A stretch of 64,000 nucleotides of DNA. It comes from an uncultured Ilumatobacter sp. (GTDB lineage Bacteria; Actinomycetota; Acidimicrobiia; Acidimicrobiales; Ilumatobacteraceae). The position numbers and the translations under genes are program-made. This document shows, piece by piece, positions 1 to 64,000 of the stretch. Positions within the stretch are counted from its first letter, which is position 1. The number at the start of each line of letters is the position of its first letter. The stretch spans positions 62,001-126,000 of the forward strand of contig CAJQPY010000010.1 in assembly GCA_905480335.1 (NCBI GenBank). The letters run 5' to 3'. Below the pieces are notes generated by a model. That model saw nothing but the letters and a program-made list of their open reading frames with translations. It made no database searches and was not told the origin of the DNA.

Positions 1-1
1 C

Positions 2-892
2 CACCTGATGTGGGTACTCCTGGAGCGCGGTGACGCCGCGATTGTCCCGACTCCGAGTTACCCAATCCACATCTATGGCCCGTTGTTTGCCGGCGCAGAC
101 CTCCGCCAAGTACCGATGAAGTTCCTCGCTGACCCGTCCGACCGCGAAACTTTCACCGACGACTTCATGGACAGCCTGCACACGGCGTACGACGTCGGAT
201 GGCCGAAGCCCAGAGTGCTCGTGATGTCATTTCCGCACAACCCGACCGGAGCGATCGTCGATCTTGACTTCATGCAGCGCGTCGTCGATTTCTGCCGCGA
301 ACGGGAGATGATCGTGGTGAACGACTTCGCATACGCCGACATCGGATTCAACGACCATCAGCCGCCAAGCATCCTGCAGGCCGAAGGCGCTATGGAGTGC
401 GCCGTCGAGCTCTACTCGATGACGAAATCTTTCCAGATGGCAGGCTGGCGGTCGGCTTTTTTGCTCGGCAACGCCGATGTGGTCCAGGCGTTGGTGAAGC
501 TAAAGAGCTATCTCGACTACGGCATGTTCCAGCCGGTACAGATCGCCTCGACGGTCACGCTCAACGAGGCACAGGACTTCCCCGACCAGGTCCGAGCGAT
601 CTACGAGTCGCGATGTGACACGCTCGTCGACGGTCTCGCCCGGATCGGGTGGGACATGCCAAAGCCGGGGGGCTCAATGTTCTGTTGGGGGCCAATTCCC
701 GAGCCGTACGCAGAGATGGACTCCGTTGAGTTCTGCTCGCACGTCGTGCGCGAAGCCGACGTAGCGCTGTCACCGGGTGTCGGATTCGGTCCGGGTGGCG
801 AAGGGTTCATCCGATTTGGGCTCATCGAAAACGAGATGCGGATCAACCAGGCGATCCGAAACCTGAAGCGAGGACTGCCGAAACTCGGCTGA
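2..892 (+). CDS. AlaC-like PLP-dependent aminotransferase, 5' end outside window
   Basis: C-terminal three quarters of a fold-type I, PLP-dependent aminotransferase; the frame is open to the left edge, so the start lies upstream. The fragment (about 297 aa) shows the substrate-loop sequence PSYPIHIYGP, the FPHNPTG motif, and SMTKSFQMAGWR containing the presumed PLP-binding lysine near fragment residue 140. These resemble E. coli AlaC (alanine-forming transaminase) more than aspartate transaminases. It probably transfers amino groups between alanine and other amino or keto acids in the cytoplasm. A 25-base gap separates it from the ACT-domain gene, which has its own -10 box. Family is sure; the exact substrate is inference. 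Confidence 0.85.
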   Translation, partial: HLMWVLLERGDAAIVPTPSYPIHIYGPLFAGADLRQVPMKFLADPSDRETFTDDFMDSLHTAYDVGWPKPRVLVMSFPHNPTGAIVDLDFMQRVVDFCREREMIVVNDFAYADIGFNDHQPPSILQAEGAMECAVELYSMTKSFQMAGWRSAFLLGNADVVQALVKLKSYLDYGMFQPVQIASTVTLNEAQDFPDQVRAIYESRCDTLVDGLARIGWDMPKPGGSMFCWGPIPEPYAEMDSVEFCSHVVREADVALSPGVGFGPGGEGFIRFGLIENEMRINQAIRNLKRGLPKLG

Positions 893-905
893 CACACACG
901 CTGGG

Positions 906-911
906 TACCTT
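906..911 (+). promoter_or_regulatory. -10 hexamer TACCTT, leaderless start of ACT gene
   Basis: TACCTT followed by exactly 6 bases and then ATG at 918. This is the spacing expected if transcription begins at the A of the start codon. No -35 is recognisable. Confidence 0.55.
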
Positions 912-917
912 GACCTA

Positions 918-1532
918 ATGATCACGGTTGTGGTGCGGGTGTGGTTACCCGATCGACCCGGTGCGCTCGGACAAGTCGCCAGCCGGATCGGTGCGGTACG
1001 AGGCGACGTGCTCGGGATCGAGATTCTCGACCGCGGAGCGGACCGCGTGATCGACGAACTCACGGTTTCGTTACCGTCGTCAGACCTGGTGCCGCTGCTA
1101 ACAAACGAAGTCGACGCAGTCGACGGCGTCTCAGTTGAAGACGTGCGACCAGTCGAGCTCAACCGTGCAGATCTGAATCTTTCAGCGCTCGCGGCAGGCG
1201 CTGCGATGGCCGAAGCCGATCCGAGTGCGCGTCTCCACGTGCTCTGCTCCGCAGTTCAAGATCTTGTCGCAGCCGACTGGGTGATAGTCCTTCGAGACCA
1301 ACACATAATCACCCAGGTCGGCGAGTCACCGCAGCTGAGCCGGCTGACCGCATTCCAACTCGGAAGCGAGCACCTCAGCGCCGTTGACGAGGCGCTTCCC
1401 GATGACCTCGTCTGTGAGCATCTCGTCTCAAAAGGCCTCACGGTCGCAGCCGGCCGTGTCGACCGGGTAATCCACGAGCGCGAACGCGTCCGGGTCAGCC
1501 TTCTAGCGCGTCTCGCCGACGCACTCCTCTGA
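918..1532 (+). CDS. ACT-domain protein
   Basis: 204-aa cytoplasmic protein. Residues 1-75 form an ACT domain (VVVRVWLPDRPGALGQVASRIG, the typical first strand and helix with the Gly-Ala-Leu turn). ACT domains bind amino acids and regulate metabolic enzymes. The remainder (about 90-204) has alternating strands and helices and could be a GAF-like ligand-binding domain, but I see no diagnostic motif. The partner enzyme is not adjacent; the upstream neighbour is an alanine-type aminotransferase, which fits an amino-acid sensing role. The start is fixed by a -10 box 6 bases upstream. It is convergent with glpK; the 179-bp gap between them shows no clear terminator. Confidence 0.75.
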   Translation: MITVVVRVWLPDRPGALGQVASRIGAVRGDVLGIEILDRGADRVIDELTVSLPSSDLVPLLTNEVDAVDGVSVEDVRPVELNRADLNLSALAAGAAMAEADPSARLHVLCSAVQDLVAADWVIVLRDQHIITQVGESPQLSRLTAFQLGSEHLSAVDEALPDDLVCEHLVSKGLTVAAGRVDRVIHERERVRVSLLARLADALL

Positions 1533-1711
1533 AAACCTGCTCCGCCGCAGCCCCCAGATGTCGTTGACGGATCGCATCGGCGTTCCCACTCCGATCTCAG
1601 CGGATCGTTACGCTCACCACCGCCAGTCGTTGAAATGTCGAAACCGGAGTGCCGGAAAGGGGAACTGACGGACAAGGGCTCCAGAGGGCAGCGCTGGAAC
1701 GGAAACGAAAG

Positions 1712-3196
1712 TCAAGATTCCCAGGCGCGGGAACGTTCAACAGCGCGCAGCCATTGGGCATGGAGGGCATCGGTCGCAATGCGGTCGGCGACCGGAGCGA
1801 ACTCGGCCTCAAGAGCCCATGCGGCCGCGATGTCGTCAGTCGACGCCCAGACCCCCTCGGCGAGTCCGGCGAGGAACGCCGCACCCAGCGCAGTCGTTTC
1901 CTGATCGACGGGCCGCTGGACTGTGACGCCGAGTTGATCGGCCTGAAACTGGCACAGCAAGTCAATCACCGATGCGCCGCCGTCAACGCGCAGATCGACA
2001 ATCGGCGTGCCGCTCGCAGCGACCATGGCATCAATCACGTCACGAACTTGATACGCCATCGACTCCACAACAGCGCGGGTGATCTCCGCCCGCCCGGTGC
2101 CGCGAGTAATGCCCACAATCGCCCCGCGAGCGTACGGATCCCAGTACGGAGAGCCCAGTCCCGCAAATGCAGGAACGACGTAGACCCCACCTGTATCCGC
2201 CACCGACTCGGCGAGAGGGCCGGTCTCAGCGGCACTGTCAATGATATTGATCCCGTCACGGAGCCACTGGATAGCTGCACCGGTCACAAATATCGCTCCT
2301 TCGAGCGCATAGTGCGTTGTGCCATCCGCAAGCGTCCACGCAACAGTCGTCAGCATGCCCTCCGTTGGCGGCGGACACTCAGCGCCGACGTTAAGCAGCA
2401 CGAACGAACCGGTGCCATACGTGTTCTTCGCCATCCCAGGGGTCACGCACGCTTGACCGAACAGCGCAGCCTGTTGATCGCCGGCCACACCGCTCACCGG
2501 AATTCCCCCGGGGATACCAGACGATGATGCGGTGACACCGATGCGGCCACTGGAGGGAACGATGTCGGGGAGTGCAGTGATTGGGACGCCAAGAAGCTCA
2601 CACAGATCCTGATCCCATGTTCGTGAGCGAATATCGCACAGCATGGTGCGGCTTGCGTTGGTCACGTCGGTAGCAAAGATCTCGCCGCCGGTGAGGTTCC
2701 AGATAATCCATGCATCAATGGTGCCGAGTGCGAGGTTGTCGTCGACAGGGATGTCTCGATGCTCGAGCATCCAGGCGAACTTGGTACCCGAGAAATACGG
2801 GTCGAGGACGAGACCTGTGCGTTCGCGGACGAGCGGAAGATGTCCGCCTGCCTCAAGTTCGTCGCAACGATGCGCCGTGCGTCGGTCCTGCCAGACAATC
2901 GCGTTGCCATAGGCAACACCGGTTGAGCGATTCCATGCAACGACAGTTTCACGCTGATTGGTGATTCCGATTGCCACCACGCGTCCAAGGCCAACCTCGG
3001 TGACTACCTCGTTCAGCGTCGCAACGACCGCAGCCCAAATCTCCTGCACATCATGCTCAACCCAGCCGGGCTCGGGATAGTGCTGCGTGAACTCGCGATA
3101 TGACGCAACCGTGGGCGAATCGTCGACGAACACGGCGCGACTCCGGACGCCGGTTGTTCCGGCGTCGATGGCAATAACACAGTCTGATGCGGACAC
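1712..3196 (-). CDS. glpK: Glycerol kinase
   Basis: Phosphorylates glycerol to sn-glycerol 3-phosphate with ATP. The N-terminal phosphate loop DAGTTGVRSR, the ITNQRETVVAW and IVWQDRRT stretches that line the glycerol site, and the C-terminal DGGAS motif are all present, and about 494 aa is the family length (FGGY kinases). The ORF track starts at TTG 3205, but GTG 3196 is preferred: TACATT lies 7 bases upstream and the protein then begins close to the first beta strand, as in homologues. A small membrane-protein gene lies 15 bases upstream on the same strand. No glycerol facilitator or glycerol-3-phosphate dehydrogenase is visible nearby. Confidence 0.95.
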   Translation of the reverse strand: MSASDCVIAIDAGTTGVRSRAVFVDDSPTVASYREFTQHYPEPGWVEHDVQEIWAAVVATLNEVVTEVGLGRVVAIGITNQRETVVAWNRSTGVAYGNAIVWQDRRTAHRCDELEAGGHLPLVRERTGLVLDPYFSGTKFAWMLEHRDIPVDDNLALGTIDAWIIWNLTGGEIFATDVTNASRTMLCDIRSRTWDQDLCELLGVPITALPDIVPSSGRIGVTASSSGIPGGIPVSGVAGDQQAALFGQACVTPGMAKNTYGTGSFVLLNVGAECPPPTEGMLTTVAWTLADGTTHYALEGAIFVTGAAIQWLRDGINIIDSAAETGPLAESVADTGGVYVVPAFAGLGSPYWDPYARGAIVGITRGTGRAEITRAVVESMAYQVRDVIDAMVAASGTPIVDLRVDGGASVIDLLCQFQADQLGVTVQRPVDQETTALGAAFLAGLAEGVWASTDDIAAAWALEAEFAPVADRIATDALHAQWLRAVERSRAWES

Positions 3197-3203
3197 GGCC
3201 GCC

Positions 3204-3209
3204 AATGTA
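3204..3209 (-). promoter_or_regulatory. -10 hexamer TACATT for glpK
   Basis: On the minus strand TACATT is followed by 7 bases and GTG (3196). It supports a leaderless glpK mRNA independent of the upstream small gene. Confidence 0.5.
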
Positions 3210-3211
3210 GA

Positions 3212-3568
3212 TCAGCGGCGACGCGGCTTCGACTTCGGCCGATTTCCTCCGCCCGAGGTTCGGCGAGTCGGGGCGGGGGACCCGCGCCCAGCGCCCGTGG
3301 CAGATTCACCCGGCGCTTCACCGTTCCTCTTTGATTTGGCTTGGGGTGTTCCCATTTCCTTCAGTGAACGGCGTTGATATCCGAACTTGGCCATGACGAA
3401 GCCGAACAGCACATAAAGCGGCCCCGAGACGAGGAGTCCGGCGATCGCTCCGACGACTCCGGAGTCACGAAAGAAGATCGCCAGAACGGCGATCATGATG
3501 CCGACGTAAATCAGCCACTCGCGGATGAGACGCTGCCAGGGCACCGGACGACTGGAATCCCACCTCAT
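3212..3568 (-). CDS. Small two-helix membrane protein with basic tail
   Basis: 118-aa protein of unrecognised family. After a short N-terminus there are two hydrophobic segments (around residues 18-35 and 40-62; IYVGIMIAVLAIFF and VVGAIAGLLVSGPLYVLFGF), then a strongly basic, Gly/Pro/Ser-rich tail ending KSKPRRR that should face the cytoplasm. It resembles the many actinobacterial DUF4229-like small membrane proteins in layout, but I cannot assign it. ATG 3568 is chosen over the TTG at 3580. It lies directly upstream of glpK and divergent from pfkA. Confidence 0.6.
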   Translation of the reverse strand: MRWDSSRPVPWQRLIREWLIYVGIMIAVLAIFFRDSGVVGAIAGLLVSGPLYVLFGFVMAKFGYQRRSLKEMGTPQAKSKRNGEAPGESATGAGRGSPAPTRRTSGGGNRPKSKPRRR

Positions 3569-3611
3569 ATGCCTATTCAATCAGCCAGACCCGGCCTGAT
3601 GGCTGCGCCGC

Positions 3612-3617
3612 TACTAT
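3612..3617 (+). promoter_or_regulatory. -10 hexamer TACTAT for pfkA
   Basis: TACTAT with 8 bases to GTG 3626. Together with family alignment it favours GTG 3626 over ATG 3599. Confidence 0.45.
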
Positions 3618-3625
3618 CACGACCC

Positions 3626-4660
3626 GTGCGAGTCGGGATCCTCACCGGTGGCGGCGACTGTCCCGGGCTTAACGCAGTCATCCGCGCTGCGGTTCGAAAA
3701 GGTGAACGCGTTTACGGCGACGAGATGATCGGGTTCCTCGATGCTTGGGATGGGGTGCGTGATCGGCGGACGACACCGCTCTCGATTGATTCGATGCGTG
3801 GAATGTTGCCGCGTGGAGGCACGGTGCTGGGCACCCGGCGAGGGAGCCCGTTCGACACGCCTGACGGTGTTGATCACGTGAAGCAGACCATAAGTGACCT
3901 TGGGCTCGACGGGCTGATCGTGATCGGCGGCAACGGCAGCCTGTCGATCGCATGCCGTTTGCACAGTGAACACGGGCTCCCGATTCTCGGCGTTCCGAAG
4001 ACGATCGACAATGACATCGAGGGAACCGACCTCACATTTGGTTTCACCACGGCAGTGCAAATCGCAACGGATGCGATCGACCGCCTGCACACCACGGCCG
4101 AGAGCCACGATCGGGTCATGTTGGTCGAGGTCATGGGCCGGCACACCGGGTGGATCGCAACGCATGCAGGAATTGCCGGCGGCGCAACGGCGGTGCTGAT
4201 TCCCGAGATTCCCTTCGACGTCGAGGAATTGTGTGGTCGACTGATCCGCCGCCACGACAGGGGACGGTTTGCCTCGATCGTCGTCGTCGCCGAAGGAGCC
4301 GAACCGATTGCCGGCACCCTCGAGATGGGCGAAAAAATTTACGACCGCTTCGGCCATGTCGTTCTCGGAGGAATTGCGACCCGAGTCGCCCACGCAATCG
4401 GTGATCGCACCGGATTCGAAACGCGAGTGGTCCAACTCGGTCACGTGCAGCGCGGGGGCACACCAACAGCGTTCGACCGCGTGCTCTCCACACGCTTCGG
4501 TGTCGCAGCGATTGATGCTGTCCACGACGAGCAGTGGGGCAAGATGACCGTGCTTAAGGGTGAACAGATCGAGCTTGAGGACCTCACTGTCGCAGTCGGG
4601 CAGACCCGCACCGTCGACCGTGAGCTATTCGATGGCGTTGCGGCGCACTTCTTCGCGTGA
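3626..4660 (+). CDS. pfkA: 6-phosphofructokinase, group III type
   Basis: Phosphorylates fructose 6-phosphate in glycolysis. From GTG 3626 the protein (344 aa) opens MRVGILTGGGDCPGLNAVIR, exactly as in the family; the track's start at 3374 adds an unconserved tail overlapping the opposite-strand gene. The donor-site motif is GGNGS (residues 101-105) and the catalytic loop is PKTIDND (124-130). Glycine in the fourth position of GGNGS is the ATP-type residue, while lysine in PKTIDND is typical of actinomycete group III enzymes, some of which use pyrophosphate. Asparagine replaces the usual Asp or Glu in the third position. ATP is the more likely donor, not certain. It is convergent with the lpqB-like gene, 4 bases apart. 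Confidence 0.9.
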   Translation: MRVGILTGGGDCPGLNAVIRAAVRKGERVYGDEMIGFLDAWDGVRDRRTTPLSIDSMRGMLPRGGTVLGTRRGSPFDTPDGVDHVKQTISDLGLDGLIVIGGNGSLSIACRLHSEHGLPILGVPKTIDNDIEGTDLTFGFTTAVQIATDAIDRLHTTAESHDRVMLVEVMGRHTGWIATHAGIAGGATAVLIPEIPFDVEELCGRLIRRHDRGRFASIVVVAEGAEPIAGTLEMGEKIYDRFGHVVLGGIATRVAHAIGDRTGFETRVVQLGHVQRGGTPTAFDRVLSTRFGVAAIDAVHDEQWGKMTVLKGEQIELEDLTVAVGQTRTVDRELFDGVAAHFFA

Positions 4661-4664
4661 TGCC

Positions 4665-5258
4665 TCAGGTGACAGCCAACGCTGGAAAGTCCGGCTGCGA
4701 CGTCTCAAGGAACTCGGGATAGTCGTAGATCGTCAATGGACGATCGGCCACCTCGCCGTCGCCAGTCGGCCAACCCTGATTCTGCCCATTGACGCGCAAC
4801 CGAACCTGCTGCACCTGATCGACCTCAGAAGCCGTGGCAACGATCTGGGCAAGTGCCTGACGTAGACCAAGATCGGAGAGTTCGCTCAACGCGTCGTTGA
4901 TGTCGATTGTCAGCCGGGTCCCGACCGTTCGTGCTTGTTCGATCGCAAGATCCGCCGGGATCGCGGTGGTCAGGCCAAGAGCGTTTTCGTCTTCGTTCGC
5001 TCCGGCAAGCAACGACGTGAGGAGTTCTTCGGCGTCGGTGGCGTCATTGCGCGACACCGCTCGCAGGCGAGGCTGTTCGTCCGTACCGACCGGACTCAGC
5101 AAGTAGATCCGGCTGGCGCCCTCCGCAGCATCACCTGTTGCCGGATCCCCAAAGTTGCCGCGTTGAGTGACCGGGATATCGCGGGGCGATCCATCCTCCC
5201 GAATCGCACAGGACGCAAACAAGGCCGCCAAGATCACGATGAGCAGAGTTCGTCGCAT
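4665..5258 (-). CDS. GerMN-domain lipoprotein, minimal LpqB-like partner of MtrAB
   Basis: 197 aa. The N-terminus is a lipoprotein signal (hydrophobic LLIVILAALFASC with lipobox Cys at about 17). Residues 50-160 look like a GerMN domain: SRIYLLSP, then RLTIDINDALSELSDL and the QALAQIVATA helix. It overlaps the histidine-kinase gene by 4 bases (ATGA). In mycobacteria the third gene after mtrA-mtrB is lpqB, a lipoprotein of roughly 580 aa containing GerMN plus a beta-propeller that binds the sensor MtrB. Here only the GerMN part exists. It most likely sits outside the membrane and modulates the kinase; that is inference from position and domain. Confidence 0.8.
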   Translation of the reverse strand: MRRTLLIVILAALFASCAIREDGSPRDIPVTQRGNFGDPATGDAAEGASRIYLLSPVGTDEQPRLRAVSRNDATDAEELLTSLLAGANEDENALGLTTAIPADLAIEQARTVGTRLTIDINDALSELSDLGLRQALAQIVATASEVDQVQQVRLRVNGQNQGWPTGDGEVADRPLTIYDYPEFLETSQPDFPALAVT

Positions 5259-6694
5259 CAGTCGTCCAACTCGGTCGCCATCAGTTCGATCACGAACCGT
5301 GCACCAGTCTCACCGTCAAGGCGATCCTCGACCCAAATTCGTCCACCGTGCATCCGTACATGTTCATCGGCGAGCGACAACCCGAGTCCGGCGCCTTCGC
5401 TTCCGGTACGACGCCCTGATCCTCCGCCGCGCGCGAATCGGTCGAAAATGAGTAACCGTTCCTCGAGCGGGACACCCAGTCCGCGGTCCTCGACAGCAAT
5501 CGTGACATGTGACATGGGCTCTGAAGAAAGGTTGTTCACCTCGATCGTGACCTCAGGGTCACCCCCGCCGTAGGCGCGTGCGTTGTCGATGAGGTTTGCA
5601 ATCACGCGCGCAAGTCGACGCTTGTCGCCGCGGATCAGCGCGAGTTCGGCTCGTTCGCTGACGTTCACCCGAGTCGTCGGTGCCGAGCTAACACCGACCG
5701 CCTGCCGGACAAATTCCGCAGCGAGCAACTCCTCCATATTGAGCCGGATTGCACCTGCGTCGAAGCGCGAAATTTCGAGGAGGTCCTCGACGAGACCCTG
5801 GAACCGAACGACATCGCCTGACAAGAGGTTGAGTGCCGATTGGGCCCGCTCGGGAAGGTCATCACGGCGCGCTTCCATTACCTCGACCGATGCGGCGAGC
5901 GTCATCAACGGCGATCGCAGCTCGTGGCTGACGTCGGACGCAAACCGAGCATCGCGTTCGACTCGCTTTTCGAGGGCCTCAGCCATGTCGTTAAAGGATT
6001 CGGTGAGGACTCGGAGATCTGGGTCCTCGGTGTGCCCCAATCGAGTATCGAGACGTCCGCCGGCGATCGCCGATGCCGCCTGAGCTGCTGTGCCCAGCGG
6101 TCGGACTGCGCGACGCGCAGAGAGGATCCCGACGAGAACACCCAGTCCGGTGGTGATCAGCGCCGCGAGCACGAGGGCCACGCGGAGGTTCGACAGGGTT
6201 GAGTCGACATCATCGAGGGGGAAGAATTCGAAGTATGCGCCGACGTCGGGAACGGACCATCCGACAATGATGTTCAGGTCATCTTCGATGCGCACGATCT
6301 GGCGAGCCGGCGTTGCGTTGCCGACGACCTGCTCGAACAGCTCGGGTGGGATGTTGTCACGGGTGTACGGCGGAGTGCCGTACTGACTGTCGCGGTACCA
6401 GATCATGTAACGCTGGACGCCGATGCGGTCGAGTGATGCTCGGGCGGCAATCGGCTCGGATGGCAGAGTCGGTCGCAGATCTCGTTCAACGCCGAGCGCG
6501 TTCCGGCGGGACGTGTCGATCGCCACCTCATCGCGTTCGGCAACGAGGTTCGATCGGGTGAGCCCGAATGTCGTCGCAGCGAGCAAGACCGACAGCGCAA
6601 TCGAGCCCAGCGTGATGATCAGCAGAATCCGTCGACGGAGGCCGAGCGCAGCAGGCCTCGAGCGTCGAAACGTTCGTCGAATTGGACCGGCCAT
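5258..6694 (-). CDS. mtrB: MtrB-like sensor histidine kinase
   Basis: 478 aa. Transmembrane helices at about 24-45 and 172-195 flank an extracellular sensor region of roughly 125 aa; then HAMP (RRAVRPLGTAAQAASAIAGG), the HisKA helix with SHELRSPL carrying the phosphorylated His near 255, and the HATPase_c domain (NLIDNARAYG N-box, DRGLGV, GAGLGLSL). It phosphorylates the adjacent response regulator. The gene follows mtrA by 21 bases and precedes the GerMN lipoprotein, the same order as mtrA-mtrB-lpqB, a system linked in mycobacteria and corynebacteria to cell-wall turnover and osmotic response. Orthology is from synteny and architecture; the sensor domain is short relative to mycobacterial MtrB. 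Confidence 0.85.
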   Translation of the reverse strand: MAGPIRRTFRRSRPAALGLRRRILLIITLGSIALSVLLAATTFGLTRSNLVAERDEVAIDTSRRNALGVERDLRPTLPSEPIAARASLDRIGVQRYMIWYRDSQYGTPPYTRDNIPPELFEQVVGNATPARQIVRIEDDLNIIVGWSVPDVGAYFEFFPLDDVDSTLSNLRVALVLAALITTGLGVLVGILSARRAVRPLGTAAQAASAIAGGRLDTRLGHTEDPDLRVLTESFNDMAEALEKRVERDARFASDVSHELRSPLMTLAASVEVMEARRDDLPERAQSALNLLSGDVVRFQGLVEDLLEISRFDAGAIRLNMEELLAAEFVRQAVGVSSAPTTRVNVSERAELALIRGDKRRLARVIANLIDNARAYGGGDPEVTIEVNNLSSEPMSHVTIAVEDRGLGVPLEERLLIFDRFARGGGSGRRTGSEGAGLGLSLADEHVRMHGGRIWVEDRLDGETGARFVIELMATELDD

Positions 6695-6715
6695 GATGGC
6701 TCCCGACCGGGCCGG

Positions 6716-7396
6716 TCAGGTCTGGAGGCGATAGCCGAGGCCGCGCACCGTCACGACGTGACGCGGATTAGCCGGATCGTTCTCCACCTTGGTCCGGAGG
6801 CGTCGGATGTGCACATCGACGAGGCGGCCATCACCGAAGTAGTCGTAGCCCCAGACCTTGTCGAGCAACGCCTCGCGGCTCAAGACTTTCCCGGGGCTCT
6901 CAGCGAGTTCGCAGAGTAAACGAAATTCCGTCTTGGTCAGGTGGACCTCGTCTCCTTCGCGGAGGACCTTGCCCTCGTCGGGGATGAGTTCAAGATCGCC
7001 AAAGACCAATCGTGCGTGCCCGGGAGCACCCGGGCGGATTCGGCGAAGGAGGGCACGGATCCGGGCTGAAAGTTCTTTCGGAGCGAATGGCTTAGTCAGG
7101 TAATCGTCGGCCCCAGCTTCGAGCCCAGCGACGATGTCGTGCGTGTCGTTGCGAGCCGTGACCATAACCACCGGGACAGCACTGGTCCGACGCAGCGTAC
7201 GGCAGAGCTCAAACCCGTCGATCCCCGGCAACATGATGTCAATTAAGACAACGTCGGGGGAGGACCGCTGGAAAAGTTCAATTGCTTGTTCGCCACTTTC
7301 GGCTTCGTCGACGATCCAGCCCTCGTCCTCGAGCGCAAGCTTCACCGCAGAACGGATTCGCTCGTCGTCTTCGACCGCAAGGATTCGAGTGCCCAC
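6716..7396 (-). CDS. mtrA: MtrA-like OmpR-family response regulator
   Basis: 226 aa from GTG 7396. Receiver domain with the acidic pair EDD at 9-11, phosphoacceptor Asp 53 (VVLIDIMLPG), conserved Thr in MVTARN and Lys in YLTKPF; a winged-helix DNA-binding domain follows (LTKTEFRLLCELAESPG, VDVHIRRLRTKVE, RGLGYRLQT). First gene of the mtrA-mtrB-lpqB-like operon. The ORF track begins at ATG 7414, but CATTAT lies exactly 6 bases before GTG 7396, and translation from there begins right at the first receiver strand. Targets are unknown; a cell-envelope role is inferred from the family. Confidence 0.88.
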   Translation of the reverse strand: MGTRILAVEDDERIRSAVKLALEDEGWIVDEAESGEQAIELFQRSSPDVVLIDIMLPGIDGFELCRTLRRTSAVPVVMVTARNDTHDIVAGLEAGADDYLTKPFAPKELSARIRALLRRIRPGAPGHARLVFGDLELIPDEGKVLREGDEVHLTKTEFRLLCELAESPGKVLSREALLDKVWGYDYFGDGRLVDVHIRRLRTKVENDPANPRHVVTVRGLGYRLQT

Positions 7397-7402
7397 AGGT
7401 AC

Positions 7403-7408
7403 ATAATG
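7403..7408 (-). promoter_or_regulatory. -10 hexamer CATTAT for mtrA operon
   Basis: Minus-strand CATTAT, 6-base spacer, GTG 7396. The hexamer overlaps the upstream alternative codons, so it argues against the longer ORF. Confidence 0.5.
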
Positions 7409-7447
7409 CCGCATTTCACCTGCTGACGGTGGACACGCGCAAGAAAT

Positions 7448-8242
7448 TCAGTCGGCGATGCCTTCGATGGCGGCGGGGTGAAGTGCTGGTGTGGCCGCAA
7501 CCACACCGTGCGGGGCAGTCACATTGATGTCTGAGCTGTCGAACGCAGTGACAATTCCGCCAGCTTCGGTGACGAGAAGAACGCCGGCCGCGATGTCCCA
7601 GGACTTGACGAACTCCTCGAAGTACAAGTCGACGCGACCGCTAGCCACGTACGCCAGGTCGAGTGCAGCACTGCCCTGGCGGCGGATGTCACGGACGGTC
7701 GGCAGAACGCGCGCAATGCGCGCAGCCTGGACTTGGCGGTGGCCGTCGAGGTGATAGCTGAACCCAGTAGCGGCGAGCGAAGTCGCCAGATCCGTGGAGC
7801 CCGAAACGTTCACGGCAACGCCGTTGATGGTCGTGCCGCCGCCGAGAGCGGCGCTGTACAGCTCGTCGACGACGGGCGCATAAACCGCCCCGGCGACGGG
7901 GTGGCCGTCGCGCAGCACAGCGATCGAAGTGCACCAGCCGGGCAGGTCGTAGACAAAGTTCACCGTGCCGTCGATTGGGTCGATGTGCCACTCGTACGCA
8001 GACGTGCCGGTATGGTTGGCGCCCTCCTCGCCCACGATCGAGTCGTCAGGTCGTTCGCGACGCAAGCGATCGACGACCATCGCCTCGGCTAAGCGATCAA
8101 ACTCGGTGACCGGGTCAACTGCGCTTGACTTCGTCGCATGGGCAGCACGTACACCGGGCCCGAGTTGACGGCGAGAACGAAAGGCGAACGATCCTGCCTC
8201 GTGGGCGATCTCGTCGCAAAGGGTCCGGAGTGAAGCGTCCAT
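7448..8242 (-). CDS. Inositol monophosphatase family phosphatase
   Basis: 264 aa, a Mg-dependent, Li-sensitive-type sugar phosphatase fold. Seen: VGEEG (metal-binding Glu pair), the signature WHIDPIDGTVNF at about 85-96, and the C-terminal signature KSWDIAAGVLLVTEAGG. Substrates in actinobacteria include inositol 1-phosphate, histidinol phosphate and fructose 1,6-bisphosphate. Because the window encodes PIM and mycothiol steps, which both need inositol, an inositol-phosphatase role is plausible but not proven. Its ATG overlaps the stop of the upstream small membrane gene (ATGA at 8242), so the two are translationally coupled. Confidence 0.85.
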   Translation of the reverse strand: MDASLRTLCDEIAHEAGSFAFRSRRQLGPGVRAAHATKSSAVDPVTEFDRLAEAMVVDRLRRERPDDSIVGEEGANHTGTSAYEWHIDPIDGTVNFVYDLPGWCTSIAVLRDGHPVAGAVYAPVVDELYSAALGGGTTINGVAVNVSGSTDLATSLAATGFSYHLDGHRQVQAARIARVLPTVRDIRRQGSAALDLAYVASGRVDLYFEEFVKSWDIAAGVLLVTEAGGIVTAFDSSDINVTAPHGVVAATPALHPAAIEGIAD

Positions 8243-8535
8243 CAGGCTCCGGGTGAGTGGCCGGCCGCTTCACGGTCAGTTGTCTCGCGCCATTCGCCGA
8301 GCGCCCGCATCACCAGAACGGCAACGATAGCCATGCCGCCTGCGGCCATCGCCGCACCGACGAGCAGGCCGACGCCGAGAGGCAGAGCGCAGTCGCCTTC
8401 GCACTGGAGTTCGACAAGCGAATAGCCGATGAGTCCGCCGGCAAGTCCGCTGAGCAAGATCGCGACAAAGGCGCCGACCCGCACACCGACGCCTGGGATC
8501 GCCGACAACGGCCGGCTGGGATCAGAAGCATCCAT
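8242..8535 (-). CDS. Small double-transmembrane protein coupled to IMPase
   Basis: 97 aa, family not recognised. Two hydrophobic segments at about 19-39 (GAFVAILLSGLAGGLIGYSL) and 53-76 (GVGLLVGAAMAAGGMAIVAVLV) are separated by a short loop with two Cys (CEGDC), which could form a disulfide on the outer face. The start codon lies inside one arm of a perfect 17-bp inverted repeat whose loop contains the -10 TAGCCT, an unusual arrangement. Its stop overlaps the start of the inositol-phosphatase family gene by 4 bases. Confidence 0.6.
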   Translation of the reverse strand: MDASDPSRPLSAIPGVGVRVGAFVAILLSGLAGGLIGYSLVELQCEGDCALPLGVGLLVGAAMAAGGMAIVAVLVMRALGEWRETTDREAAGHSPGA

Positions 8536-8567
8536 CGGCGCCGAGGCTAACGGCGCCGATGGATGCT
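8527..8567. promoter_or_regulatory. Perfect 17-bp inverted repeat with -10 box in its loop
   Basis: Arms AGCATCCATCGGCGCCG (8527-8543) and its exact complement (8551-8567) enclose a 7-base loop AGGCTAA. On the minus strand the loop reads TTAGCCT, containing the -10 hexamer TAGCCT, and the downstream arm contains the ATG of the small membrane gene 8 bases later. The upstream arm ends at the stop codon of the substrate-binding lipoprotein gene. No T-run follows, so a simple intrinsic terminator is not supported. It could be an RNA hairpin ending the upstream transcript or a palindromic operator. Confidence 0.6.
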
Positions 8568-9994
8568 CACAGAGCGGGTAGGTACTCGAACGCAGAGACC
8601 GTTGCGAGGCCGGGAACCTCCTGCAGTTCCCCGCTTTCGTTCAACTCGATGACGGGAAACTCGAACGTGCACACGCTTGGGTAATCCACCGCTTTCCCGC
8701 AGTCGAAGGGCAACCCCGACGGCCAGATCGATTCGTTTGTCGACCCCATGTACTCGTAAAGGGATTGGCCTGTGACCTCACCGCCCTCGCTGACAATGGC
8801 GTCAGCGAACTGGGCAAGTGTCATGGCTTGGACAATCCCGAGTCCGCCAAGTCCGAGTGCACTCGGATCGATCTCGTCAGCGGGGACGTCGAGGATCGGC
8901 GACATGATCTCGGCAATTAGGTCGTTAGCTGCGCTCGGCTCATTCGTTTGCGCTCCAAGGAAGATCCAGCCGAGCGCATCATCGCCGACCTGCTCGAGGA
9001 CCTCGGCCGCAGCGCACGAACTTGTAGCCAACACCGGGGTAGTGATGCCGAGGGAGGAACGGCCGCGCATGGTGCCGATACAACCCGCGTTGTCGTAGAG
9101 CGACACCAGTAGGTCTGGATCGCCGGAATTCGCCTGCGACATCAGACCCTGAAAGCCTGCGTCGGTCTCTTCGGTCCCACCCTTGATCGATGTGTACTCG
9201 ATGCCGGCAAGGTCGAGCGAAGCGGTCAACGATGCCTCTGTTCCGTTCGATCCAGGAGCGTCGGCGCTAATGATCCCAACGGATTGGGCATCGAATTGTT
9301 CAGCAGCAACTGCGGCAATACCGGCCGCGAGTGTGGCGTTCCCGCCGGTCACAAACAGAGCCTCCGCCGTGTAATCGCCGGGCAAGAGCGGCAGAAGACC
9401 GATCACCGGGAGGCCGGAGGCTTGGAACGTCGGATAGCTGGGGAAGAGATCGAGGCCTAGTAGCGCGAGATCGACGCCAGAACCTGCGATTTCCTGCGCG
9501 CATGACTGTGAGGTCTCGGGTGAACCCTTCGAGGCGCATGACACCAGTTCGAGCGGACGTCCGCCGTAGCCGCCGTGTTCGTTGAGGTAGGCGAAAGTTG
9601 CCTCGGTGTTAATGCGGATGTCAGGAAAATCGAGCCCGGGCACGCCCTCGGAGTTGATCAGCCCGATTCTCAGTGGTTCGCCTGTGGGCGGACCGAGTTC
9701 GGGCACCCGTGACGTGAAATCGCCCTCGACATCGGTTGACGGTGCATCGGTTGCAGCCGGCGCGTCGGTCGCGTCGCCCGCCTCGGTAGTTGCCGTCTCG
9801 TCAGCGTCGGCGACGGTGTCGGTCGTTTCGTCGTCGGCCGCTGCTGGTTCGGTGCCAGCCGGGGCCTCAGTGCCGTCGGGTTCGGAGTCCGACGTTGAAT
9901 CCGTCGAGTCGCTCCCGCCCGAGCATCCGGCCGCGACTAGCGACGCAGCCACCAGTCCGCACGCCAGACGTCGACCAGTTGTACGCCCGATCAC
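8567..9994 (-). CDS. Orphan substrate-binding lipoprotein (LivK/Peripla_BP_6 type)
   Basis: 475 aa from GTG 9994, which has a strong GGAGG seven bases upstream; the longer ORF to 10087 is not needed. Signal peptide with lipobox VAAGC, then a 75-residue linker very rich in Ser, Thr, Asp, Ala and Glu, then a type I periplasmic-binding fold (PLRIGLINSEGVPGLDFPDI; HGGYGGRPLELVSCASKGSPE), as in branched-chain amino-acid or amide receptors. It should be anchored on the outer face of the membrane. No ABC permease or ATPase gene is adjacent, so it may serve a transporter encoded elsewhere or act as a sensor. A CRP-like palindrome lies 96 bases upstream. Confidence 0.85.
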   Translation of the reverse strand: MIGRTTGRRLACGLVAASLVAAGCSGGSDSTDSTSDSEPDGTEAPAGTEPAAADDETTDTVADADETATTEAGDATDAPAATDAPSTDVEGDFTSRVPELGPPTGEPLRIGLINSEGVPGLDFPDIRINTEATFAYLNEHGGYGGRPLELVSCASKGSPETSQSCAQEIAGSGVDLALLGLDLFPSYPTFQASGLPVIGLLPLLPGDYTAEALFVTGGNATLAAGIAAVAAEQFDAQSVGIISADAPGSNGTEASLTASLDLAGIEYTSIKGGTEETDAGFQGLMSQANSGDPDLLVSLYDNAGCIGTMRGRSSLGITTPVLATSSCAAAEVLEQVGDDALGWIFLGAQTNEPSAANDLIAEIMSPILDVPADEIDPSALGLGGLGIVQAMTLAQFADAIVSEGGEVTGQSLYEYMGSTNESIWPSGLPFDCGKAVDYPSVCTFEFPVIELNESGELQEVPGLATVSAFEYLPAL

Positions 9995-10584
9995 GTGAGG
10001 CCTCCGAGTCTGACGTCGCCTTTGGTTTTGTTCATCGTTGGACCCCCATCGCAACGTGCGTGGGCTCGGCAGATTCCGAACCCGCAATGTGTGACACAGG
10101 TTACACGTGGTGCTTGCGCGCCGACGATTCTGGTCGCGCTGCTGCGCGTCAGGTGGCCTTGACGTGCGGGCGCGAAACGGTGCCCGTCACCATCGCCTGA
10201 AGAACTGCAGATGAGAAGGATCGGTCGGGTTGCACCGCCGATGTCGACGTACCCGGCGGTTACTAATGTGTCCACGAACTGAACCACGAATTCGTCGTCG
10301 TAGCAGCGGGGGCGCCTGCCGTCGCTACGCGCCTCGGCATCAAGGAAATTATCGCTCACACCCTGGTTATTAAGGGCTGTCGGCCGGGAAACCACCGGTG
10401 CCTACGTGCCGTGCAGCACCCTGGCATTCGCCCGGTTGAAAAATCGGACGGCTGGTGGCAACTCTCAACGACTGCTTTGTTGCTCTCACGTCCGAGGCGG
10501 TCGCCACCTCTCGTCTCAACTTGGAAAGTCGTCGGCAGAGATGTTTGCGTTCTGGCACAATGTCGATCAGTGGGCGACGCAAAG
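9995..10584. other. 590-bp intergenic region between divergent lipoprotein gene and dinB
   Basis: No ORF here has recognisable homology. The minus-strand ORF extending to 10395 is low-complexity and runs through the lipoprotein start region in another frame. Visible elements are the Shine-Dalgarno of the lipoprotein gene (just upstream of 9994), a CRP-like palindrome at 10090-10105, and a weak -10 (CACAAT, 10556-10561) before dinB. I found no LexA/SOS-type palindrome in front of dinB. Confidence 0.5.
10090..10105. promoter_or_regulatory. CRP/GlxR-like palindrome
   Basis: TGTGACACAGGTTACA matches the cAMP-receptor consensus TGTGA-N6-TCACA with one mismatch (T for C). It lies 96 bp upstream of the lipoprotein GTG, a suitable place for activation or repression. 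Prediction from sequence only. Confidence 0.4.
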
Positions 10585-11826
10585 ATGAGAACCATTTTGC
10601 ACGCCGACATGGACGCTTTTTTTGTATCAGTGGAACTTCGGCGGCACCCTGAGCTCGTCGGCCAGCCCGTCGTTGTTGGAGGCACAGGGAACCGTGGCGT
10701 GGTGGCTGCGGCCTCCTACGAGGCTCGACGTTTCGGTGTTCACTCGGCGCTGCCGTCGGCGATCGCCCGTAACCGATGCCCACATGCGGTGTTCCTGGCG
10801 GGCGACCACGAGCACTACGGCAAAGTAAGCGCCGAGGTACGCGCCATCTTCGACCGGTATACGCCGTTGGTTGAACCGTTATCCCTCGACGAGGCATTTT
10901 TGGATGTGACGGGGGCGAAAGGGTTGTTCGGAAACGGTCCGAAGATTGCACAGCAAATTCGCAGCGAGGTGGCCGACGAACTCAATCTCGGGTGCAGCGT
11001 TGGCGTTGCGTCCAACAAATTCGTCGCCAAACTGGCGTCTGTTGAAGCCAAACCGCGCGCCTACGTGGACCGAATCGATCCCGGCGAGGGTGTGAAGGTC
11101 GTCGCTGCAGGAGCTGAGCAGGTGTTCCTCGATCCCTTGCCGGTCGAGCGACTGTGGGGCGTCGGGCCAGTAACTCTGGAGAAGCTGATTCGGCTCGGGA
11201 TCACATCCGTCCGTGACCTCCGACATGTCGACTTAGCGGTGTTAGCGACAGCTCTCGGGTCGAATCAAGCCCGTCACCTCGCTGCGTTGGCCGTTGGAGA
11301 CGATGACCGCGACGTCGAACCCGATCGGGAAGCCAAATCGATCGGTCACGAGGAGACGTTTGCTCGCAATGCGCACGAGCGAAGCGAGATGCGCACGCAT
11401 CTCGTCAGACTTGCCGATGCCGTTGCCAGCCGGTTGCGCAAGGCTGGGGTGGGAGCGCGCACGTTAACGCTCAAGGTGCGTTTCGATGACGGATTCACGA
11501 CGGTGACAAGGTCGACGACCGGGTCTGAAGCGATCGACAGCGCTGAGATGATCGTGGCCGTACTAGAGCCGATGATGGAAGCGATCGACCCATCACCGGG
11601 TATTCGCCTCGTCGGTGTGTCAGGTTCCAACCTCGGCCCGGTCTTTCACCAGATGACGTTGGACGAGGCCGTGGCTCATGCGCCTACGTTTGGCGCGACG
11701 GACGCGGCGCTAGACGTGATCCGGGATCGATTCGGCGCTGACGCGATTGGTCCTGCCAGCGCAGTGAGAGGCGGGAAGGTCCAGAACGTGCGGCGCGGTG
11801 GGCAGCAATGGGGACCGGATCAATAG
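10585..11826 (+). CDS. dinB: DNA polymerase IV
   Basis: 413 aa, Y-family translesion polymerase. The protein opens MRTILHADMDAFFVSVE with catalytic Asp residues in HADMDAFF; PLSLDEAFLDVT supplies the other acidic residues; VASNKFVAKLASVEAKP and the WGVGPVTLEKL helix-hairpin-helix follow; the C-terminal little-finger domain is present (TLTLKVRFDDGFTTVTRS). It copies past damaged bases at low fidelity. Start ATG 10585 is chosen because the conserved N-terminus begins there; the ORF upstream is unconserved. No beta-clamp motif is obvious at the C-terminus (ends QQWGPDQ). No SOS box was found. Confidence 0.93.
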   Translation: MRTILHADMDAFFVSVELRRHPELVGQPVVVGGTGNRGVVAAASYEARRFGVHSALPSAIARNRCPHAVFLAGDHEHYGKVSAEVRAIFDRYTPLVEPLSLDEAFLDVTGAKGLFGNGPKIAQQIRSEVADELNLGCSVGVASNKFVAKLASVEAKPRAYVDRIDPGEGVKVVAAGAEQVFLDPLPVERLWGVGPVTLEKLIRLGITSVRDLRHVDLAVLATALGSNQARHLAALAVGDDDRDVEPDREAKSIGHEETFARNAHERSEMRTHLVRLADAVASRLRKAGVGARTLTLKVRFDDGFTTVTRSTTGSEAIDSAEMIVAVLEPMMEAIDPSPGIRLVGVSGSNLGPVFHQMTLDEAVAHAPTFGATDAALDVIRDRFGADAIGPASAVRGGKVQNVRRGGQQWGPDQ

Positions 11827-12763
11827 GCCGTCGGTCGACTGCGGTGCCTAGGCCGCAAAAAAAGGCGAGCGCGTGGTTGGTGGGAGAGTCTTGCAGTTGT
11901 CCTCGGCTTTTGGACGGGAGCCTCGGATTGGTCGTGGCGGGGGCCGCAGCGACTGGAGTGCTTGTGACCGGCGTCGTGATGACCGGCGGCACAACCTCAG
12001 TGGTGCCCGGTGATGGTGCGGCGAGAGGCGGCCCTTACGGGCCGGTCTTGAAGGGTCGAATGGTGTCCGAGGGGCGGGTTCACACGCTTGCGGGAACTGT
12101 CCTGCCCGCCACTGATTTCGCAACTGGGTCTGTTCACGTCACGGCAGTCGAATACTGCCTGCTTGACGAGTTCGAAAAGATTGTTCACGATGTCCGTGTC
12201 GTCCCCGTTCACGCCTTTATTTCGATAGATGCTGACCGATGTCTGGTTGCCGGTGGGACATGATGATGCCCAGACCGGCCCAGGTGCATCATCAGTCAAT
12301 TATCCAAAAGCGCTAATCGTGATCGATCTCGTGGCGCAGATTCTGAGTCGTCTGCTCCCCACCCACTTCACAGCGTCTGCCAGCGGTGATGTCCACAAGA
12401 TGCGACCACGCCTTAAGCACCATGCAAAGCAAGGTGTCCGATACTTCGTTCAGTGGCAGTCCAAGACTTCAGCATTAATTTCGCTTCCTGGTTGCTTGTG
12501 GCATCGAATCAAAAATGATGCAGACGGTGGACGCGTAAGCCCGGCTCGGTCCGGATCAGGTTGGCCTGACCAACCAAGCTGAACCCGAGGCATCGACCCA
12601 GACAGCTTGCGTCCCTTTTTGAGTCGAAGCGAGTATTAGCCTGACCAGTTCCGCGACTGTCACCGGCCTAACAAGGAGCGAGGAGACGTCCGGGAGTGGG
12701 GCTGCGACCAGGAACCTTGTAGACCGCGTTGAGGAACGCCGTTCGACGTGCGATGATAAGGAA
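11827..12763. other. Gene-poor stretch, no convincing coding sequence
   Basis: About 940 bp between dinB and the DUF3040 gene. ORFs of 80-150 aa occur on both strands (for example 11808-12263 plus, 12229-12582 plus, 12556-12792 minus), but they overlap each other, lack plausible start signals and resemble no family I know. The 12290-12530 part is visibly more AT-rich than flanking genes. It may be decayed coding sequence, a non-coding RNA region, or a clade-specific gene. Confidence 0.4.
12752..12757 (+). promoter_or_regulatory. -10-like GATGAT before DUF3040 gene
   Basis: GATGAT (A at position 2 and T at position 6 as in TANNNT) with a 6-base spacer to GTG 12764. Weaker than the other leaderless signals. 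Confidence 0.35.
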
Positions 12764-13093
12764 GTGCCACTGTCGGAAGACGAACAGCGCATCCTCAGGC
12801 AGATCGAGGAAGAGCTTGAGCAGGACCCTACGTTCGCGCAACGCGGTTACCGCGTCTCGCGACGACGATCAGCGCTTCTCGTGGTTGGACTCGTTGCTGG
12901 GCTGGCCGTGACCGTAGCTTGCCTGGCCGTCAACTTCGTCGCAGCGTTCGTGGCGTTCCTGTTCGTCGTGCTGATGGCGGTGAAGCTTGAGTCCGAGGTG
13001 CGGTTACTCGGTCGCGAACAGCTTGGCCAACTTCCAATCTCTGCCTGGCTACACGCCCGTCGCCCTGACGAGCAAAGCGATATCGTCGACTAG
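12764..13093 (+). CDS. DUF3040 small membrane protein
   Basis: 109 aa. The N-terminal MPLSEDEQRILRQIEEELEQDP is the hallmark of DUF3040, a family almost confined to Actinobacteria and often found near division genes. A central hydrophobic stretch (about 37-72) can form two transmembrane helices; the C-terminus is polar. Function is unknown in the family. It starts at GTG 12764 and is convergent with the transglutaminase-domain gene, 36 bases apart. Confidence 0.85.
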   Translation: MPLSEDEQRILRQIEEELEQDPTFAQRGYRVSRRRSALLVVGLVAGLAVTVACLAVNFVAAFVAFLFVVLMAVKLESEVRLLGREQLGQLPISAWLHARRPDEQSDIVD

Positions 13094-13129
13094 CGGCACG
13101 TTCTGTCGGGTGATTGCTGGTCCGCCGTA

Positions 13130-15394
13130 TTAAGTCAACTGCGTGAAGTAACGTTGCGCCCGCGCCGCAGGCGTGAGCGAACTGGTAACGGCCCGCTCAA
13201 CCTGGCGCACCCAGATTCGGCAGTTATCGAGAGTCGTGATGCCGTAGGAGCCCTCATCGTCGAGGTGCTCGGACCCGTCGGGGGAGTAGTTGACGTAGGT
13301 GACGACGTCGGCAAGTGAGTGCATCGGGCGAGATGCGACCGGGAACACCAACGCCGTCGCTGCGGCGGTCTCGCTTGGTGTGCGGTCCGGCGAATCGTCG
13401 AGACCCATCGAGCGAAGCGCCCGGTTGGCTCGAGTCCACAGGTGGGCGAGTTGTGCGCTCGGCGATTTGATCGATGACCGGTAAAGCCGCCGGCTCGCCG
13501 CCGGGACAGCCAGAACGAGACCGATTGCGGCGATCACTGCGAGGACGCGCCATGAGATCCTGGAGCTATCGCCGCTGCTCATCGTTGCAATGGACTCAGA
13601 TGTCGGTTCGATGTCGGGGGGCGGCACGGTCGTTGGCGCCGGGGCGCCCCCGCTGTTGACCAGGGTGGTCTCGGGTACCGCGACGGTGGCCGTCGGAGTA
13701 TCAGCATCGGCAGCGTTGTCGTCGACGGCTGGACCCTCATCTTGCTGCGGTGCGACACCGGTGTACTCTTCGGCTCCAGGGGCACCGCGACCTGGTGTCG
13801 GTTCGAAAGGGACCCACCCGATGTTGTCGAACCACACCTCGGGCCAGGCGTGAGCGTTGCGGCCCAGTACCGAATATGCGCCGGTCCCATCGATGGCACC
13901 CTGGGTGAAACCGACCGCCACGCGGGCGGCGATGTTGAGAGAGCGAAGCATTGCGGCGTACGCGCCGGCAAATTGTTCGCAGTAGCCGACGCGGTTGATC
14001 AAAAACGACTCGATGGCGTTGTTCCCGTGACCCTCCTGGATCTCCAAGCTGTAGGTGAACTCGCTGCGCATCCAGTTCTGTAAGGACAGCGCTGCCGCGT
14101 ACGCCGACGTGGACCCAGCGGTGACCTCGCGTGCGGTTACAGCGACCGAGTTCGGAAAGTTCGATGGAAGTTCGAGATAAATCGGATCGCCCGGATCAAG
14201 TGAGGTCGCCGATGAAAGCGTTATTGACGAGAATCGCGGTGAGGCCGAAATAATCGAGAAACGATCCCCGGCCGCAAGATCGCCGCCGGTCTTGACGAGG
14301 GTGGCGCTGTCCGCATTCCATCGCAGATCGTTGCGAAGATCCCCCACACCAGTTGCAGCTACGGGCTCGGCTGCGGCGGGCAGCAATGCGCCGCCGAGCG
14401 CGGCGATCGTAAGTTCTTGGCGAATTTCGATCGCACCGGCGGCGCCTTGGCCGATCACCCCATCGGCCCGGCTTAGATCACGCTCGGGTAGCCCCCAGGT
14501 GACGCCGTCGAACTTTGGGAGCGCTGACGAGCGCCAGTACGAATCAATGTTGGCCCCGACGGTGAACAGTTCGGTGGTTGAGCGGTTGGTGAGACGTGAT
14601 CGGATGTCGACCAGCGGGCTGACCACTTCGGTGACGCTGCCGCTGCTGCCTCCTTTTGTTTCGTAGATCGGATCGGCTCCGGCGCCGGGGAGACGCGGCC
14701 CGACGACACCAGCGATTACTGCGACGAAGAGCGCTGATCCCACGGCGACCGCAACTACTCGGCCGAGATTGACGTGGGAGATGCCGATCGAGCCCGTTCG
14801 TGACGGCGTGTGATGTTGACGCAGAACAACAGTCGCAAAGATTCCAGCAGCGATGAGCGCCATTGTGGAAACAATTCGCATGCGGTCGGTTCCGAGCGCG
14901 GCGACGAAGACGAACAGCACGCCGCCTGGCACGAGCGCCTCGGCGCGGGCGTCCGCCCTGAAAGCGAAGGTGTCGGCGAGCAGTACGGCTGCCGCAACGC
15001 CGAGCGCCGCAAGTACGTCCCAGCCGGCAAGGAAGGCAACTGGCGCTACCGCTGTCCGGAACTGCTCGCCGACTAACTCGAGTTCGAGTCGAAAAAGATC
15101 CCAGCTCTCGAAGGTGGGAAGGAACAGCGTGAAGGTGTCTCGATAGAACATCGCGCCAGTGAGCCAGATCGCCCCAAGGCCCGTTATCGGGAACGCAATC
15201 CAGACGGGCACATGCAGCAGTCGTAGAGCCAGCGCAAGGCCGTGCCCGACGACGGCGATGAGTAGCAGATTGTCAAAAAAATCCCATCCACTAAAAACCC
15301 GGGCGAATCCGCCCACGACAGCTACGGAGTAAAGCAGGAGCGCCGCTGATGCGGTGACCTCTGAGGCGGTGGAGTTTGTTCGATGGTTGAACAT
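13130..15394 (-). CDS. Transglutaminase-like membrane protein (TgpA type)
   Basis: 754 aa from ATG 15394. About six hydrophobic helices in the first 220 residues match the TgpA N-terminal domain, followed by a long external region with a transglutaminase-like core: GYCEQFAGAYAAMLRSLNI (catalytic Cys), NAHAWPEVWF (His) and the Asp in the next strand. A Pro/Thr/Ala-rich linker, a further helix (VLAVIAAIGLVLAVPAA) and a cytoplasmic tail complete the protein. It probably processes or cross-links an extracellular protein or peptide. Its ATG overlaps the stop of the DUF58 gene (ATGA), and moxR-DUF58-transglutaminase is a widespread conserved operon, suggesting one complex. Confidence 0.88.
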   Translation of the reverse strand: MFNHRTNSTASEVTASAALLLYSVAVVGGFARVFSGWDFFDNLLLIAVVGHGLALALRLLHVPVWIAFPITGLGAIWLTGAMFYRDTFTLFLPTFESWDLFRLELELVGEQFRTAVAPVAFLAGWDVLAALGVAAAVLLADTFAFRADARAEALVPGGVLFVFVAALGTDRMRIVSTMALIAAGIFATVVLRQHHTPSRTGSIGISHVNLGRVVAVAVGSALFVAVIAGVVGPRLPGAGADPIYETKGGSSGSVTEVVSPLVDIRSRLTNRSTTELFTVGANIDSYWRSSALPKFDGVTWGLPERDLSRADGVIGQGAAGAIEIRQELTIAALGGALLPAAAEPVAATGVGDLRNDLRWNADSATLVKTGGDLAAGDRFSIISASPRFSSITLSSATSLDPGDPIYLELPSNFPNSVAVTAREVTAGSTSAYAAALSLQNWMRSEFTYSLEIQEGHGNNAIESFLINRVGYCEQFAGAYAAMLRSLNIAARVAVGFTQGAIDGTGAYSVLGRNAHAWPEVWFDNIGWVPFEPTPGRGAPGAEEYTGVAPQQDEGPAVDDNAADADTPTATVAVPETTLVNSGGAPAPTTVPPPDIEPTSESIATMSSGDSSRISWRVLAVIAAIGLVLAVPAASRRLYRSSIKSPSAQLAHLWTRANRALRSMGLDDSPDRTPSETAAATALVFPVASRPMHSLADVVTYVNYSPDGSEHLDDEGSYGITTLDNCRIWVRQVERAVTSSLTPAARAQRYFTQLT

Positions 15395-16545
15395 CAGCTC
15401 GTTCTCCCGGCCTGGACGCGTCCGGACCTTCCGACCAGCGAATTCCACTTATCCAAGAACTCTCCCTCGGTACGAGCTGAGACGTTGACCGCCCCGCGAG
15501 GGGTTTCGTCAGTCGTCACCACAACGGTTGCCTGTGTTGGGTCGATGACGTTGCGCGCCTGATTGACGCCGCCACTTGAGCGCGAACCGGCGATGGCCAC
15601 TAGTAAGCCGACCCCCTCGCCTGGTTGGCGATCGAGGGCCGGGATGTGCGCGGCCCCGAGTTGGATAGCGGCGAGTACCCGCAGTGCGTCAGCGGCAACA
15701 TCGGGCCCACGGAGGTCGACGCCGCCCGCAACGAAGCGAGTCACAAGGTCAGCTTGTGCCGCACTGTGCACGAGGCTGGCTGCCACGGTGACGCCCCGCT
15801 CGAATGACGCAGAATTGGCGTACGAGGCGGGGTCGGTGTCGAGTACGACAAGCATTCGTCGCAATCCCTCGACCGCATGCTGCTTCACGAGGATCGCCTC
15901 ACCACGTGCGGACGCTCGCCAGTGGATTGAACGCGGTTCATCGCCGTCGACGTACTCGCGCAAGCTGTGGAACTCACCGGGTCCGAGTCGGCGGGCCTGT
16001 GCGAGCAAGTGGCGTCCGAGGGGTCCAGTGCCGAGCCGCGGCATTTCGAGTGAATGTGCTCGGGGGGTCACTACGACCTGGTCGACACCCGTCACAATTC
16101 GGATCCGACGCAGCAACCCGAGCGGGTCGGCGACCTCCGCCTCCAACGGGCCGAGTTCAATCAGTCCTCGCGACGCCGTCGGCAGATGGTAGCTGGCGGT
16201 GGCGGTGCCGCCGGCGGCGATCGGCTCGACTGTCAAATCCGCCATGCGGTCGCCGACGTTCGCCCGTCGTACCCGTTCGTGCAAGTCGAACCGTGTCGAC
16301 CGAATCGTGCCGTGATGCTCGAGATGTAGGTCGACAATGCCCGTTTCGCCAGCGACGAGAGTAACTGGCCGGACGCGACGGACGCCGCTTACGTGCGGCG
16401 TGCGCAATAGGACGCGCGCAAGTGCCATGATGAACGCCCCTAGGAAGCCAGCGCCGATCACGAACAGTTCGATCACACCGAATACTCGCCCGATCGCAAG
16501 TGACACCGCACCGGCAATGAGTGCGAGCGTGCCGTACCTGGTCAT
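15394..16545 (-). CDS. DUF58 domain protein
   Basis: 383 aa. Two N-terminal transmembrane segments (about 7-45), then a beta-rich region and the DUF58 signature REYVDGDEPRSIHWRASARG near 205-225; the C-terminal half has a von Willebrand A-like alternation of strands and helices (RRMLVVLDTDP). DUF58 proteins are usual partners of MoxR AAA+ ATPases. It sits between moxR (42 bases upstream) and the transglutaminase gene (4-base overlap). Biochemical role not established. Confidence 0.88.
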   Translation of the reverse strand: MTRYGTLALIAGAVSLAIGRVFGVIELFVIGAGFLGAFIMALARVLLRTPHVSGVRRVRPVTLVAGETGIVDLHLEHHGTIRSTRFDLHERVRRANVGDRMADLTVEPIAAGGTATASYHLPTASRGLIELGPLEAEVADPLGLLRRIRIVTGVDQVVVTPRAHSLEMPRLGTGPLGRHLLAQARRLGPGEFHSLREYVDGDEPRSIHWRASARGEAILVKQHAVEGLRRMLVVLDTDPASYANSASFERGVTVAASLVHSAAQADLVTRFVAGGVDLRGPDVAADALRVLAAIQLGAAHIPALDRQPGEGVGLLVAIAGSRSSGGVNQARNVIDPTQATVVVTTDETPRGAVNVSARTEGEFLDKWNSLVGRSGRVQAGRTS

Positions 16546-16587
16546 CCGCCAAAAACGATCACGGTCGGTCCATAATCGACAGCAGTG

Positions 16588-17601
16588 TCACGACCTGGCG
16601 ACGGGAACGGGTACCGCAGCGAAGACTTCGCTGATCGCGTCCTCAGCCGACAGTCGCGAGGCATGTTCCGCGTGGATCATGATTCGGTGCGCCAGTGCAG
16701 CAAGACCGACGTACTTGACGTCGTCGGGCGTTGCGTAATTGCGGCCTTTTGCCGCAGCGTGGGCCTTCGATGCCGAGGCGAGCTGAAGCGTTGCACGAGG
16801 TGAGAGTCCCAGTTCGATGGCTGGATGGTGTCGGCTCGCCTCGGCGAGGTCGACCAGGTACGCCTTGAGTGCGGAAGCCATATACACCGATTGCACTGCC
16901 TCAATCATCGTGAGGACCTCTGCTGCCGATATCACTGGCTTGAGTGCAGCGATCGCATCGCCCGAGTCGCCGTCGTCGAGCATCTGCAGCTCGGCTTCTC
17001 GAGCGGGATAGCCGATCGAGATGCGTAAGAGGAAGCGATCGAGCTGGCTTTCAGGCAGTCGGTAGGTGCCCTCCTGTTCGACCGGATTTTGCGTTGCAAC
17101 GACCATGAACGGTGGCGGGAGCGGCCGACTTACTCCGTCGTTGCTGACTTGTCGCTCCTCCATGGCCTCGAGCAGCGCTGACTGGGTCTTCGGTGAAGCT
17201 CGGTTGATTTCATCAGCGAGCAAGATGTTAGCAAACAATGGGCCAGGCTCGAAGCGAAACGTTTCGGTCGATCGAGAGTACACGCTTACGCCGACTAGAT
17301 CGGTCGGCAGGAGATCAGGCGTAAACTGAACCCGTCGCCACGAGCAGTCGATCGAGGCAGACAAGGCTTTAGCAAGGCTGGTCTTGCCCACGCCCGGGAC
17401 GTCTTCGACGAGCAGGTGGCCTTCGGCTAGTAGGCACACGACCGCCAGTTCGACCGCCTCAGGTTTCCCCCGGATTACTCGACCGACATTGGCAGTAATC
17501 GCGTCGAAGAGCTGGGCGAACGTGCGATTCGTTCCATTGACCTGACCCGGGTGATCGGGCTGGGCCTGCAACGGTCCGTCCGAAATGATGTCCGTCGTCA
17601 C
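16588..17601 (-). CDS. moxR: MoxR-family AAA+ ATPase
   Basis: 337 aa from GTG 17601. Walker A EDVPGVGKTSLAKAL, Walker B ILLADEINRA, sensor ATQNPVEQEGTYRLPESQLDRF and the C-terminal helical lid are all present. MoxR proteins act as chaperone-like ATPases that mature or insert cofactors into partner complexes together with VWA/DUF58 proteins, here encoded just downstream. TACCCT lies 7 bases before GTG 17601, so the longer track ORF (to 17649), which runs into the divergent ROK gene, is not preferred. Confidence 0.92.
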   Translation of the reverse strand: MTTDIISDGPLQAQPDHPGQVNGTNRTFAQLFDAITANVGRVIRGKPEAVELAVVCLLAEGHLLVEDVPGVGKTSLAKALSASIDCSWRRVQFTPDLLPTDLVGVSVYSRSTETFRFEPGPLFANILLADEINRASPKTQSALLEAMEERQVSNDGVSRPLPPPFMVVATQNPVEQEGTYRLPESQLDRFLLRISIGYPAREAELQMLDDGDSGDAIAALKPVISAAEVLTMIEAVQSVYMASALKAYLVDLAEASRHHPAIELGLSPRATLQLASASKAHAAAKGRNYATPDDVKYVGLAALAHRIMIHAEHASRLSAEDAISEVFAAVPVPVARS

Positions 17602-17608
17602 GACAATG

Positions 17609-17614
17609 AGGGTA
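17609..17614 (-). promoter_or_regulatory. -10 hexamer TACCCT for moxR operon
   Basis: Minus-strand TACCCT, 7-base spacer, GTG 17601. It lies 40 bp from the divergent -10 of the ROK gene. Confidence 0.5.
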
Positions 17615-17653
17615 GACCGAGGAGCCGGTCGATGCCCTTCGGAGAGCATGATC

Positions 17654-17659
17654 TACGCT
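17654..17659 (+). promoter_or_regulatory. -10 hexamer TACGCT for ROK gene
   Basis: TACGCT, exactly 6 bases, GTG 17666: leaderless geometry. It overlaps the alternative ATG start at 17648. Confidence 0.45.
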
Positions 17660-17665
17660 GTGGCC

Positions 17666-18535
17666 GTGCCAGCACCCCCGGTTCTCGCAGTCGTCGTCGA
17701 ACCCTCTCGGCTAGCTGCGGCTCTGGTTGGACCCGACGGAACGATGCACGTGCGCGACCGCGTCACGATGCCATCGCGAGATGTGTGGCGAGCACTCGAC
17801 CGCCTCGTGCGACGGGTCAATGCTGCGGCGCGCGAGTCAGTTCCCCCATTCTCGGCCGTTGGCGTAAGCTGCGTCGGACCCGTCGACGAGCAGGCGGGGA
17901 CCGTGTCGCCCCCGTACGTTCCAGGGTGGAACAGCTTTCCGTTGCGGGAGCATCTGGAGGAGCTGACCGAGCGTCTGGTCATCATAGCGACGGCTGGAGC
18001 TGCGGCGGTTGAGGCCGAACGTCTTGTTGGAGAAGCGATGACGACGCCGAGCTTCGTCTTGCTTATCGCCGATGCCACCCTCGATTCGGCGTGCATGGTC
18101 GACGGGGTCCGCTTTTCCGGCGCGCACGGCAATTTCGGATCGCTCGCACACATAACAGTCGACATGGACGGCCTGCCGTGCTGGTGTGGTGCCCGCGGGT
18201 GTCTGGAACCATACCTATCGTCTATTGCACTCGAAGCCGAGATGAACCGGCCGCTACGTCGGGCAAACCCATCGATCGTCGAGCGTGCGGGCATCATGCT
18301 CGGGAGGGCGATTGCATCTGCTTGCGCAACAATCGACATCGACACTGTCTTCGTGACTGGAGGGGTGATCGACGCATTCGGCGATCAGCTACTTGACGTG
18401 GCCAGACGCGAGCTGCTCACCAGGACCCGGCTCCCGAACCTGGCCGGGATCTCGGTGATCGAACCGGTGGAGCACATCAATCCGCTGCTGCGGGCCGCGT
18501 CGCTGGTCTTGTCGAGTTCGGCCACCAACCGGTAA
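17666..18535 (+). CDS. ROK-family protein, probable sugar kinase
   Basis: 289 aa from GTG 17666 (the track also allows ATG 17648). Zinc-binding ROK motif CWCGARGCLEPY near residues 172-183, an acidic/glycine-rich first strand (VVVEPSRLAAALVGPDG), and a C-terminal ATP-site helix IDTVFVTGGVIDAFG. There is no N-terminal helix-turn-helix, so it is a kinase-type ROK protein (for example glucokinase) rather than a repressor. The usual DxGGT phosphate-loop is altered (VEPSRLAAA), and the catalytic aspartate motif of glucokinases is not clearly seen, so enzyme activity is uncertain. Confidence 0.75.
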   Translation: MPAPPVLAVVVEPSRLAAALVGPDGTMHVRDRVTMPSRDVWRALDRLVRRVNAAARESVPPFSAVGVSCVGPVDEQAGTVSPPYVPGWNSFPLREHLEELTERLVIIATAGAAAVEAERLVGEAMTTPSFVLLIADATLDSACMVDGVRFSGAHGNFGSLAHITVDMDGLPCWCGARGCLEPYLSSIALEAEMNRPLRRANPSIVERAGIMLGRAIASACATIDIDTVFVTGGVIDAFGDQLLDVARRELLTRTRLPNLAGISVIEPVEHINPLLRAASLVLSSSATNR

Positions 18536-18546
18536 TAAAGCTTTGG

Positions 18547-18552
18547 TATCGT
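18547..18552 (+). promoter_or_regulatory. -10 hexamer TATCGT for acyl-CoA dehydrogenase gene
   Basis: TATCGT, 7 bases, ATG 18560. Confidence 0.5.
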
Positions 18553-18559
18553 TGGGTAC

Positions 18560-19780
18560 ATGCAGCCCACGTACACCGCCGAAGCAGAGGCCTACCGCGA
18601 GAAGGTCCAAGCATTTCTCGCCGAAAAGCTCCCATCAAACTGGCAGGGAATCGGCGCTCTGCAAGGCGAGGAGCTTGAAACCTTCGTGACCGAGTGGCGC
18701 AATGTGTTGTACGAGGCCAACTACCTGGCACCAGGTTGGCCCACTGCGTTTGGTGGCTCAGGGCTCAGTGCGACCGAGCAGGTCATCCTCGCCGAGGAAT
18801 TCACTAAGGCGGGCGTCCCGACCGGCGGCCCGAATGATGCGTTCAGCATCCAGATGCTGGGCAACACCATCCTCATGTGGGGTACCGACGAGCAGAAGGC
18901 CCACTACATCCCTCGCATACTGTCGGGTGAAGACGTCTGGTGTCAGGGCTACTCCGAGCCCGACGCAGGTTCTGACCTTGGAAACGTCGGTCTCAAGGCA
19001 GAACTCGACGGCGACGAGTGGGTGCTCAACGGTCAAAAAATCTGGACCTCGGCCGGCCACCTCGCAGACCATATCTTCACCCTTGCCCGCACAGATCCGG
19101 ATTCGCCGAAGCACAAAGGCATTTCGTTCCTACTCGTTCCGATGGACCAGCCCGGCATCGAAGTTCGTCCGATCAAGATGATTTCGGGTGACAGCGAGTT
19201 CAACGAGGTTTTCTACACCGATGCCCGCTGCCCGAAAGACAACGTAATTGGCGGGGTCAACAACGGTTGGGGTGTGGCCATGTCGCTGCTCGGCTACGAA
19301 CGCGGTGAAGCCGCCGCCACTGGCCCGATCCGTTTCAAAGCTGAGTACCAGCGCCTTGAGGCGATGGCCAAGGAGCGAGGTCTCACCGACGATCCGGTGA
19401 TCCGGCAAAAGCTTGCAGTTGCATACTCAACATGTCAGATCATGGGCTACCTCGGACAGCGTGTGCTCACACAATTCCTCGCAGGCCATCATCCGGGACC
19501 GGACGCAGCGATCGGCAAGCTTCAATGGAGCGAATACCATAAGGTCATCACCGAGTTGGCGATGGACGTCTTGGGTGCCGACGGTTTGTTCTGGGACGGC
19601 CGCAAACCTCCATCGTCGTTCGGTCCAGATGATGGTGGCGCAGCGAACACACAGTCCTCGTGGATCGGCACTTTCCTCAACGCTCGGGCCGGCACAATCT
19701 ATGCCGGTTCCAGCCAGGTGCAGCGCAACATCATTGGCGAGATGATCCTCGGGCTGCCGAAGGAGCCCAAGCCGGCGTGA
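18560..19780 (+). CDS. Acyl-CoA dehydrogenase
   Basis: 406-aa FAD enzyme that introduces the alpha-beta double bond in an acyl-CoA. Seen: the flavin-contact sequence QGYSEPDAGSDLGNVGL, KIWTSAGHLADHIFTLARTD, and the C-terminal GTIYAGSSQVQRNIIGEMILGLPK. The length is normal for the family. Substrate chain length cannot be read from sequence. It heads a compact run of genes: its stop overlaps the GTG of a 79-aa protein (GTGA), followed by an HNH protein and a lipoate-ligase-like protein. Confidence 0.9.
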   Translation: MQPTYTAEAEAYREKVQAFLAEKLPSNWQGIGALQGEELETFVTEWRNVLYEANYLAPGWPTAFGGSGLSATEQVILAEEFTKAGVPTGGPNDAFSIQMLGNTILMWGTDEQKAHYIPRILSGEDVWCQGYSEPDAGSDLGNVGLKAELDGDEWVLNGQKIWTSAGHLADHIFTLARTDPDSPKHKGISFLLVPMDQPGIEVRPIKMISGDSEFNEVFYTDARCPKDNVIGGVNNGWGVAMSLLGYERGEAAATGPIRFKAEYQRLEAMAKERGLTDDPVIRQKLAVAYSTCQIMGYLGQRVLTQFLAGHHPGPDAAIGKLQWSEYHKVITELAMDVLGADGLFWDGRKPPSSFGPDDGGAANTQSSWIGTFLNARAGTIYAGSSQVQRNIIGEMILGLPKEPKPA

Positions 19781-20016
19781 TCTCAGCGGCTGTTGCGATC
19801 GCCTTTCGGCCATCGCTGTGGTCGACGGCTGTTCGCCAGATGCGCAGGACCAGCGCGCCGGGCTGGTGGAAGCATCGCCCATTCCTCCCGATGCCATCGG
19901 GCAGCTATGCGGATTTCCGCCTCGTTACGCAGTACGGGGACCCCGACCATGCATGGGATCCCGATGATGTGGTGAAATACCTGCGATGGTGCAAAGCCTG
20001 GGATGCCCGAAGTTGA
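19777..20016 (+). CDS. Conserved small protein of unknown function
   Basis: 79 aa, starting at GTG 19777 in a 4-base overlap with the dehydrogenase stop. The track's longer version (from 19660) reads through the dehydrogenase in another frame. Trp, Tyr and Pro are frequent (RPSLWSTAVRQ, APGWWKHRPFLPMPSGSYADFRL, DPDDVVKYLRWCKAW). I recall similar short proteins beside HNH genes in Acidimicrobiia, but no function is known to me and I could not check. The end overlaps the alternative start (ATG 20003) of the HNH gene. Confidence 0.6.
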   Translation: MISAAVAIAFRPSLWSTAVRQMRRTSAPGWWKHRPFLPMPSGSYADFRLVTQYGDPDHAWDPDDVVKYLRWCKAWDARS

Positions 20017-20038
20017 CGGCTCGCAAGGTGCGCCAGCC

Positions 20039-20536
20039 GTGAACAGCGCTCTCGTCCTCAACGCTAGCTATGAGCCGCTCAGCGTTGTGTCGTCGAGCCG
20101 TGCGACATGCCTTGTGCTTTCGGACAAAGCCGAACTGCTCGAAGACGACGGGCGTGTCATCCGTTCGGAGAAGCTGAGCGTTCCGAGCCCGTCGGTGATA
20201 CGGCTGCGGTACATGGTTAAAGTTCCGTTCATCCGGCGTGCAGCACTCTCACGGCGAGCGATCTTCGCCCGAGACGACCATCGATGCCAGTACTGCGGGG
20301 GCCACGCAGACTCGATTGACCACGTGTTGCCGCGATCGCGTGGCGGAGAACACTCGTGGGAGAATGTCGCCGCAGCCTGTAGGCCGTGCAACCTCGACAA
20401 GCGCGACCGCACCCCGAACGAGGCGGGGATGCGCCTAGCGAAGCCCTGCCGTGCGCCGCGCTCGTCGGGATGGGTGATCGTGTCGGTGAATGGAATACCT
20501 GAGACTTGGCGTCGCTATCTGCCGATGGCTTCGTGA
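20039..20536 (+). CDS. HNH endonuclease family protein
   Basis: 165 aa from GTG 20039; ATG 20003 would add 12 residues. N-terminal ALVLNASYEPLSVVSSSRA is the conserved opening of this actinobacterial and cyanobacterial HNH family. The nuclease core follows: CQYCGG and CRPCN zinc-binding pairs around SIDHVLPRSRGGEHSWENVAAA. Single-domain HNH proteins of this type are chromosomal, not phage-linked, and their substrate is unknown. It is co-transcribed with the flanking genes; its stop overlaps the lipoate-ligase-like GTG. Confidence 0.85.
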   Translation: MNSALVLNASYEPLSVVSSSRATCLVLSDKAELLEDDGRVIRSEKLSVPSPSVIRLRYMVKVPFIRRAALSRRAIFARDDHRCQYCGGHADSIDHVLPRSRGGEHSWENVAAACRPCNLDKRDRTPNEAGMRLAKPCRAPRSSGWVIVSVNGIPETWRRYLPMAS

Positions 20537-21192
20537 CCGCCTATCGACTGGTGCGCCGACGTTCGACGGCGGCCGAGTTTCACGCGATGCCGCTACCCGA
20601 CCCCGTCGAGCCCGAGATCTGGCTTCACGAGATTACAGCGCCGGCACTCGTGCTCGGTTCCACGCAACTTGACGACGTCGTCGATCCCATAGCGTGCGAG
20701 CAGCACGGCATCGAAGTGGTGCGACGACGCAGTGGAGGAGGAGCGGTGCTGCTTATTCCCGACGCAGTGGTGTGGGTCGATGTCATCCTGCCTGCGGGGA
20801 GCGCCGGGTGGACGGATGACGTTCACCGTCCGATGGTTTGGTTCGGTGAGTGTCTCGCCGCAGCATTCGCTCAAGTCGGCGTTGGCGGGACAGCCGTTCA
20901 CGACGGTGCGATGATTTCGACAGCAGCCTCGCAGCTAGTGTGTTTTGACGGCTTGGGCCCGGGTGAACTCACCCTTGATGGCGCAAAACTTGTTGGCATT
21001 AGCCAACGCCGGACGCGGTCGGCTGCCCGGCTGCAGGCTTGTTGGTACACGCACTACGACGCTGAGCTACTTCCGCGGTTGTTGCGCGCCGAGATTGAGG
21101 TTGGAACGCTCCGCCCAGTTGCGACGGTGGGTTCTCCAGCGGCGCTGGACGTCACAGCGCGGCTGGCCGACAGCCTCAGCGGCGCCACCTGA
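20533..21192 (+). CDS. Lipoate/biotin-protein ligase-like protein
   Basis: 219 aa from GTG 20533, which overlaps the HNH stop (GTGA). The BPL/LplA/LipB fold is indicated by EVVRRRSGGGAVLLIPDAVVWVDVILP, equivalent to the RRxSGGGAVxxD lipoyl-binding loop, and by LDGAKLVGISQRRTRSAA in the position of the substrate lysine strand. The family transfers lipoyl, octanoyl or biotinyl groups onto a carrier domain. The usual H-D pair after the loop is changed, so it could be a diverged amidotransferase rather than a standard LplA. No carrier protein is adjacent. Confidence 0.75.
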   Translation: MTAYRLVRRRSTAAEFHAMPLPDPVEPEIWLHEITAPALVLGSTQLDDVVDPIACEQHGIEVVRRRSGGGAVLLIPDAVVWVDVILPAGSAGWTDDVHRPMVWFGECLAAAFAQVGVGGTAVHDGAMISTAASQLVCFDGLGPGELTLDGAKLVGISQRRTRSAARLQACWYTHYDAELLPRLLRAEIEVGTLRPVATVGSPAALDVTARLADSLSGAT

Positions 21193-21356
21193 CTCACTGG
21201 GTGCTGCCGGTTACGCAGCTGGACTGGGGGAGGGGATGGCCGTTGTGTCATCGGGGTTATCGACCCACCGTTTCCTCGCCGGGCACGGCACCGCGAACCT
21301 AGGGTCGGGCTTGCGCTGCATTTGCTAGATCGAATTTCGGATTCAGGGTAAAGAAG

Positions 21357-21391
21357 TGGGGCCAAATGGTTGACGATGGGGAAAAATGGGG
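21357..21391 (+). promoter_or_regulatory. MraZ-binding boxes: four TGGNN repeats at 10-bp spacing
   Basis: TGGGG (21357), TGGTT (21367), TGGGG (21377) and TGGGG (21387) start exactly 10 bp apart; a fifth TGGGG starts at 21408, out of phase by one. E. coli MraZ is known to bind TGGGN repeats with 5-bp spacers upstream of its own operon. The boxes overlap the promoter at 21370-21398, so binding should block RNA polymerase. Confidence 0.8.
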
Positions 21392-21398
21392 GCATTAT
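21370..21398 (+). promoter_or_regulatory. mraZ operon promoter, TTGACG-N17-CATTAT
   Basis: -35 TTGACG (21370-21375), 17-bp spacer, -10 CATTAT (21393-21398). Start point expected near 21405, giving a leader of about 49 bases to GTG 21454. It is the only promoter in the window where a near-consensus -35 is obvious. Confidence 0.75.
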
Positions 21399-21453
21399 TG
21401 AGCGCTGTGGGGGAAAGCCTCCCGTGGTTCTCAGGCAGGGAGCGATCAGAACT

Positions 21454-21861
21454 GTGTTTGTCGGTGTGTACGAGCGTCAGCTCGACGAGCGGGGACGAGT
21501 TGCGCTGCCGGCCTCGTTTCGCAGCACGATCGGTGAACAGTGCTACCTCACGTACGGCGACGACGGGTGCGTTCGAATTATGAGTTCCGACGTGTTCCAT
21601 GTCGAAGCGCAGGAGATGATCGATCGGGTCAAGGCCGGCGAGGTCTCGCGAGCAAAACAACGTGTATTCGCATCGTCGGTCGTAGTCGCAGGTATCGACA
21701 AGCAGGGACGCATTCTCCTCGACCCTCGACTGCGTGCCCACGCCGCCATCGAATCCCAGGCCCGCGTCACAGTACTGGGTGCGCTCGATCGCATCGAGAT
21801 CTGGGAACCGAAGCGGTACGAACAGCAGGAAACCGTCGGCCTCCAGGAGATGGTGCAGTGA
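21454..21861 (+). CDS. mraZ: Transcriptional regulator MraZ
   Basis: 135 aa from GTG 21454, where the family's conserved opening FVGVYERQLDERGRVALPASFR begins; the track's extra 28 residues from 21370 run through the operator and are not coding. A second repeat of the AbrB-like swapped-hairpin domain lies at about 80-110 (VAGIDKQGRILLDPRLRAHA) and carries the DxxGR motif. MraZ is a ring-forming DNA-binding repressor of the dcw operon. It overlaps rsmH by 4 bases (GTGA). Confidence 0.95.
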   Translation: MFVGVYERQLDERGRVALPASFRSTIGEQCYLTYGDDGCVRIMSSDVFHVEAQEMIDRVKAGEVSRAKQRVFASSVVVAGIDKQGRILLDPRLRAHAAIESQARVTVLGALDRIEIWEPKRYEQQETVGLQEMVQ

Positions 21862-22805
21862 CGAGTTTCGAACACGATCCTGTGATGGTTGACGAGATCA
21901 CGGCAATCTTCGACGCGGTTCCGGCCGGGACTGTCATCGACGCGACGCTGGGAGCCGGCGGACATAGCCATGCATTGTTGAGTCGGCGTGCCGACATCGA
22001 CATCTTGGGAATCGACCAGGACGCGGACGCGATCGACGCAGCGCTCTCCCGGCTGTCCGAGTTCGCTGACCGCGTCCGCACGAGCCGTCGCCGGTTCAAC
22101 GAACTGGACGAGGCGATGGCCGAGCATGGCGTAACCGAGATCAGTGGCGCCTTGTTCGATCTTGGGGTGTCTTCCCCCCAGCTCGACCGTGCGGAGCGTG
22201 GGTTTTCGTATCGCAGCGAGGGCCCAATCGACATGCGGATGAACAGCGACCAGCAATGGTCGGCACAAGACGTTGTCAACGGCTACGGCTCTTACGAACT
22301 AGAGCGCGTAATTAAGACCCACGGTGATGAGCGTTTCGCACGTCGCATCGCCGATGCGATCGTGGCAGCCCGCCCGATTGCCACAACGACCGAACTCGCC
22401 GAGGTCGTGACAACAGCGATTCCAGCTGCCGCCCGGCGAACAGGCGGGCATCCAGCAAAACGCACGTTCCAAGCGATTCGGATCGAGGTCAACCAAGAGC
22501 TTGACGTCCTTCCCGACGCACTGGACCAAGCCGTGGTTGCGACCTTGCCGGGGGGAAGAGTGGCTGTTCTGTCTTACCACTCGGGCGAAGATCGCATCGC
22601 TAAGCAGCGCTTCTCGGTCGCTGCCGGCGTCTGTGGCTGCCCCCACGATCTGCCCTGTGTCTGCGGTGCGATCCAGACCGTGCGTGTGGTCCGTGGCGTG
22701 CCGAAAAGGGCCTCTGCCGACGAGCAAGCGCGAAACCGCCGGTCGTCCAGTGCACTCCTGCGAGTCGTCGAGAAGACCGAGCCCATCCCGAAAGCAATGA
22801 TCTGA
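21858..22805 (+). CDS. rsmH: 16S rRNA (cytosine1402-N4)-methyltransferase
   Basis: 315 aa from GTG 21858; the track ORF begins too early. S-adenosylmethionine site DATLGAGGHSHALL, ISGALFDLGVSSPQLDRAERGFSY, and the late motif SYHSGEDRIAKQRF are all typical; residues near 255-275 carry a Cys cluster (CGCPHDLPCVCG). It methylates the N4 of C1402 in the ribosomal P site. Second gene of the dcw operon; its stop overlaps the ftsL ATG by one base. Confidence 0.96.
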   Translation: MTSFEHDPVMVDEITAIFDAVPAGTVIDATLGAGGHSHALLSRRADIDILGIDQDADAIDAALSRLSEFADRVRTSRRRFNELDEAMAEHGVTEISGALFDLGVSSPQLDRAERGFSYRSEGPIDMRMNSDQQWSAQDVVNGYGSYELERVIKTHGDERFARRIADAIVAARPIATTTELAEVVTTAIPAAARRTGGHPAKRTFQAIRIEVNQELDVLPDALDQAVVATLPGGRVAVLSYHSGEDRIAKQRFSVAAGVCGCPHDLPCVCGAIQTVRVVRGVPKRASADEQARNRRSSSALLRVVEKTEPIPKAMI

Positions 22806-23287
22806 TGGCAGCGGTCGCGGCTAGCTCGCCCAGGGGCGCGCCCGCCGCCGGTTCCCGGCGTCAGCAGCCGCCGACTCTCCGCGTCGTCGCCCCCCGGCGG
22901 CGGTGGCCAGCGGTGGCCGGTGGAATCGTTCTCCTCGCAGTTATGGCAGCGATGCTCGGAGCAGCCGTGTTTCACACGCAGCTGGCGGAACGCCAGCTCG
23001 AGATCGACCAGCTCGAACGTCAAGTGCGAGCAGAACGTACCCGCTTTGACGAATTGCGACGAGATCGTGCCGTGCTGCGCTCACCACAGCGGATCGCGGA
23101 CGAGGCTAAGGCGCTCGGAATGGCGCCCGGCGAGACGAGCCGCTTCGTCGAAATCGACCCGATGCAGCTCGCCGTGCAGCTTGCAGCGTCTGGTGTCACC
23201 GCTGACGACACCAACAGGGTGATCGTCGAGACCGGGCCGCTTGACCAATTCCGCGACGTTAAGTCGGTATCGGTGGGTCAGCCGTGA
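22805..23287 (+). CDS. ftsL: Cell division protein FtsL-like
   Basis: 160 aa. Basic cytoplasmic N-terminus (about 34 residues, ending VAPRRRWP), one transmembrane helix (about 37-59) and an extracellular coiled coil (LAERQLEIDQLERQVRAERTRFDELRRDRAVL). This layout and position between rsmH and ftsI identify FtsL, which joins FtsQ and FtsB and activates FtsWI. Sequence conservation in the family is low, so position carries most of the weight. It overlaps ftsI by 4 bases (GTGA). Confidence 0.85.
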   Translation: MAAVAASSPRGAPAAGSRRQQPPTLRVVAPRRRWPAVAGGIVLLAVMAAMLGAAVFHTQLAERQLEIDQLERQVRAERTRFDELRRDRAVLRSPQRIADEAKALGMAPGETSRFVEIDPMQLAVQLAASGVTADDTNRVIVETGPLDQFRDVKSVSVGQP

Positions 23288-25251
23288 GTCGCCGACGCGC
23301 TCCACTCGTTAAACAGCAGCCAAAACGTCGCTCTGCGACAACTGCGACGCGAACGTCAGATCGCTCGAGCGACACCGTCGGTCGTCGACCACCGAAACGT
23401 CGTCGTGGGGCGGCACCCACGCCTCCCAGAGGAACCACTCGACGGCATCCGACGCGAACGCAGCGTAAAGAAGCAGTTCGCCGCAGAGTTCGGGCGCCGC
23501 GCCCCGAGCTACGGGCTAACGATCAGAAGGCGGGCAGCCCTCGGCGACGCCTGCTCGCTGCGCTCTTCGCGCTGTCGGTGCTACTGCTCGCAATTGTCGG
23601 TCGAGTAGTCATGCTCAAGACATCCGATGCCGAGTCGTTCCGCTCCGCTGGCGCACAGCAGTGGACCAGGTCTACCGACATCGCCGCCCATCGCGGCACG
23701 ATCTTCGACCGCCAAGGTAACGAGCTTGCTATGTCTGTTCCGGCTGCGGCGATCTCGATTAACCCAAAACTTCTCGAGAACGGGCCGGCTACGGTGCAGA
23801 TTCTCGACGACCTGCTCGGATTGTCCGACGAAAAGGTTGCCGAGCTGCTCGCCGAGGTCGCAGCCGCAGATCGCGGTTTCGTCTATGTTGCGCGTCAGGT
23901 CGACGCCTCGATCGGCGACCAAATTGCTGCACTCAATCGCCCTGGAATCAACGTCGATGCGGAGACTCGGCGCGAAATGCCAGGCGGCGCCACGGGTCAG
24001 ACCGTGCTCGGACGGACCAACATCGACGGCATCGGCATCGCTGGGCTTGAGTTGCAGTACGACGACGTTCTCACCGGGACCGGCGGCGAGATGACACGAG
24101 AGATTGCACCCGGTGGCCGAACCGTCCCGGGCTCGGAAGTCGTTGCCCAGCAGCCGGTGTCGGGCGACGATCTGGTTCTCACTGTCGACCGATCGATTCA
24201 GTTCGCCACCGAACAGGTACTTATCAAGCGGGTCGCCGAGATCAACGCTCGCGGCGGGTTGATCGTCGTGATGGACACCGACACCGGAGAGATCTATGCG
24301 AATGCCTCCGTGCGCCGAGATGCTGAGACAGGGGAGCCGGTCGTCACCAGCGGCAACTTCGTGGCCGTCGACAGCTATGAACCCGGGTCGGTAGCGAAGG
24401 TAATCACTGTCGCAGGCGCTCTCAACGAAGGGGTAGTTACTCCTGACACCACCTTCGAGATCCCGTGGCGCAAGCAGTACTACGACGATCTTCTGAAAGA
24501 CTCCCATCAACATCCGACCGAGGCGATGACTGTGTCGGACATTCTCATCGAGTCGTCGAACATCGGGACGATCACGGTCCAGGAGCGGATGGGTCGATTC
24601 GTGCACCACGACTACATGACCGCATTCGGACTGGGGTCCGTCACCGACCTCGGGTTCCCTGGCGAATCGGCGGGTATTCTCCGGCCTGCCGACGAGCTGT
24701 GGGGGAGCGAGCGCGTCACCGTGGCCTACGGCCAGGGGTTGTCGAGCACCCCGCTTCAGATGGTGGCGGCGGTGAACACGATCGCCAACGGCGGCGTGTA
24801 TGTAGCACCGAGCCTCGTGCGGGCCGTTGTCGGCCCCGACGGGACGACCACCGACCTTCCGCCTGCGGCAACCCACAGGGTTGTGTCCGAGCTGGCAGCT
24901 CGACAGACGGCAACAATGATGCAACAGGTCGTGTGCGCCGGGACCGCAAGTCGCGCCGCAGTCGACGGGTTGCACGTCGCCGGTAAGACCGGGACCGCGT
25001 TCAAAGCAGCCGACAACGGGACCTACTACGACGAGAACGGCGACCGCATCTACTACTCGAGCTTTGTGGGGTTCTACCCGGTAGAGGATCCGCAGGTGAC
25101 CGTGCTTGTGGCGCTCGACGAACCACCAGCCGGCACCGGCGACAGATTTGGCGGAACCGCCGCCGCACCTGTTTTTGCCGACCTCACGCCGACCATTATC
25201 CACGAACTCGGCATCCAGCCGGCCGAAGAAAGCGAGGGGTGCGAGGAGTGA
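23284..25251 (+). CDS. ftsI: Septal peptidoglycan transpeptidase FtsI (PBP3)
   Basis: 655 aa. A very Arg-rich cytoplasmic tail (about 88 residues), one membrane helix (LLAALFALSVLLLAIVGRVV), the PBP dimer/pedestal domain, then the penicillin-binding transpeptidase domain: YEPGSVAK with nucleophile Ser 369, SSN near 424 and KTGT starting near Lys 568. It cross-links septal peptidoglycan with FtsW. No C-terminal PASTA domains. Start GTG 23284 overlaps ftsL; its stop overlaps the murE GTG. Confidence 0.96.
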   Translation: MSRRRAPLVKQQPKRRSATTATRTSDRSSDTVGRRPPKRRRGAAPTPPRGTTRRHPTRTQRKEAVRRRVRAPRPELRANDQKAGSPRRRLLAALFALSVLLLAIVGRVVMLKTSDAESFRSAGAQQWTRSTDIAAHRGTIFDRQGNELAMSVPAAAISINPKLLENGPATVQILDDLLGLSDEKVAELLAEVAAADRGFVYVARQVDASIGDQIAALNRPGINVDAETRREMPGGATGQTVLGRTNIDGIGIAGLELQYDDVLTGTGGEMTREIAPGGRTVPGSEVVAQQPVSGDDLVLTVDRSIQFATEQVLIKRVAEINARGGLIVVMDTDTGEIYANASVRRDAETGEPVVTSGNFVAVDSYEPGSVAKVITVAGALNEGVVTPDTTFEIPWRKQYYDDLLKDSHQHPTEAMTVSDILIESSNIGTITVQERMGRFVHHDYMTAFGLGSVTDLGFPGESAGILRPADELWGSERVTVAYGQGLSSTPLQMVAAVNTIANGGVYVAPSLVRAVVGPDGTTTDLPPAATHRVVSELAARQTATMMQQVVCAGTASRAAVDGLHVAGKTGTAFKAADNGTYYDENGDRIYYSSFVGFYPVEDPQVTVLVALDEPPAGTGDRFGGTAAAPVFADLTPTIIHELGIQPAEESEGCEE

Positions 25252-26723
25252 GGGCGAAGACATCTGTCCAGCCCGTGAGTGCTGCCGAGGTCGCTGACCG
25301 TCTTCGTGCTGCGGGCCTCACGGTTCGCGTGGTGGGCGATCCGTCGATCATGGTGCATGGCCTCACGCACGACTCGCGTACGGTTCGTACAGGACAAATG
25401 TTTGCGTGCCTGCGCGGTCATTTGTTCGATGGGCACGATTACGCCTCGCAGACCGTTGCAGACGGTGCCTCTGCCCTGCTCGTTGACCACGAGCTCGCTG
25501 GCGTCGGGGAAACGGCCCAACTCGTCGTGGACGACACCAGGCTGGCAGTCGGTCATGCCTCTGCGATTGCATGGGGCGATCCGTCGCAGCATGTCACCAT
25601 GATCGGAATCACGGGCACGAATGGCAAGACCACGACAGCTCAGATTGTTGCAGAACTACTTGACGCGGCCGACCAGCCGACTGGGATCATCGGCACGCTC
25701 CACGGTCTGAGGACCACGCCGGAAGCGCCTGAACTCCACGCAAAGCTGGCCGAATTCGTGAAGCAAGGTAAACGGGCCGTGGTGATGGAGGTCTCGTCGC
25801 ATGCGCTTGCCCTTCATCGGATTGACGGCACCGTTTTCGACCTTGTGGCCTTCACCAACCTCGGACATGACCATCTCGATCTGCACGGCTCCCCCGAGGC
25901 TTACTTCAGGGCCAAATCGGCGTTGTTCACGCCGACTTTTGCCCCGCTGGCGGTGATCAACGTCGACGACATCATGGGTCGACTCCTTGCGAACACGCTC
26001 TCCGACTGCTCCAACGGGGAGACGATGAGCGTTATGACCGTCGACCGCAATGACGTCAAGGTTGCGGCGGTTACGGCGACCGAGCACGCCTACCAGTGGA
26101 ACGGTCGAACCATCTCGGTTCCGCTCGGCGGCGAGTTCAACGTGGCGAATTCGCTGATGGCGCTGTCAATCGTCGCTGCGCTCGACATCGACATCGACGC
26201 AGCCATCTCCGGTTTCGAGTCGCTTGCGGCGGTGCCCGGCCGGTTCGAAGTGATCGACACCGACCAGACTCGTTCCCGCGGTATCACCGTGGTCGTCGAC
26301 TACGCCCACACCCCCGATGGTTTAGAGCGACTCTTGCGTGCGGCTCGTGCGCTCACGGATGCGCGTGTGATCGCAGTCTTCGGGTGTGCCGGACACCGAG
26401 ACCGACAGAAGCGGCCGATCATGGGCGAACTCGCTGCGCGGTTGGCCGATCTTGCGATCGCTACCTCCGACAACCCCCGCGGTGAGAATCCGGACGCAAT
26501 CATCAATGACGTGATCGAAGGGGTCTCTGAGCACTACCGTGCCCGCGTGATCGCGCTTGCAGATCGTCGTGGCGCCATTCGACGCGCACTCGAAGTTGCG
26601 CAACCCGACGACGTAGTTGTCATCGCCGGCAAGGGCCATGAGGCCACCCAGGATCTTGGCGCCGAGACGATCAAGTTCGATGACCGCCTAGTGGCGATCG
26701 AAGAACTTAAGGACATGTCGTGA
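25248..26723 (+). CDS. murE: UDP-MurNAc-tripeptide synthetase MurE
   Basis: 491 aa from GTG 25248, 4-base overlap with ftsI; GAGGGG upstream serves as Shine-Dalgarno. ATP loop GITGTNGKTTTAQ, central Mur ligase domain (MEVSSHALALHRI), and the C-terminal motif SDNPRGENP; DNPR is the signature of enzymes that add meso-diaminopimelate rather than lysine. It adds the third amino acid of the stem peptide. The expected next gene, murF, is absent: mraY starts at a 4-base overlap with murE. Confidence 0.95.
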   Translation: MRAKTSVQPVSAAEVADRLRAAGLTVRVVGDPSIMVHGLTHDSRTVRTGQMFACLRGHLFDGHDYASQTVADGASALLVDHELAGVGETAQLVVDDTRLAVGHASAIAWGDPSQHVTMIGITGTNGKTTTAQIVAELLDAADQPTGIIGTLHGLRTTPEAPELHAKLAEFVKQGKRAVVMEVSSHALALHRIDGTVFDLVAFTNLGHDHLDLHGSPEAYFRAKSALFTPTFAPLAVINVDDIMGRLLANTLSDCSNGETMSVMTVDRNDVKVAAVTATEHAYQWNGRTISVPLGGEFNVANSLMALSIVAALDIDIDAAISGFESLAAVPGRFEVIDTDQTRSRGITVVVDYAHTPDGLERLLRAARALTDARVIAVFGCAGHRDRQKRPIMGELAARLADLAIATSDNPRGENPDAIINDVIEGVSEHYRARVIALADRRGAIRRALEVAQPDDVVVIAGKGHEATQDLGAETIKFDDRLVAIEELKDMS

Positions 26724-27763
26724 TTTCAATTCTTCTGGCGGCCCTAGTTTCGACCGTGGCGTCGCTACTCGGAACGCGATATCTGATGGTTTTCTTTCGA
26801 AGCCGGGGTCATGGTCAACCGATTCTCGGCAAGGAGGATCTCGGACCCGAGCACCACATGTCCAAGCAGGGCACGCCAACGATGGGTGGACTCGCCATCG
26901 TGGGAGCGGCGTTTGTCGGGTGGATGGTGGCCCACGTGCGCCCTGACCTGCCATTTGCACGGCAGTCGCTGATCGTGTGGGCCGGTGTGCTGTTCATGGC
27001 GCTGATGGGGTTTCTTGACGACTACATCAAGGTTCGCAAGCGACACAACCGTGGCATCTTTTGGAAACAGAAAAATTACATCACGATGCTCGCGAGTTTC
27101 GGTATGGCCTGGTGGCTCGTCGTCGGCACCGGGATTTCCGAGACGATCTCGATCACGAGAGCTGAACTCGGCATCGAAGTACCCACCGCACTCTGGGTGC
27201 TCTGGGCCGGAGCGATCATCTGGGCGACGACCAACGCCGTCAACGTGACCGACGGTCTCGATGGTCTTGCGGCCGGTTCGGCGCTCATGGGGTTCGGTGC
27301 CTTTGTCATCATCTCGTACCTCGCATTCCGGAACAGGGAGCTATATCCATCGGTCGTCAACCCGCTCGACATGGGCGTGTTCGCAGCAGCATTCGCAGGT
27401 GGATGTCTCGGATTCCTCTGGTGGAACGCGGCACCGGCGCGCATCTTCATGGGTGACGTCGGCGCGCTCGCAATCGGTACTGCCCTCGCCTTCCTTGCGC
27501 TCACACTTAATACGCATCTCCTGATCGTCCTGCTCTGTGCAATCAACGTGATGGAAGCGGGCTCGGTGGCGATCCAGATGGGGGTCTTCAAAGCCTCGGG
27601 CCGCAAGAAGCGTCTGTTCCGGATGTCGCCGATTCACCACCACTTCGAACTGATCGGGTGGCCCGAGACCACGGTGATCATCCGTTTCTGGCTGATCGCA
27701 GCAATCTCGGTCGGCTTGGCACTCGGCATCTTCATCGCCGACTTCTCCAGCATTTCGGTGTGA
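26720..27763 (+). CDS. mraY: Phospho-MurNAc-pentapeptide transferase MraY
   Basis: 347 aa, ten predicted membrane helices. Characteristic cytoplasmic motifs: GTPTMGGLAIV, FLDDYIKVRKRHNRGI, NAVNVTDGLDGLAAG with catalytic Asp residues, and PIHHHFE near the end. It makes lipid I from UDP-MurNAc-pentapeptide and undecaprenyl phosphate. GTG 26720 overlaps the murE stop by 4 bases; its stop TGA overlaps the murD ATG by one base. Confidence 0.97.
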   Translation: MISILLAALVSTVASLLGTRYLMVFFRSRGHGQPILGKEDLGPEHHMSKQGTPTMGGLAIVGAAFVGWMVAHVRPDLPFARQSLIVWAGVLFMALMGFLDDYIKVRKRHNRGIFWKQKNYITMLASFGMAWWLVVGTGISETISITRAELGIEVPTALWVLWAGAIIWATTNAVNVTDGLDGLAAGSALMGFGAFVIISYLAFRNRELYPSVVNPLDMGVFAAAFAGGCLGFLWWNAAPARIFMGDVGALAIGTALAFLALTLNTHLLIVLLCAINVMEAGSVAIQMGVFKASGRKKRLFRMSPIHHHFELIGWPETTVIIRFWLIAAISVGLALGIFIADFSSISV

Positions 27764-29088
27764 TGCGAGCTCTTGTATACGGTTTGGGCGTTGCTGGAGG
27801 GTCCACGGCTCGAGCTATGCAACGGCGCGGCTGGGACGTGATAGCAGGTGATGACTTCGTCACCGAGGGACGCTCATCGCTGGCGACGGAGCTCGGCATC
27901 GAACTTCTCGATGCGCCTGACCTCAAGACCTTACGCCTGGTACTAGAGGGTTGTGACGTCCTCTGCCCAGCTCCCGGCATCCCTGAGCATCATCGGGTGA
28001 TCGATGCGGCTCAAGCAACCAGAACCGAGATCGTCTCGGAGATTGAGCTCGCCTATCGCTGGGAGCAGGAGCGACCCGGTGGTCCGCGACCGATGCTCGC
28101 CGTGACCGGAACCGACGGCAAGACTACGACGACGCTGATGGCTGTGGCGATGCTGCGCGCCGCTGGGCTGTCGACCGTCGATGCGGGGAATACCGAGACT
28201 CCGCTCGTTGATGCCATCGACGAACCTCACGACGCCTTTGTCGTTGAGTGCACGAGCTTTCGACTGGCATGGACGCGTGACTTTCGTGCCGAGGCGGCTG
28301 TATGGCTCAATTTAGCCCCAGACCATCTCAACTGGCATGCCTCGATGGACACATACGAAATTGCAAAGGCAAGGATCTGGGCAGCGCAGCACGATGACGA
28401 CACTGCCATTGCGTTCACCGGTGCGCCCAACGTAATGCGACGTCTCCAAGAGGCTCCTGGCCGTCGAGTGACCTTTGGTCGGGGCGGTGACTACTGCCTC
28501 GACGAAACTCGACTAGTTGGGCCGTGTGGGACAATCACTACGACCGACGCGATGCGTCGAAGCCTGCCGCATGATATTACGAATGCGCTTGCGGCTTCGG
28601 CGATGGTGCTCGAAGCGGGCCTCGCAGACACCTGCGCTATCGAACAGGCGCTTGCCAATTTCAGTGGCCCCGCGCACCGACTGGAGCACCTCGGCACGCA
28701 TGCCGGCGTCGACTGGTACAACGATTCGAAGGCGACAACTCCGCATGCTGCTGCGGTTGCGGTCCGGGCCTTCGACGAGATTGTCCTGATCGCCGGAGGA
28801 AAGGATAAACACGTGGATCTCGCCGAAATGGCCGTCGAGCTAGAGCGACTCCGTGCCGTTATCGCGATCGGCGAAACGCGTGCGGACGTTGCCGGTGTTT
28901 TCGCCGGCGTCGACGTTGTGGAGACCACTGAATTCCTTCCTGCAGCCGTTGCTCGTGCCGCCGAGATCGCTGTGCCTGGCACCACGGTGCTGCTGTCGCC
29001 CGGATGCGCCAGCCTCGACCAGTACCACTCGTTCGAAGACCGCGGCGATCACTTCCGCGAACTCGCACACCAGCAAGGAGTCCGTTGA
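27763..29088 (+). CDS. murD: UDP-MurNAc-L-alanine:D-glutamate ligase MurD
   Basis: 441 aa from ATG 27763; the track ORF starts too early inside mraY. Nucleotide-like N-terminal domain (VYGLGVAGGSTARAM), ATP loop VTGTDGKTTTTLM, carbamylated-lysine region and the C-terminal motif YNDSKATTPHAAAVAV with LIAGGKDK. It adds D-glutamate to the stem peptide. Translationally coupled to mraY and ftsW by one-base stop/start overlaps. Confidence 0.96.
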   Translation: MRALVYGLGVAGGSTARAMQRRGWDVIAGDDFVTEGRSSLATELGIELLDAPDLKTLRLVLEGCDVLCPAPGIPEHHRVIDAAQATRTEIVSEIELAYRWEQERPGGPRPMLAVTGTDGKTTTTLMAVAMLRAAGLSTVDAGNTETPLVDAIDEPHDAFVVECTSFRLAWTRDFRAEAAVWLNLAPDHLNWHASMDTYEIAKARIWAAQHDDDTAIAFTGAPNVMRRLQEAPGRRVTFGRGGDYCLDETRLVGPCGTITTTDAMRRSLPHDITNALAASAMVLEAGLADTCAIEQALANFSGPAHRLEHLGTHAGVDWYNDSKATTPHAAAVAVRAFDEIVLIAGGKDKHVDLAEMAVELERLRAVIAIGETRADVAGVFAGVDVVETTEFLPAAVARAAEIAVPGTTVLLSPGCASLDQYHSFEDRGDHFRELAHQQGVR

Positions 29089-30356
29089 TGGCATCCACTG
29101 TCTCTGTCCACGATCGGCGCCAAGCAGCGCTATCTCGGCTAGGTCACGAGGCGTCCCCGCAGCGCCGGACGCGCTCTCCCCGCGTCCGGCCGAAGTCACC
29201 GGGTGCCCGCTCTCCGCGCGAATCGTTGGGCGCTCCCGCAGGCGTCTGGTACGGAATCATTGCGGTGGTGATCGTTTTTGTCATGCTCGGACTCGTGATG
29301 GTGCTCTCCGCGTCGGCGGTCACCGAGGCGAATCGCGGCAACTCTCCGTACAGCGTTTTTCTCCGTCAGGCCATGTGGGCTGGGTTCGGACTTGTCGGCA
29401 TGGTCATCATGGCAAGGATTCCCTACGGACTCTGGAGGCGGATGACGGTGCCGTTGGTTGTGGTCGGTGTCGCCGCAATGCTCGGACCGTTCGTCCCGAT
29501 GATCGGCGGAAGTGTCAACGGCGCCCGAGCCTGGATCCGCTTCGGTGGGTTTAGCGTTCAGCCTTCCGAGTTCCTCAAACTCGCAGTGGTCATCGCAACC
29601 GCCGACCTGCTGACGAGGCAGGCCGGTGCGATGAACCATCGACGCCGCACGCTCATTCCGCTCGCGTTACTCGCCGGGGTTGGGGCGGGGCTGTGCATGT
29701 TGCAGGGTGACCTCGGTTCAGCGGTCGTGCTCGGGGCCGTCGTGTTCTCCATCGGTTGGATCGCCGGCGTGCCGTTCACGCCGCTAGCCGTTATGGCGTC
29801 GGGCGCCACTGCCGCAGGCCTTTTCTTCATCGTGTCGAGTCAGACCAGGATCGACCGCTTCACGGCGTTTATGGACGTCACTGGCAATAAAGATCGTCTT
29901 GCCTGGCAGACCTACCAGGGCTTCGTCGGCATGGCCTCGGGTGGAATCGGCGGTTCTGGGATCGGTGGCAGCAAGACTAAGCTCGGCTATCTCCCGTACG
30001 CTCACAGCGACTTTATTTTTGCAATAATCGCCGATGAGTTGGGTCTGGTCGGTGCCGGAGCGGTAATCGGCGGGTTCATCTTGCTGGTCCTGTTCGGTGT
30101 GCAGACGGCGCTGGCTTCGACCGACCGCTTTGGCATGCTTGTGGCCGGTGGAGTCTCCTCCTGGTTCGGGGTGCAGGCCATCGTCAATCTGGGTGGTGTC
30201 ACCGGGCTGATGCCGGTCACCGGACTCACGCTGCCGTTCTTCTCGGCCGGCGGAAGTTCACTGTTCGTGTCGATGGTCGCAGTTGGGTTGCTCCTCAGTG
30301 TCGCCCGGCGAGTCGGAAGTCGGAGCGAGCCCGAGATCCGGCGGGCCGCATCCTGA
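29088..30356 (+). CDS. ftsW: SEDS glycosyltransferase FtsW
   Basis: 422 aa from ATG 29088 with AAGGAG upstream. A basic, Arg/Ser/Pro-rich tail of about 50 residues is followed by ten membrane helices. SEDS motifs: GGSVNGARAWIRFGGFSVQPSEFLKL, GDLGSAVVL, and the C-terminal GLTLPFFSAGGSSLF. It polymerises septal glycan together with FtsI. Its stop TGA overlaps the presumed CTG start of murG. Confidence 0.96.
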   Translation: MASTVSVHDRRQAALSRLGHEASPQRRTRSPRVRPKSPGARSPRESLGAPAGVWYGIIAVVIVFVMLGLVMVLSASAVTEANRGNSPYSVFLRQAMWAGFGLVGMVIMARIPYGLWRRMTVPLVVVGVAAMLGPFVPMIGGSVNGARAWIRFGGFSVQPSEFLKLAVVIATADLLTRQAGAMNHRRRTLIPLALLAGVGAGLCMLQGDLGSAVVLGAVVFSIGWIAGVPFTPLAVMASGATAAGLFFIVSSQTRIDRFTAFMDVTGNKDRLAWQTYQGFVGMASGGIGGSGIGGSKTKLGYLPYAHSDFIFAIIADELGLVGAGAVIGGFILLVLFGVQTALASTDRFGMLVAGGVSSWFGVQAIVNLGGVTGLMPVTGLTLPFFSAGGSSLFVSMVAVGLLLSVARRVGSRSEPEIRRAAS

Positions 30357-31477
30357 GCACGTTCGCTGTTGTCACCGGTGGCGGAACGGCGGGCCATGTT
30401 CTTCCCGCACTTGCTGTCGCGGGTGCTCTGGCTGCTGCGGGGCATGAGGCTGACTCGATCCACTATGTCGGATGTATGCGCGGGATTGAGACGAGGCTGC
30501 TTCCGGAGACCCTGTATCCGCACACGTTCTTCGATGTTGTCGGTTTCCAACGGTCGTTGAGCCGCCGCAACCTGGCCTTCGCGCCAAAAATGTGGCGCGC
30601 CCGCAGTGAGGCGGTCGCTCTCTTGCGTCGTCTTGATCCCAACGTCGTGGTGACGGTCGGGGGGTACGCAAGCATGCCGGCAGTCCTCGCCGCCCGGAAG
30701 CTGGGGGTTCCCATTGTTGTCGTCTCCTACGACTTCGTCCCGGGACGTGCCAGTCAATTCGCGGCCCGTTCGGCCGCAGCATGTGCGGTGGCGTTCGAGA
30801 ACTCGCCGCTTCCGAAAGCAACGGTTACCGGCGCGCCAGTACGTCAGGCGATCCTGGCGCTCGATCGCGTCGGTGACCGGGCGGCGGCCCGACGTCGACT
30901 CGGGGTTCCCGACGATCGATTCCTGGTTGCGGTGATGGGCGGATCGCTGGGGTCAGGAGTTCTCAACGCAGCGATTGCGCGCTACGCAAACGCTCACCGA
31001 GACGATGACGGGTTGGCGATCCGTCAGGTCGCCGGCGAACGGTTCATCGACGAGGTTGCCGTCGTCGATTCGTCCGGGTCGACCGGGCTTTTTCACCAAA
31101 TCGTGGGTTATGAGGACAACATGGCGTCGATCTACGCCGCCGCTGATCTCCTTATCGGGCGCGGCGGAGCAAGCACCGTCCATGAGGTGGCCGTAACTGG
31201 AATCCCGGCCATTCTCATTCCTTGGACGGGTGCGGCCGACGATCATCAGACCGAGAACGTGCGTTGGTTAACCGACGCCGACGGTGCGGAGCTGATGACC
31301 GAGACGGCTCTCGCCGCTGATCCGTCTCATCTCGATGAAGCTATCGAACGCCTCCGCAACGATGTCGAGGCCCGCGAGCGGCTGTCGAGAGCTGCTCGTC
31401 GCCGCGGCGAGGTCCATCGATCGGGTGCCATGGCCTCGCTGGTCGAACGTGTCGCCCTAGCATCGACGGCGAGATGA
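30353..31477 (+). CDS. murG: Lipid II synthase MurG, apparent CTG start
   Basis: About 374 aa. The track ORF begins at ATG 30476, but the reading frame upstream encodes VVTGGGTAGHVLPALAVAGA, the conserved glycine-rich loop essential for the family. No ATG, GTG or TTG exists in frame between the upstream stop and that loop. CTG at 30353 sits in a CTGA overlap with the ftsW stop, the same 4-base geometry as the other dcw junctions, so CTG is the likely start. The C-terminal UDP-GlcNAc site GRGGASTVHEVAVTGIPAILIPW is intact. It transfers GlcNAc to lipid I on the inner membrane face. Confidence 0.92.
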   Translation: MSTFAVVTGGGTAGHVLPALAVAGALAAAGHEADSIHYVGCMRGIETRLLPETLYPHTFFDVVGFQRSLSRRNLAFAPKMWRARSEAVALLRRLDPNVVVTVGGYASMPAVLAARKLGVPIVVVSYDFVPGRASQFAARSAAACAVAFENSPLPKATVTGAPVRQAILALDRVGDRAAARRRLGVPDDRFLVAVMGGSLGSGVLNAAIARYANAHRDDDGLAIRQVAGERFIDEVAVVDSSGSTGLFHQIVGYEDNMASIYAAADLLIGRGGASTVHEVAVTGIPAILIPWTGAADDHQTENVRWLTDADGAELMTETALAADPSHLDEAIERLRNDVEARERLSRAARRRGEVHRSGAMASLVERVALASTAR

Positions 31478-32880
31478 CCGAACAGCTTTCCGTTCCCGTG
31501 GTTCCGCTCGATCTGTCGATCCCGCACCGGCTGCATATCGTTGGTGTAGGCGGTCCGGGCATGAGCGCGATTGCGATCGCGCTCGCCGAAATGGGCCATG
31601 AGGTGTCCGGGAGTGACCTTCGTGAACATCCGGTCCTCGAACGCGTTCGTGCTGCCAACGTGGAAGTGACGATCGGGCACGATCGCAGCCTCGTCCACGG
31701 TGTCGACGCGGTCACTGCCTCGACTGCCATTCCGGAGGAGAACATCGAACTGAGGGAGGCGCGCTCGACAGATGTCGCCGTGCTGCGCCGTGCTGCGATG
31801 CTCGGCTCAATCTGCGACCAGGCGAAGGCACTCGCAGTTGCTGGGACCCACGGCAAGACTACGACAACGTCGATGCTGATGCTGATGCTTGCTGATGCTG
31901 GGCTCCGTCCGAGTTTCATCATTGGTGGTGACGTGAGCGACCTCGGTACCGGAGCACAGTGGACAGGCGGGGAGTTTCTGGTCGTCGAAGCAGACGAGAG
32001 TGACGGAACCCACCTCGAACTCCCGCTCTACGGGACCATTGTTACAAACATCGAAGTTGATCATCTCGATCATTACGGGTCGTTCGAAGCAATTGTCGAG
32101 AGCTTCGACAGCTACCTGCGACAGGTTCCGGGTCCAAAGGTGGTGTGCGGCGACGACGAGGTGGCTTGCCAGTTGGCTGCAGCCCATGATGCAATTACGT
32201 ACGGTCGAGGCGAGGGCGTCGATGTCCGCGCAGTCGATGTTCGTGCCGCCAATGGAGCGTTCGTGTTTGATGTTGAGCGCAACGGTGCAACGGTCGGCAC
32301 GATCGAGTTGCCGATGCGCGGTATCCACAACGTTGTGAACGCAACTGGCGCAATTGCTTTGGCGCTTGAGGTCGGTGTCGAGTTTGAACACATCCGCATT
32401 GCGCTCGCGAAGTTTGGAGGTGTTGCGCGACGTTTCGACGTCCGTGGAATCGATGGCGGAGCGACGTTCGTCGACGACTACGCCCATCTGCCGTCCGAAA
32501 TCTCTGCGGTGCTTGCAGCGACCCGCCACAGCGGGGAGAACTGGCGACGAGTTGTCGCGATCTTTCAACCAAACCGCTACAACCGGATTGCCGAAATCTG
32601 GCAGGAGTACGGGACTGCGTTCGGAGACGCAGACCTCGTCGTCCTGACCGAGATCTACGGTTCGGGCACCACTCCCATTCCCGGAGTCACCGGCAAGCTC
32701 ATCGTTAATGCAGTCACCGAGGCCGATCCGAAAAAGCGCGTCGTGTGGCTTCCGCGTCGGTACGACTTGGTCGACTTTGTGGCGCGCGAGGCGCGTGACG
32801 GCGACATCGTGGTCTCGATGGGCTGTGGTGACATCGCAACGCTCCCGTCGGAGGTGCTCAATGCCCGTCGCCGCGCCTGA
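31474..32880 (+). CDS. murC: UDP-MurNAc:L-alanine ligase MurC
   Basis: 468 aa. Dinucleotide-like start HIVGVGGPGMSAIA, ATP loop AGTHGKTTTTSM, VEADESDGTHLELPLYGTIVTNIEVDHLDHY, and the C-terminal DDYAHLPSEI motif (family DDYGHHPTE). It adds the first amino acid (L-Ala) to UDP-MurNAc. ATGA overlap with murG; its last 20 bases overlap murB. Confidence 0.96.
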   Translation: MTEQLSVPVVPLDLSIPHRLHIVGVGGPGMSAIAIALAEMGHEVSGSDLREHPVLERVRAANVEVTIGHDRSLVHGVDAVTASTAIPEENIELREARSTDVAVLRRAAMLGSICDQAKALAVAGTHGKTTTTSMLMLMLADAGLRPSFIIGGDVSDLGTGAQWTGGEFLVVEADESDGTHLELPLYGTIVTNIEVDHLDHYGSFEAIVESFDSYLRQVPGPKVVCGDDEVACQLAAAHDAITYGRGEGVDVRAVDVRAANGAFVFDVERNGATVGTIELPMRGIHNVVNATGAIALALEVGVEFEHIRIALAKFGGVARRFDVRGIDGGATFVDDYAHLPSEISAVLAATRHSGENWRRVVAIFQPNRYNRIAEIWQEYGTAFGDADLVVLTEIYGSGTTPIPGVTGKLIVNAVTEADPKKRVVWLPRRYDLVDFVAREARDGDIVVSMGCGDIATLPSEVLNARRRA

Positions 32881-33799
32881 CGCAATCGCTCTGGCGGCTA
32901 CCGAACTCGGTGAGCTGGCTCGCTTTGACGAACCGCTTGGGCCATTCACCACCTACAAGGTGGGCGGGCGCGCCGACCTGTTCGTCAACGTTGTCAAACC
33001 CGCTGACCTGCACCGTGTTGCTGCTGCCTGCCGCTCGAGTGGGCTGCCCGTGTTGATCGTGGGGCGCGGATCGAACCTGCTGGTCGCGGATCGAGGTTTC
33101 GGCGGCATTGCGGTGTCACTCGCCGAGATGGCGAACGGCATCGAAATCAACCGCGACCACTCGATCGTTCGTGCAGGCAGCGCAGTGCTGTTGCCCGTGT
33201 TGTCGCGTCGACTGGCCAGTGCTGGCTTGACCGGGTTCGAGTGGGCCGTGGGAGTGCCCGGCTCGATAGGTGGGGCGGTGCGGATGAACGCAGGCGGACA
33301 TGGCTCTGACCTGTCGGAGTCGCTGATCGACGTGTCGGTATTCGACCTTGCAGCATCGGCTGATCGAACACTAAGAGCCGATCAGCTCGGTTTGCGTTTC
33401 CGAGGAAGCGATCTTCGTGCGACGACCGTCGTGATCTCGGCGCGCCTCCAATTGGCGCCGGGTGACCCTGAGGCAGCGCACCGAGAACTCGTCAAGATTG
33501 TTGCGTGGCGTCGCGCCAACCAGCCTGGAGGGCAGAACGCAGGGTCGGTGTTCGTGAACCCGATCCCCCATGAGCTCAGTGCAGGGCAGTTGATTGACGA
33601 AGTCGGACTGCGTGGGGTTCGCTACGGCAGTGCAACGGTCTCCGACAAGCACGCGAACTTCATTCAAGCCGACCAGGGAGGATCAGCCGACGACGTTCGG
33701 GCGCTGATGGAACTCGTCCGTGAACAGGTCGCGACCGCCACCGGTCATGTACTGCGCAGCGAGATTCGTCTGATTGGATTCGAGGAACCATCGTCATGA
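32861..33799 (+). CDS. murB: UDP-N-acetylenolpyruvoylglucosamine reductase MurB
   Basis: 312 aa from ATG 32861, inside the end of murC, with GGAGG eight bases upstream; the track ORF from 32708 is a read-through in another murC frame. FAD-binding: FTTYKVGGRADLFV and IVGRGSNLLVADRGFGG; catalytic region GVPGSIGGAVRMNAGGHG and QPGGQNAGSVFVNP (Ser in type I numbering); ending SDKHANFI. It reduces UDP-GlcNAc-enolpyruvate to UDP-MurNAc using NADPH. Confidence 0.95.
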   Translation: MPVAAPDAIALAATELGELARFDEPLGPFTTYKVGGRADLFVNVVKPADLHRVAAACRSSGLPVLIVGRGSNLLVADRGFGGIAVSLAEMANGIEINRDHSIVRAGSAVLLPVLSRRLASAGLTGFEWAVGVPGSIGGAVRMNAGGHGSDLSESLIDVSVFDLAASADRTLRADQLGLRFRGSDLRATTVVISARLQLAPGDPEAAHRELVKIVAWRRANQPGGQNAGSVFVNPIPHELSAGQLIDEVGLRGVRYGSATVSDKHANFIQADQGGSADDVRALMELVREQVATATGHVLRSEIRLIGFEEPSS

Positions 33800-34938
33800 G
33801 TCCCTGGAGACGCAAGACGAACGATGCGAAATTGGACGCCGCCACCGATGCCGTACCTGAGTTCACCGATGTCAAGATCGTGAAACAGGAGTCGACTTCG
33901 AGCAAGGCTCCGATCGAAGGATCGGGCTCTGACGAAACGGATGACGATGTGCTTGCCGAACTGTCTGTCGCGTTCGGCGACGACGATGCCGAGCCCACGA
34001 AGGCGCGCGATGCGGGGTTGACGACGATCGCGATTGGCGGCGCGGATGATCTCCCGGATGCGGTGTATCTCGACGACGGACTCGTTGGAGCCGAGGGTTC
34101 AGAGCCGGTTTTCATAGATGACGACGGAACCAGCGATGCGCTGCTGACGAAAGATGCCGCTGGCCCGGGAATCGAGCTGCGTCTACGACAGCGCCGCATA
34201 GGCGTTCGGCGCGCCGAAGGTCGGCGCCGGCTTTTTCGGTGGGGGGTCGTCGCAGGCGTGTTCGTCGTTGTTGTCGCTGTGCTGGCCGTACTCGGTTCGT
34301 CGCTGTTCTCGGTCAACGACATCAGGGTGTCAGGTGTCCAACGAGCCGACGCAGATGCCGTGATGGCGCTGGTCGACGACTTGATCGGCGAACCTGTGCT
34401 GTTGGTTGACACCGAGGCTGCTGAAGAGCGACTCGAGCAAATTCCGTACATCGACAGCGCCCGGGTGCGGACTGACTTCCCTAATGGAATCACCGTCGAG
34501 GTCCGAGAACGTGAACCGGTGGCGACAGCGGTGGGGGCTGATGGCCGATTCCGTATCCTTGACCAAGAGGGTCGAGTTGTCGATGTCATCGATGGCCAGC
34601 CGATCGCGTTCGTTCTGGTCTCGGGACCAACGACACTCGACTTGGAGGCCGGAGAGTACGCCGACACTGGCTATGCGGCCGCAGCGTCGATGGTCACCAA
34701 GTTGACACCCGACGTTCGCTCGCAGATGATCTCGATGTCAGTTGTTCCCGATGGAGCCGATCTCCGATTTCTCCTGTCAAATGAACCCGGATCCGACATT
34801 GAGGTCCGTCTCGGCGCAGCGATCACAGACAACGATCAGATTGAACGTCTGGTGCGACTCCAGCGGGTTCTCGATGACGTTGCCGGGTCCGATACGACAA
34901 TCATCGACGTGTCGACGTCGGAGACGACTGAGCGATGA
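33796..34938 (+). CDS. ftsQ: Cell division protein FtsQ with long acidic N-tail
   Basis: 380 aa. About 145 cytoplasmic residues, very rich in Asp/Glu until a basic stretch near the membrane (RLRQRRIGVRRAEGRRRLFRW), then one helix (GVVAGVFVVVVAVLAVLGSSLF) and the POTRA domain (VNDIRVSGVQRADADAV) followed by the FtsQ beta domain (IDSARVRTDFPNGITVEVRERE). It recruits FtsL/FtsB to the divisome. ATGA overlap with murB. Last gene of the tightly overlapped block; a 151-bp gap follows. Confidence 0.93.
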   Translation: MSPWRRKTNDAKLDAATDAVPEFTDVKIVKQESTSSKAPIEGSGSDETDDDVLAELSVAFGDDDAEPTKARDAGLTTIAIGGADDLPDAVYLDDGLVGAEGSEPVFIDDDGTSDALLTKDAAGPGIELRLRQRRIGVRRAEGRRRLFRWGVVAGVFVVVVAVLAVLGSSLFSVNDIRVSGVQRADADAVMALVDDLIGEPVLLVDTEAAEERLEQIPYIDSARVRTDFPNGITVEVREREPVATAVGADGRFRILDQEGRVVDVIDGQPIAFVLVSGPTTLDLEAGEYADTGYAAAASMVTKLTPDVRSQMISMSVVPDGADLRFLLSNEPGSDIEVRLGAAITDNDQIERLVRLQRVLDDVAGSDTTIIDVSTSETTER

Positions 34939-35089
34939 AGTGCATTGAGACGCGGCTAGCGTCCCCGCGTTGTGACGACGAACCTGGCAGAATGTGTCAT
35001 GGTTCGTGTACCCGGACCGACACTACGATGCCCGCATCCCTGAACAAAAACGACGTCGCGGTCAACGCGAGCAGATGGAGGACCCACTG
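34939..35089 (+). promoter_or_regulatory. ftsQ-ftsZ intergenic region with candidate promoters
   Basis: First non-coding gap in the dcw cluster. Candidate -10 hexamers are CAGAAT (34988-34993) and TACGAT (35024-35029); no convincing -35. A clear GGAGG lies 8 bases before ftsZ ATG 35090. Separate ftsZ transcription is therefore likely, exact start unknown. Confidence 0.4.
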
Positions 35090-36178
35090 ATGGTCGGCAC
35101 ACCGCAGAATTATCTCGCCGTGATCAAGGTCATTGGCGTCGGTGGAGGTGGCGTTAACGCCGTCAACCGCATGATCGACGCTGGCCTGAAAGGTGTTGAG
35201 TTCATCGCTGTGAACACCGACGCGCAGGCGTTACTCATGAGCGACGCCGACGTGAAACTCGACATCGGGCGCGACCTCACCAGAGGCCTCGGTGCTGGTA
35301 GCGATCCGGAAGTCGGCCGTGAGGCAGCGGAGTCGCACCGTGATGAGATTGAAGAGATGGTGCGCGGTGCCGACATGGTCTTCATCACGGCGGGCGAAGG
35401 CGGCGGTACCGGAACCGGCGCCGCACCCGTGATCGCTGAGATCTCACGAGAAGCGGGCGCGCTCACGATCGGCGTCGTGACACGTCCGTTTTCCTTTGAG
35501 GGTCGACGCCGCTCTGTCCAGGCCGACAACGGCGTCCAGCGCCTGAAGGAAAAAGTCGACACGTTAATCGTCATCCCGAACGATCGTCTTCTCACCGTTG
35601 CTAACGACAAGACCAGCGTTCTCAACGCCTTTAAGATGGCAGACGAAGTCCTGCTGCAAGGCGTCTCGGGAATTACAGGCTTGATCACCACTCCGGGCCT
35701 GATCAACACCGACTTTGCCGACGTCAAGGCAGTCTTACGCGACGCGGGTACGGCGCTCATGGGGATTGGTCAGGCGAGCGGTGACGAGCGGGCGGTGTCG
35801 GCGGCCAAGGCCGCGATCTCAAGTCCGTTGCTCGAATCTGCAATTGACGGCGCCCGCGGGGTGCTACTCAACATCACTGGTCCGTCAAGCATGGGTCTGT
35901 TCGAGATGAATGCCGCCGCCGAGATCATCCACGGCGTCGCCCATCAGGACGCACTGATCATCTTCGGCACGGTCGTCGACGACGAGATGGGTGACGAGGT
36001 TCGCGTGACGGTCATTTCGGCTGGTTTCGATCGCACTGATTCCGTGACAGCGACGTTGCCGGATTCGCAGCCGCGTACATCTCCAAACCGGATCACCGAG
36101 TTGTTCGGTGACGTAGAGGACGCCGACCCGCTCGCAGACGACGACGATGACTTCGACGTCCCTTCGTTCTTGAAGTGA
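35090..36178 (+). CDS. ftsZ: Cell division GTPase FtsZ
   Basis: 362 aa from ATG 35090, chosen for its GGAGG and because the conserved sequence starts at [22 protein letters not shown]; the track ORF adds 32 unconserved residues. Tubulin signature [18 protein letters not shown]7 loop with [14 protein letters not shown] (catalytic Asp), and an acidic linker ending DVPSFLK, the peptide bound by SepF and other partners. FtsA is not encoded nearby, as usual in Actinobacteria, where SepF tethers the ring. Confidence 0.98.
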
Positions 36179-36187
36179 GGTCGGCGG

Positions 36188-36895
36188 GTGCCCTCCCCGC
36201 TGTTTGAGTGCACGCTTGGTGGCCGTGACGTTCGAATCATTGCGACCGACCGCAGCGACGGTGACATTCATCCGGAGCGCGTGCCGAGTGGCGAACTGGC
36301 GACCCGCCAACGGTCGGCGACTGGTCGCAAGTGGACGATGGTTGACGAGGTGCACGGCACTGATGTGGTCGACGTGACCGCCGCCGATCCCTGGATGCCG
36401 GTGGTGGGTGTCGGTGATGTCATCGTGACCAGGGACGCCGATCTTCACATTGCCGTATGGAGCGCAGACTGTGCCCCGCTCTTTCTCCTCGCAGATGACG
36501 GTACGACAGTTGGAGCACACGCCGGCTGGAAGGGAATTGCAGCAGGTGTCATCGATGTTGCGGTCGAGACGGTCCGTCGAGACGGGGGACAGGTAAGAGC
36601 GGCGGTGCTTGGTCAGGCGATCGGGCCATGCTGCTACGAATTCGGTCACGACGACCTTGCTGTCGTGGCGCAGCGTGTGCACGCTCGGCCAGCCGAAGTC
36701 ACCGGACGAACCCCCGGTGGGAATACCTCGCTCGACGTGATCGCTGCGGTTCGGTCTGGGCTCGATCACCATGGTGTCGCGCTCGACGTCGCCGGGCCCT
36801 GCACGGGGTGTGATGATCGATGGTTCTCGCACCGCATTCGTGGCGACCGCGGCCGCCACGCGACTGTCGCTTCGATCGGGCCGGAGTCGCAGTGA
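36188..36895 (+). CDS. pgeF: PgeF/YfiH-type (multicopper polyphenol oxidase-like) protein
   Basis: 235 aa, CNF1/YfiH/YlmD fold. EVHGTDVV, the VWSADCAPLFLLAD strand (catalytic Cys), VGAHAGWKGIAAGVI (His) and GQAIGPCCYEFG are the family's conserved sites. Members were called laccases; experimental work points to purine nucleoside processing and to correcting misincorporated amino acids in peptidoglycan precursors (E. coli PgeF). The position straight after ftsZ, as in many actinobacteria, fits a wall role. Starts at GTG 36188, 9 bases after ftsZ; overlaps yggS by 4 bases. Confidence 0.9.
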   Translation: MPSPLFECTLGGRDVRIIATDRSDGDIHPERVPSGELATRQRSATGRKWTMVDEVHGTDVVDVTAADPWMPVVGVGDVIVTRDADLHIAVWSADCAPLFLLADDGTTVGAHAGWKGIAAGVIDVAVETVRRDGGQVRAAVLGQAIGPCCYEFGHDDLAVVAQRVHARPAEVTGRTPGGNTSLDVIAAVRSGLDHHGVALDVAGPCTGCDDRWFSHRIRGDRGRHATVASIGPESQ

Positions 36896-37596
36896 ACCAT
36901 CACTCGGCCGATGAGGTCGCGCACCAGTTCGAGTCGATCCGTCGCCGTATCGATGCGGTCGAGCGGCCGTGGACCGATGCTGTCGAGATTACCGCTGTCA
37001 CCAAGGCGTTTGCCCCAACCGTAGTTGACACGGCAGTCGAGGCTGGATGCACCGTAATCGGGGAGAATTATGCCCAGGACCTGTTATCGAAACGGGCCGC
37101 AATCGAGTGCCTCGTTCCGCACCGGCGACCGCGCGTCGATTTCATCGGTCATCTTCAGTCCAACAAGGTTCGTCAACTCGTTGGCCTCGTCGATCGCTGG
37201 TGCACGATCGATCGAAGTTCCATCGCCAAGGAGATCGCCAACCGCGCTCCAGGAGCAGAGGTTTTACTTCAGGTCAACGCCACCGGCGAGGAGAACAAGG
37301 GGGGATGTCGGCCTGACGATGTCGCTGCTTTGCAGCGGCAATGCGTTGAACTCGGACTGGTAGTCGCCGGGTTGCTCGCCATCGGTCCAACTGGGCTGCC
37401 GGCGGAGGACGCAGCACCAGGTTTTCGCCTTGTACGTTCGCTGGTCGATGATCTAGGGCTCGCTGTGTGTTCGATGGGAATGACCGGCGATCTTGATGTC
37501 GCTGTCGCCTGCGGATCGACGAATGTGCGGATCGGATCATTGTTGTTCGGGGCCCGACCGGCCCCAGTCCACCAAGAAGGGGACGGGCGCGGCTAA
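36892..37596 (+). CDS. YggS-family PLP homeostasis protein
   Basis: 234 aa from GTG 36892 (GTGA overlap with pgeF). Single TIM barrel with PLP-binding lysine in ITAVTKAF, then GENYAQDLLSK, VDFIGHLQSNKVRQL and SMGMTGDLDVAVACGSTNVRIG. Members (YggS, YlmE, PLPBP) bind PLP and buffer its level, and have no clear enzymatic activity. Normally sits between ftsZ/pgeF and sepF, as here. Its TAA stop forms part of the presumed -10 of sepF. Confidence 0.92.
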   Translation: MNHHSADEVAHQFESIRRRIDAVERPWTDAVEITAVTKAFAPTVVDTAVEAGCTVIGENYAQDLLSKRAAIECLVPHRRPRVDFIGHLQSNKVRQLVGLVDRWCTIDRSSIAKEIANRAPGAEVLLQVNATGEENKGGCRPDDVAALQRQCVELGLVVAGLLAIGPTGLPAEDAAPGFRLVRSLVDDLGLAVCSMGMTGDLDVAVACGSTNVRIGSLLFGARPAPVHQEGDGRG

Positions 37597-37599
37597 CCT
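37594..37599 (+). promoter_or_regulatory. -10 hexamer TAACCT for sepF, overlapping yggS stop
   Basis: TAACCT begins with the TAA stop codon of yggS. Start point expected near 37606, leaving a short leader with AGGAGG before ATG 37620. Confidence 0.4.
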
Positions 37600-37619
37600 C
37601 CGGCGCTCAGGAGGAAGAC

Positions 37620-38240
37620 ATGTCACTCTGGAAGAAGACCATGGACTACCTGGGTCTTGGTCCCGACGATGCTTACGACGACTACGACGACGAATACGGG
37701 CAGGAACCCCCTGCCCGGCAGCAGCGTGCGCCTCGTGAGTCCGAGCCCCAACAGGGACGGAATGGTCGTGGAGGCTGGGAACCCGAGCCCGAGCCCACCG
37801 TGCGCACCGTCGCAGCGCGGCCTAGCTTTCCGTCGCGCGACTTCGATGCGTCAGCTGCGTCGCGGCGCCCAGCGCAGGGCACACCTCCATCTGCTGGGAG
37901 GTCGAATGACTCAGGCGTCCACGTCCGCCCGCCCACTGATGAACAGCCGCAGAATCAACCACAACTCCGGAGTATTCCAGGAGGGGCCATGGAGCCACAC
38001 ACCGTCCGACCACGTCGATTTGACCAGGCACAAGAGGTCGCCGACGCATTCAAGAACGGCACACCCGTCATCATGAATCTCGAGGGAACCGAGCGAGATG
38101 TTGCTCGTCGACTTATCGACTTCGGCAGTGGCATCTGTTACGCCCTCGATGGAACAATGGAGAAGGTGGCGACTGGCGTGTACCTCTTGAAGCCGCCGGC
38201 GCAGCGGCCTCAACGCGGTTACGACGAATACGACGACTGA
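37620..38240 (+). CDS. sepF: Cell division protein SepF
   Basis: 206 aa. The amphipathic membrane-binding start MSLWKKTMDYLGLG is followed by a disordered linker rich in Asp, Tyr, Pro and Gln (about 18-118) and the C-terminal SepF domain (FDQAQEVADAFKNGTPVIMNLEGTERDVARRLIDFGSG, GVYLLKP). It polymerises on the membrane and anchors FtsZ through its C-terminal peptide, replacing FtsA. A strong AGGAGG lies before the ATG. Longer linker than in Bacillus. Confidence 0.94.
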   Translation: MSLWKKTMDYLGLGPDDAYDDYDDEYGQEPPARQQRAPRESEPQQGRNGRGGWEPEPEPTVRTVAARPSFPSRDFDASAASRRPAQGTPPSAGRSNDSGVHVRPPTDEQPQNQPQLRSIPGGAMEPHTVRPRRFDQAQEVADAFKNGTPVIMNLEGTERDVARRLIDFGSGICYALDGTMEKVATGVYLLKPPAQRPQRGYDEYDD

Positions 38241-38277
38241 ACGCACGCTTGTTGCAGCCACCACAAGGGAGCATCAC

Positions 38278-39141
38278 ATGGACATCAGCCCACAGCGAGT
38301 ACGCACGGTGGAGTTTCGGACTGTCAAACGCGGTCTAGATCCCGATGAGGTGCGCGAGTTCCTAGCTGAGGTTGCCTCCGAATTGGAGTCGGCTCAGAAC
38401 CAGTCGACAGCGATGGAGGCCCGCGCTCGCGCTGCAGTGGCGCGTCTTCAGGAGGTCTCTGAGAGCGGATCAAGCACGCCAACTGCGGCAAGTGAACCGG
38501 CGGGTGTTGCGGTGACCGCAACTCCGGCGGCGTCGGTTGACGAGTCTGAAACCATCAGCCGAACATTGTTGCTTGCTCAGCGGACCGCCGACACGGCCCT
38601 CGCTGAGGCCAAAGCAGAAGCCGAGAGGATCGAGCGCGACGCCAGCAGCGAAGCAGCGGAGACGATCGATTCGGCCAGGGAGACGTCGTCACGGCTGCTC
38701 GACGAGGCACGCGACGAGGCACGCCGGGCGGGAGAAGCCGAGCGGCTCACCGTCAAGACCGAGGTCGACTCTCTGCGGGCCAGGCGTGACTTCCTTGAGT
38801 CTGACGTGGAGCATCTCGAACGCCATCTGACCGACGAGCGCTCGCGTCTGCGCGAGGCGGCCACAACGCTACTCGACCTCACCGAGCGCGTTCCCGGTGG
38901 GCTCGGCGAAGTTCGCCCTCCGTTGCTGTCCGCCTCCGACGACGAGACACCTGTCGGAACCAACATGGGGACGATGACCGACAGCGACATCGATCCCGAC
39001 GCCCACGCCATCAGCTTCACATTCGAGGGGTCGGGCACTCAAGACGACGCGGTTAGTGGAGCCCTTGACTTCGATGACAGCGCAACCCCTGGCGTGACGG
39101 GTACCGAAGACGAGCTCGGCGACGATACGAAACGTACGTGA
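38278..39141 (+). CDS. divIVA: DivIVA/Wag31-like polar coiled-coil protein
   Basis: 287 aa. The N-terminal DivIVA domain (MDISPQRVRTVEFRTVKRGLDPDEVREFLAEVASELE) is typical, including the Arg/Phe pair that inserts into curved membrane. A variable Ala/Ser/Thr linker (about 60-90) is followed by a long coiled coil (about 90-205, Ala/Glu/Arg heptads) and an acidic tail. It marks poles and septum and recruits wall-synthesis enzymes. AAGGGAG precedes the ATG. The yggT-type gene often found between sepF and divIVA is missing; the gap is 37 bases. Confidence 0.92.
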   Translation: MDISPQRVRTVEFRTVKRGLDPDEVREFLAEVASELESAQNQSTAMEARARAAVARLQEVSESGSSTPTAASEPAGVAVTATPAASVDESETISRTLLLAQRTADTALAEAKAEAERIERDASSEAAETIDSARETSSRLLDEARDEARRAGEAERLTVKTEVDSLRARRDFLESDVEHLERHLTDERSRLREAATTLLDLTERVPGGLGEVRPPLLSASDDETPVGTNMGTMTDSDIDPDAHAISFTFEGSGTQDDAVSGALDFDDSATPGVTGTEDELGDDTKRT

Positions 39142-39161
39142 ACCTCGGCGGGCGGCGTCGA

Positions 39162-39167
39162 TAGCCT
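39162..39167 (+). promoter_or_regulatory. -10 hexamer TAGCCT for ileS
   Basis: TAGCCT, 7 bases, GTG 39175. The same hexamer and spacing recur before the genes at 60169 and 60647. Confidence 0.5.
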
Positions 39168-39174
39168 CGCATGC

Positions 39175-42100
39175 GTGCCTTATCCCGACGTCGATCCGCA
39201 GCCCGACTTTCCCTCGATCGAGAGGTCGATTCTCGAGCGTTGGGAACGTGAGGGTACGTTCCAGGAATCGGTTGATCAGCGTGACACCGGGCCAAGTGGT
39301 GACAACGAGTTCGTGTTCTACGACGGCCCACCGTTCGCCAACGGTCTGCCCCACTACGGTCACCTTCTCACCGGCTACGTAAAGGACGCGATACCGCGAT
39401 ACCAGACGATGCGTGGTCGGAGGGTCGAGCGCAGGTTTGGCTGGGACTGTCACGGCTTGCCAGCCGAGGTCAAGGCCGAGCAAGAACTTGGCATCTCAGG
39501 TCACCCGGAGATCAATGCGTTTGGCATCGACAAGTTCAACAACGCGTGCCGCACCAGCGTGCTGCAGTTCACCGATCAATGGCGTTCGTATGTGGGCCGG
39601 CAGGCGCGTTGGGTCGATTTCGAGAATGACTACAAGACGCTTGACCTGTCGTATATGGAGAGCGTGATGTGGGCGTTTAAGACGCTCCACGACAAGGGGC
39701 TCATTTACGAGGGTTTCCGGGTTCTTGCGTACTGCTGGCGATGCGAAACACCGCTGTCGAACACCGAGACAAGGATGGACGACACGTATCGGGATCGCCA
39801 GGACCCAGCGCTCACGGTCGGGTTCACGCTCGATTCGGGAGAGCAGATCCTGGCATGGACGACAACTCCGTGGACGCTCCCATCAAACCTTGCGCTCGCG
39901 GTTGGTCCCGATCTGGACTATGCCGTCGTTGAACTCAGTGGCCGCCGATACATCATCGCCGACGCGCTCCGTTCGTACTACGAGGCGGAACTCGGCGATG
40001 GTGAGGTCGTTGAAATGCTCACGGGCTCTGATCTTGTCGGCCGGACCTACAGACCTTTGTTCGACTACTTCGCCGATACCGAGGTGCACGGGACCGAGCA
40101 TGCCTTCCAGGTGATAGCTGCGGACTTCGTCACCGTCGAAGACGGCACCGGTGTTGTTCACCTCGCACCTGGCTTTGGCGAGGATGACCAAGTCGCCTGC
40201 AACGCAGCGGGAATCCCCACGCTCTGTCCGATGGACGAGCACGGGTGCTACACGGGGGAGGTTCGTGACTGGGCCGGAGCGCATGTCTTCGACGCGAATC
40301 CCGACGTGATCCGTTCTCTGAAGGACCGCGGCACGCTCGCCGAGGGTGGCGTTGTCGTCCGTCACGCCACCTACGACCACTCGTACCCCCACTGCTGGCG
40401 CTGCACCCAGCCGCTCGTTTACCGCGCAATCTCGTCGTGGTTCGTCGAGGTCACGAAGTTTCGTGACCGAATGGTTGAACTCAACGAACAGATCACGTGG
40501 CAGCCAGCGCACGTCAAGGAGGGAAGTTTTGGCAAGTGGATCGAAAACGCCCGTGATTGGGCGATCAGCCGGAACCGTTTCTGGGGTTCGCCCATCCCGG
40601 TCTGGCGCTCCGACAACCCCGAATACCCGCGCGTCGACGTCTATGGCTCGATCGAACAACTCGAAGCAGACTTTGGGGCGTCCCTCGATGGGGGCAAGGT
40701 GACCGACCTCCATCGCCCGATGGTTGATGACCTCGTGCGCCCGAATCCCGATGACCCAACTGGTGAGTCGATGATGCGTCGGGTGCCGGAAGTGCTCGAT
40801 TGCTGGTTTGAGTCGGGTTCGATGCCCTTCGCCCAAGTGCATTATCCGTTCGAGAACACCGAGTGGTTCGAGGATCACTACCCGGGTGATTTTATCGTTG
40901 AGTACATCGGTCAGACCCGCGGCTGGTTTTACACGCTGCATGTACTGGCAACGGCGCTCTTCGATCGTCCAGCGTTTTCATCATGCGTGTCTCACGGGAT
41001 CGTCCTCGGTGACGACGGCCAAAAGATGTCGAAGTCGTTGAACAATTACCCGGACCCCTTGCTGATGTTCGACAGTCACGGTGCGGACGCGATGCGATGG
41101 CATCTGCTGTCATCCACGATTCTGCGCGGTGGCGACGGAATGGTGACCGAAGTCGGGATGCGCGAGACGGTGCGGCAGATCCTGCTTCCTCTCTGGAACT
41201 CGTGGTACTTCCTTACGCTGTACGCAAACGCTGGCGAATGTCAGGGCAACGTGCGAACCGACTCGACGAACGTGCTTGACCGATATGTGCTGGCGAAGAC
41301 GCGCGATCTGGTCGCTGACATGACCGATTCGATGGACAAATACGACTTGTTTGGCGCGTGCCAGCATGTCCGGGTCTACCTCGATGTGCTGACCAACTGG
41401 TATGTCCGACGGAGCCGATCCCGCTTCTGGGACGGGGATCAGATCGCTATCGACACATTGCACACCGTGCTATCCGTCTTTACGCGGGTTACCGCACCGC
41501 TGCTTCCGTTTATTTCCGAGGCGATCTACGACGGTCTTCACGGCGATGAGCCCAGTGTCCACCTCGGCAACTGGCCGGCTGTTGATGAACTCCCCGCCGA
41601 TGACGACCTTGTGGCCTCAATGGATCTAGCGCGTGACGTTTGCTCGTCGACGCTGTCGGTCCGCAAGGCGCACCAACGCCGAGTGCGTTTGCCGTTGCAG
41701 TCGCTGACTATCGCCGCGCCCGACGCAGGGCGCCTTGTTGACTTAGTCGACTTGATAGCGAACGAGGTCAACGTGCGTGCTGTCGACCTGACGACCGACG
41801 TCGGATCGGTCGCCAGCGAGGAGCTGAAACTTGTTCCAGCGAGGCTTGGCCCTCGTCTCGGCAAGGACGTGCAAAGCGTAATTAAAGCGCATAAGGCGGG
41901 TGACTGGAGCGTCGATGGTGACCTTGTGACTGTCGGGGGCTTCGTTCTTGAGGCTGGGGAGTATTCGATCGAGCAAGTGGCTTCTGATGACCAGGCCAGT
42001 ACCGGTCTTGCCCAGCATGTGGGTGTCGTGGCACTCGATACAACGGTCACCGAAGAACTTGAGATCGAAGGCCGTGCCCGGGATCTGATTCGCTCGATTC

Positions 42101-42297
42101 AGCAGGCTAGACGGGATGCCGACCTAGACGTGTCGGATCGGATCGAACTTGACGTCAACGCAGGCCCGGCGGTCGCCAAGGCGCTTCGAGCCCATCAAGA
42201 GTTAGTGATGGCCGAAACATTGGCGACAGCAGTGCGGATCGATGAGACAGGTGACGATGGCGTCGATGCGATGATCACTGTGGTCAGTACCCGCTGA
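39175..42297 (+). CDS. ileS: Isoleucyl-tRNA synthetase, long (type 2) form
   Basis: 1040 aa, class I synthetase. HIGH-equivalent PHYGHLLTG near 61-69, GWDCHGLPAEVKAEQELGI, CP1 editing domain, and KMSKS in GQKMSKSLNNYPDP. Length and these sequences match the eukaryote-like type 2 IleS found in mycobacteria, which is associated with natural mupirocin resistance. Charges tRNA-Ile and edits valine. It sits between divIVA and the dksA-like gene, a frequent neighbourhood; likely a leaderless transcript. Confidence 0.96.
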   Translation: MPYPDVDPQPDFPSIERSILERWEREGTFQESVDQRDTGPSGDNEFVFYDGPPFANGLPHYGHLLTGYVKDAIPRYQTMRGRRVERRFGWDCHGLPAEVKAEQELGISGHPEINAFGIDKFNNACRTSVLQFTDQWRSYVGRQARWVDFENDYKTLDLSYMESVMWAFKTLHDKGLIYEGFRVLAYCWRCETPLSNTETRMDDTYRDRQDPALTVGFTLDSGEQILAWTTTPWTLPSNLALAVGPDLDYAVVELSGRRYIIADALRSYYEAELGDGEVVEMLTGSDLVGRTYRPLFDYFADTEVHGTEHAFQVIAADFVTVEDGTGVVHLAPGFGEDDQVACNAAGIPTLCPMDEHGCYTGEVRDWAGAHVFDANPDVIRSLKDRGTLAEGGVVVRHATYDHSYPHCWRCTQPLVYRAISSWFVEVTKFRDRMVELNEQITWQPAHVKEGSFGKWIENARDWAISRNRFWGSPIPVWRSDNPEYPRVDVYGSIEQLEADFGASLDGGKVTDLHRPMVDDLVRPNPDDPTGESMMRRVPEVLDCWFESGSMPFAQVHYPFENTEWFEDHYPGDFIVEYIGQTRGWFYTLHVLATALFDRPAFSSCVSHGIVLGDDGQKMSKSLNNYPDPLLMFDSHGADAMRWHLLSSTILRGGDGMVTEVGMRETVRQILLPLWNSWYFLTLYANAGECQGNVRTDSTNVLDRYVLAKTRDLVADMTDSMDKYDLFGACQHVRVYLDVLTNWYVRRSRSRFWDGDQIAIDTLHTVLSVFTRVTAPLLPFISEAIYDGLHGDEPSVHLGNWPAVDELPADDDLVASMDLARDVCSSTLSVRKAHQRRVRLPLQSLTIAAPDAGRLVDLVDLIANEVNVRAVDLTTDVGSVASEELKLVPARLGPRLGKDVQSVIKAHKAGDWSVDGDLVTVGGFVLEAGEYSIEQVASDDQASTGLAQHVGVVALDTTVTEELEIEGRARDLIRSIQQARRDADLDVSDRIELDVNAGPAVAKALRAHQELVMAETLATAVRIDETGDDGVDAMITVVSTR

Positions 42298-42302
42298 GCA
42301 GG

Positions 42303-42308
42303 TAGAGT
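42303..42308 (+). promoter_or_regulatory. Candidate -10 TAGAGT for dksA-like/lspA/rluD operon
   Basis: TAGAGT just after the ileS stop; expected start near 42315 and a leader of about 30 bases with GGGG before ATG 42346. No clear -35. Confidence 0.3.
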
Positions 42309-42345
42309 CCGGCGCTCACACCGCCGAAACCAGATGGGGATCTCT

Positions 42346-42903
42346 ATGGCCGCTGCGAAAAAAAATGCCTCCAAGAACAAGGCTCCGGTGAAGAAAGCTC
42401 CGGTGAAGAAAGCCCCGGCCAAGAAAGCTACTTCGATCACCTCGCCGCTGCTTTCCAACGAGATCCCAACGGTGCATGAAGTTCCCGCGCCACGCGGGAC
42501 GTCTAAGGACGGCATTTCCTACACCAAGGACTTCGATGTCAAGTTCCTGAAATTGCAGCGGGACGAACTCGAAGCGCGGCGAACTGCCGAATTGAAGCGG
42601 GCTACGCGCCTTGAGGATGAGGCTGAGAGTCTCATTGAGGACGGCGAAATGGGCGACGTTCAGTTCGATGATGAGGGCGGCGAGGGCGACACAATGGTCG
42701 TTCAGCGCGATTTGGATCGGCTGTTATCAAGCCAAGCCCATCAGACGGTCGAAGAAATTGACGAGGCGCTAGAACGAATCAAACGCGGTTCGTACGGTTA
42801 TTCGGAGGTGTCCGGTCTTCCAATTCCGCGGGAGCGACTTGAGGCACTCCCGGAGACCACGGTCCTAGCTGCTGAGAAAGTCAGTGGCGCTGGACGACGA
42901 TAA
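42346..42903 (+). CDS. Cysteine-free DksA/TraR-like protein with lysine-rich tail
   Basis: 185 aa from ATG 42346 (the track adds four residues). The N-terminus is a histone-H1-like run of Lys, Ala and Pro ([16 protein letters not shown]); a helical coiled-coil region follows (about 65-140), then [28 protein letters not shown], which aligns with the DksA zinc-finger consensus YGxCxxCGxPIxxxRLxAxP. All four Cys are replaced and the protein has no Cys at all, so it cannot bind zinc in the usual way. It probably binds RNA polymerase's secondary channel or DNA; inference. Its end overlaps the lspA start by 20 bases. Confidence 0.8.
42379..42423 (+). repeat. 15-bp tandem repeat, three copies
   Basis: AAGGCTCCGGTGAAG, AAAGCTCCGGTGAAG and AAAGCCCCGGCCAAG in direct succession, each encoding Lys-Ala-Pro-(Val/Ala)-Lys in the basic tail of the DksA-like protein. 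Copy number may vary between strains. Confidence 0.85.
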
Positions 42904-43495
42904 GTCAGAGACGTCAGACGCCGATTTGGCCGAGACGTTCGATGACGATCTCCTAACACCATCAGACCAAGCCGTCCTTGAACCGGCTGATATGGCGAAG
43001 TCGAAGAGTCCGTGGCGCGCACCGATTCTGCTGGCCATCGGCATCGTGATCGCCGACCAGCTCACGAAGCACTGGGCCGTTAATCGGCTCGCTGACGGGA
43101 CTGAGATCAATGTGTTCTGGACGCTGCAGTGGAATCTTGCGTTCAACAGTGGGATGGCGTTCAGCCGCGGTCAGGGCCTCGGACCTGTCATCGCTGTTGT
43201 TGCGACGGTGGTGATCGTCTGGTTGCTCGTGTCCCTGCGAACATCAGGTGGCAAAATGAACACGTTCGGCATCGGCTGCGTGATTGGCGGTGCAGCCGGC
43301 AACCTGATCGATCGTGCGTTTCGTCAGGATGCGTGGCTGCGCGGCTCGGTGGTCGATTTCATCGACTTCCAGTGGTTTCCGATCTTTAACATCGCCGACA
43401 TCGCGATCAACGTGGGAGCTGCGGCGCTGATTCTCAACGCCATCCTCACCGGCCGACGAGTTGGTCGCCTTCCGCCCGAAGGCGGCGCTGGATGA
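42884..43495 (+). CDS. lspA: Lipoprotein signal peptidase
   Basis: 203 aa from GTG 42884 (ATG 42992 is possible and would drop an acidic 36-residue tail). Four membrane helices; catalytic Asp residues lie in [12 protein letters not shown] and [22 protein letters not shown] and [14 protein letters not shown] are the other family motifs. It cleaves prolipoprotein signal peptides after lipidation, needed here for the lpqB-like and substrate-binding lipoproteins. ATGA overlap with rluD. Confidence 0.94.
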
Positions 43496-44436
43496 CCGAC
43501 AGATCTGACTCAGTCGATCGATTGGTAGAGGAGGTTCCGGCGGCGCTCGGCGGGCAGCGCCTAGACCGAATCGTTGCCTTAATCGGCGACCTGAGTCGTG
43601 CCGACGCAGCCCGGACGATCAAGGCCGACGGGGTGATGGTCGACGGGGAACTCTGCCGGTTGGGCAAAGTGCGCCTCGTGGAGGGGCAGCATGTTGCGGT
43701 CGATCCAGCGATGTTCCCGGTCACCGAGGTGCCCGGTCCCGACCCGAGTGTGGAATTCGACGTTGTGTACGAGGATGACCTCGTCATCGTTGTCGACAAA
43801 CCACCTGGCCTTGTCGTTCACCCCGGTGCTGGCAACATGACGGGCACGCTGGCGAACGGTTTGCTGGCACGATTTCCCGACATTGAAGATGTCGGAGACC
43901 GTATGCGTCCCGGAATTGTCCACCGACTTGACTCTGGCAGTTCGGGATTACTCGTCATCGCACGGACGCAGGATGCGGCGGAGCATTTGGTCAGCCAGTT
44001 TGCTGACCACAGCGCAACACGTGTCTACGACGCAATGGTGTGGGGCGTTCCCGAGGCACCACATGGGATCATTGATGCACCACTCGGTCGGAGCCGGAGC
44101 GACCCGCTGCGGATGGCAGTCGTCGCGAATGGACGACCATCGCGTACGGACTATCAGGTGATCGGAACCTTCTCATCGCCGGCCACAATCTCCCGGCTTG
44201 AGTGTCGACTTGAGACCGGGCGGACCCACCAGATCCGCGTCCACTTGTCGTCGATCAATCATCCGTTGTTGGGTGACCCGACATACGGTCAGCGAAAACC
44301 GACTCTCGGGCTCGCCCGTCCATTCCTGCACGCTGCGCAGCTGCAGTTCAACCATCCTGAAACCCGAGAGCGAGTGACGTTCCACAGCCCACTTGCTTCC
44401 GACCTGCAAGCCTGGCTGGATAACGCCGAGGTCTAG
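43492..44436 (+). CDS. rluD: RluA/RluD-family 23S rRNA pseudouridine synthase
   Basis: 314 aa. N-terminal S4 RNA-binding domain ([21 protein letters not shown]), then the catalytic domain with [30 protein letters not shown] (catalytic Asp in HRLD) and [10 protein letters not shown]. It probably modifies helix 69 uridines in 23S rRNA; the exact position is not readable. lspA-rluD is a common pair. It is convergent with the Rrf2 gene, 10 bases apart. Confidence 0.93.
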
Positions 44437-44446
44437 CCGGGTCGGC

Positions 44447-44899
44447 CTAATGTTCGTGCGCAGGCAATGACGGCCAGAGAGCTTCACCGCGACTGATCTC
44501 GGCGATGGTATCCAGCGTGTAACCGTCGAGGTGATCGCGCATGTGGGCGCCCGCTTGGTCCCAGATCGCGAGCAAAACGCACTGTCCCTCATGATCGCAC
44601 GCTCCGTCTTGGTGAGGCTGACCGAAGTCGCCGAGCGTGATTGGACCGTCGACCGCAGAGACGATCTCCGACAACCGAATTTCCGTCGCAAGTCGATTCA
44701 GTGTGTAGCCGCCTCCGACCCCGCGTTTGGAGCGGACGAGACCAGCTCCTTTGAGCGCCAACAAGATCTGCTCCAGGTAGGGCTGGGGGAGGCCGGTGCG
44801 TTCCGCAATATCGCGCACAGACGTCGGACCCTGCTCATTGCGCAGTGCCAGCGACAGCAGGGCTCGACACGCGTAGTCGCCTCGGGTAGAGATGCGCAC
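44447..44899 (-). CDS. Rrf2-family transcriptional regulator
   Basis: 150 aa from GTG 44899. Winged-helix domain RISTRGDYACRALLSLAL, VRDIAERTGLPQPYLEQILLALKGAGLV and KRGVGGGYTL, as in IscR, NsrR and CymR. The sensor loop has two Cys five residues apart (GACDHEGQCVLLAIW); the third ligand Cys of IscR/NsrR is Trp here, so an iron-sulfur cluster is possible but incomplete by that rule. TACAGT lies exactly 6 bases before the GTG, excluding the 43-residue track extension. Target unknown; autoregulation or control of the divergent gene is plausible. Confidence 0.85.
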   Translation of the reverse strand: MRISTRGDYACRALLSLALRNEQGPTSVRDIAERTGLPQPYLEQILLALKGAGLVRSKRGVGGGYTLNRLATEIRLSEIVSAVDGPITLGDFGQPHQDGACDHEGQCVLLAIWDQAGAHMRDHLDGYTLDTIAEISRGEALWPSLPAHEH

Positions 44900-44905
44900 G
44901 GCTGC

Positions 44906-44911
44906 ACTGTA
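44906..44911 (-). promoter_or_regulatory. -10 hexamer TACAGT for Rrf2 gene
   Basis: Minus-strand TACAGT, 6 bases, GTG 44899. Confidence 0.5.
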
Positions 44912-44933
44912 GGCCACCAGTTGCCCGAGTCCG

Positions 44934-44939
44934 TAGACT
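44934..44939 (+). promoter_or_regulatory. -10 hexamer TAGACT for phosphodiesterase-like gene
   Basis: TAGACT, 7 bases, GTG 44947. It is only 22 bp from the divergent Rrf2 -10, so one bound protein could affect both. Confidence 0.45.
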
Positions 44940-44946
44940 ATTCTGA

Positions 44947-46068
44947 GTGAATCCATCAGGCGGGAATCCGATTGTTCCGGATTATTCGGGTCCGAACGTC
45001 CGTGGGATCGTGCCGGCGCTGCTCGCACCCGGGGCGTGGGACGAGACGATGCCCCACTGGATGCCCGATGCCGTGCGCGCTGCCGATGCCGCCGTGTTGT
45101 TCGTGCTTGACGGACTCGGCTGGGACCAACTCATAGCGCGCCCGGCGCTGGCGCCGACGCTGATGTCGATGCAGGGAAGATCAATCCAAACCGTTGCTCC
45201 CACGACTACCGCAACTGCGCTGAGTTCGATCACCACCGGGCTGACACCGGGTGAACACGGGCTGATCGGGTACCGGATGGTGCTAGGTGGCGAGGTGATG
45301 AACGTTTTGCGGTGGGCAGTCGGAACACAGCACGTTCGGCGGTCTCAGCCGCCGTCGTCCGTCCAGCCGTTTCAGCCATTCCTCGGTCAGCAAGTCCCGG
45401 TCGTGGCTCAGGGCGAACTCCAGGAGTCGGGGTTCAGTGAGGCGCATCTGCGCGGCAGCAACCCAGTGGGCTGGCGATCGCCTTCGAGTATCGCAGTTGA
45501 AGCCGCATCTCAGGTCAGGGCAGGAGAGCGATTCGTCTACTGCTACTACAACGGTGTGGACAAGATTGCCCACGAACGTGGTTTCGGTGACTTCTACGAT
45601 GCAGAACTCCGCTTCGCTGATGCGCTGGTGGCAGATCTCATCGACACTGTTCCAGCCGGAACCGCTGTGCTGGTCACAGCCGACCACGGCCAGGTTCATG
45701 TCGGTGATCGGGTGGTGCACCCGAGCAGTGAACTGCTGGGTCGGGTCACGATGCAGTCTGGTGAGGGTCGGTTCCGGTGGTTGCACTGTGCTGCCCCGGA
45801 CATCGCAGGCCTTATCGACGTTGCCGAAAGCGAGGTTGGGGAGATCGCGTGGGTTGTAAGCAAGGAACAGATGCTCGATGAGGGCTGGTTCGGACCTACC
45901 GTCTCTCCTCCCATTCAGCGTCGCCTCGGCGATGTTGCGCTGTGTGCCTTCGAGCCGGTGAGCTTCTATGAGCCTGCCGATTCCGGACCGTTCGAACTTG
46001 TCTGTCGGCATGGCTCGATGACGTCGGCCGAAGTCAATGTGCCGCTCCTTGGTGCCTTCGTCGGGTGA
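44947..46068 (+). CDS. Type I phosphodiesterase/nucleotide pyrophosphatase-like protein
   Basis: 373 aa of the alkaline-phosphatase superfamily. Seen: VLFVLDGLGWDQL (first metal Asp), TVAPTTTATALSSITTGLTPGEHGLIGY with the Thr nucleophile region, YYNGVDKIAHERGF, and VLVTADHGQVHV (metal Asp-His). No signal peptide, so cytoplasmic. It may hydrolyse a nucleotide or other phosphodiester; substrate unknown. It follows the divergent Rrf2 regulator and precedes bpa by 19 bases. Confidence 0.85.
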   Translation: MNPSGGNPIVPDYSGPNVRGIVPALLAPGAWDETMPHWMPDAVRAADAAVLFVLDGLGWDQLIARPALAPTLMSMQGRSIQTVAPTTTATALSSITTGLTPGEHGLIGYRMVLGGEVMNVLRWAVGTQHVRRSQPPSSVQPFQPFLGQQVPVVAQGELQESGFSEAHLRGSNPVGWRSPSSIAVEAASQVRAGERFVYCYYNGVDKIAHERGFGDFYDAELRFADALVADLIDTVPAGTAVLVTADHGQVHVGDRVVHPSSELLGRVTMQSGEGRFRWLHCAAPDIAGLIDVAESEVGEIAWVVSKEQMLDEGWFGPTVSPPIQRRLGDVALCAFEPVSFYEPADSGPFELVCRHGSMTSAEVNVPLLGAFVG

Positions 46069-46087
46069 CGCGCGAGACTTAGGAACT

Positions 46088-46609
46088 ATGTCAGACAGTG
46101 TTGTTCAACCTGAAGTAGTGACCGGCGAGCCGAGCCCTGCCCCCGTCTTGGAGGCAGATCCGCAAGCAGGGGATGAGGTCGTGCAGGGCGACTCGGTAAC
46201 CGAACCAGCGAAGGTGATGCGAGTCGGGTCAATGGTCAAGCAGCTCCTCGAGGAAGTACGCACGACCGATTTGGACGAGGCGTCACGCGAGAGACTTGCA
46301 GAGCTGTACGAGCGGTCGGTAGTGGAGCTGTCCGATGCGCTATCGCCTGATCTTCAGGAGGAACTGCGCACACTGTCGTTGCCGTTTGAGCATGATGAGG
46401 TCCCCAGCGAGGCAGAATTGAGGGTAGCGAAGGCGCAGCTCGTCGGATGGCTCGAGGGCCTGTTCCACGGGATCCAGGCGAGTATGATGGCCCAGCAGTT
46501 CGCGGCGCAGCAGATGCAACAGCGATCGCTAATTTCGGGACAGTCGGATCCTCAGGGTCAGCCGTCAGGTGGAACGCCGCAGCCCCCGCAGACCGGTACC
46601 TACTTGTAG
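46088..46609 (+). CDS. bpa: Bacterial proteasome activator
   Basis: 173 aa from ATG 46088. The core KVMRVGSMVKQLLEEVRTTDLDEASRERL and AQLVGWLEGLFHGIQASMMAQQ closely match mycobacterial Bpa (DUF2587), a helical-bundle ring that opens the 20S proteasome without ATP. The C-terminus GTYL is of the GQYL type that docks into the proteasome. An N-terminal acidic tail of about 40 residues is variable. It implies a 20S proteasome elsewhere in the genome. Followed by dnaE after 57 bases. Confidence 0.93.
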   Translation: MSDSVVQPEVVTGEPSPAPVLEADPQAGDEVVQGDSVTEPAKVMRVGSMVKQLLEEVRTTDLDEASRERLAELYERSVVELSDALSPDLQEELRTLSLPFEHDEVPSEAELRVAKAQLVGWLEGLFHGIQASMMAQQFAAQQMQQRSLISGQSDPQGQPSGGTPQPPQTGTYL

Positions 46610-46666
46610 CTCCGGCACGAGGCGGCTGGCGACCTGGCTCACACGCGGGTAATTTACGTCCTACTC

Positions 46667-49600
46667 ATGGCCGATTCGTTCACGCACCTCCATGTCCACA
46701 CTGAGTTCTCGATGCTTGACGGCGCATCCCGCCTCGACGAACTTGTAGCGAAGGCGGTTGAGGACGGCCAGCCCGCGATCGGTATGACCGATCACGGCAA
46801 CATGTATGGGACCTTGGACTTCTACAACGAGTGCCAGAGTCAGGGCATCAAACCGATCATTGGCACGGAAGCCTATATGGCCCACGACCACCGGTCCGAA
46901 CGACCATCGCGACGAGGTCGAGTCGACGATTCGGGGGGCGACACCCAAGGTGGCAACAAGCTTTACTACCACCTAATTTTGCTTGCGGAGAACAACGAGG
47001 GGTATCAAAACCTAATTCAACTCTCGTCATTGGCATTCATGGAGGGCTACTACTACAAGCCGCGGATGGACTGGGAGCTGCTTGAGAAGTATTCGAACGG
47101 GTTGATCGCGACCAGTGGCTGCTTGGGCGGTCATGTTCTGCAGTCGCTGTTGAACGGTGACGAACTCGGTGCGCTGGAGAAGGCGGCGCGCCTGCAGGAC
47201 ATCTTCGGACGCGACAATTTCTTCATCGAGGTTCAGGACCACGGCATTCCAGCGCAACGCGAGACCAACCCGAAACTGTTGGAGATCGCCAAGAAGATCA
47301 AGGCCCCATTACTCGCAACCAACGACAGCCATTACACACATCAGCACGACCACGATTCTCATGACGCTCTGCTCTGTGTTCAGACCGGATCACTAATGTC
47401 TGACCCCAAGCGTTTCAGGTTCGAAGGCAGCGATCACTACCTTAAGACATCGGCTGAGATGCGGTACCTGTTCCGCGAAATCCCGAGCGCATGCGACAAC
47501 AGCTTGTGGATCGCCGAGCGTGCGAATGTCGAGATCGAGTTCGGCAAGCCCCTGCTTCCCAACTTTCCCTTGCCCGAAGGATTTACAGATGACGAGGCAT
47601 ATCTTCGCCACCTGACGCAACAAGGTGCCGAGAAGCGGTGGGGCAAAGACGTTCCAGCGGCGGCAGTCGAGCGGCTTGCGTACGAGCTCCAAGTCATCTG
47701 CGACATGGGGTTCGCGTCGTACTTCCTGATCACGTGGGACCTCATTAAACACGCCCGAGACAACGACATCCGCGTCGGCCCGGGCCGCGGGTCGGCTGCC
47801 GGATGTGCGGTGGCCTACTGCTTGTGGATCACCGACCTCGACCCGATCGAGTACGACCTGCTCTTCGAACGCTTCTTGAACCCGAGTCGCGTCTCGATGC
47901 CCGACATTGACATGGACTTCGAGACGCGCTACCGCGACGAGATGATTCGGTACGCGGCTGAAAGGTACGGACGCAAGCACGTCGCCCAGATCGTTACCTT
48001 CGGCTCGATCAAGGCTCGCAACGCTGCCAGGGACGCCGCCCGAGTGCTCGGCTATCCGTATGGCGTGGGCGACAAGGTCGCCAAGGCGATGCCGCCCTTG
48101 GTGATGGGGCGTGACACACCCCTCAAGTACTGCTTCGAGCAGCACTCAAAGTACGCCGATGGCTACAAGGCTGCTGCCGACCTGCGGGCGATGTACGACA
48201 CTGATCCGGATATCAAGAAAGTCATCGACGTCGCCAAGGGTCTCGAAGGACTGAAACGATCCGACGGGATCCATGCGGCTGCCGTGGTGATCACGAAAGA
48301 TCCAGTTACCGACTACGTGCCTATCCAACGCAAGCCTGAGTCGGGCAAGGATCCCGAGGATGCCCCCGTGGTCACACAGTACGAGATGCACGGTGTCGAG
48401 TCGCTCGGTCTGTTGAAAATGGACTTCCTTGGATTGCGCAACCTTGACGTGATATCCGATGCGCAGTTCATGATCAGGGAGCGTCACGACCCTGAGTTCG
48501 ACATCGAGAGGACGTCCCTCGACGACACGGCGACCTATGAGTTGTTGTCTCGTGGGGACACGATCGGCATCTTTCAGCTTGAGTCGCCACCGATGCGACA
48601 GCTTCTTAAGGCGATGGAACCTCGAACGTTCCCTCATATCGCCGCTGTCCTCGCTCTTTACCGGCCGGGGCCGATGTCGGTGAACATGCACTACGACTTT
48701 GCCGACCGGATGAACGGCCGCCAGGAGGTCACGTACTTCCATGATGATGCGAAGGAAGTGCTCGGCGACACGTATGGCCTGATGATCTATCAGGAGAGCG
48801 TCATGCGCGTGGCGCAGAAGTTCGCCGGGTACTCGCTGGCCGAGGCCGACAACCTGCGTAAGGCGATGGGGAAGAAGTCCCGCGAGGTTATGGCCAAGGC
48901 TCGTCAGGCGTTTGAGGACGGTGTCGTAGCCGAGGGGTATGGCAACGAGATGGGCCCGATGTTGTTTGACATCATCGAGAAGTTCGCCGACTACGCGTTT
49001 AACAAGAGTCACACCTTCGGGTACGGCCTGATCACGTACCAGACGGCGTACATGAAGGCGCACTATCCGGTCGAGTACATCGCATCGCTGCTTACCAGCG
49101 TCAAGAACAACCTCGATAAAGCGGCGACCTACCTTGCGGACTGTCGATCGATGGGAATCAAGGTGTTGCCGCCTGACGTGAATCGCTCCCTAATGAACTT
49201 CGGTGCACTTTCGCCTGACGAGTTACCCGAAGGCGTAACGGTTCCCGTCGGCTCGCCGGGAGCGATTACGTTCGGGCTGTCGGCGGTCCGTAACGTCGGC
49301 GAAGCGCTGGTGGAGCTACTCATCATCGAACGGACCGAGAATGGCCAATTCTCGAGCTTCTATGACTTCGTTGAGCGGGTTCCCGAAGCGGTGCTCAACA
49401 AGCGGACCATCGAGTCGCTGATCAAAGGAGGCGGGTTCGACTCACTGGGCTATGAGCGGCGCGCCTTGCTCACGGTGTTCGAACACATCATCGACACGAC
49501 TGTCAAGCGTCGACGGGAAGCCGAAAAGGGAGTGATGAGTCTGTTCGGTGACTGGGGCAAAGAGGCCTCGGAAGATTTAGCCAGCGATGGTGGTGGCGCA

Positions 49601-50278
49601 GATCATTCGGACAGTGGGTTCGATGAGCGTACGCCGATTCCGGAGCACATGGAGTTCGACAAGTCTGACAAGCTTCGGTACGAGAAGGAGATGCTCGGGC
49701 TGTACGTGTCCGACCATCCGCTATTCGGCGTCGAAGCCGCGCTCAAGCGCAAGGTCGAACACGACCTCATTGACCTTCCGAACATGGAAGATGGCACCGC
49801 TGTCGTCGCAGGTGGGGTGATCACCAATCTCGCGCGGAAGTTCACCAAAAAGGGCGATCAAATGGCCGTGTTTGTGCTTGAGGACCTCGATGCGTCGATC
49901 GAAGTGACAATTTTCCCGCGAACGCTGGCCGAACAGGGACACAAGCTCGAAGATGACCTAATCGTGTCGGTTAAGGGTCGCCTCGATCGACGCGACGAGT
50001 CGCGATTCGGGCTCATCGGACAGACGATTACCGTGTTACAGGGCCTCGATGACGGGACCGCTGCGCCGCTTCGGCTGCGTCTGCCAGCGCCGTCGCTGGA
50101 CGAGCTAAGGATCCAACGTCTGAAGCGAATCGTGAAGGAGCATCCCGGCGAGTCGGTCGTGATGGTTGACATCGGCCACCACAAGGTTCTCAAGTTATCG
50201 GACGAGTTTCGCGTTGATCTCGACCGCGTTGTCGGCGAACTCCGGATGGCATTCGGACACGACGCTGTCCTGCTGTAG
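46667..50278 (+). CDS. dnaE: DNA polymerase III alpha subunit
   Basis: 1203 aa, the replicative C-family polymerase (DnaE1 type). N-terminal PHP domain with metal-site residues retained (HLHVHTEFSMLDGASR, GMTDHGN), polymerase active site PDIDMDF with GRGSAAGCAVAYCL upstream, thumb and fingers (YRPGPMSVN), helix-hairpin-helix and OB fold (VVAGGVITNLARKF). No intein. TAATTT and TTACGT lie just upstream of the ATG, but no exact leaderless spacing. Its TAG stop is part of the next gene's -10. Confidence 0.97.
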   Translation: MADSFTHLHVHTEFSMLDGASRLDELVAKAVEDGQPAIGMTDHGNMYGTLDFYNECQSQGIKPIIGTEAYMAHDHRSERPSRRGRVDDSGGDTQGGNKLYYHLILLAENNEGYQNLIQLSSLAFMEGYYYKPRMDWELLEKYSNGLIATSGCLGGHVLQSLLNGDELGALEKAARLQDIFGRDNFFIEVQDHGIPAQRETNPKLLEIAKKIKAPLLATNDSHYTHQHDHDSHDALLCVQTGSLMSDPKRFRFEGSDHYLKTSAEMRYLFREIPSACDNSLWIAERANVEIEFGKPLLPNFPLPEGFTDDEAYLRHLTQQGAEKRWGKDVPAAAVERLAYELQVICDMGFASYFLITWDLIKHARDNDIRVGPGRGSAAGCAVAYCLWITDLDPIEYDLLFERFLNPSRVSMPDIDMDFETRYRDEMIRYAAERYGRKHVAQIVTFGSIKARNAARDAARVLGYPYGVGDKVAKAMPPLVMGRDTPLKYCFEQHSKYADGYKAAADLRAMYDTDPDIKKVIDVAKGLEGLKRSDGIHAAAVVITKDPVTDYVPIQRKPESGKDPEDAPVVTQYEMHGVESLGLLKMDFLGLRNLDVISDAQFMIRERHDPEFDIERTSLDDTATYELLSRGDTIGIFQLESPPMRQLLKAMEPRTFPHIAAVLALYRPGPMSVNMHYDFADRMNGRQEVTYFHDDAKEVLGDTYGLMIYQESVMRVAQKFAGYSLAEADNLRKAMGKKSREVMAKARQAFEDGVVAEGYGNEMGPMLFDIIEKFADYAFNKSHTFGYGLITYQTAYMKAHYPVEYIASLLTSVKNNLDKAATYLADCRSMGIKVLPPDVNRSLMNFGALSPDELPEGVTVPVGSPGAITFGLSAVRNVGEALVELLIIERTENGQFSSFYDFVERVPEAVLNKRTIESLIKGGGFDSLGYERRALLTVFEHIIDTTVKRRREAEKGVMSLFGDWGKEASEDLASDGGGADHSDSGFDERTPIPEHMEFDKSDKLRYEKEMLGLYVSDHPLFGVEAALKRKVEHDLIDLPNMEDGTAVVAGGVITNLARKFTKKGDQMAVFVLEDLDASIEVTIFPRTLAEQGHKLEDDLIVSVKGRLDRRDESRFGLIGQTITVLQGLDDGTAAPLRLRLPAPSLDELRIQRLKRIVKEHPGESVVMVDIGHHKVLKLSDEFRVDLDRVVGELRMAFGHDAVLL

Positions 50279-50281
50279 AAT
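50276..50281 (+). promoter_or_regulatory. -10 hexamer TAGAAT overlapping dnaE stop
   Basis: TAGAAT contains the dnaE stop TAG; 7 bases later comes ATG 50289. Strong TANNNT match. Confidence 0.55.
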
Positions 50282-50288
50282 AAGAACG

Positions 50289-50945
50289 ATGGCTCTTGAT
50301 GTAGTGACGAATGACGCGTCAGCGCTCGAAGACACCGACCTCGAAGAGTTGGCGTCGATGGACGAGGCGTTCAGCGCCGGCCAGCTGTCGAAAGCAAAAG
50401 AAGACTGGGTGCTCATCACTACCGCCCGATTTGGCAACGCTTTGAATGGCTTCACGTTTTCAACTCTTGAGCGAATCGGTGGCACGCCGTGCGTGCTCAT
50501 CGGATTAATGAGCGTGAAGCGATCAAGCAAGCGTGATCAAGTGCTTCGTGGCTTAATGAACGAGGCCTATCATCGAGCCTTGATGGCCTTCCCCGACGAG
50601 GACGTCGTTGTCGGATCGCGTTTCGTCAATGCCGATGCCCGCGAGGCGTTCAAGGACCTAGATGGTGTGATCCCGTCGCCCGGCGACGCAGCGGGTGGCG
50701 AAGAGCGCGCCTGGGGACGCCGGCTCGCCAGACGTTTCTCGATCGACAAGACCTACGAGGCCAAGCTCTTCACGGCAACCTCAAGCGCACAGGACGGCTA
50801 TCTCGATTTCGAGACGGCGACACCTGAGAAGCTGGACACCGAACTCGTTGAGATGATGAGCAAGATTCCAGTAAAGAAGGGTGGGGCGATGGTCGTCTAC
50901 GGCTGGACAATGGCCGAGGACCTCGTCAAGCTTGGCAAACGCTGA
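50289..50945 (+). CDS. Conserved-looking protein of unknown function
   Basis: 218 aa from ATG 50289; the track ORF starts inside dnaE. No family recognised and no signal peptide or membrane helix. Composition is balanced, with an acidic N-terminus (EDTDLEELASMDEAF), then WVLITTARFGNALNGFTFSTLERIGGTPCVLIGLM, a basic segment (KRSSKRDQ), and a C-terminal KKGGAMVVYGWTMAEDL. Codon use looks like its neighbours. A good -10 precedes it, and its end overlaps the ORF of a nitroreductase, so it is expressed. Function not assigned. Confidence 0.75.
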   Translation: MALDVVTNDASALEDTDLEELASMDEAFSAGQLSKAKEDWVLITTARFGNALNGFTFSTLERIGGTPCVLIGLMSVKRSSKRDQVLRGLMNEAYHRALMAFPDEDVVVGSRFVNADAREAFKDLDGVIPSPGDAAGGEERAWGRRLARRFSIDKTYEAKLFTATSSAQDGYLDFETATPEKLDTELVEMMSKIPVKKGGAMVVYGWTMAEDLVKLGKR

Positions 50946-50955
50946 GGCACACTAC

Positions 50956-51573
50956 GTGACCGAGTTCCGCGAGGTTGTCCGCAATCGGCGGATGACGAGA
51001 GCGTTCGTGCCTGACCCAATCGAGCCTGGGCTCATCGAGGAACTCGTTGCTCTCGCAAGTCGAGCACCGAGTGCTGGCAAGACACAAGGGTGGCACGTGG
51101 TGGTGCTCGAGGGCGCTGATGAGGTCGCGCGATACTGGGATATCACCCTCCCGACCGAGAAGCGAGTGTCGTTTCGATGGCAGCATCTGCTCGATGCTGC
51201 GGTCCTGATGATCGTGCTCGCAGATCCCTCGGCTTACGTCGACCGATACGCCGAACCCGACAAGGCCCGGACGGGACTCGGCGCTAGTGCCGAGGCGTGG
51301 CCAGCGCCTTACTGGACCATCGACACGTCGATGGCGGCAATGACGTTGCTGCTAGCCGCGGAGGACAACGGGCTCGGCGCGCTGTTCTTCGGTGTCTTTC
51401 AACACGAGGCGGACGTGCGGGCTGAGTTTGCGATTCCTGATGGGCTTGAGATCGTCGGTGCGATCGCACTGGGTCACCCACGGGAGGATCACGGTGCCGG
51501 GCGCTCGTCGAACCGGGCCCGCCGAGCACCCGGCCAGATCATTCATCGGGGTCGCTGGCGGCCTCTCGCCTGA
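50956..51573 (+). CDS. Nitroreductase-family flavoprotein
   Basis: 205 aa from GTG 50956. FMN-binding opening [16 protein letters not shown] with the Arg pair, [19 protein letters not shown], and the second flavin region [35 protein letters not shown]. It is an NAD(P)H-dependent oxidoreductase of unknown physiological substrate. It starts 10 bases after the unknown 218-aa protein. Its 3' end overlaps the DUF255 gene on the opposite strand by 35 bases. Confidence 0.88.
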
Positions 51574-53602
51574 CGCCGGTCAAGGACTGAACAAACTCGT
51601 TGACAGTTGTGGCCGGAGTGGCGCAGACGTGGTCCCGACAGACGTAGGCATTTCCGGGTGTTCGCCCGTCCCAGAGCGGCGAATCGTAGGGCTCGCCCCA
51701 GGCGATCACCGTGTCTGGTCGCCAGATTGAGTGCGCGATGCGAACGAACTCGGACATGTCGTGCTCGTTGCCGTCGTCATCGGTTCCGCTGACGATCACA
51801 ACTTCAGTGGTCCCGCGGCGGGCCAAGTCAGTAGCGAGCATTGCGTTCGAGAACATCCCGACTTTGTCATCAAGTTGGCCGGCGAGCATGTGCAGGATCC
51901 TGTCGGCATGGTTGGCATAGCGCGGTTCGCCCGTCAGGGCGGCGAGGCGATATAGCGCCATCGCTCCCTGTGAGTTCGCCGACGGCAAGGAGTTGTCGGC
52001 GATGTCTTTCTGCCGGACAATTAGCCGCTCACCGTCTTCGGCAGTCGTGTAAAGCCCACCGTTACTCGGATCGAAGAACCAGTCGAGCATCGTGTCGGCG
52101 GTCGCCTTCGCTTCGTTGATCCACCGGGCCTGACCAGTTGACTCAGCGAGTCGGGTGAACGCGTCGATCAGCGCAGCGTGATCGGCGGCGAGGGCGTCGT
52201 GGCGCGCTGGGGGATTGCCATCTGCCTGCCATGTGCGGTACCACCGGCCGTTCCTGCCGCGCATGTTGTCGATCAGGAATCCAGCGTTGCGCACAGCCGC
52301 ATCAAGCCAAGGTTGGTGGTTGAACGTGGCTCCGGCTTGGCTGAGTGCAGCGAGGAAGAGAGCATTCCACTCGAGGATCACCTTGTCATCAAGGCCCGGC
52401 CGGGGTCGCTCCAGGCGGGCCTCAGCCATCCGAGATCGAGCGTATGTGATCTCGTCAGAACGAATCAGGTCATCGCGATGGTGGACGCGATTCGGGATAC
52501 TCCGAGGTCCGTCTTGGGTCTCGAAGTTGCCATCGTCGGTGATGTCCCAATACTCAAGTACAGCGTCGATGATGTCGGGTCGCGCGTTCGCGAGCGTCGA
52601 CCGCACTTCATTGGGTGTCCAGGTAGCGAACAACCCCTCGACGCCCGTGCCATCGACATTGGGGGAGTCGGCGTCCTCCGCGGAGAAGAATCCGCCCTCC
52701 TCATGGGTAAGCGTGTTAAGGACGTACTCAATCGTGTCCTGAACGACGAAACGCCACTGCGGCTCGCGCAGCACAACCAGTGCATGCAGGTAGGTCTGGA
52801 CGAGTAGTGCCTGATCGGACAGCATCTTCTCGAAGTGTGGAACGAGCCATTCGCGGTCGGTTGAGTAGCGCGCAAAGCCGCCCCCGACGTGGTCGTAGAT
52901 CCCTCCGGCAGCCATCGCATCGAGCGTGGTTGTCACGACAGTCTTGGCAGCTTCGGATCCGCTGGTCATGTATGCCCGCAGGATCAGCTCGATGTGGAAT
53001 GTCGACGGAAACTTCGGTGCAGTGCCGAAGCCCCCCCACTCCTGGTCAAAGGCGCGCGCCAGTGTCTGGACGGAATGATTTATTTGCTCGACGGTCGGGA
53101 GCCCGTCGGCGGGGGAGAGATTTGCGGTCTTCTCTATCGCCTTCATCAGAGCGTCTGTGTTCTGTTCGAGCTCGGCAGGCTTGTCGCGATACGCCTCGTC
53201 GACGGCTTCAAGCAGCTGGATGAAGCTGTCGCGTGGGAAATACGTGCCGCCGTAGAAAGGCTTCGCATCGGGTGTCAGGAAGACGGTCATCGGCCATCCG
53301 CCCTTTCCGGTCAGCGCCTGCACAGCGTCCATGTAGAGCTGGTCGACATCGGGCCGTTCCTCACGGTCGACTTTCACATTGACAAAGAGCTCATTCATGC
53401 GGGCCGCAACGTTGGTGTCTTCGAAACATTCGTGAGCCATGACGTGGCACCAGTGGCAGGCGGAGTACCCCACAGAGAGCAGAATTGGGACGTTCCTGCG
53501 GCGGGCAGCAGCAAATGCCTCGTCGCCCCACGGGTACCAGTCGACGGGGTTTTCGCTGTGCTGTCGCAGATATGGCGACGTCTCCTCAGCCAGGCGGTTC
53601 AC
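51539..53602 (-). CDS. DUF255/YyaL thioredoxin-domain protein
   Basis: 687 aa from GTG 53602. The first 165 residues form a thioredoxin-like domain with CxxC in [18 protein letters not shown], preceded by [24 protein letters not shown]; the rest is an (alpha/alpha)6-barrel of the glycosidase/epimerase type. This is the YyaL/SSP411 (human SPATA20) family, whose function is unsettled. No signal peptide. TACCCT is 7 bases before the GTG, so the 12 extra track residues are dropped. Confidence 0.9.
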
Positions 53603-53609
53603 GCTTCGG

Positions 53610-53615
53610 AGGGTA
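53610..53615 (-). promoter_or_regulatory. -10 hexamer TACCCT for DUF255 gene
   Basis: Minus-strand TACCCT, 7 bases, GTG 53602; identical hexamer and spacing to moxR. Confidence 0.5.
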
Positions 53616-53641
53616 CCGTCGAGACAAGTGAGCATCATCGG

Positions 53642-53893
53642 TTGAATTTCGGGGGCCTGTTCGCCGATGGCTCAGCCCGATGGGTAGTCAAGGACAACTG
53701 CAGCGGCTGTCCGTATACAGTTTTCGTGGGTGTGCTCGGTGCGTTTACCGGCGGGTTCTTGATGAGCGCGATCGACAGTATCGGTGTCGACGAATTCTCT
53801 ATCCTTAGCGTTCTTGTCGCCGCGCTGGGAGCCGCGCTGCTGTTGCTCCTGTTGCAGGAGATCTTCGGACGCACTGCAGGAACTCGTCGCTAG
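53642..53893 (+). CDS. Probable GlsB/YeaQ/YmgE-type small membrane protein, TTG start
   Basis: 83 aa if it starts at TTG 53642; the track only shows it as the tail of a long antisense ORF (52889). The sequence [14 protein letters not shown], then [17 protein letters not shown] and [24 protein letters not shown], follows the three-helix, glycine-rich plan of transglycosylase-associated (GlsB/YeaQ) proteins. The start is uncertain; GAGCAT lies 6 bases before TTG as a weak -10. The first helix is less hydrophobic than usual. It is divergent from the DUF255 gene. Confidence 0.5.
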
Positions 53894-54013
53894 CGCAAGT
53901 GGTCAAGTCGGGCCGAGTGGCCCGGAGAGGGACGCTACGGCGGACTAAATGCAAGGCGCCGTGATCCGCCCGAAATTCCGGATTCGAAACGGTCCGTGAG
54001 GCCAGTGTGAGGG

Positions 54014-54793
54014 TCAGGCGCCGACGGCGTGATACCCGCCGTCGACGTGAATGATTTCGCCGGTGGTGGCCGGGAACCAGTCGCTTAGCAGTGCGATGAC
54101 TGCGCGAGCGACGGGCTCGGAATCGTTGACGTTCCAGCCGAGCGGTGCCCGGCCGTCCCACGTGTCTTCAAACAGCGCGAAACCGGGAATTGACTTAGCC
54201 GCCATGGTCTTGACGGGACCGGCGGCGACAAGATTTGATCGGATCCCCCTCGGTCCGAGCTCTTTGGCTAGGTAGCGATTGACCGACTGGAGAGCAGATT
54301 TTGCCACGCCCATCCAGTTGTATGCCGGCCAGGCCTGCTGATTGTCGAAGTCGAGCCCGACGAATGCGCCACCCTCGCCCATTAGGGGCACGAATGCGTC
54401 TGCCAACATTTTCAGCGAATAGGTCGAGATATGCATTGCGACGGCGACGTCGTCCCAAGGCGCAGCCATGAAGTCGTCGCCTAAGCACGATTCCGGTGCG
54501 AAGCCGATTGCGTGGAGTACGCCATCGACGCACCCCCACTTCGCTTCGACTGCATCGCGAACGACGTCGCCGTGTTCGGGCACGGTTACGTCGAGTTCAA
54601 ACACTTCGATTGCCTCAGCGTTCGGATGGCTCAGCTTCCGAGCTGTCCGCTCGGTAAGTCGGAGCGCACGCCCTGCGCCGGTGAGCACAATGTCAGCTCC
54701 TTCATCGAGTGCCATCTGCGCCACACCGAACGCCAGTGAGGCGTCGGTGAGGACACCGGTGATCACGATCTTCTTGCCGTCGAGAAGTCCCAT
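54014..54793 (-). CDS. fabI: Enoyl-ACP reductase, InhA/FabI type
   Basis: 259 aa, short-chain dehydrogenase fold. GLLDGKKIVITGVLTDASLAF, HAIGFAPESCLG, AYNWMGVAKSALQSVNRYLA (catalytic Tyr and Lys, the Y-x6-K spacing) and RSNLVAAGPVKTMA match mycobacterial InhA more than E. coli FabI. It reduces enoyl-ACP to acyl-ACP with NADH in fatty-acid elongation. TACCTT is 7 bases before the ATG. Divergent from the F420 reductase gene. Confidence 0.93.
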   Translation of the reverse strand: MGLLDGKKIVITGVLTDASLAFGVAQMALDEGADIVLTGAGRALRLTERTARKLSHPNAEAIEVFELDVTVPEHGDVVRDAVEAKWGCVDGVLHAIGFAPESCLGDDFMAAPWDDVAVAMHISTYSLKMLADAFVPLMGEGGAFVGLDFDNQQAWPAYNWMGVAKSALQSVNRYLAKELGPRGIRSNLVAAGPVKTMAAKSIPGFALFEDTWDGRAPLGWNVNDSEPVARAVIALLSDWFPATTGEIIHVDGGYHAVGA

Positions 54794-54800
54794 TGGGCCG

Positions 54801-54806
54801 AAGGTA
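54801..54806 (-). promoter_or_regulatory. -10 hexamer TACCTT for fabI
   Basis: Minus-strand TACCTT, 7 bases, ATG 54793; the same hexamer precedes the ACT gene. Confidence 0.5.
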
Positions 54807-54849
54807 GCGGTCTTGTGTCGTCCGCGTCGCGATGTGCAACGCTAGGACG

Positions 54850-55536
54850 GTGAGCAACCCCGCAACCGAACTGCCGAGTATTGGCATCCTGGGCGGCACC
54901 GGCCCTGCTGGTCGTGGGCTTGCGGCCCGCCTCGCAAGTATTGGACACACCGTAGTGATCGGTTCGCGGTCCAAGCACCGGGCGCTCGAAGCCTGCGACC
55001 TGCTTGCCGCGCGTTGGCCCGCGATCAGCAATCGGCTCGTCTGCGGCGACAACGCAACGGCCTCTCACGCCAAGATCGTCGTCATCGCGACGCCGTGGGA
55101 CGGGGCAGTGACCGTTGCCCAGGAGAATGCCGACCATCTCGTCGGCAAAGTCGTGGTCTCGATGGCCAATGCACTCGTTCGCGTTAATAGTGAGTTCCAG
55201 CCGCTTGTGCCGCCGCGGGGCAGTGTGGCTGCCCACGTGCAAGCCGCAGTACCGCGATGCCGACTCGTGGCAGCCTTCCATCACCTTCCGGCTGCCGCGC
55301 TCGGCAACATTGATGCTCCAATTGACTCCGATGTGCTTGTATGCGGCGACGACCGAGCTGCGGTCAGCGACGTGAGCGACATCGTCGCTCGTATTCCTGG
55401 CTGCCGTCCGCTCAATGCCGGCGAACTCTCGAATGCAATGGCGATAGAGGCATTCACCACAGTGTTGCTTCAGCTCAATGTTCGCTACAAGACCCGTGTT
55501 GCTCCGAAGCTCACGGGAATCAACGACCCTTCCTAA
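54850..55536 (+). CDS. NADPH-dependent F420 reductase
   Basis: 228 aa from GTG 54850. The NADP-binding loop SIGILGGTGPAGRGLAARLASIGHTVVIGSRS is characteristic of F420:NADPH oxidoreductases (NpdG/FNO); the rest carries VVIATPWDGAV, VSMANAL and AAFHHLPAAAL. It exchanges hydride between NADPH and coenzyme F420, implying that the organism makes F420. Upstream, AACGCT lies 6 bases before GTG (weak -10). mshC begins 16 bases after its stop. Confidence 0.9.
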   Translation: MSNPATELPSIGILGGTGPAGRGLAARLASIGHTVVIGSRSKHRALEACDLLAARWPAISNRLVCGDNATASHAKIVVIATPWDGAVTVAQENADHLVGKVVVSMANALVRVNSEFQPLVPPRGSVAAHVQAAVPRCRLVAAFHHLPAAALGNIDAPIDSDVLVCGDDRAAVSDVSDIVARIPGCRPLNAGELSNAMAIEAFTTVLLQLNVRYKTRVAPKLTGINDPS

Positions 55537-55552
55537 AGGTTGGCCCAGCCCG

Positions 55553-56671
55553 ATGCAGCTCTACGACACCTCCCGACGTTCGATTGTCCCGTTTGAACCG
55601 GAGGACAACGTGCTGATGTACACGTGCGGCATCACGCCGTACGATGCGACGCACCTTGGTCATGCTGCCACGTTTATCGCGTATGACACGCTCCAACGTC
55701 ATCTGATCGACAAGGGCCATGCGGTCACCTGCGTCCGGAATGTGACCGATGTCGATGATCCGCTATTCGCCAAGGCACGCGAACTCGGCATCCACTACCT
55801 AGATCTGGCGGCCAGCGAAGAAGCCCGTTTTGAGCGTGACATGGTGGCGCTCAATGCTCTGCCCGTTGCGAGCAGCCCTCGTGCCTCGTCGGCGATTCCT
55901 GACATTCGTGGCTTTATCGGAATGGTGATCGATCGGGGTTATGCGTACGAAGCGGGAGGATCTGTGTACTTCGATGTGTCGAAGTACGAGTCGTTCGGCT
56001 CAATGAGTAACTACAGCGAGGCTGAGATGCTGTCGTTTGCGAAGGAGCGCGGTGGCAACATCGACGATCCGAACAAGCGCAACCAGCTTGACTTTGTGCT
56101 CTGGCACCCGTCGGCTGCCGACGAGCCGTCATGGGACACGCTGTGGGGACCAGGCCGGCCAGGATGGCACATCGAGTGTTCGGCGCTGGCGCTCCGCGAG
56201 CTGGGAACCACGATTGACCTTCACGGTGGGGGCGCCGACCTGATTTTTCCACACCACGAGTGTGAGCGAGCTCAGTCGGAGGCGGCTACGGGGGAACAGT
56301 TCGTCAAGCACTGGATGCACACAGCGCTCATTTCGATGGATGGCCAGAAGATGTCGAAGAGCCTGGGCAACCTTGTTTTCGTTGATCAACTCCGTGAAAC
56401 GTGGGACCCGCGTACCATTCGGCTCGGCATTATCGAGCACCATTATCGCACGGAATGGGAGTGGGACGATGAGTTGATGCCACGGAACAAAGCTCGTCTC
56501 GACGCTTGGCGGGCGAACGATCGGCCCAACCCTGACCTCCTCGCAGGAGTGCGTGAGCGACTGGACGACGACCTCGACACGCCCGGCGCGTTCGCGCTCA
56601 TCGATGTTGCAGCGGCGTCGGGTCGCGGCGTGAAGGAAGCGAGCGAGCTGCTCGGCGTCGAACTCGGCTGA
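55553..56671 (+). CDS. mshC: Cysteine ligase MshC-like (mycothiol biosynthesis)
   Basis: 372 aa from ATG 55553; the track start is too early. Class I synthetase-like fold with MYTCGITPYDATHLGHAATF, where CysS normally has CGPTVYDxxHIGN, plus zinc ligands in HIECSALALRELG and FPHHECERAQ, and KMSKSLGNLVF. The ITPYDATHLGHAAT version and the short C-terminus without an anticodon domain indicate MshC, which joins cysteine to glucosaminyl-inositol. Mycothiol is the actinobacterial glutathione substitute. A diverged CysS is the main alternative. Confidence 0.88.
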   Translation: MQLYDTSRRSIVPFEPEDNVLMYTCGITPYDATHLGHAATFIAYDTLQRHLIDKGHAVTCVRNVTDVDDPLFAKARELGIHYLDLAASEEARFERDMVALNALPVASSPRASSAIPDIRGFIGMVIDRGYAYEAGGSVYFDVSKYESFGSMSNYSEAEMLSFAKERGGNIDDPNKRNQLDFVLWHPSAADEPSWDTLWGPGRPGWHIECSALALRELGTTIDLHGGGADLIFPHHECERAQSEAATGEQFVKHWMHTALISMDGQKMSKSLGNLVFVDQLRETWDPRTIRLGIIEHHYRTEWEWDDELMPRNKARLDAWRANDRPNPDLLAGVRERLDDDLDTPGAFALIDVAAASGRGVKEASELLGVELG

Positions 56672-56719
56672 CTCACCCGGGGTTCACACGGTGATAGAAG
56701 TGCCGTCGGGATCTTCGTC

Positions 56720-56725
56720 TATTGT
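56720..56725 (+). promoter_or_regulatory. -10 hexamer TATTGT for plsC
   Basis: TATTGT with 8 bases to GTG 56734; it overlaps the alternative TTG start at 56722. Confidence 0.4.
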
Positions 56726-56733
56726 CCGTTGCT

Positions 56734-57498
56734 GTGGGCACACGAGCGGGAGCCGGAGCGTTGCAGCGGCGAACCCGGCGCGTGCTCAACCCAGCCGTGA
56801 CGCGGCTGTGGAACATTGAGATGTCGGGCTATGACCGGCTCCCAACCGAGGGTCCGGCAATCTTGTGCCCCAATCACATCAGCTTCCTCGACTCGGCGTT
56901 GCTGACCTTTACCGTCCCGCGCAACATCTCTTTCGTGGGTAAGGCCGAGTACATGGATTCGTGGAAAACGAAGTTCATCTTTCCTGCCATGGGCATGATT
57001 CCGATCGATCGCTCCGGGGGCGAAAGGAGTTCTTCAGCGCTTGACGCAGCCATGGGTGTTCTCCGGAGGGGCGAGCTCTTCGGGATCTATCCAGAAGGCA
57101 CGCGTAGTAGGAACGGGAAGCTCCATAAGGGTCGCACCGGCGCCGCCAGGTTGGCATTGGCGACTGGTTGCCCGATCTACCCGGTCGGTATTGCCGGCAC
57201 CGACGCAATCCAGCCGCCTGATGCAAAAATGCCAAAGCTGCGCAAGTCGTGTTCGATTACGATCGGCCGGCCTATCAAGCCAGAACGCTATGCCAACCGG
57301 GGCGCCGAGCACCTGGCATGGCGATCGATGATGGATGAAGTGATGTTTGAGATCAGGGAAATCACCGGGCAGGAGTACGTTCACTACTACGCAGGCGAAG
57401 AGCCGGAGAGCGCCACGCGTGTCGCCACGATCACCGACGTTGCGAAAGTCGATCCGGCCTCGGGCGTCAAACAGAAACTCGTCGCCTCAGCCGGTTAG
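56734..57498 (+). CDS. plsC: 1-acyl-sn-glycerol-3-phosphate acyltransferase family protein
   Basis: 254 aa from GTG 56734 (TTG 56722 would add four residues). Acyltransferase motif I NHISFLD (H-x4-D) near 49-55, motif III YPEGTRSRNG near 123-132, and the PIYPVGIAGTDAI strand. No signal peptide. It acylates lysophosphatidic acid or a related lipid at the inner membrane face. It precedes thrS and the PIM cluster, so a role in membrane-lipid supply fits. Confidence 0.9.
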   Translation: MGTRAGAGALQRRTRRVLNPAVTRLWNIEMSGYDRLPTEGPAILCPNHISFLDSALLTFTVPRNISFVGKAEYMDSWKTKFIFPAMGMIPIDRSGGERSSSALDAAMGVLRRGELFGIYPEGTRSRNGKLHKGRTGAARLALATGCPIYPVGIAGTDAIQPPDAKMPKLRKSCSITIGRPIKPERYANRGAEHLAWRSMMDEVMFEIREITGQEYVHYYAGEEPESATRVATITDVAKVDPASGVKQKLVASAG

Positions 57499-57507
57499 CC
57501 GCCCACG

Positions 57508-57513
57508 TATCCT
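57508..57513 (+). promoter_or_regulatory. Candidate -10 TATCCT for thrS
   Basis: TATCCT with 9 bases to ATG 57523; predicts a leader of about three bases or none. Confidence 0.35.
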
Positions 57514-57522
57514 TGACGCACC

Positions 57523-59535
57523 ATGTCGAACAATCCAGGAATGATTTCGGTTGCTCTACCCGACGGGTCCGAACGTGAACTCGAGGCTCCTGCCACGCCG
57601 CTGACTCTTGCCGGATCCATCGGGTCCGGTCTTCGCAAGGCGGCAGTTGCAGCAACGGTGAACGGCACCGATACCGACCTGACCACAGAGCTCGGCGACG
57701 GCGACGTTGTGGCGATCATCACGAGTGACACTGAGGCAGGGCGGCACGTGCTCCGGCATTCGACGGCACACGTGCTGGCGCAGGCCGTCACCCAGCTCTA
57801 TCCGGGAGCGAAATTCTCCATTGGTCCGGCTATCGAGAACGGCTTCTACTACGACTTTGATCTTCCTGACGGGCAGACCTTCCATGAGGACGATCTTGGT
57901 CGGATTGAGAAGCAGATGAAAGAGATCGTCAGAGCGAACCAGCCTTTCACCCGAACGGAACACACGATGGCAGAAGCCAAGGTGTTGTTCGCCGATCAGC
58001 CCTACAAGGTCGAGATTATCGAGCGTGTGGAGTCCGCGGGCGCCGACGACCTTGACGTTGGCGAGGTCGCCGGGGACGTCATCTCGGCTTACCGCAACAC
58101 CGACGATTTCGTTGATATGTGTGTTGGCCCCCATGTGCCATCGACTGGCAGGCTCGGTTTTTTCAAGCTGCAGAAAGTTGCTGGAGCGCATTGGCGCGGC
58201 AACGAGAGCGGCAAGATGCTCCAGCGACTGTACGGCACGGCGTGGGAGTCGAAACAGGCTCTCGCGGCTCACCTCCACCAGCTCGAAGAGGCGGCTAAAC
58301 GCGACCACCGAAAGCTTGCCAACGAACTTGATTTGTTGTCGTTTCCTCAGGAACTGGGCGGGGGCCTCGCAGTGTGGCATCCGAAGGGCGCGATTATTCG
58401 GAAGCTGATGGAGGACTACAGCCGGCTCCGGCACGAGACGGGCGGGTACGAGTTCGTCTACACGCCGCACCTTGCGAACGGAAAGCTATTTGAGACCTCA
58501 GGCCATCTCCAGTGGTACGCCGACGGGATGTATCCCCCGATGGAGATGGACAACGGCACGTACTACATGAAGCCGATGAACTGCCCGATGCACTGTTTGA
58601 TCTTCAAGAGTCGCCAGCGCAGCTATCGCGAGCTCCCGTTGCGCCTCTTTGAGCTCGGCAACGTTTACCGCTACGAGCGCGCCGGTACGCTGCACGGCCT
58701 GTTGCGGATCCGCGGTTTTACGCAGGACGACAGCCACATTTACTGCACGAAGGAGCAGCTCAGCGACGAGATCGCAAGCCTGCTGGACTTCGTGCTGTCA
58801 GTGCTGCGGGCATTCGGCTTTGAGGACTTCACGTTCAACCTGTCGACTAAGGATCCCGTGAAGTATGTCGGTTCGGATGAGATCTGGGATGAAGCGACAG
58901 CGGCGCTCAAAGCTGCGCTTGAGTTACACGGCCTCGACTACGCGGTGAAGGACGGCGACGCCGCCTTTTATGGTCCGAAGATCGACATCGACGTCCGTGA
59001 TGCGATTGGGCGGTCGTGGCAGTTGTCGACGATCCAAGCCGATTTTCAGCTCCCCGAGCGTTTCGAACTCGAATATGTCGGCGCCGACAACGACCGACAC
59101 CGGCCGATTATGCTGCACCGCGCGCTGTTCGGGTCGATCGAACGGTTCTTCGGCGTGCTAATCGAACACTATGCCGGCGCGTTTCCGACGTGGTTAGCCC
59201 CGGTCCAGATTCGGGTACTTCCCGTAGCCGAGGCACATGAAGCGCCAACGCAAGCCGTCGTGGCTGCACTTGAGGCTGCCGGGGCACGTGTTGATTGGGT
59301 CAAAGCCGACGTTGGCCTAGGCAAGCGGATCCGCATGGCGAAGATGGAGAAGCTGCCGTACGTGTTGGTGGTCGGCGACGACGATGTGGCAGCGAACACC
59401 GTTGGCGTGAACCTGCGCAGCGACATGGTGCCAGAGGGCGGCGAGGACGTCGAGCGGGATGTGCCGCTAGCGACGTTTATCGAGCGTTTCCGTGCCGAAG
59501 TTGACAACGCTGCGACCGCAGCGCTGACGGCCTAA
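57523..59535 (+). CDS. thrS: Threonyl-tRNA synthetase
   Basis: 670 aa, class II. N-terminal TGS domain (MISVALPDGSERELEA), editing domain with HSTAHVLAQAV and the late Cys-His site, catalytic domain with zinc ligand in MNCPMHCLIF, and motif 3 in HRALFGSIERFFG; the C-terminal anticodon domain ends the protein. thrS followed by HIT, pgsA, a PatA-like acyltransferase and pimA is the gene order of mycobacteria. TAATG overlap with the HIT gene. Confidence 0.96.
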   Translation: MSNNPGMISVALPDGSERELEAPATPLTLAGSIGSGLRKAAVAATVNGTDTDLTTELGDGDVVAIITSDTEAGRHVLRHSTAHVLAQAVTQLYPGAKFSIGPAIENGFYYDFDLPDGQTFHEDDLGRIEKQMKEIVRANQPFTRTEHTMAEAKVLFADQPYKVEIIERVESAGADDLDVGEVAGDVISAYRNTDDFVDMCVGPHVPSTGRLGFFKLQKVAGAHWRGNESGKMLQRLYGTAWESKQALAAHLHQLEEAAKRDHRKLANELDLLSFPQELGGGLAVWHPKGAIIRKLMEDYSRLRHETGGYEFVYTPHLANGKLFETSGHLQWYADGMYPPMEMDNGTYYMKPMNCPMHCLIFKSRQRSYRELPLRLFELGNVYRYERAGTLHGLLRIRGFTQDDSHIYCTKEQLSDEIASLLDFVLSVLRAFGFEDFTFNLSTKDPVKYVGSDEIWDEATAALKAALELHGLDYAVKDGDAAFYGPKIDIDVRDAIGRSWQLSTIQADFQLPERFELEYVGADNDRHRPIMLHRALFGSIERFFGVLIEHYAGAFPTWLAPVQIRVLPVAEAHEAPTQAVVAALEAAGARVDWVKADVGLGKRIRMAKMEKLPYVLVVGDDDVAANTVGVNLRSDMVPEGGEDVERDVPLATFIERFRAEVDNAATAALTA

Positions 59536-60035
59536 TGCTCGAGCGGATCTGGTCGGGTTGGCGAGCCGCCTACGTCGGCGCTGATCGCCTGGCGTCTGAG
59601 TCGACAGCGACGAGTCCATTCACACAGATCCTCGAATCGGGCGAGTCCGACGACGAGGCGTTCATCGTGCACCGGGGGGAGCGGGTGTTCGGGATCCTCA
59701 ACATTTATCCCTACACGGCCGGACACCTGCTGGTGCTGCCATACCGAGAGGTTCCCGACCTCGCTGACTTGACAGCCGCCGAGACTGGCGAACTCTGGTC
59801 GACGGTCACCGATGCGGTGGTCGCCGTTCGGGTGGCGTATGCGCCTGACGGTCTGAATGTTGGCCTCAACCTCGGCCGGCCGGCCGGCGGATCGGTGCCG
59901 TCACACCTCCATGTGCACGTCGTGCCGCGTTGGACCGGCGACAGCAATTTTATGTCATCGATCGCCAATACCCAGACGCTTCCGGAATCGTTGACCGCCA
60001 GCGCCGATCGGTTGCGTGCAGCGTGGCCCGCATGA
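59535..60035 (+). CDS. HIT-family hydrolase/phosphorylase
   Basis: 166 aa. The HIT active site HLHVHVVPRW is near 131-140, preceded by NVGLNLGRPAGGSVPSH; a second conserved strand is FGILNIYPYTAGHLLVLPYREVPDLADL. The orthologous position in M. tuberculosis is occupied by an Ap4A phosphorylase of this family, so dinucleoside polyphosphate cleavage is the best guess. Its ATG overlaps the thrS stop by one base. Confidence 0.9.
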   Translation: MLERIWSGWRAAYVGADRLASESTATSPFTQILESGESDDEAFIVHRGERVFGILNIYPYTAGHLLVLPYREVPDLADLTAAETGELWSTVTDAVVAVRVAYAPDGLNVGLNLGRPAGGSVPSHLHVHVVPRWTGDSNFMSSIANTQTLPESLTASADRLRAAWPA

Positions 60036-60155
60036 GCAACCGAGAAAATGGCGGCTCGCTAGCTTGGTGCCTTCGTGAGTACCTGCGGTGCTGATCGCCG
60101 CGTACCCTTTTGAGCGCTTCACGAAGAAGGCTGGCCGCCGATCGGTGCGCCCCCG

Positions 60156-60161
60156 TAGCCT
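60156..60161 (+). promoter_or_regulatory. -10 hexamer TAGCCT for 155-aa membrane protein gene
   Basis: TAGCCT, 7 bases, ATG 60169. Confidence 0.5.
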
Positions 60162-60168
60162 TGCGGAG

Positions 60169-60636
60169 ATGAGCGATGAGATCCGTGACGAATTGCCGGA
60201 CGACTTGAACCCGGCGGGGTTCGTCGGCGCTTACATGTTTCCCGACAACAGCCGCCGTCGTTGGCCTGGTGCGATTTACTTAGTGTTTGCCGCCCTGTGC
60301 GTCCTGGTCCGCTTCGTTTTTTCCGACGAAGCAGTTGTGAACGACGGCTGGATTGTGGCGGCAGTGGTCCTGGGCGTTGCTGGCGTGTTCTCGCTCACGT
60401 CAGGGTGGCGGATGAACATCGACGAGAAGGACGCTTTGGTCCAGGCTCAGCAGGCCGTTGGCTTCGCAGTCGGTCACGCCTCGGCGCAGCAGGTGTGGCG
60501 TGGTCTCCGGAGCCGACCGACCTGGCGAGTGCTTTGCTACTCAGCGGAGGAGCCGCCTAAGGATCGCGGACTTGTCCTCGTTGACGCCCTCGATGGTTCG
60601 ATCGTCGAACAGCTCGTCGAACCGAACCCCGACTAG
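60169..60636 (+). CDS. Two-helix membrane protein of unknown function
   Basis: 155 aa from ATG 60169; the -10 box excludes the 27 extra track residues. Acidic N-terminus (SDEIRDELPDDLNPAGF), two membrane helices at about 33-50 (GAIYLVFAALCVLVRFVF) and 60-80 (WIVAAVVLGVAGVFSLTSGW), then a soluble cytoplasmic C-terminal domain of about 75 residues (VWRGLRSRPTWRVLCYSAEEPP). No family recognised. It is inserted between the HIT gene and pgsA, which are adjacent in M. tuberculosis. Its TAG stop is part of the pgsA -10. Confidence 0.7.
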   Translation: MSDEIRDELPDDLNPAGFVGAYMFPDNSRRRWPGAIYLVFAALCVLVRFVFSDEAVVNDGWIVAAVVLGVAGVFSLTSGWRMNIDEKDALVQAQQAVGFAVGHASAQQVWRGLRSRPTWRVLCYSAEEPPKDRGLVLVDALDGSIVEQLVEPNPD

Positions 60637-60639
60637 CCT
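60634..60639 (+). promoter_or_regulatory. -10 hexamer TAGCCT for pgsA, overlapping upstream stop
   Basis: TAGCCT starts with the TAG stop of the preceding gene; 7 bases to ATG 60647. Confidence 0.5.
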
Positions 60640-60646
60640 TTGCTCG

Positions 60647-61336
60647 ATGTTCGACGGCAGATTCAGAAAACCCGTTGATAACGCGGTCAAGCCGATCGGG
60701 AAAGTGCTCCGCAAGACCGGGCTGACTCCAGATCATCTAACAATTCTCGGCATGCTCGTCGGAATCGGCGCGGGCGTTGCCATCGGCTCGGGGCGTTTGT
60801 GGCTCGGAGCTGCGTTGGTCGTGCTAGCCGGTCTCCCCGATCTTCTTGACGGCGCCTTAGCGAAAGCCACCGATACGTCGAGTCAGCGGGGAGCTTTCTT
60901 CGATTCGACGATTGACCGGATCACCGACTTCTTTCTGCTCGGTGGAATCGCCTGGTACTTCGCGACCGGTAACTTCGCCGACGAGCTCCCAATGCTGCCA
61001 TTTGCGATCGCTGGCATGGCCTCGCTGGTGAGCTACATGCGTGCCAAAGCCGAGTCACTCGGGATTGATGCCAAGGGTGGGCTGATGGAACGCGCGGAGC
61101 GAATCATCGCAGTACTCATTGGGCTTGTTATTAATCCCTTGCTCATTCCGATTTTGTGGCTGATGCTCGTGCTGACGACGATTACTGCGTTCCAACGGTT
61201 CTGGAAAGTCTGGAAGCAAGCGGCCATCGCCCCGGTCACCCAGCAGCGCATCGAGATGCGTCGGTCCCGACGTGCCACCCGGAGGACGGCGCGAACCGAG
61301 CGACGCCGCACTCGCGTGCCGCGACGCCGTCCCTGA
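60647..61336 (+). CDS. pgsA: CDP-alcohol phosphatidyltransferase, probable phosphatidylinositol (phosphate) synthase
   Basis: 229 aa from ATG 60647; the track ORF starts 63 codons too early in another gene. CDP-alcohol transferase motif LPDLLDGALAKATDTSSQRG and FFDSTIDRITD (the D-x2-D-G-x2-A ... G-x3-D-x3-D pattern) at about 67-95, within five or six membrane helices. The basic C-terminal tail is Arg-rich (RRSRRATRRTARTERRRTR). Orthologous in position to mycobacterial PgsA1, which makes phosphatidylinositol phosphate from CDP-diacylglycerol and inositol phosphate. TGATG overlap with patA. Confidence 0.92.
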   Translation: MFDGRFRKPVDNAVKPIGKVLRKTGLTPDHLTILGMLVGIGAGVAIGSGRLWLGAALVVLAGLPDLLDGALAKATDTSSQRGAFFDSTIDRITDFFLLGGIAWYFATGNFADELPMLPFAIAGMASLVSYMRAKAESLGIDAKGGLMERAERIIAVLIGLVINPLLIPILWLMLVLTTITAFQRFWKVWKQAAIAPVTQQRIEMRRSRRATRRTARTERRRTRVPRRRP

Positions 61337-62250
61337 TGCCGGAGATCACTGACGCATTCACCACCAACGGATACAAACTCGCAGCGCTCGCGGCCCGGGT
61401 GACGCCCGGCGTGTTCGCGGCCGGCCTCGCAACACCGTTCGGTGCTGGCGCAAACTTCTTCAGCCCGGAACGCCGCGCGATGATTGAGCGGCATCTCCGT
61501 CGCGTTGACCCGACGCTCCGTGGACTTCGCCTGCGGCGCGCAAGTCAGCAGGCGTTCGATTTCTATGCCCGCTACTGGATCGAGAGCTTTCGGCTTCCGA
61601 CGCTGTCGAAGCGCGTGGTTGACCGTGGCTTCACAGAGGATGGGTACCCTCAAATCGTCGAAGCGCTACGCGAGGGTAATGGCGTGATCATCGCGCTCCC
61701 GCACCTCGGAGGCTGGGAATGGGCCGGTCGGTGGATTGCAAACCAGGGCCATGAGATCACCGTTGTAGTGGAGCATCTCGATCCCCCTGAGCTGTTCGAT
61801 TGGTTCGTCGACCTCCGGTCGAAGCTCGGGATGCATGTCGTGCCGCTCGGGCCGAAAGCCGGTGGAGCGGTGATGTCGGCCTTACGTCAAAATCACATTG
61901 TGTGTCTGCTCTCGGACCGCGATATCGGCCAATCTGGACCCGAGGTTGACTTCTTTGGTGAGCGCACCACGTTGCCGGGTGGCGCCGCGACCATCGCGCT
62001 GCGGACTGGTGCGCCGATCTTTCCGACAGCTGTGTACTTCACCGATCGCTTTGATGCGCATCTCGGTTGGGTGCGCATGCCGATTCGAGCCGAGCGGCAG
62101 TCGAAGCGGCTACGCGACGACGTGCACCGCCTGACGCAGGATCTTGCGCACGAGCTCGAGATTCTGATTCGTCGAGCGCCGTCTCAGTGGCATCTGTTCC
62201 AGCCGAACTGGCCTAGCGACCCTGGGTATGCCGATCTAGCAGAGAAGTAG
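61336..62250 (+). CDS. patA: PIM acyltransferase, PatA-like (LpxL/HtrB family)
   Basis: 304 aa from ATG 61336, overlapping the pgsA stop by one base. Lipid A-type acyltransferase motif ALPHLGGWEWAG (H-x4-E) near 120, then CLLSDRDIGQSGPEVDFFGE and LPGGAATIALRTGAPIFPTAVYF. In mycobacteria the equivalent protein acylates the mannose of PIM1/PIM2 on the inner membrane face. Its position between pgsA and pimA supports this. Separated from pimA by a 486-bp stretch holding a decayed EAL-like ORF. Confidence 0.92.
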   Translation: MPEITDAFTTNGYKLAALAARVTPGVFAAGLATPFGAGANFFSPERRAMIERHLRRVDPTLRGLRLRRASQQAFDFYARYWIESFRLPTLSKRVVDRGFTEDGYPQIVEALREGNGVIIALPHLGGWEWAGRWIANQGHEITVVVEHLDPPELFDWFVDLRSKLGMHVVPLGPKAGGAVMSALRQNHIVCLLSDRDIGQSGPEVDFFGERTTLPGGAATIALRTGAPIFPTAVYFTDRFDAHLGWVRMPIRAERQSKRLRDDVHRLTQDLAHELEILIRRAPSQWHLFQPNWPSDPGYADLAEK

Positions 62251-62329
62251 CAGAACCTAGAGTTCGTGCGCGCTTGCCAAGTGCACGAAGACGCGCCGAC
62301 GATCGATGATCGAGGACAGCAACAGATGG

Positions 62330-62335
62330 TAAAAT
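62330..62335 (+). promoter_or_regulatory. -10-like TAAAAT before a 17-codon ORF
   Basis: TAAAAT, 6 bases, GTG 62342 opening a 17-codon ORF that ends at 62395. The geometry fits a leaderless start, but the tiny product (WCVTQGHGFGRS...) is unrecognised. It could be a leader peptide or chance. Confidence 0.25.
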
Positions 62336-62453
62336 GCCTGCGTGTGGTGCGTAACCCAAGGCCATGGATTCGGCCGATCATTTTGGTCGAGCTGACCAGG
62401 TGACACCGGCTGCGTCGATCCGGCGTCGGGCTGAGTCCGACGCCGTTGCGGCG

Positions 62454-62459
62454 TAGGAT
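62454..62459 (+). promoter_or_regulatory. -10 hexamer TAGGAT before EAL-like fragment
   Basis: TAGGAT with 8 bases to ATG 62468. Confidence 0.4.
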
Positions 62460-62467
62460 CGTCCCAG

Positions 62468-62740
62468 ATGATCAAAGACGACATCGCCGTTGATTCTTCG
62501 CCGACGAGAGGGATGGCATCGGACTACATGGCGGTAACGATCGTCGACGGATCGGATCTGGCACAGATGGCATTTTTGAGAGGAGTCACGAGCGTGGCAG
62601 CAGGAATCGAGAGCGGCGAGCCGCTTTGGGCTTTGCGCCGACTCGGATGCGGTGTCGGTAAGGGATACCTGCTGACGAGTGTGCTCGAATTTGATGCGGC
62701 TCATCAACGTTTCGGAGTCGGCCTGGTTAGCGCGTCGTGA
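62468..62740 (+). pseudogene. EAL-domain C-terminal fragment, degenerate
   Basis: 90-aa ORF. SVAAGIESGEPLWALRRLGCGVGKGYLLT aligns with the last part of EAL cyclic-di-GMP phosphodiesterases (consensus VVAEGVETxEQLxxLRxLGCDxxQGYLFxRP). The catalytic Glu of VAEG is Ala, the Asp of GCD is Gly and Gln of QGY is Lys; the EAL motif itself and most of the barrel are absent. It is therefore a non-enzymatic remnant or a very diverged small protein. It has a -10 box, and its stop overlaps the pimA GTG by 4 bases (GTGA), which suggests it is still translated. I label it pseudogene with reserve. Confidence 0.5.
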
Positions 62741-63825
62741 CGATGCGGATCGGCATTCTCTGCCCCTACAGCTTGACCGTCCCCGGCGGCGTGCAGATGC
62801 AGGTGCTCGGCTTGGCACGTGCACTCCGGTCGCGAGGCCTTGAGGCGCGGGTGCTTGGACCCTGCGACGGTCCGCCGCCGGAGAGCTTCGTGACCCCGCT
62901 CGGCAACTCGCTGCCCACCTCGGCGAACGGCTCGATTGCGCCGCTCGCTCCCGACCCACCCGCAATGTTTCGAACGTTGCAGGCACTCTCAGCCGAGCGC
63001 TTTGACGTGGTCCATCTCCATGAACCGCTCGCACCAGGGCCGACGCTCACCGCAGCGGTAACGCATCGGTATCCGACCGTCGGCACGTTCCACGCTGCCG
63101 GAACATCGGCCAGCTACCAGTTGATCAAACCTTGGCTTTTGTCGTGGATCAAGCGGATCGATCACAAGGTTGTCGTCTCGAAAGACGCGCTTGAGCTCGT
63201 TCAGTCGCATCTTGGGGGTGACTACGAGGTGCTGTTCAATGGCGTCGAGGTGGAACAGATCCGGCGGACGCCGCCAGTCGTGCTCCGTCAGGGTGAGCCG
63301 CCGGCGATCTTCTTCTGCGGGCGCCATGAGGAACGCAAGGGTCTAAGCGTTCTCGTCGAGGCCTTCAGTCGGCTCGACATTGATGCGCAACTATGGATCG
63401 CGAGCGCCGGTCCCGACACCGCACGCCTCACCGATCAGACAGCCGACGACTTGCGCGTGCGGTGGCTCGGCCGGATTACCGACGATGAGAAGTACGCCCG
63501 ACTGAGATCAGCTGACGTCTTCTGCGCGCCATCGCTTGGCGGGGAATCGTTCGGGGTTGTGTTGATCGAGGCGATGGCTGCCGGAACGACCGTGGTGGCT
63601 AGCGGGCTGGACGGGTACCGCAACGTCGCAACGCATGAGGTCGATGCATTGCTCAGCGCGCCGGGTGACGTCGACGGGCTGGTAGCTGCACTCCGGCGAG
63701 TTCTGACCGACCGAACCCTCTCCGAGCAGCTGCGAGCGTCCGGCAACACGAGGGCTGAAGATTTTGCGATGTCAGCACTCGCTGATCGATACATCGAGAT
63801 CTATCACGATCTCGCCCGCGCCTGA
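62737..63825 (+). CDS. pimA: Phosphatidylinositol mannosyltransferase PimA-like (GT4)
   Basis: 362 aa from GTG 62737 (ATG 62743 is equally possible and matches the family opening MRIGxxCPYS). GT-B glycosyltransferase: [49 protein letters not shown], and the nucleotide-sugar motif [20 protein letters not shown] (E-x7-E). It transfers the first mannose from GDP-mannose to phosphatidylinositol on the cytoplasmic face. Final gene of the thrS-HIT-pgsA-patA-pimA order. Assignment rests on motif plus synteny. Confidence 0.9.
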
Positions 63826-63830
63826 CCCCT

Positions 63831-63836
63831 TACACT
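63831..63836 (+). promoter_or_regulatory. -10 hexamer TACACT for lemA
   Basis: TACACT, exactly 6 bases, ATG 63843. Confidence 0.5.
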
Positions 63837-63842
63837 GCGCTC

Positions 63843-64000
63843 ATGCTTCTGCTCACCCTCGTCATCGTGATCGTGGTCGCCGTGATTGCCGTGGGTGTCG
63901 CCATGTACAACGGCTTAATCCGTAGCAAGAACCAGGTTGAGAACGCCTGGTCGCAGATCGATGTCCAGCTCAAGCGACGCCTTGATCTCATCCCGAACCT
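63843..64000 (+). CDS. lemA: LemA family protein, 3' end outside window
   Basis: First 52 codons only. One N-terminal membrane helix ([25 protein letters not shown]) with a short external end, then the LemA signature [24 protein letters not shown]. LemA proteins have a helical bundle facing the cytoplasm and no settled function. Too short for the ORF track. It begins 17 bases after pimA with its own leaderless promoter. Confidence 0.9.

Follow-up and report, generated by a model that had tools for sequence, protein, structure and literature searches.

In high-GC actinobacteria the closest described counterparts of the element reported here are I-shaped terminators, long GC-rich perfect stems with a short loop that lie near a stop codon and lack a T-run, as exemplified by TtsaD of the M. 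tuberculosis alr-groEL1 operon (PMC5335608; PMC12288462). According to a review, mycobacteria usually terminate intrinsically at U-less stem-loops located no more than 50 bp from the stop (PMC12288462), and in a reporter study one I-shaped terminator was active in vivo (PMC5335608). In Streptomyces, U-lacking structured transcript 3' ends have been mapped by RNA 3'-end sequencing (PMC8269248). It is disputed whether actinobacterial transcription can end at hairpins of the U-less kind; both PMC5335608 and PMC12288462 cite Czyz 2014, which is reported to have found in vitro that the mycobacterial polymerase needs a U-tract.

Two other bodies of work bear on the element. Leaderless genes of M. 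tuberculosis are driven by TANNNT boxes placed a few nucleotides before an ATG or GTG, with no -35 consensus detected (PMC3898074), and template switching can create a hairpin with a perfect stem in one step, one arm being resident sequence and the other an inverted copy (PMC8794818). Our literature search found no account of a terminator overlapping a leaderless promoter, of leaderless genes in Ilumatobacter, or of U-less terminators in phiC31.

A perfect palindrome at a gene junction

We analysed a 64,000-nucleotide stretch of draft-genome sequence from an uncultured Ilumatobacter sp. (the window). Positions 8527-8567 form a perfect inverted repeat of the form 17+7+17, with arms that are 100% complementary over 17 nt and a 7-nt loop (Table 1), and this is the sole perfect inverted repeat in the window with arms longer than 10 bp (loop up to 12). 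Dinucleotide-matched random sequence holds about 1.0 perfect repeats per window at 10 bp, 0.2 at 11 bp and 0.05 at 12 bp, and extrapolating from it gives an expectation of about 1e-4 per 64-kb window for arms of 17 bp. The predicted RNA fold of a 101-nt stretch over the palindrome reaches -52.4 kcal/mol (z = -5.25). The palindrome is well above chance and unusually compact, but mechanistically ordinary in kind.

The first-pass annotation of this DNA had described a flawless repeat with TAGCCT in its loop and an ATG in its downstream arm, and both points are borne out by the sequence, with all 17 of 17 arm positions complementary and the features read on the minus strand; the ATG is separated from TAGCCT by a spacer of 8 nt. 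That annotation had also let the palindrome span the stop codon of the upstream gene, which holds for a single base, since the A of the lipoprotein TGA is the first base of the stem and the rest of the codon lies outside the arm.

Several other identities were considered. A canonical (L-shaped) intrinsic terminator is ruled out by the absence of a T-run directly 3' of the stem, whose tail TCTGATCCCA holds no U-tract, and a consensus terminator scan returned nothing at the palindrome. A known RNA family is ruled out as well, the Rfam covariance-model search of positions 8200-8900 having given nothing at E up to 1. The arm sequence recurs elsewhere in the genome with 2-3 mismatches at best, in counts little above those of a reversed-pattern control, which rules out a dispersed repeat or mobile element. 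An assembly chimera is unlikely, as continuous genes occupy both flanks, dinB lies beyond the lipoprotein gene, and the small gene has the inositol monophosphatase gene as its neighbour, as it does in relatives.

The symmetry is centred on the -10 box, as might be expected if a dimeric regulator of the small gene used the palindrome as its operator, across the box and the start. We regard this as extremely unlikely, however, given that usual operators are shorter than this 41-bp perfect symmetry, that the site is not conserved in orthologous promoters, and that no second copy exists beyond the loose matches with 2-3 mismatches.

Table 1. Features of the palindrome and its neighbourhood, with the hairpin copies found in congener G001.
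Feature	Position	Strand	Remarks
Inositol monophosphatase family gene	7448..8242	minus	Pfam PF00459, E=5e-62; next downstream of small gene
Small gene, 97-aa protein	8242..8535	minus	ATG 8535-8533; two hydrophobic stretches by inspection
Hairpin 3' arm	8527..8543	minus	CGGCGCCGATGGATGCT; promoter spacer and codons 1-3 of downstream gene
-10 box TAGCCT (TANNNT) of predicted leaderless promoter	8544..8549	minus	TANNNT in family orthologues
Hairpin loop TTAGCCT	8544..8550	minus	Inverted-repeat analysis
Hairpin 5' arm	8551..8567	minus	AGCATCCATCGGCGCCG; inverted copy of promoter/start region; none in relatives
Lipoprotein TGA stop	8567..8569 (read 8569-8567)	minus	Sequence
Peripla_BP_6 substrate-binding lipoprotein, orphan	8567..10087	minus	Lipobox LVAAGC; longest ORF; Pfam PF13458, E=2.6e-23
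dinB, DNA polymerase IV-like	10570..11826	plus	MDAFFVSVE N-terminus
Dispersed hairpin copies in G001	L152:3576-3614, L139:1860-1896, L154:18267-18301, L142:4199-4231, L153:7263-7295		

Genes around the palindrome

The lipoprotein gene, the small gene, the inositol monophosphatase gene and the two-component regulator pair that comes after it all lie on the minus strand. The 97-aa protein had no match in Pfam or NCBIfam searches, and its gene has matches in 140 of 151 genomes of the host's family, Ilumatobacteraceae (the family in all counts below); it represents an uncharacterised conserved family beside the inositol monophosphatase gene, whose motif was present downstream of the small gene in 11 of 11 loci examined.

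The upstream side is less stable. In 5 of 10 other loci of the genus dinB is divergent and lies 64-111 nt upstream of the small gene, whereas here the two are split by the lipoprotein gene, which is missing at this position in relatives from the genus and is operonic elsewhere (by inspection). Its homologues in congeners mostly have a permease-like reading frame close behind (by inspection) and end in YLP*; the copy studied here is an orphan, ends in YLPAL* at the palindrome, probably starts further in than its longest frame (around 9952, the start chosen by the script gene caller) and has a paralogue of 58% identity on contig C31. Since the gene is mostly followed by a permease-like frame elsewhere and is an orphan here, with dinB on its far side, gene order suggests that it was an insertion right next to the promoter of the small gene.

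The leaderless promoter is conserved and the hairpin is not

Of 66 alignable orthologous loci in the family, 64 have an in-frame ATG or GTG that follows the end of a TANNNT box at a distance of 5-9 nt. Across this genome such a box stands 5-9 nt before the start of 21.8% of called genes, versus 1.8% at a control offset, with a peak at 6-8 nt, and TAGCCT is the third commonest -10 sequence in the leaderless set, in which a clear -35 consensus was not seen. No Shine-Dalgarno sequence precedes the ATG of the small gene. Because the conservation in the family and the genome-wide excess agree with the pattern of M. tuberculosis (PMC3898074), TAGCCT with its 8-nt spacer is well supported as a normal leaderless promoter with a start predicted at or near the ATG, in keeping with the first-pass proposal of a -10 box and a leaderless start. 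The difference from the mycobacterial promoters is that here the -10 box falls in the hairpin loop of the upstream gene's transcript.

Relatives keep this promoter without the hairpin. A comparable stem occurs in none of the 65 other orthologous loci, where the longest measures 9 bp, and the palindrome is private to this genome. The position of the 3' arm corresponds to a region retained in relatives; the 5' arm has no counterpart in them, and in none of them does the lipoprotein gene occupy this site. A conserved regulatory structure is thus ruled out by the absence of the stem, the lack of paired arms in relatives is an outcome that the first-pass annotation had itself named as refuting its switch, and since the hairpin is confined to one genome it shows no covariation of its own.

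Long perfect stems concentrate at gene ends

Sampled stretches of this genome totalling 1.25 Mb were scanned for perfect stems with arms of 12 bp or more and loops of 3-12 nt, with genes called by a simple script, so that single distances may be off. Of the 25 stems obtained, 14 fell in the interval from -3 to 60 nt relative to a stop codon, which accounts for 5.0% of the bases (p=1.7e-12). Near stops, stems of 9-10 bp were not enriched and those of 11 bp had a marginal bias. A 400-kb sample from a congener gave 10 of 18 stems near stops (zone 4.6%, p=1.4e-9). In the short gaps of this genome stem density was 24 per 100 kb between co-oriented genes and 30 per 100 kb between convergent ones, and the 39 kb of divergent gaps held just 1. 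The preference for 3' ends is not absolute in the congener, as its divergent gaps hold 4 long stems too. Most stems of the class have no T-run, and most hairpins of this kind at other gene ends do not overlap starts. The palindrome is therefore most likely one of many gene-end hairpins in this genome, not a dedicated on/off switch.

Another member of the class, a 12-bp stem between convergent genes (L072:14060-14088), starts on the A of a TGA, in the register of our palindrome, and abuts the stop of the opposite gene; it looks like a candidate bidirectional terminator.

A U-less 3'-end hairpin over a leaderless promoter as the preferred reading

Taken at sequence level, we put the probability at roughly 0.6 that the palindrome is a U-less ('I-shaped') terminator-type hairpin, or a Rho-assisted or processed 3'-end hairpin, of the lipoprotein transcript, laid over the conserved leaderless promoter. 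In I-shaped terminators a stable stem-loop stands within about 50 nt after the stop, and here the stem starts on the stop itself; there is no U-tract behind it; and hairpins of the same sort recur at the gene 3' ends of this genome (14/25). The earlier suggestion of a possible terminator without a T-run gains support, as a prediction, from this genome-wide enrichment. The palindrome differs from TtsaD (PMC5335608) in starting on the stop codon, in overlapping the next promoter and start, and in that its activity is predicted. It shares with the 3' ends of Streptomyces clavuligerus a stable stem at a gene 3' end and the absence of a U-tract, although those ends were mapped by 3'-end sequencing and ours comes from prediction alone (PMC8269248).

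Under this reading, a polymerase arriving from the lipoprotein gene would pass the -10 box and the ATG of the next gene before the hairpin could form, and the hairpin would then help to end or to stabilise the lipoprotein transcript. The small membrane gene would have a transcript of its own, driven by TAGCCT, that begins at the ATG or close to it and lacks the 5' arm, and on read-through the predicted burial of the AUG could provide secondary insulation. When an E. coli terminator was placed 5 bp from a stop codon its activity dropped from about 90% to under 10%, due to the translating ribosome (PMC4824070), which argues for a low termination efficiency of a stem so close to the stop whenever the gene is translated. 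Given this overlap with the stop codon, the stem may work chiefly while ribosomes trail behind the polymerase, or may cap the 3' end once Rho has ended the transcript.

If the reading holds, the locus is a case of extreme compactness, in which one 41-bp stretch would serve as gene end, promoter and start codon.

Predicted burial of the AUG

The first-pass annotation had the AUG sequestered in the read-through RNA and free in the leaderless one, and the fold model predicts just that: the probability of the AUG being unpaired is 0.001 in the former versus 0.45-0.62 in the latter. Together with the conserved leaderless promoter, this would suit the simple switch that was inferred from it, with the hairpin existing to keep read-through RNA from being translated into the small protein. 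We consider such a dedicated switch improbable because the arms are conserved in no orthologue and the hairpin is a member of a general gene-end class in which starts are mostly left free. Moreover, when the 10 nt after the stop were masked to model a ribosome at the TGA, the accessibility of the AUG rose to 0.33-0.88; a ribosome ending there would sit on a large part of the 5' arm and free the AUG again, so that the lock would leak whenever the lipoprotein is translated. There is also no Shine-Dalgarno sequence to sequester, and internal initiation would therefore probably be weak in any case. Burial of the AUG looks like a consequence of the fold and not a conserved switch.

The same rise in accessibility, and a stem that adjoins the stop codon, could be read the other way, as translational coupling in which the AUG stays hidden unless ribosomes finishing the lipoprotein melt the 5' arm. 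The promoter of the small gene is, however, its own and conserved, its association with the lipoprotein gene is not conserved, and it lacks a Shine-Dalgarno sequence, which makes coupling very unlikely.

Turnover and origin of the hairpins

Three loci outside the window illustrate how such hairpins evolve. The hairpin downstream of rplY (L25; L063:9923-9957) is common to three species, and several double-sided substitutions, that is, compensatory changes, retain its pairing. Upstream of purH this genome has an 18-bp perfect hairpin (L090:19018-19062) and another congener has a sequence-unrelated one of 18 bp (L180), with none as long in that gap among the other relatives read. At trpB the upstream hairpin (L073:13446-13474) is confined to this genome among the relatives compared. 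Its 3' arm carries a leaderless -10 box, TACCCT, at a distance of 8 nt from the ATG, the spacing seen at our palindrome; this arm is the conserved promoter, and the 5' arm is an inverted copy absent in relatives. For both purH and trpB, most relatives retain a recognisable leaderless -10 box. From these sequence comparisons, hairpins of the class come and go between species and the downstream leaderless promoters stay, and trpB is the closest parallel to the palindrome.

A resident 3' arm joined to a 5' arm without counterpart, as seen at trpB and at the palindrome, is what a template switch should leave behind (PMC8794818). The palindrome was thus probably born in this way during replication, and its arms probably arose after the arrival of the lipoprotein gene, through a switch that inverted a copy of the promoter and start. 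The mark is clearer at trpB, and the palindrome differs from the described template-switch hairpins in that the locus offers no ancestral or intermediate sequence.

Such an origin could also have left a neutral by-product, a recent template-switch (quasipalindrome-correction) mutation whose perfect palindrome has no selected function. The perfect arms, their restriction to one genome, the 5' arm as an inverted copy of the promoter region and the comparable turnover at purH and trpB all fit this explanation; we nevertheless hold it to be unlikely, though worth keeping in view, since long stems cluster strongly at the 3' ends of genes, with few in the divergent gaps of this genome, and since one member of the class, at rplY, has undergone compensatory evolution.

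Returning to the 3'-end hairpin, a bolder version would have Ilumatobacteraceae repeatedly build perfect U-less terminators by a single template switch that mirror-copies the next leaderless promoter, fusing terminator and promoter. We offer this as a speculation that is probably wrong; if true, the fused element would end one transcript and start the next, perhaps recycling the polymerase just released. As long gene-end stems differ between close species and the neighbouring promoters remain in place, function and origin can both be tested.

Finally, a congener (G001) carries a near-identical hairpin, CCGGACGGTTTGTCT-cag/ctg-AGACAAACCGTCCGG, dispersed over several loci at 2-38 nt after stop codons, with several copies between convergent genes (Table 1), and it is predicted to be a repeated terminator-like element.
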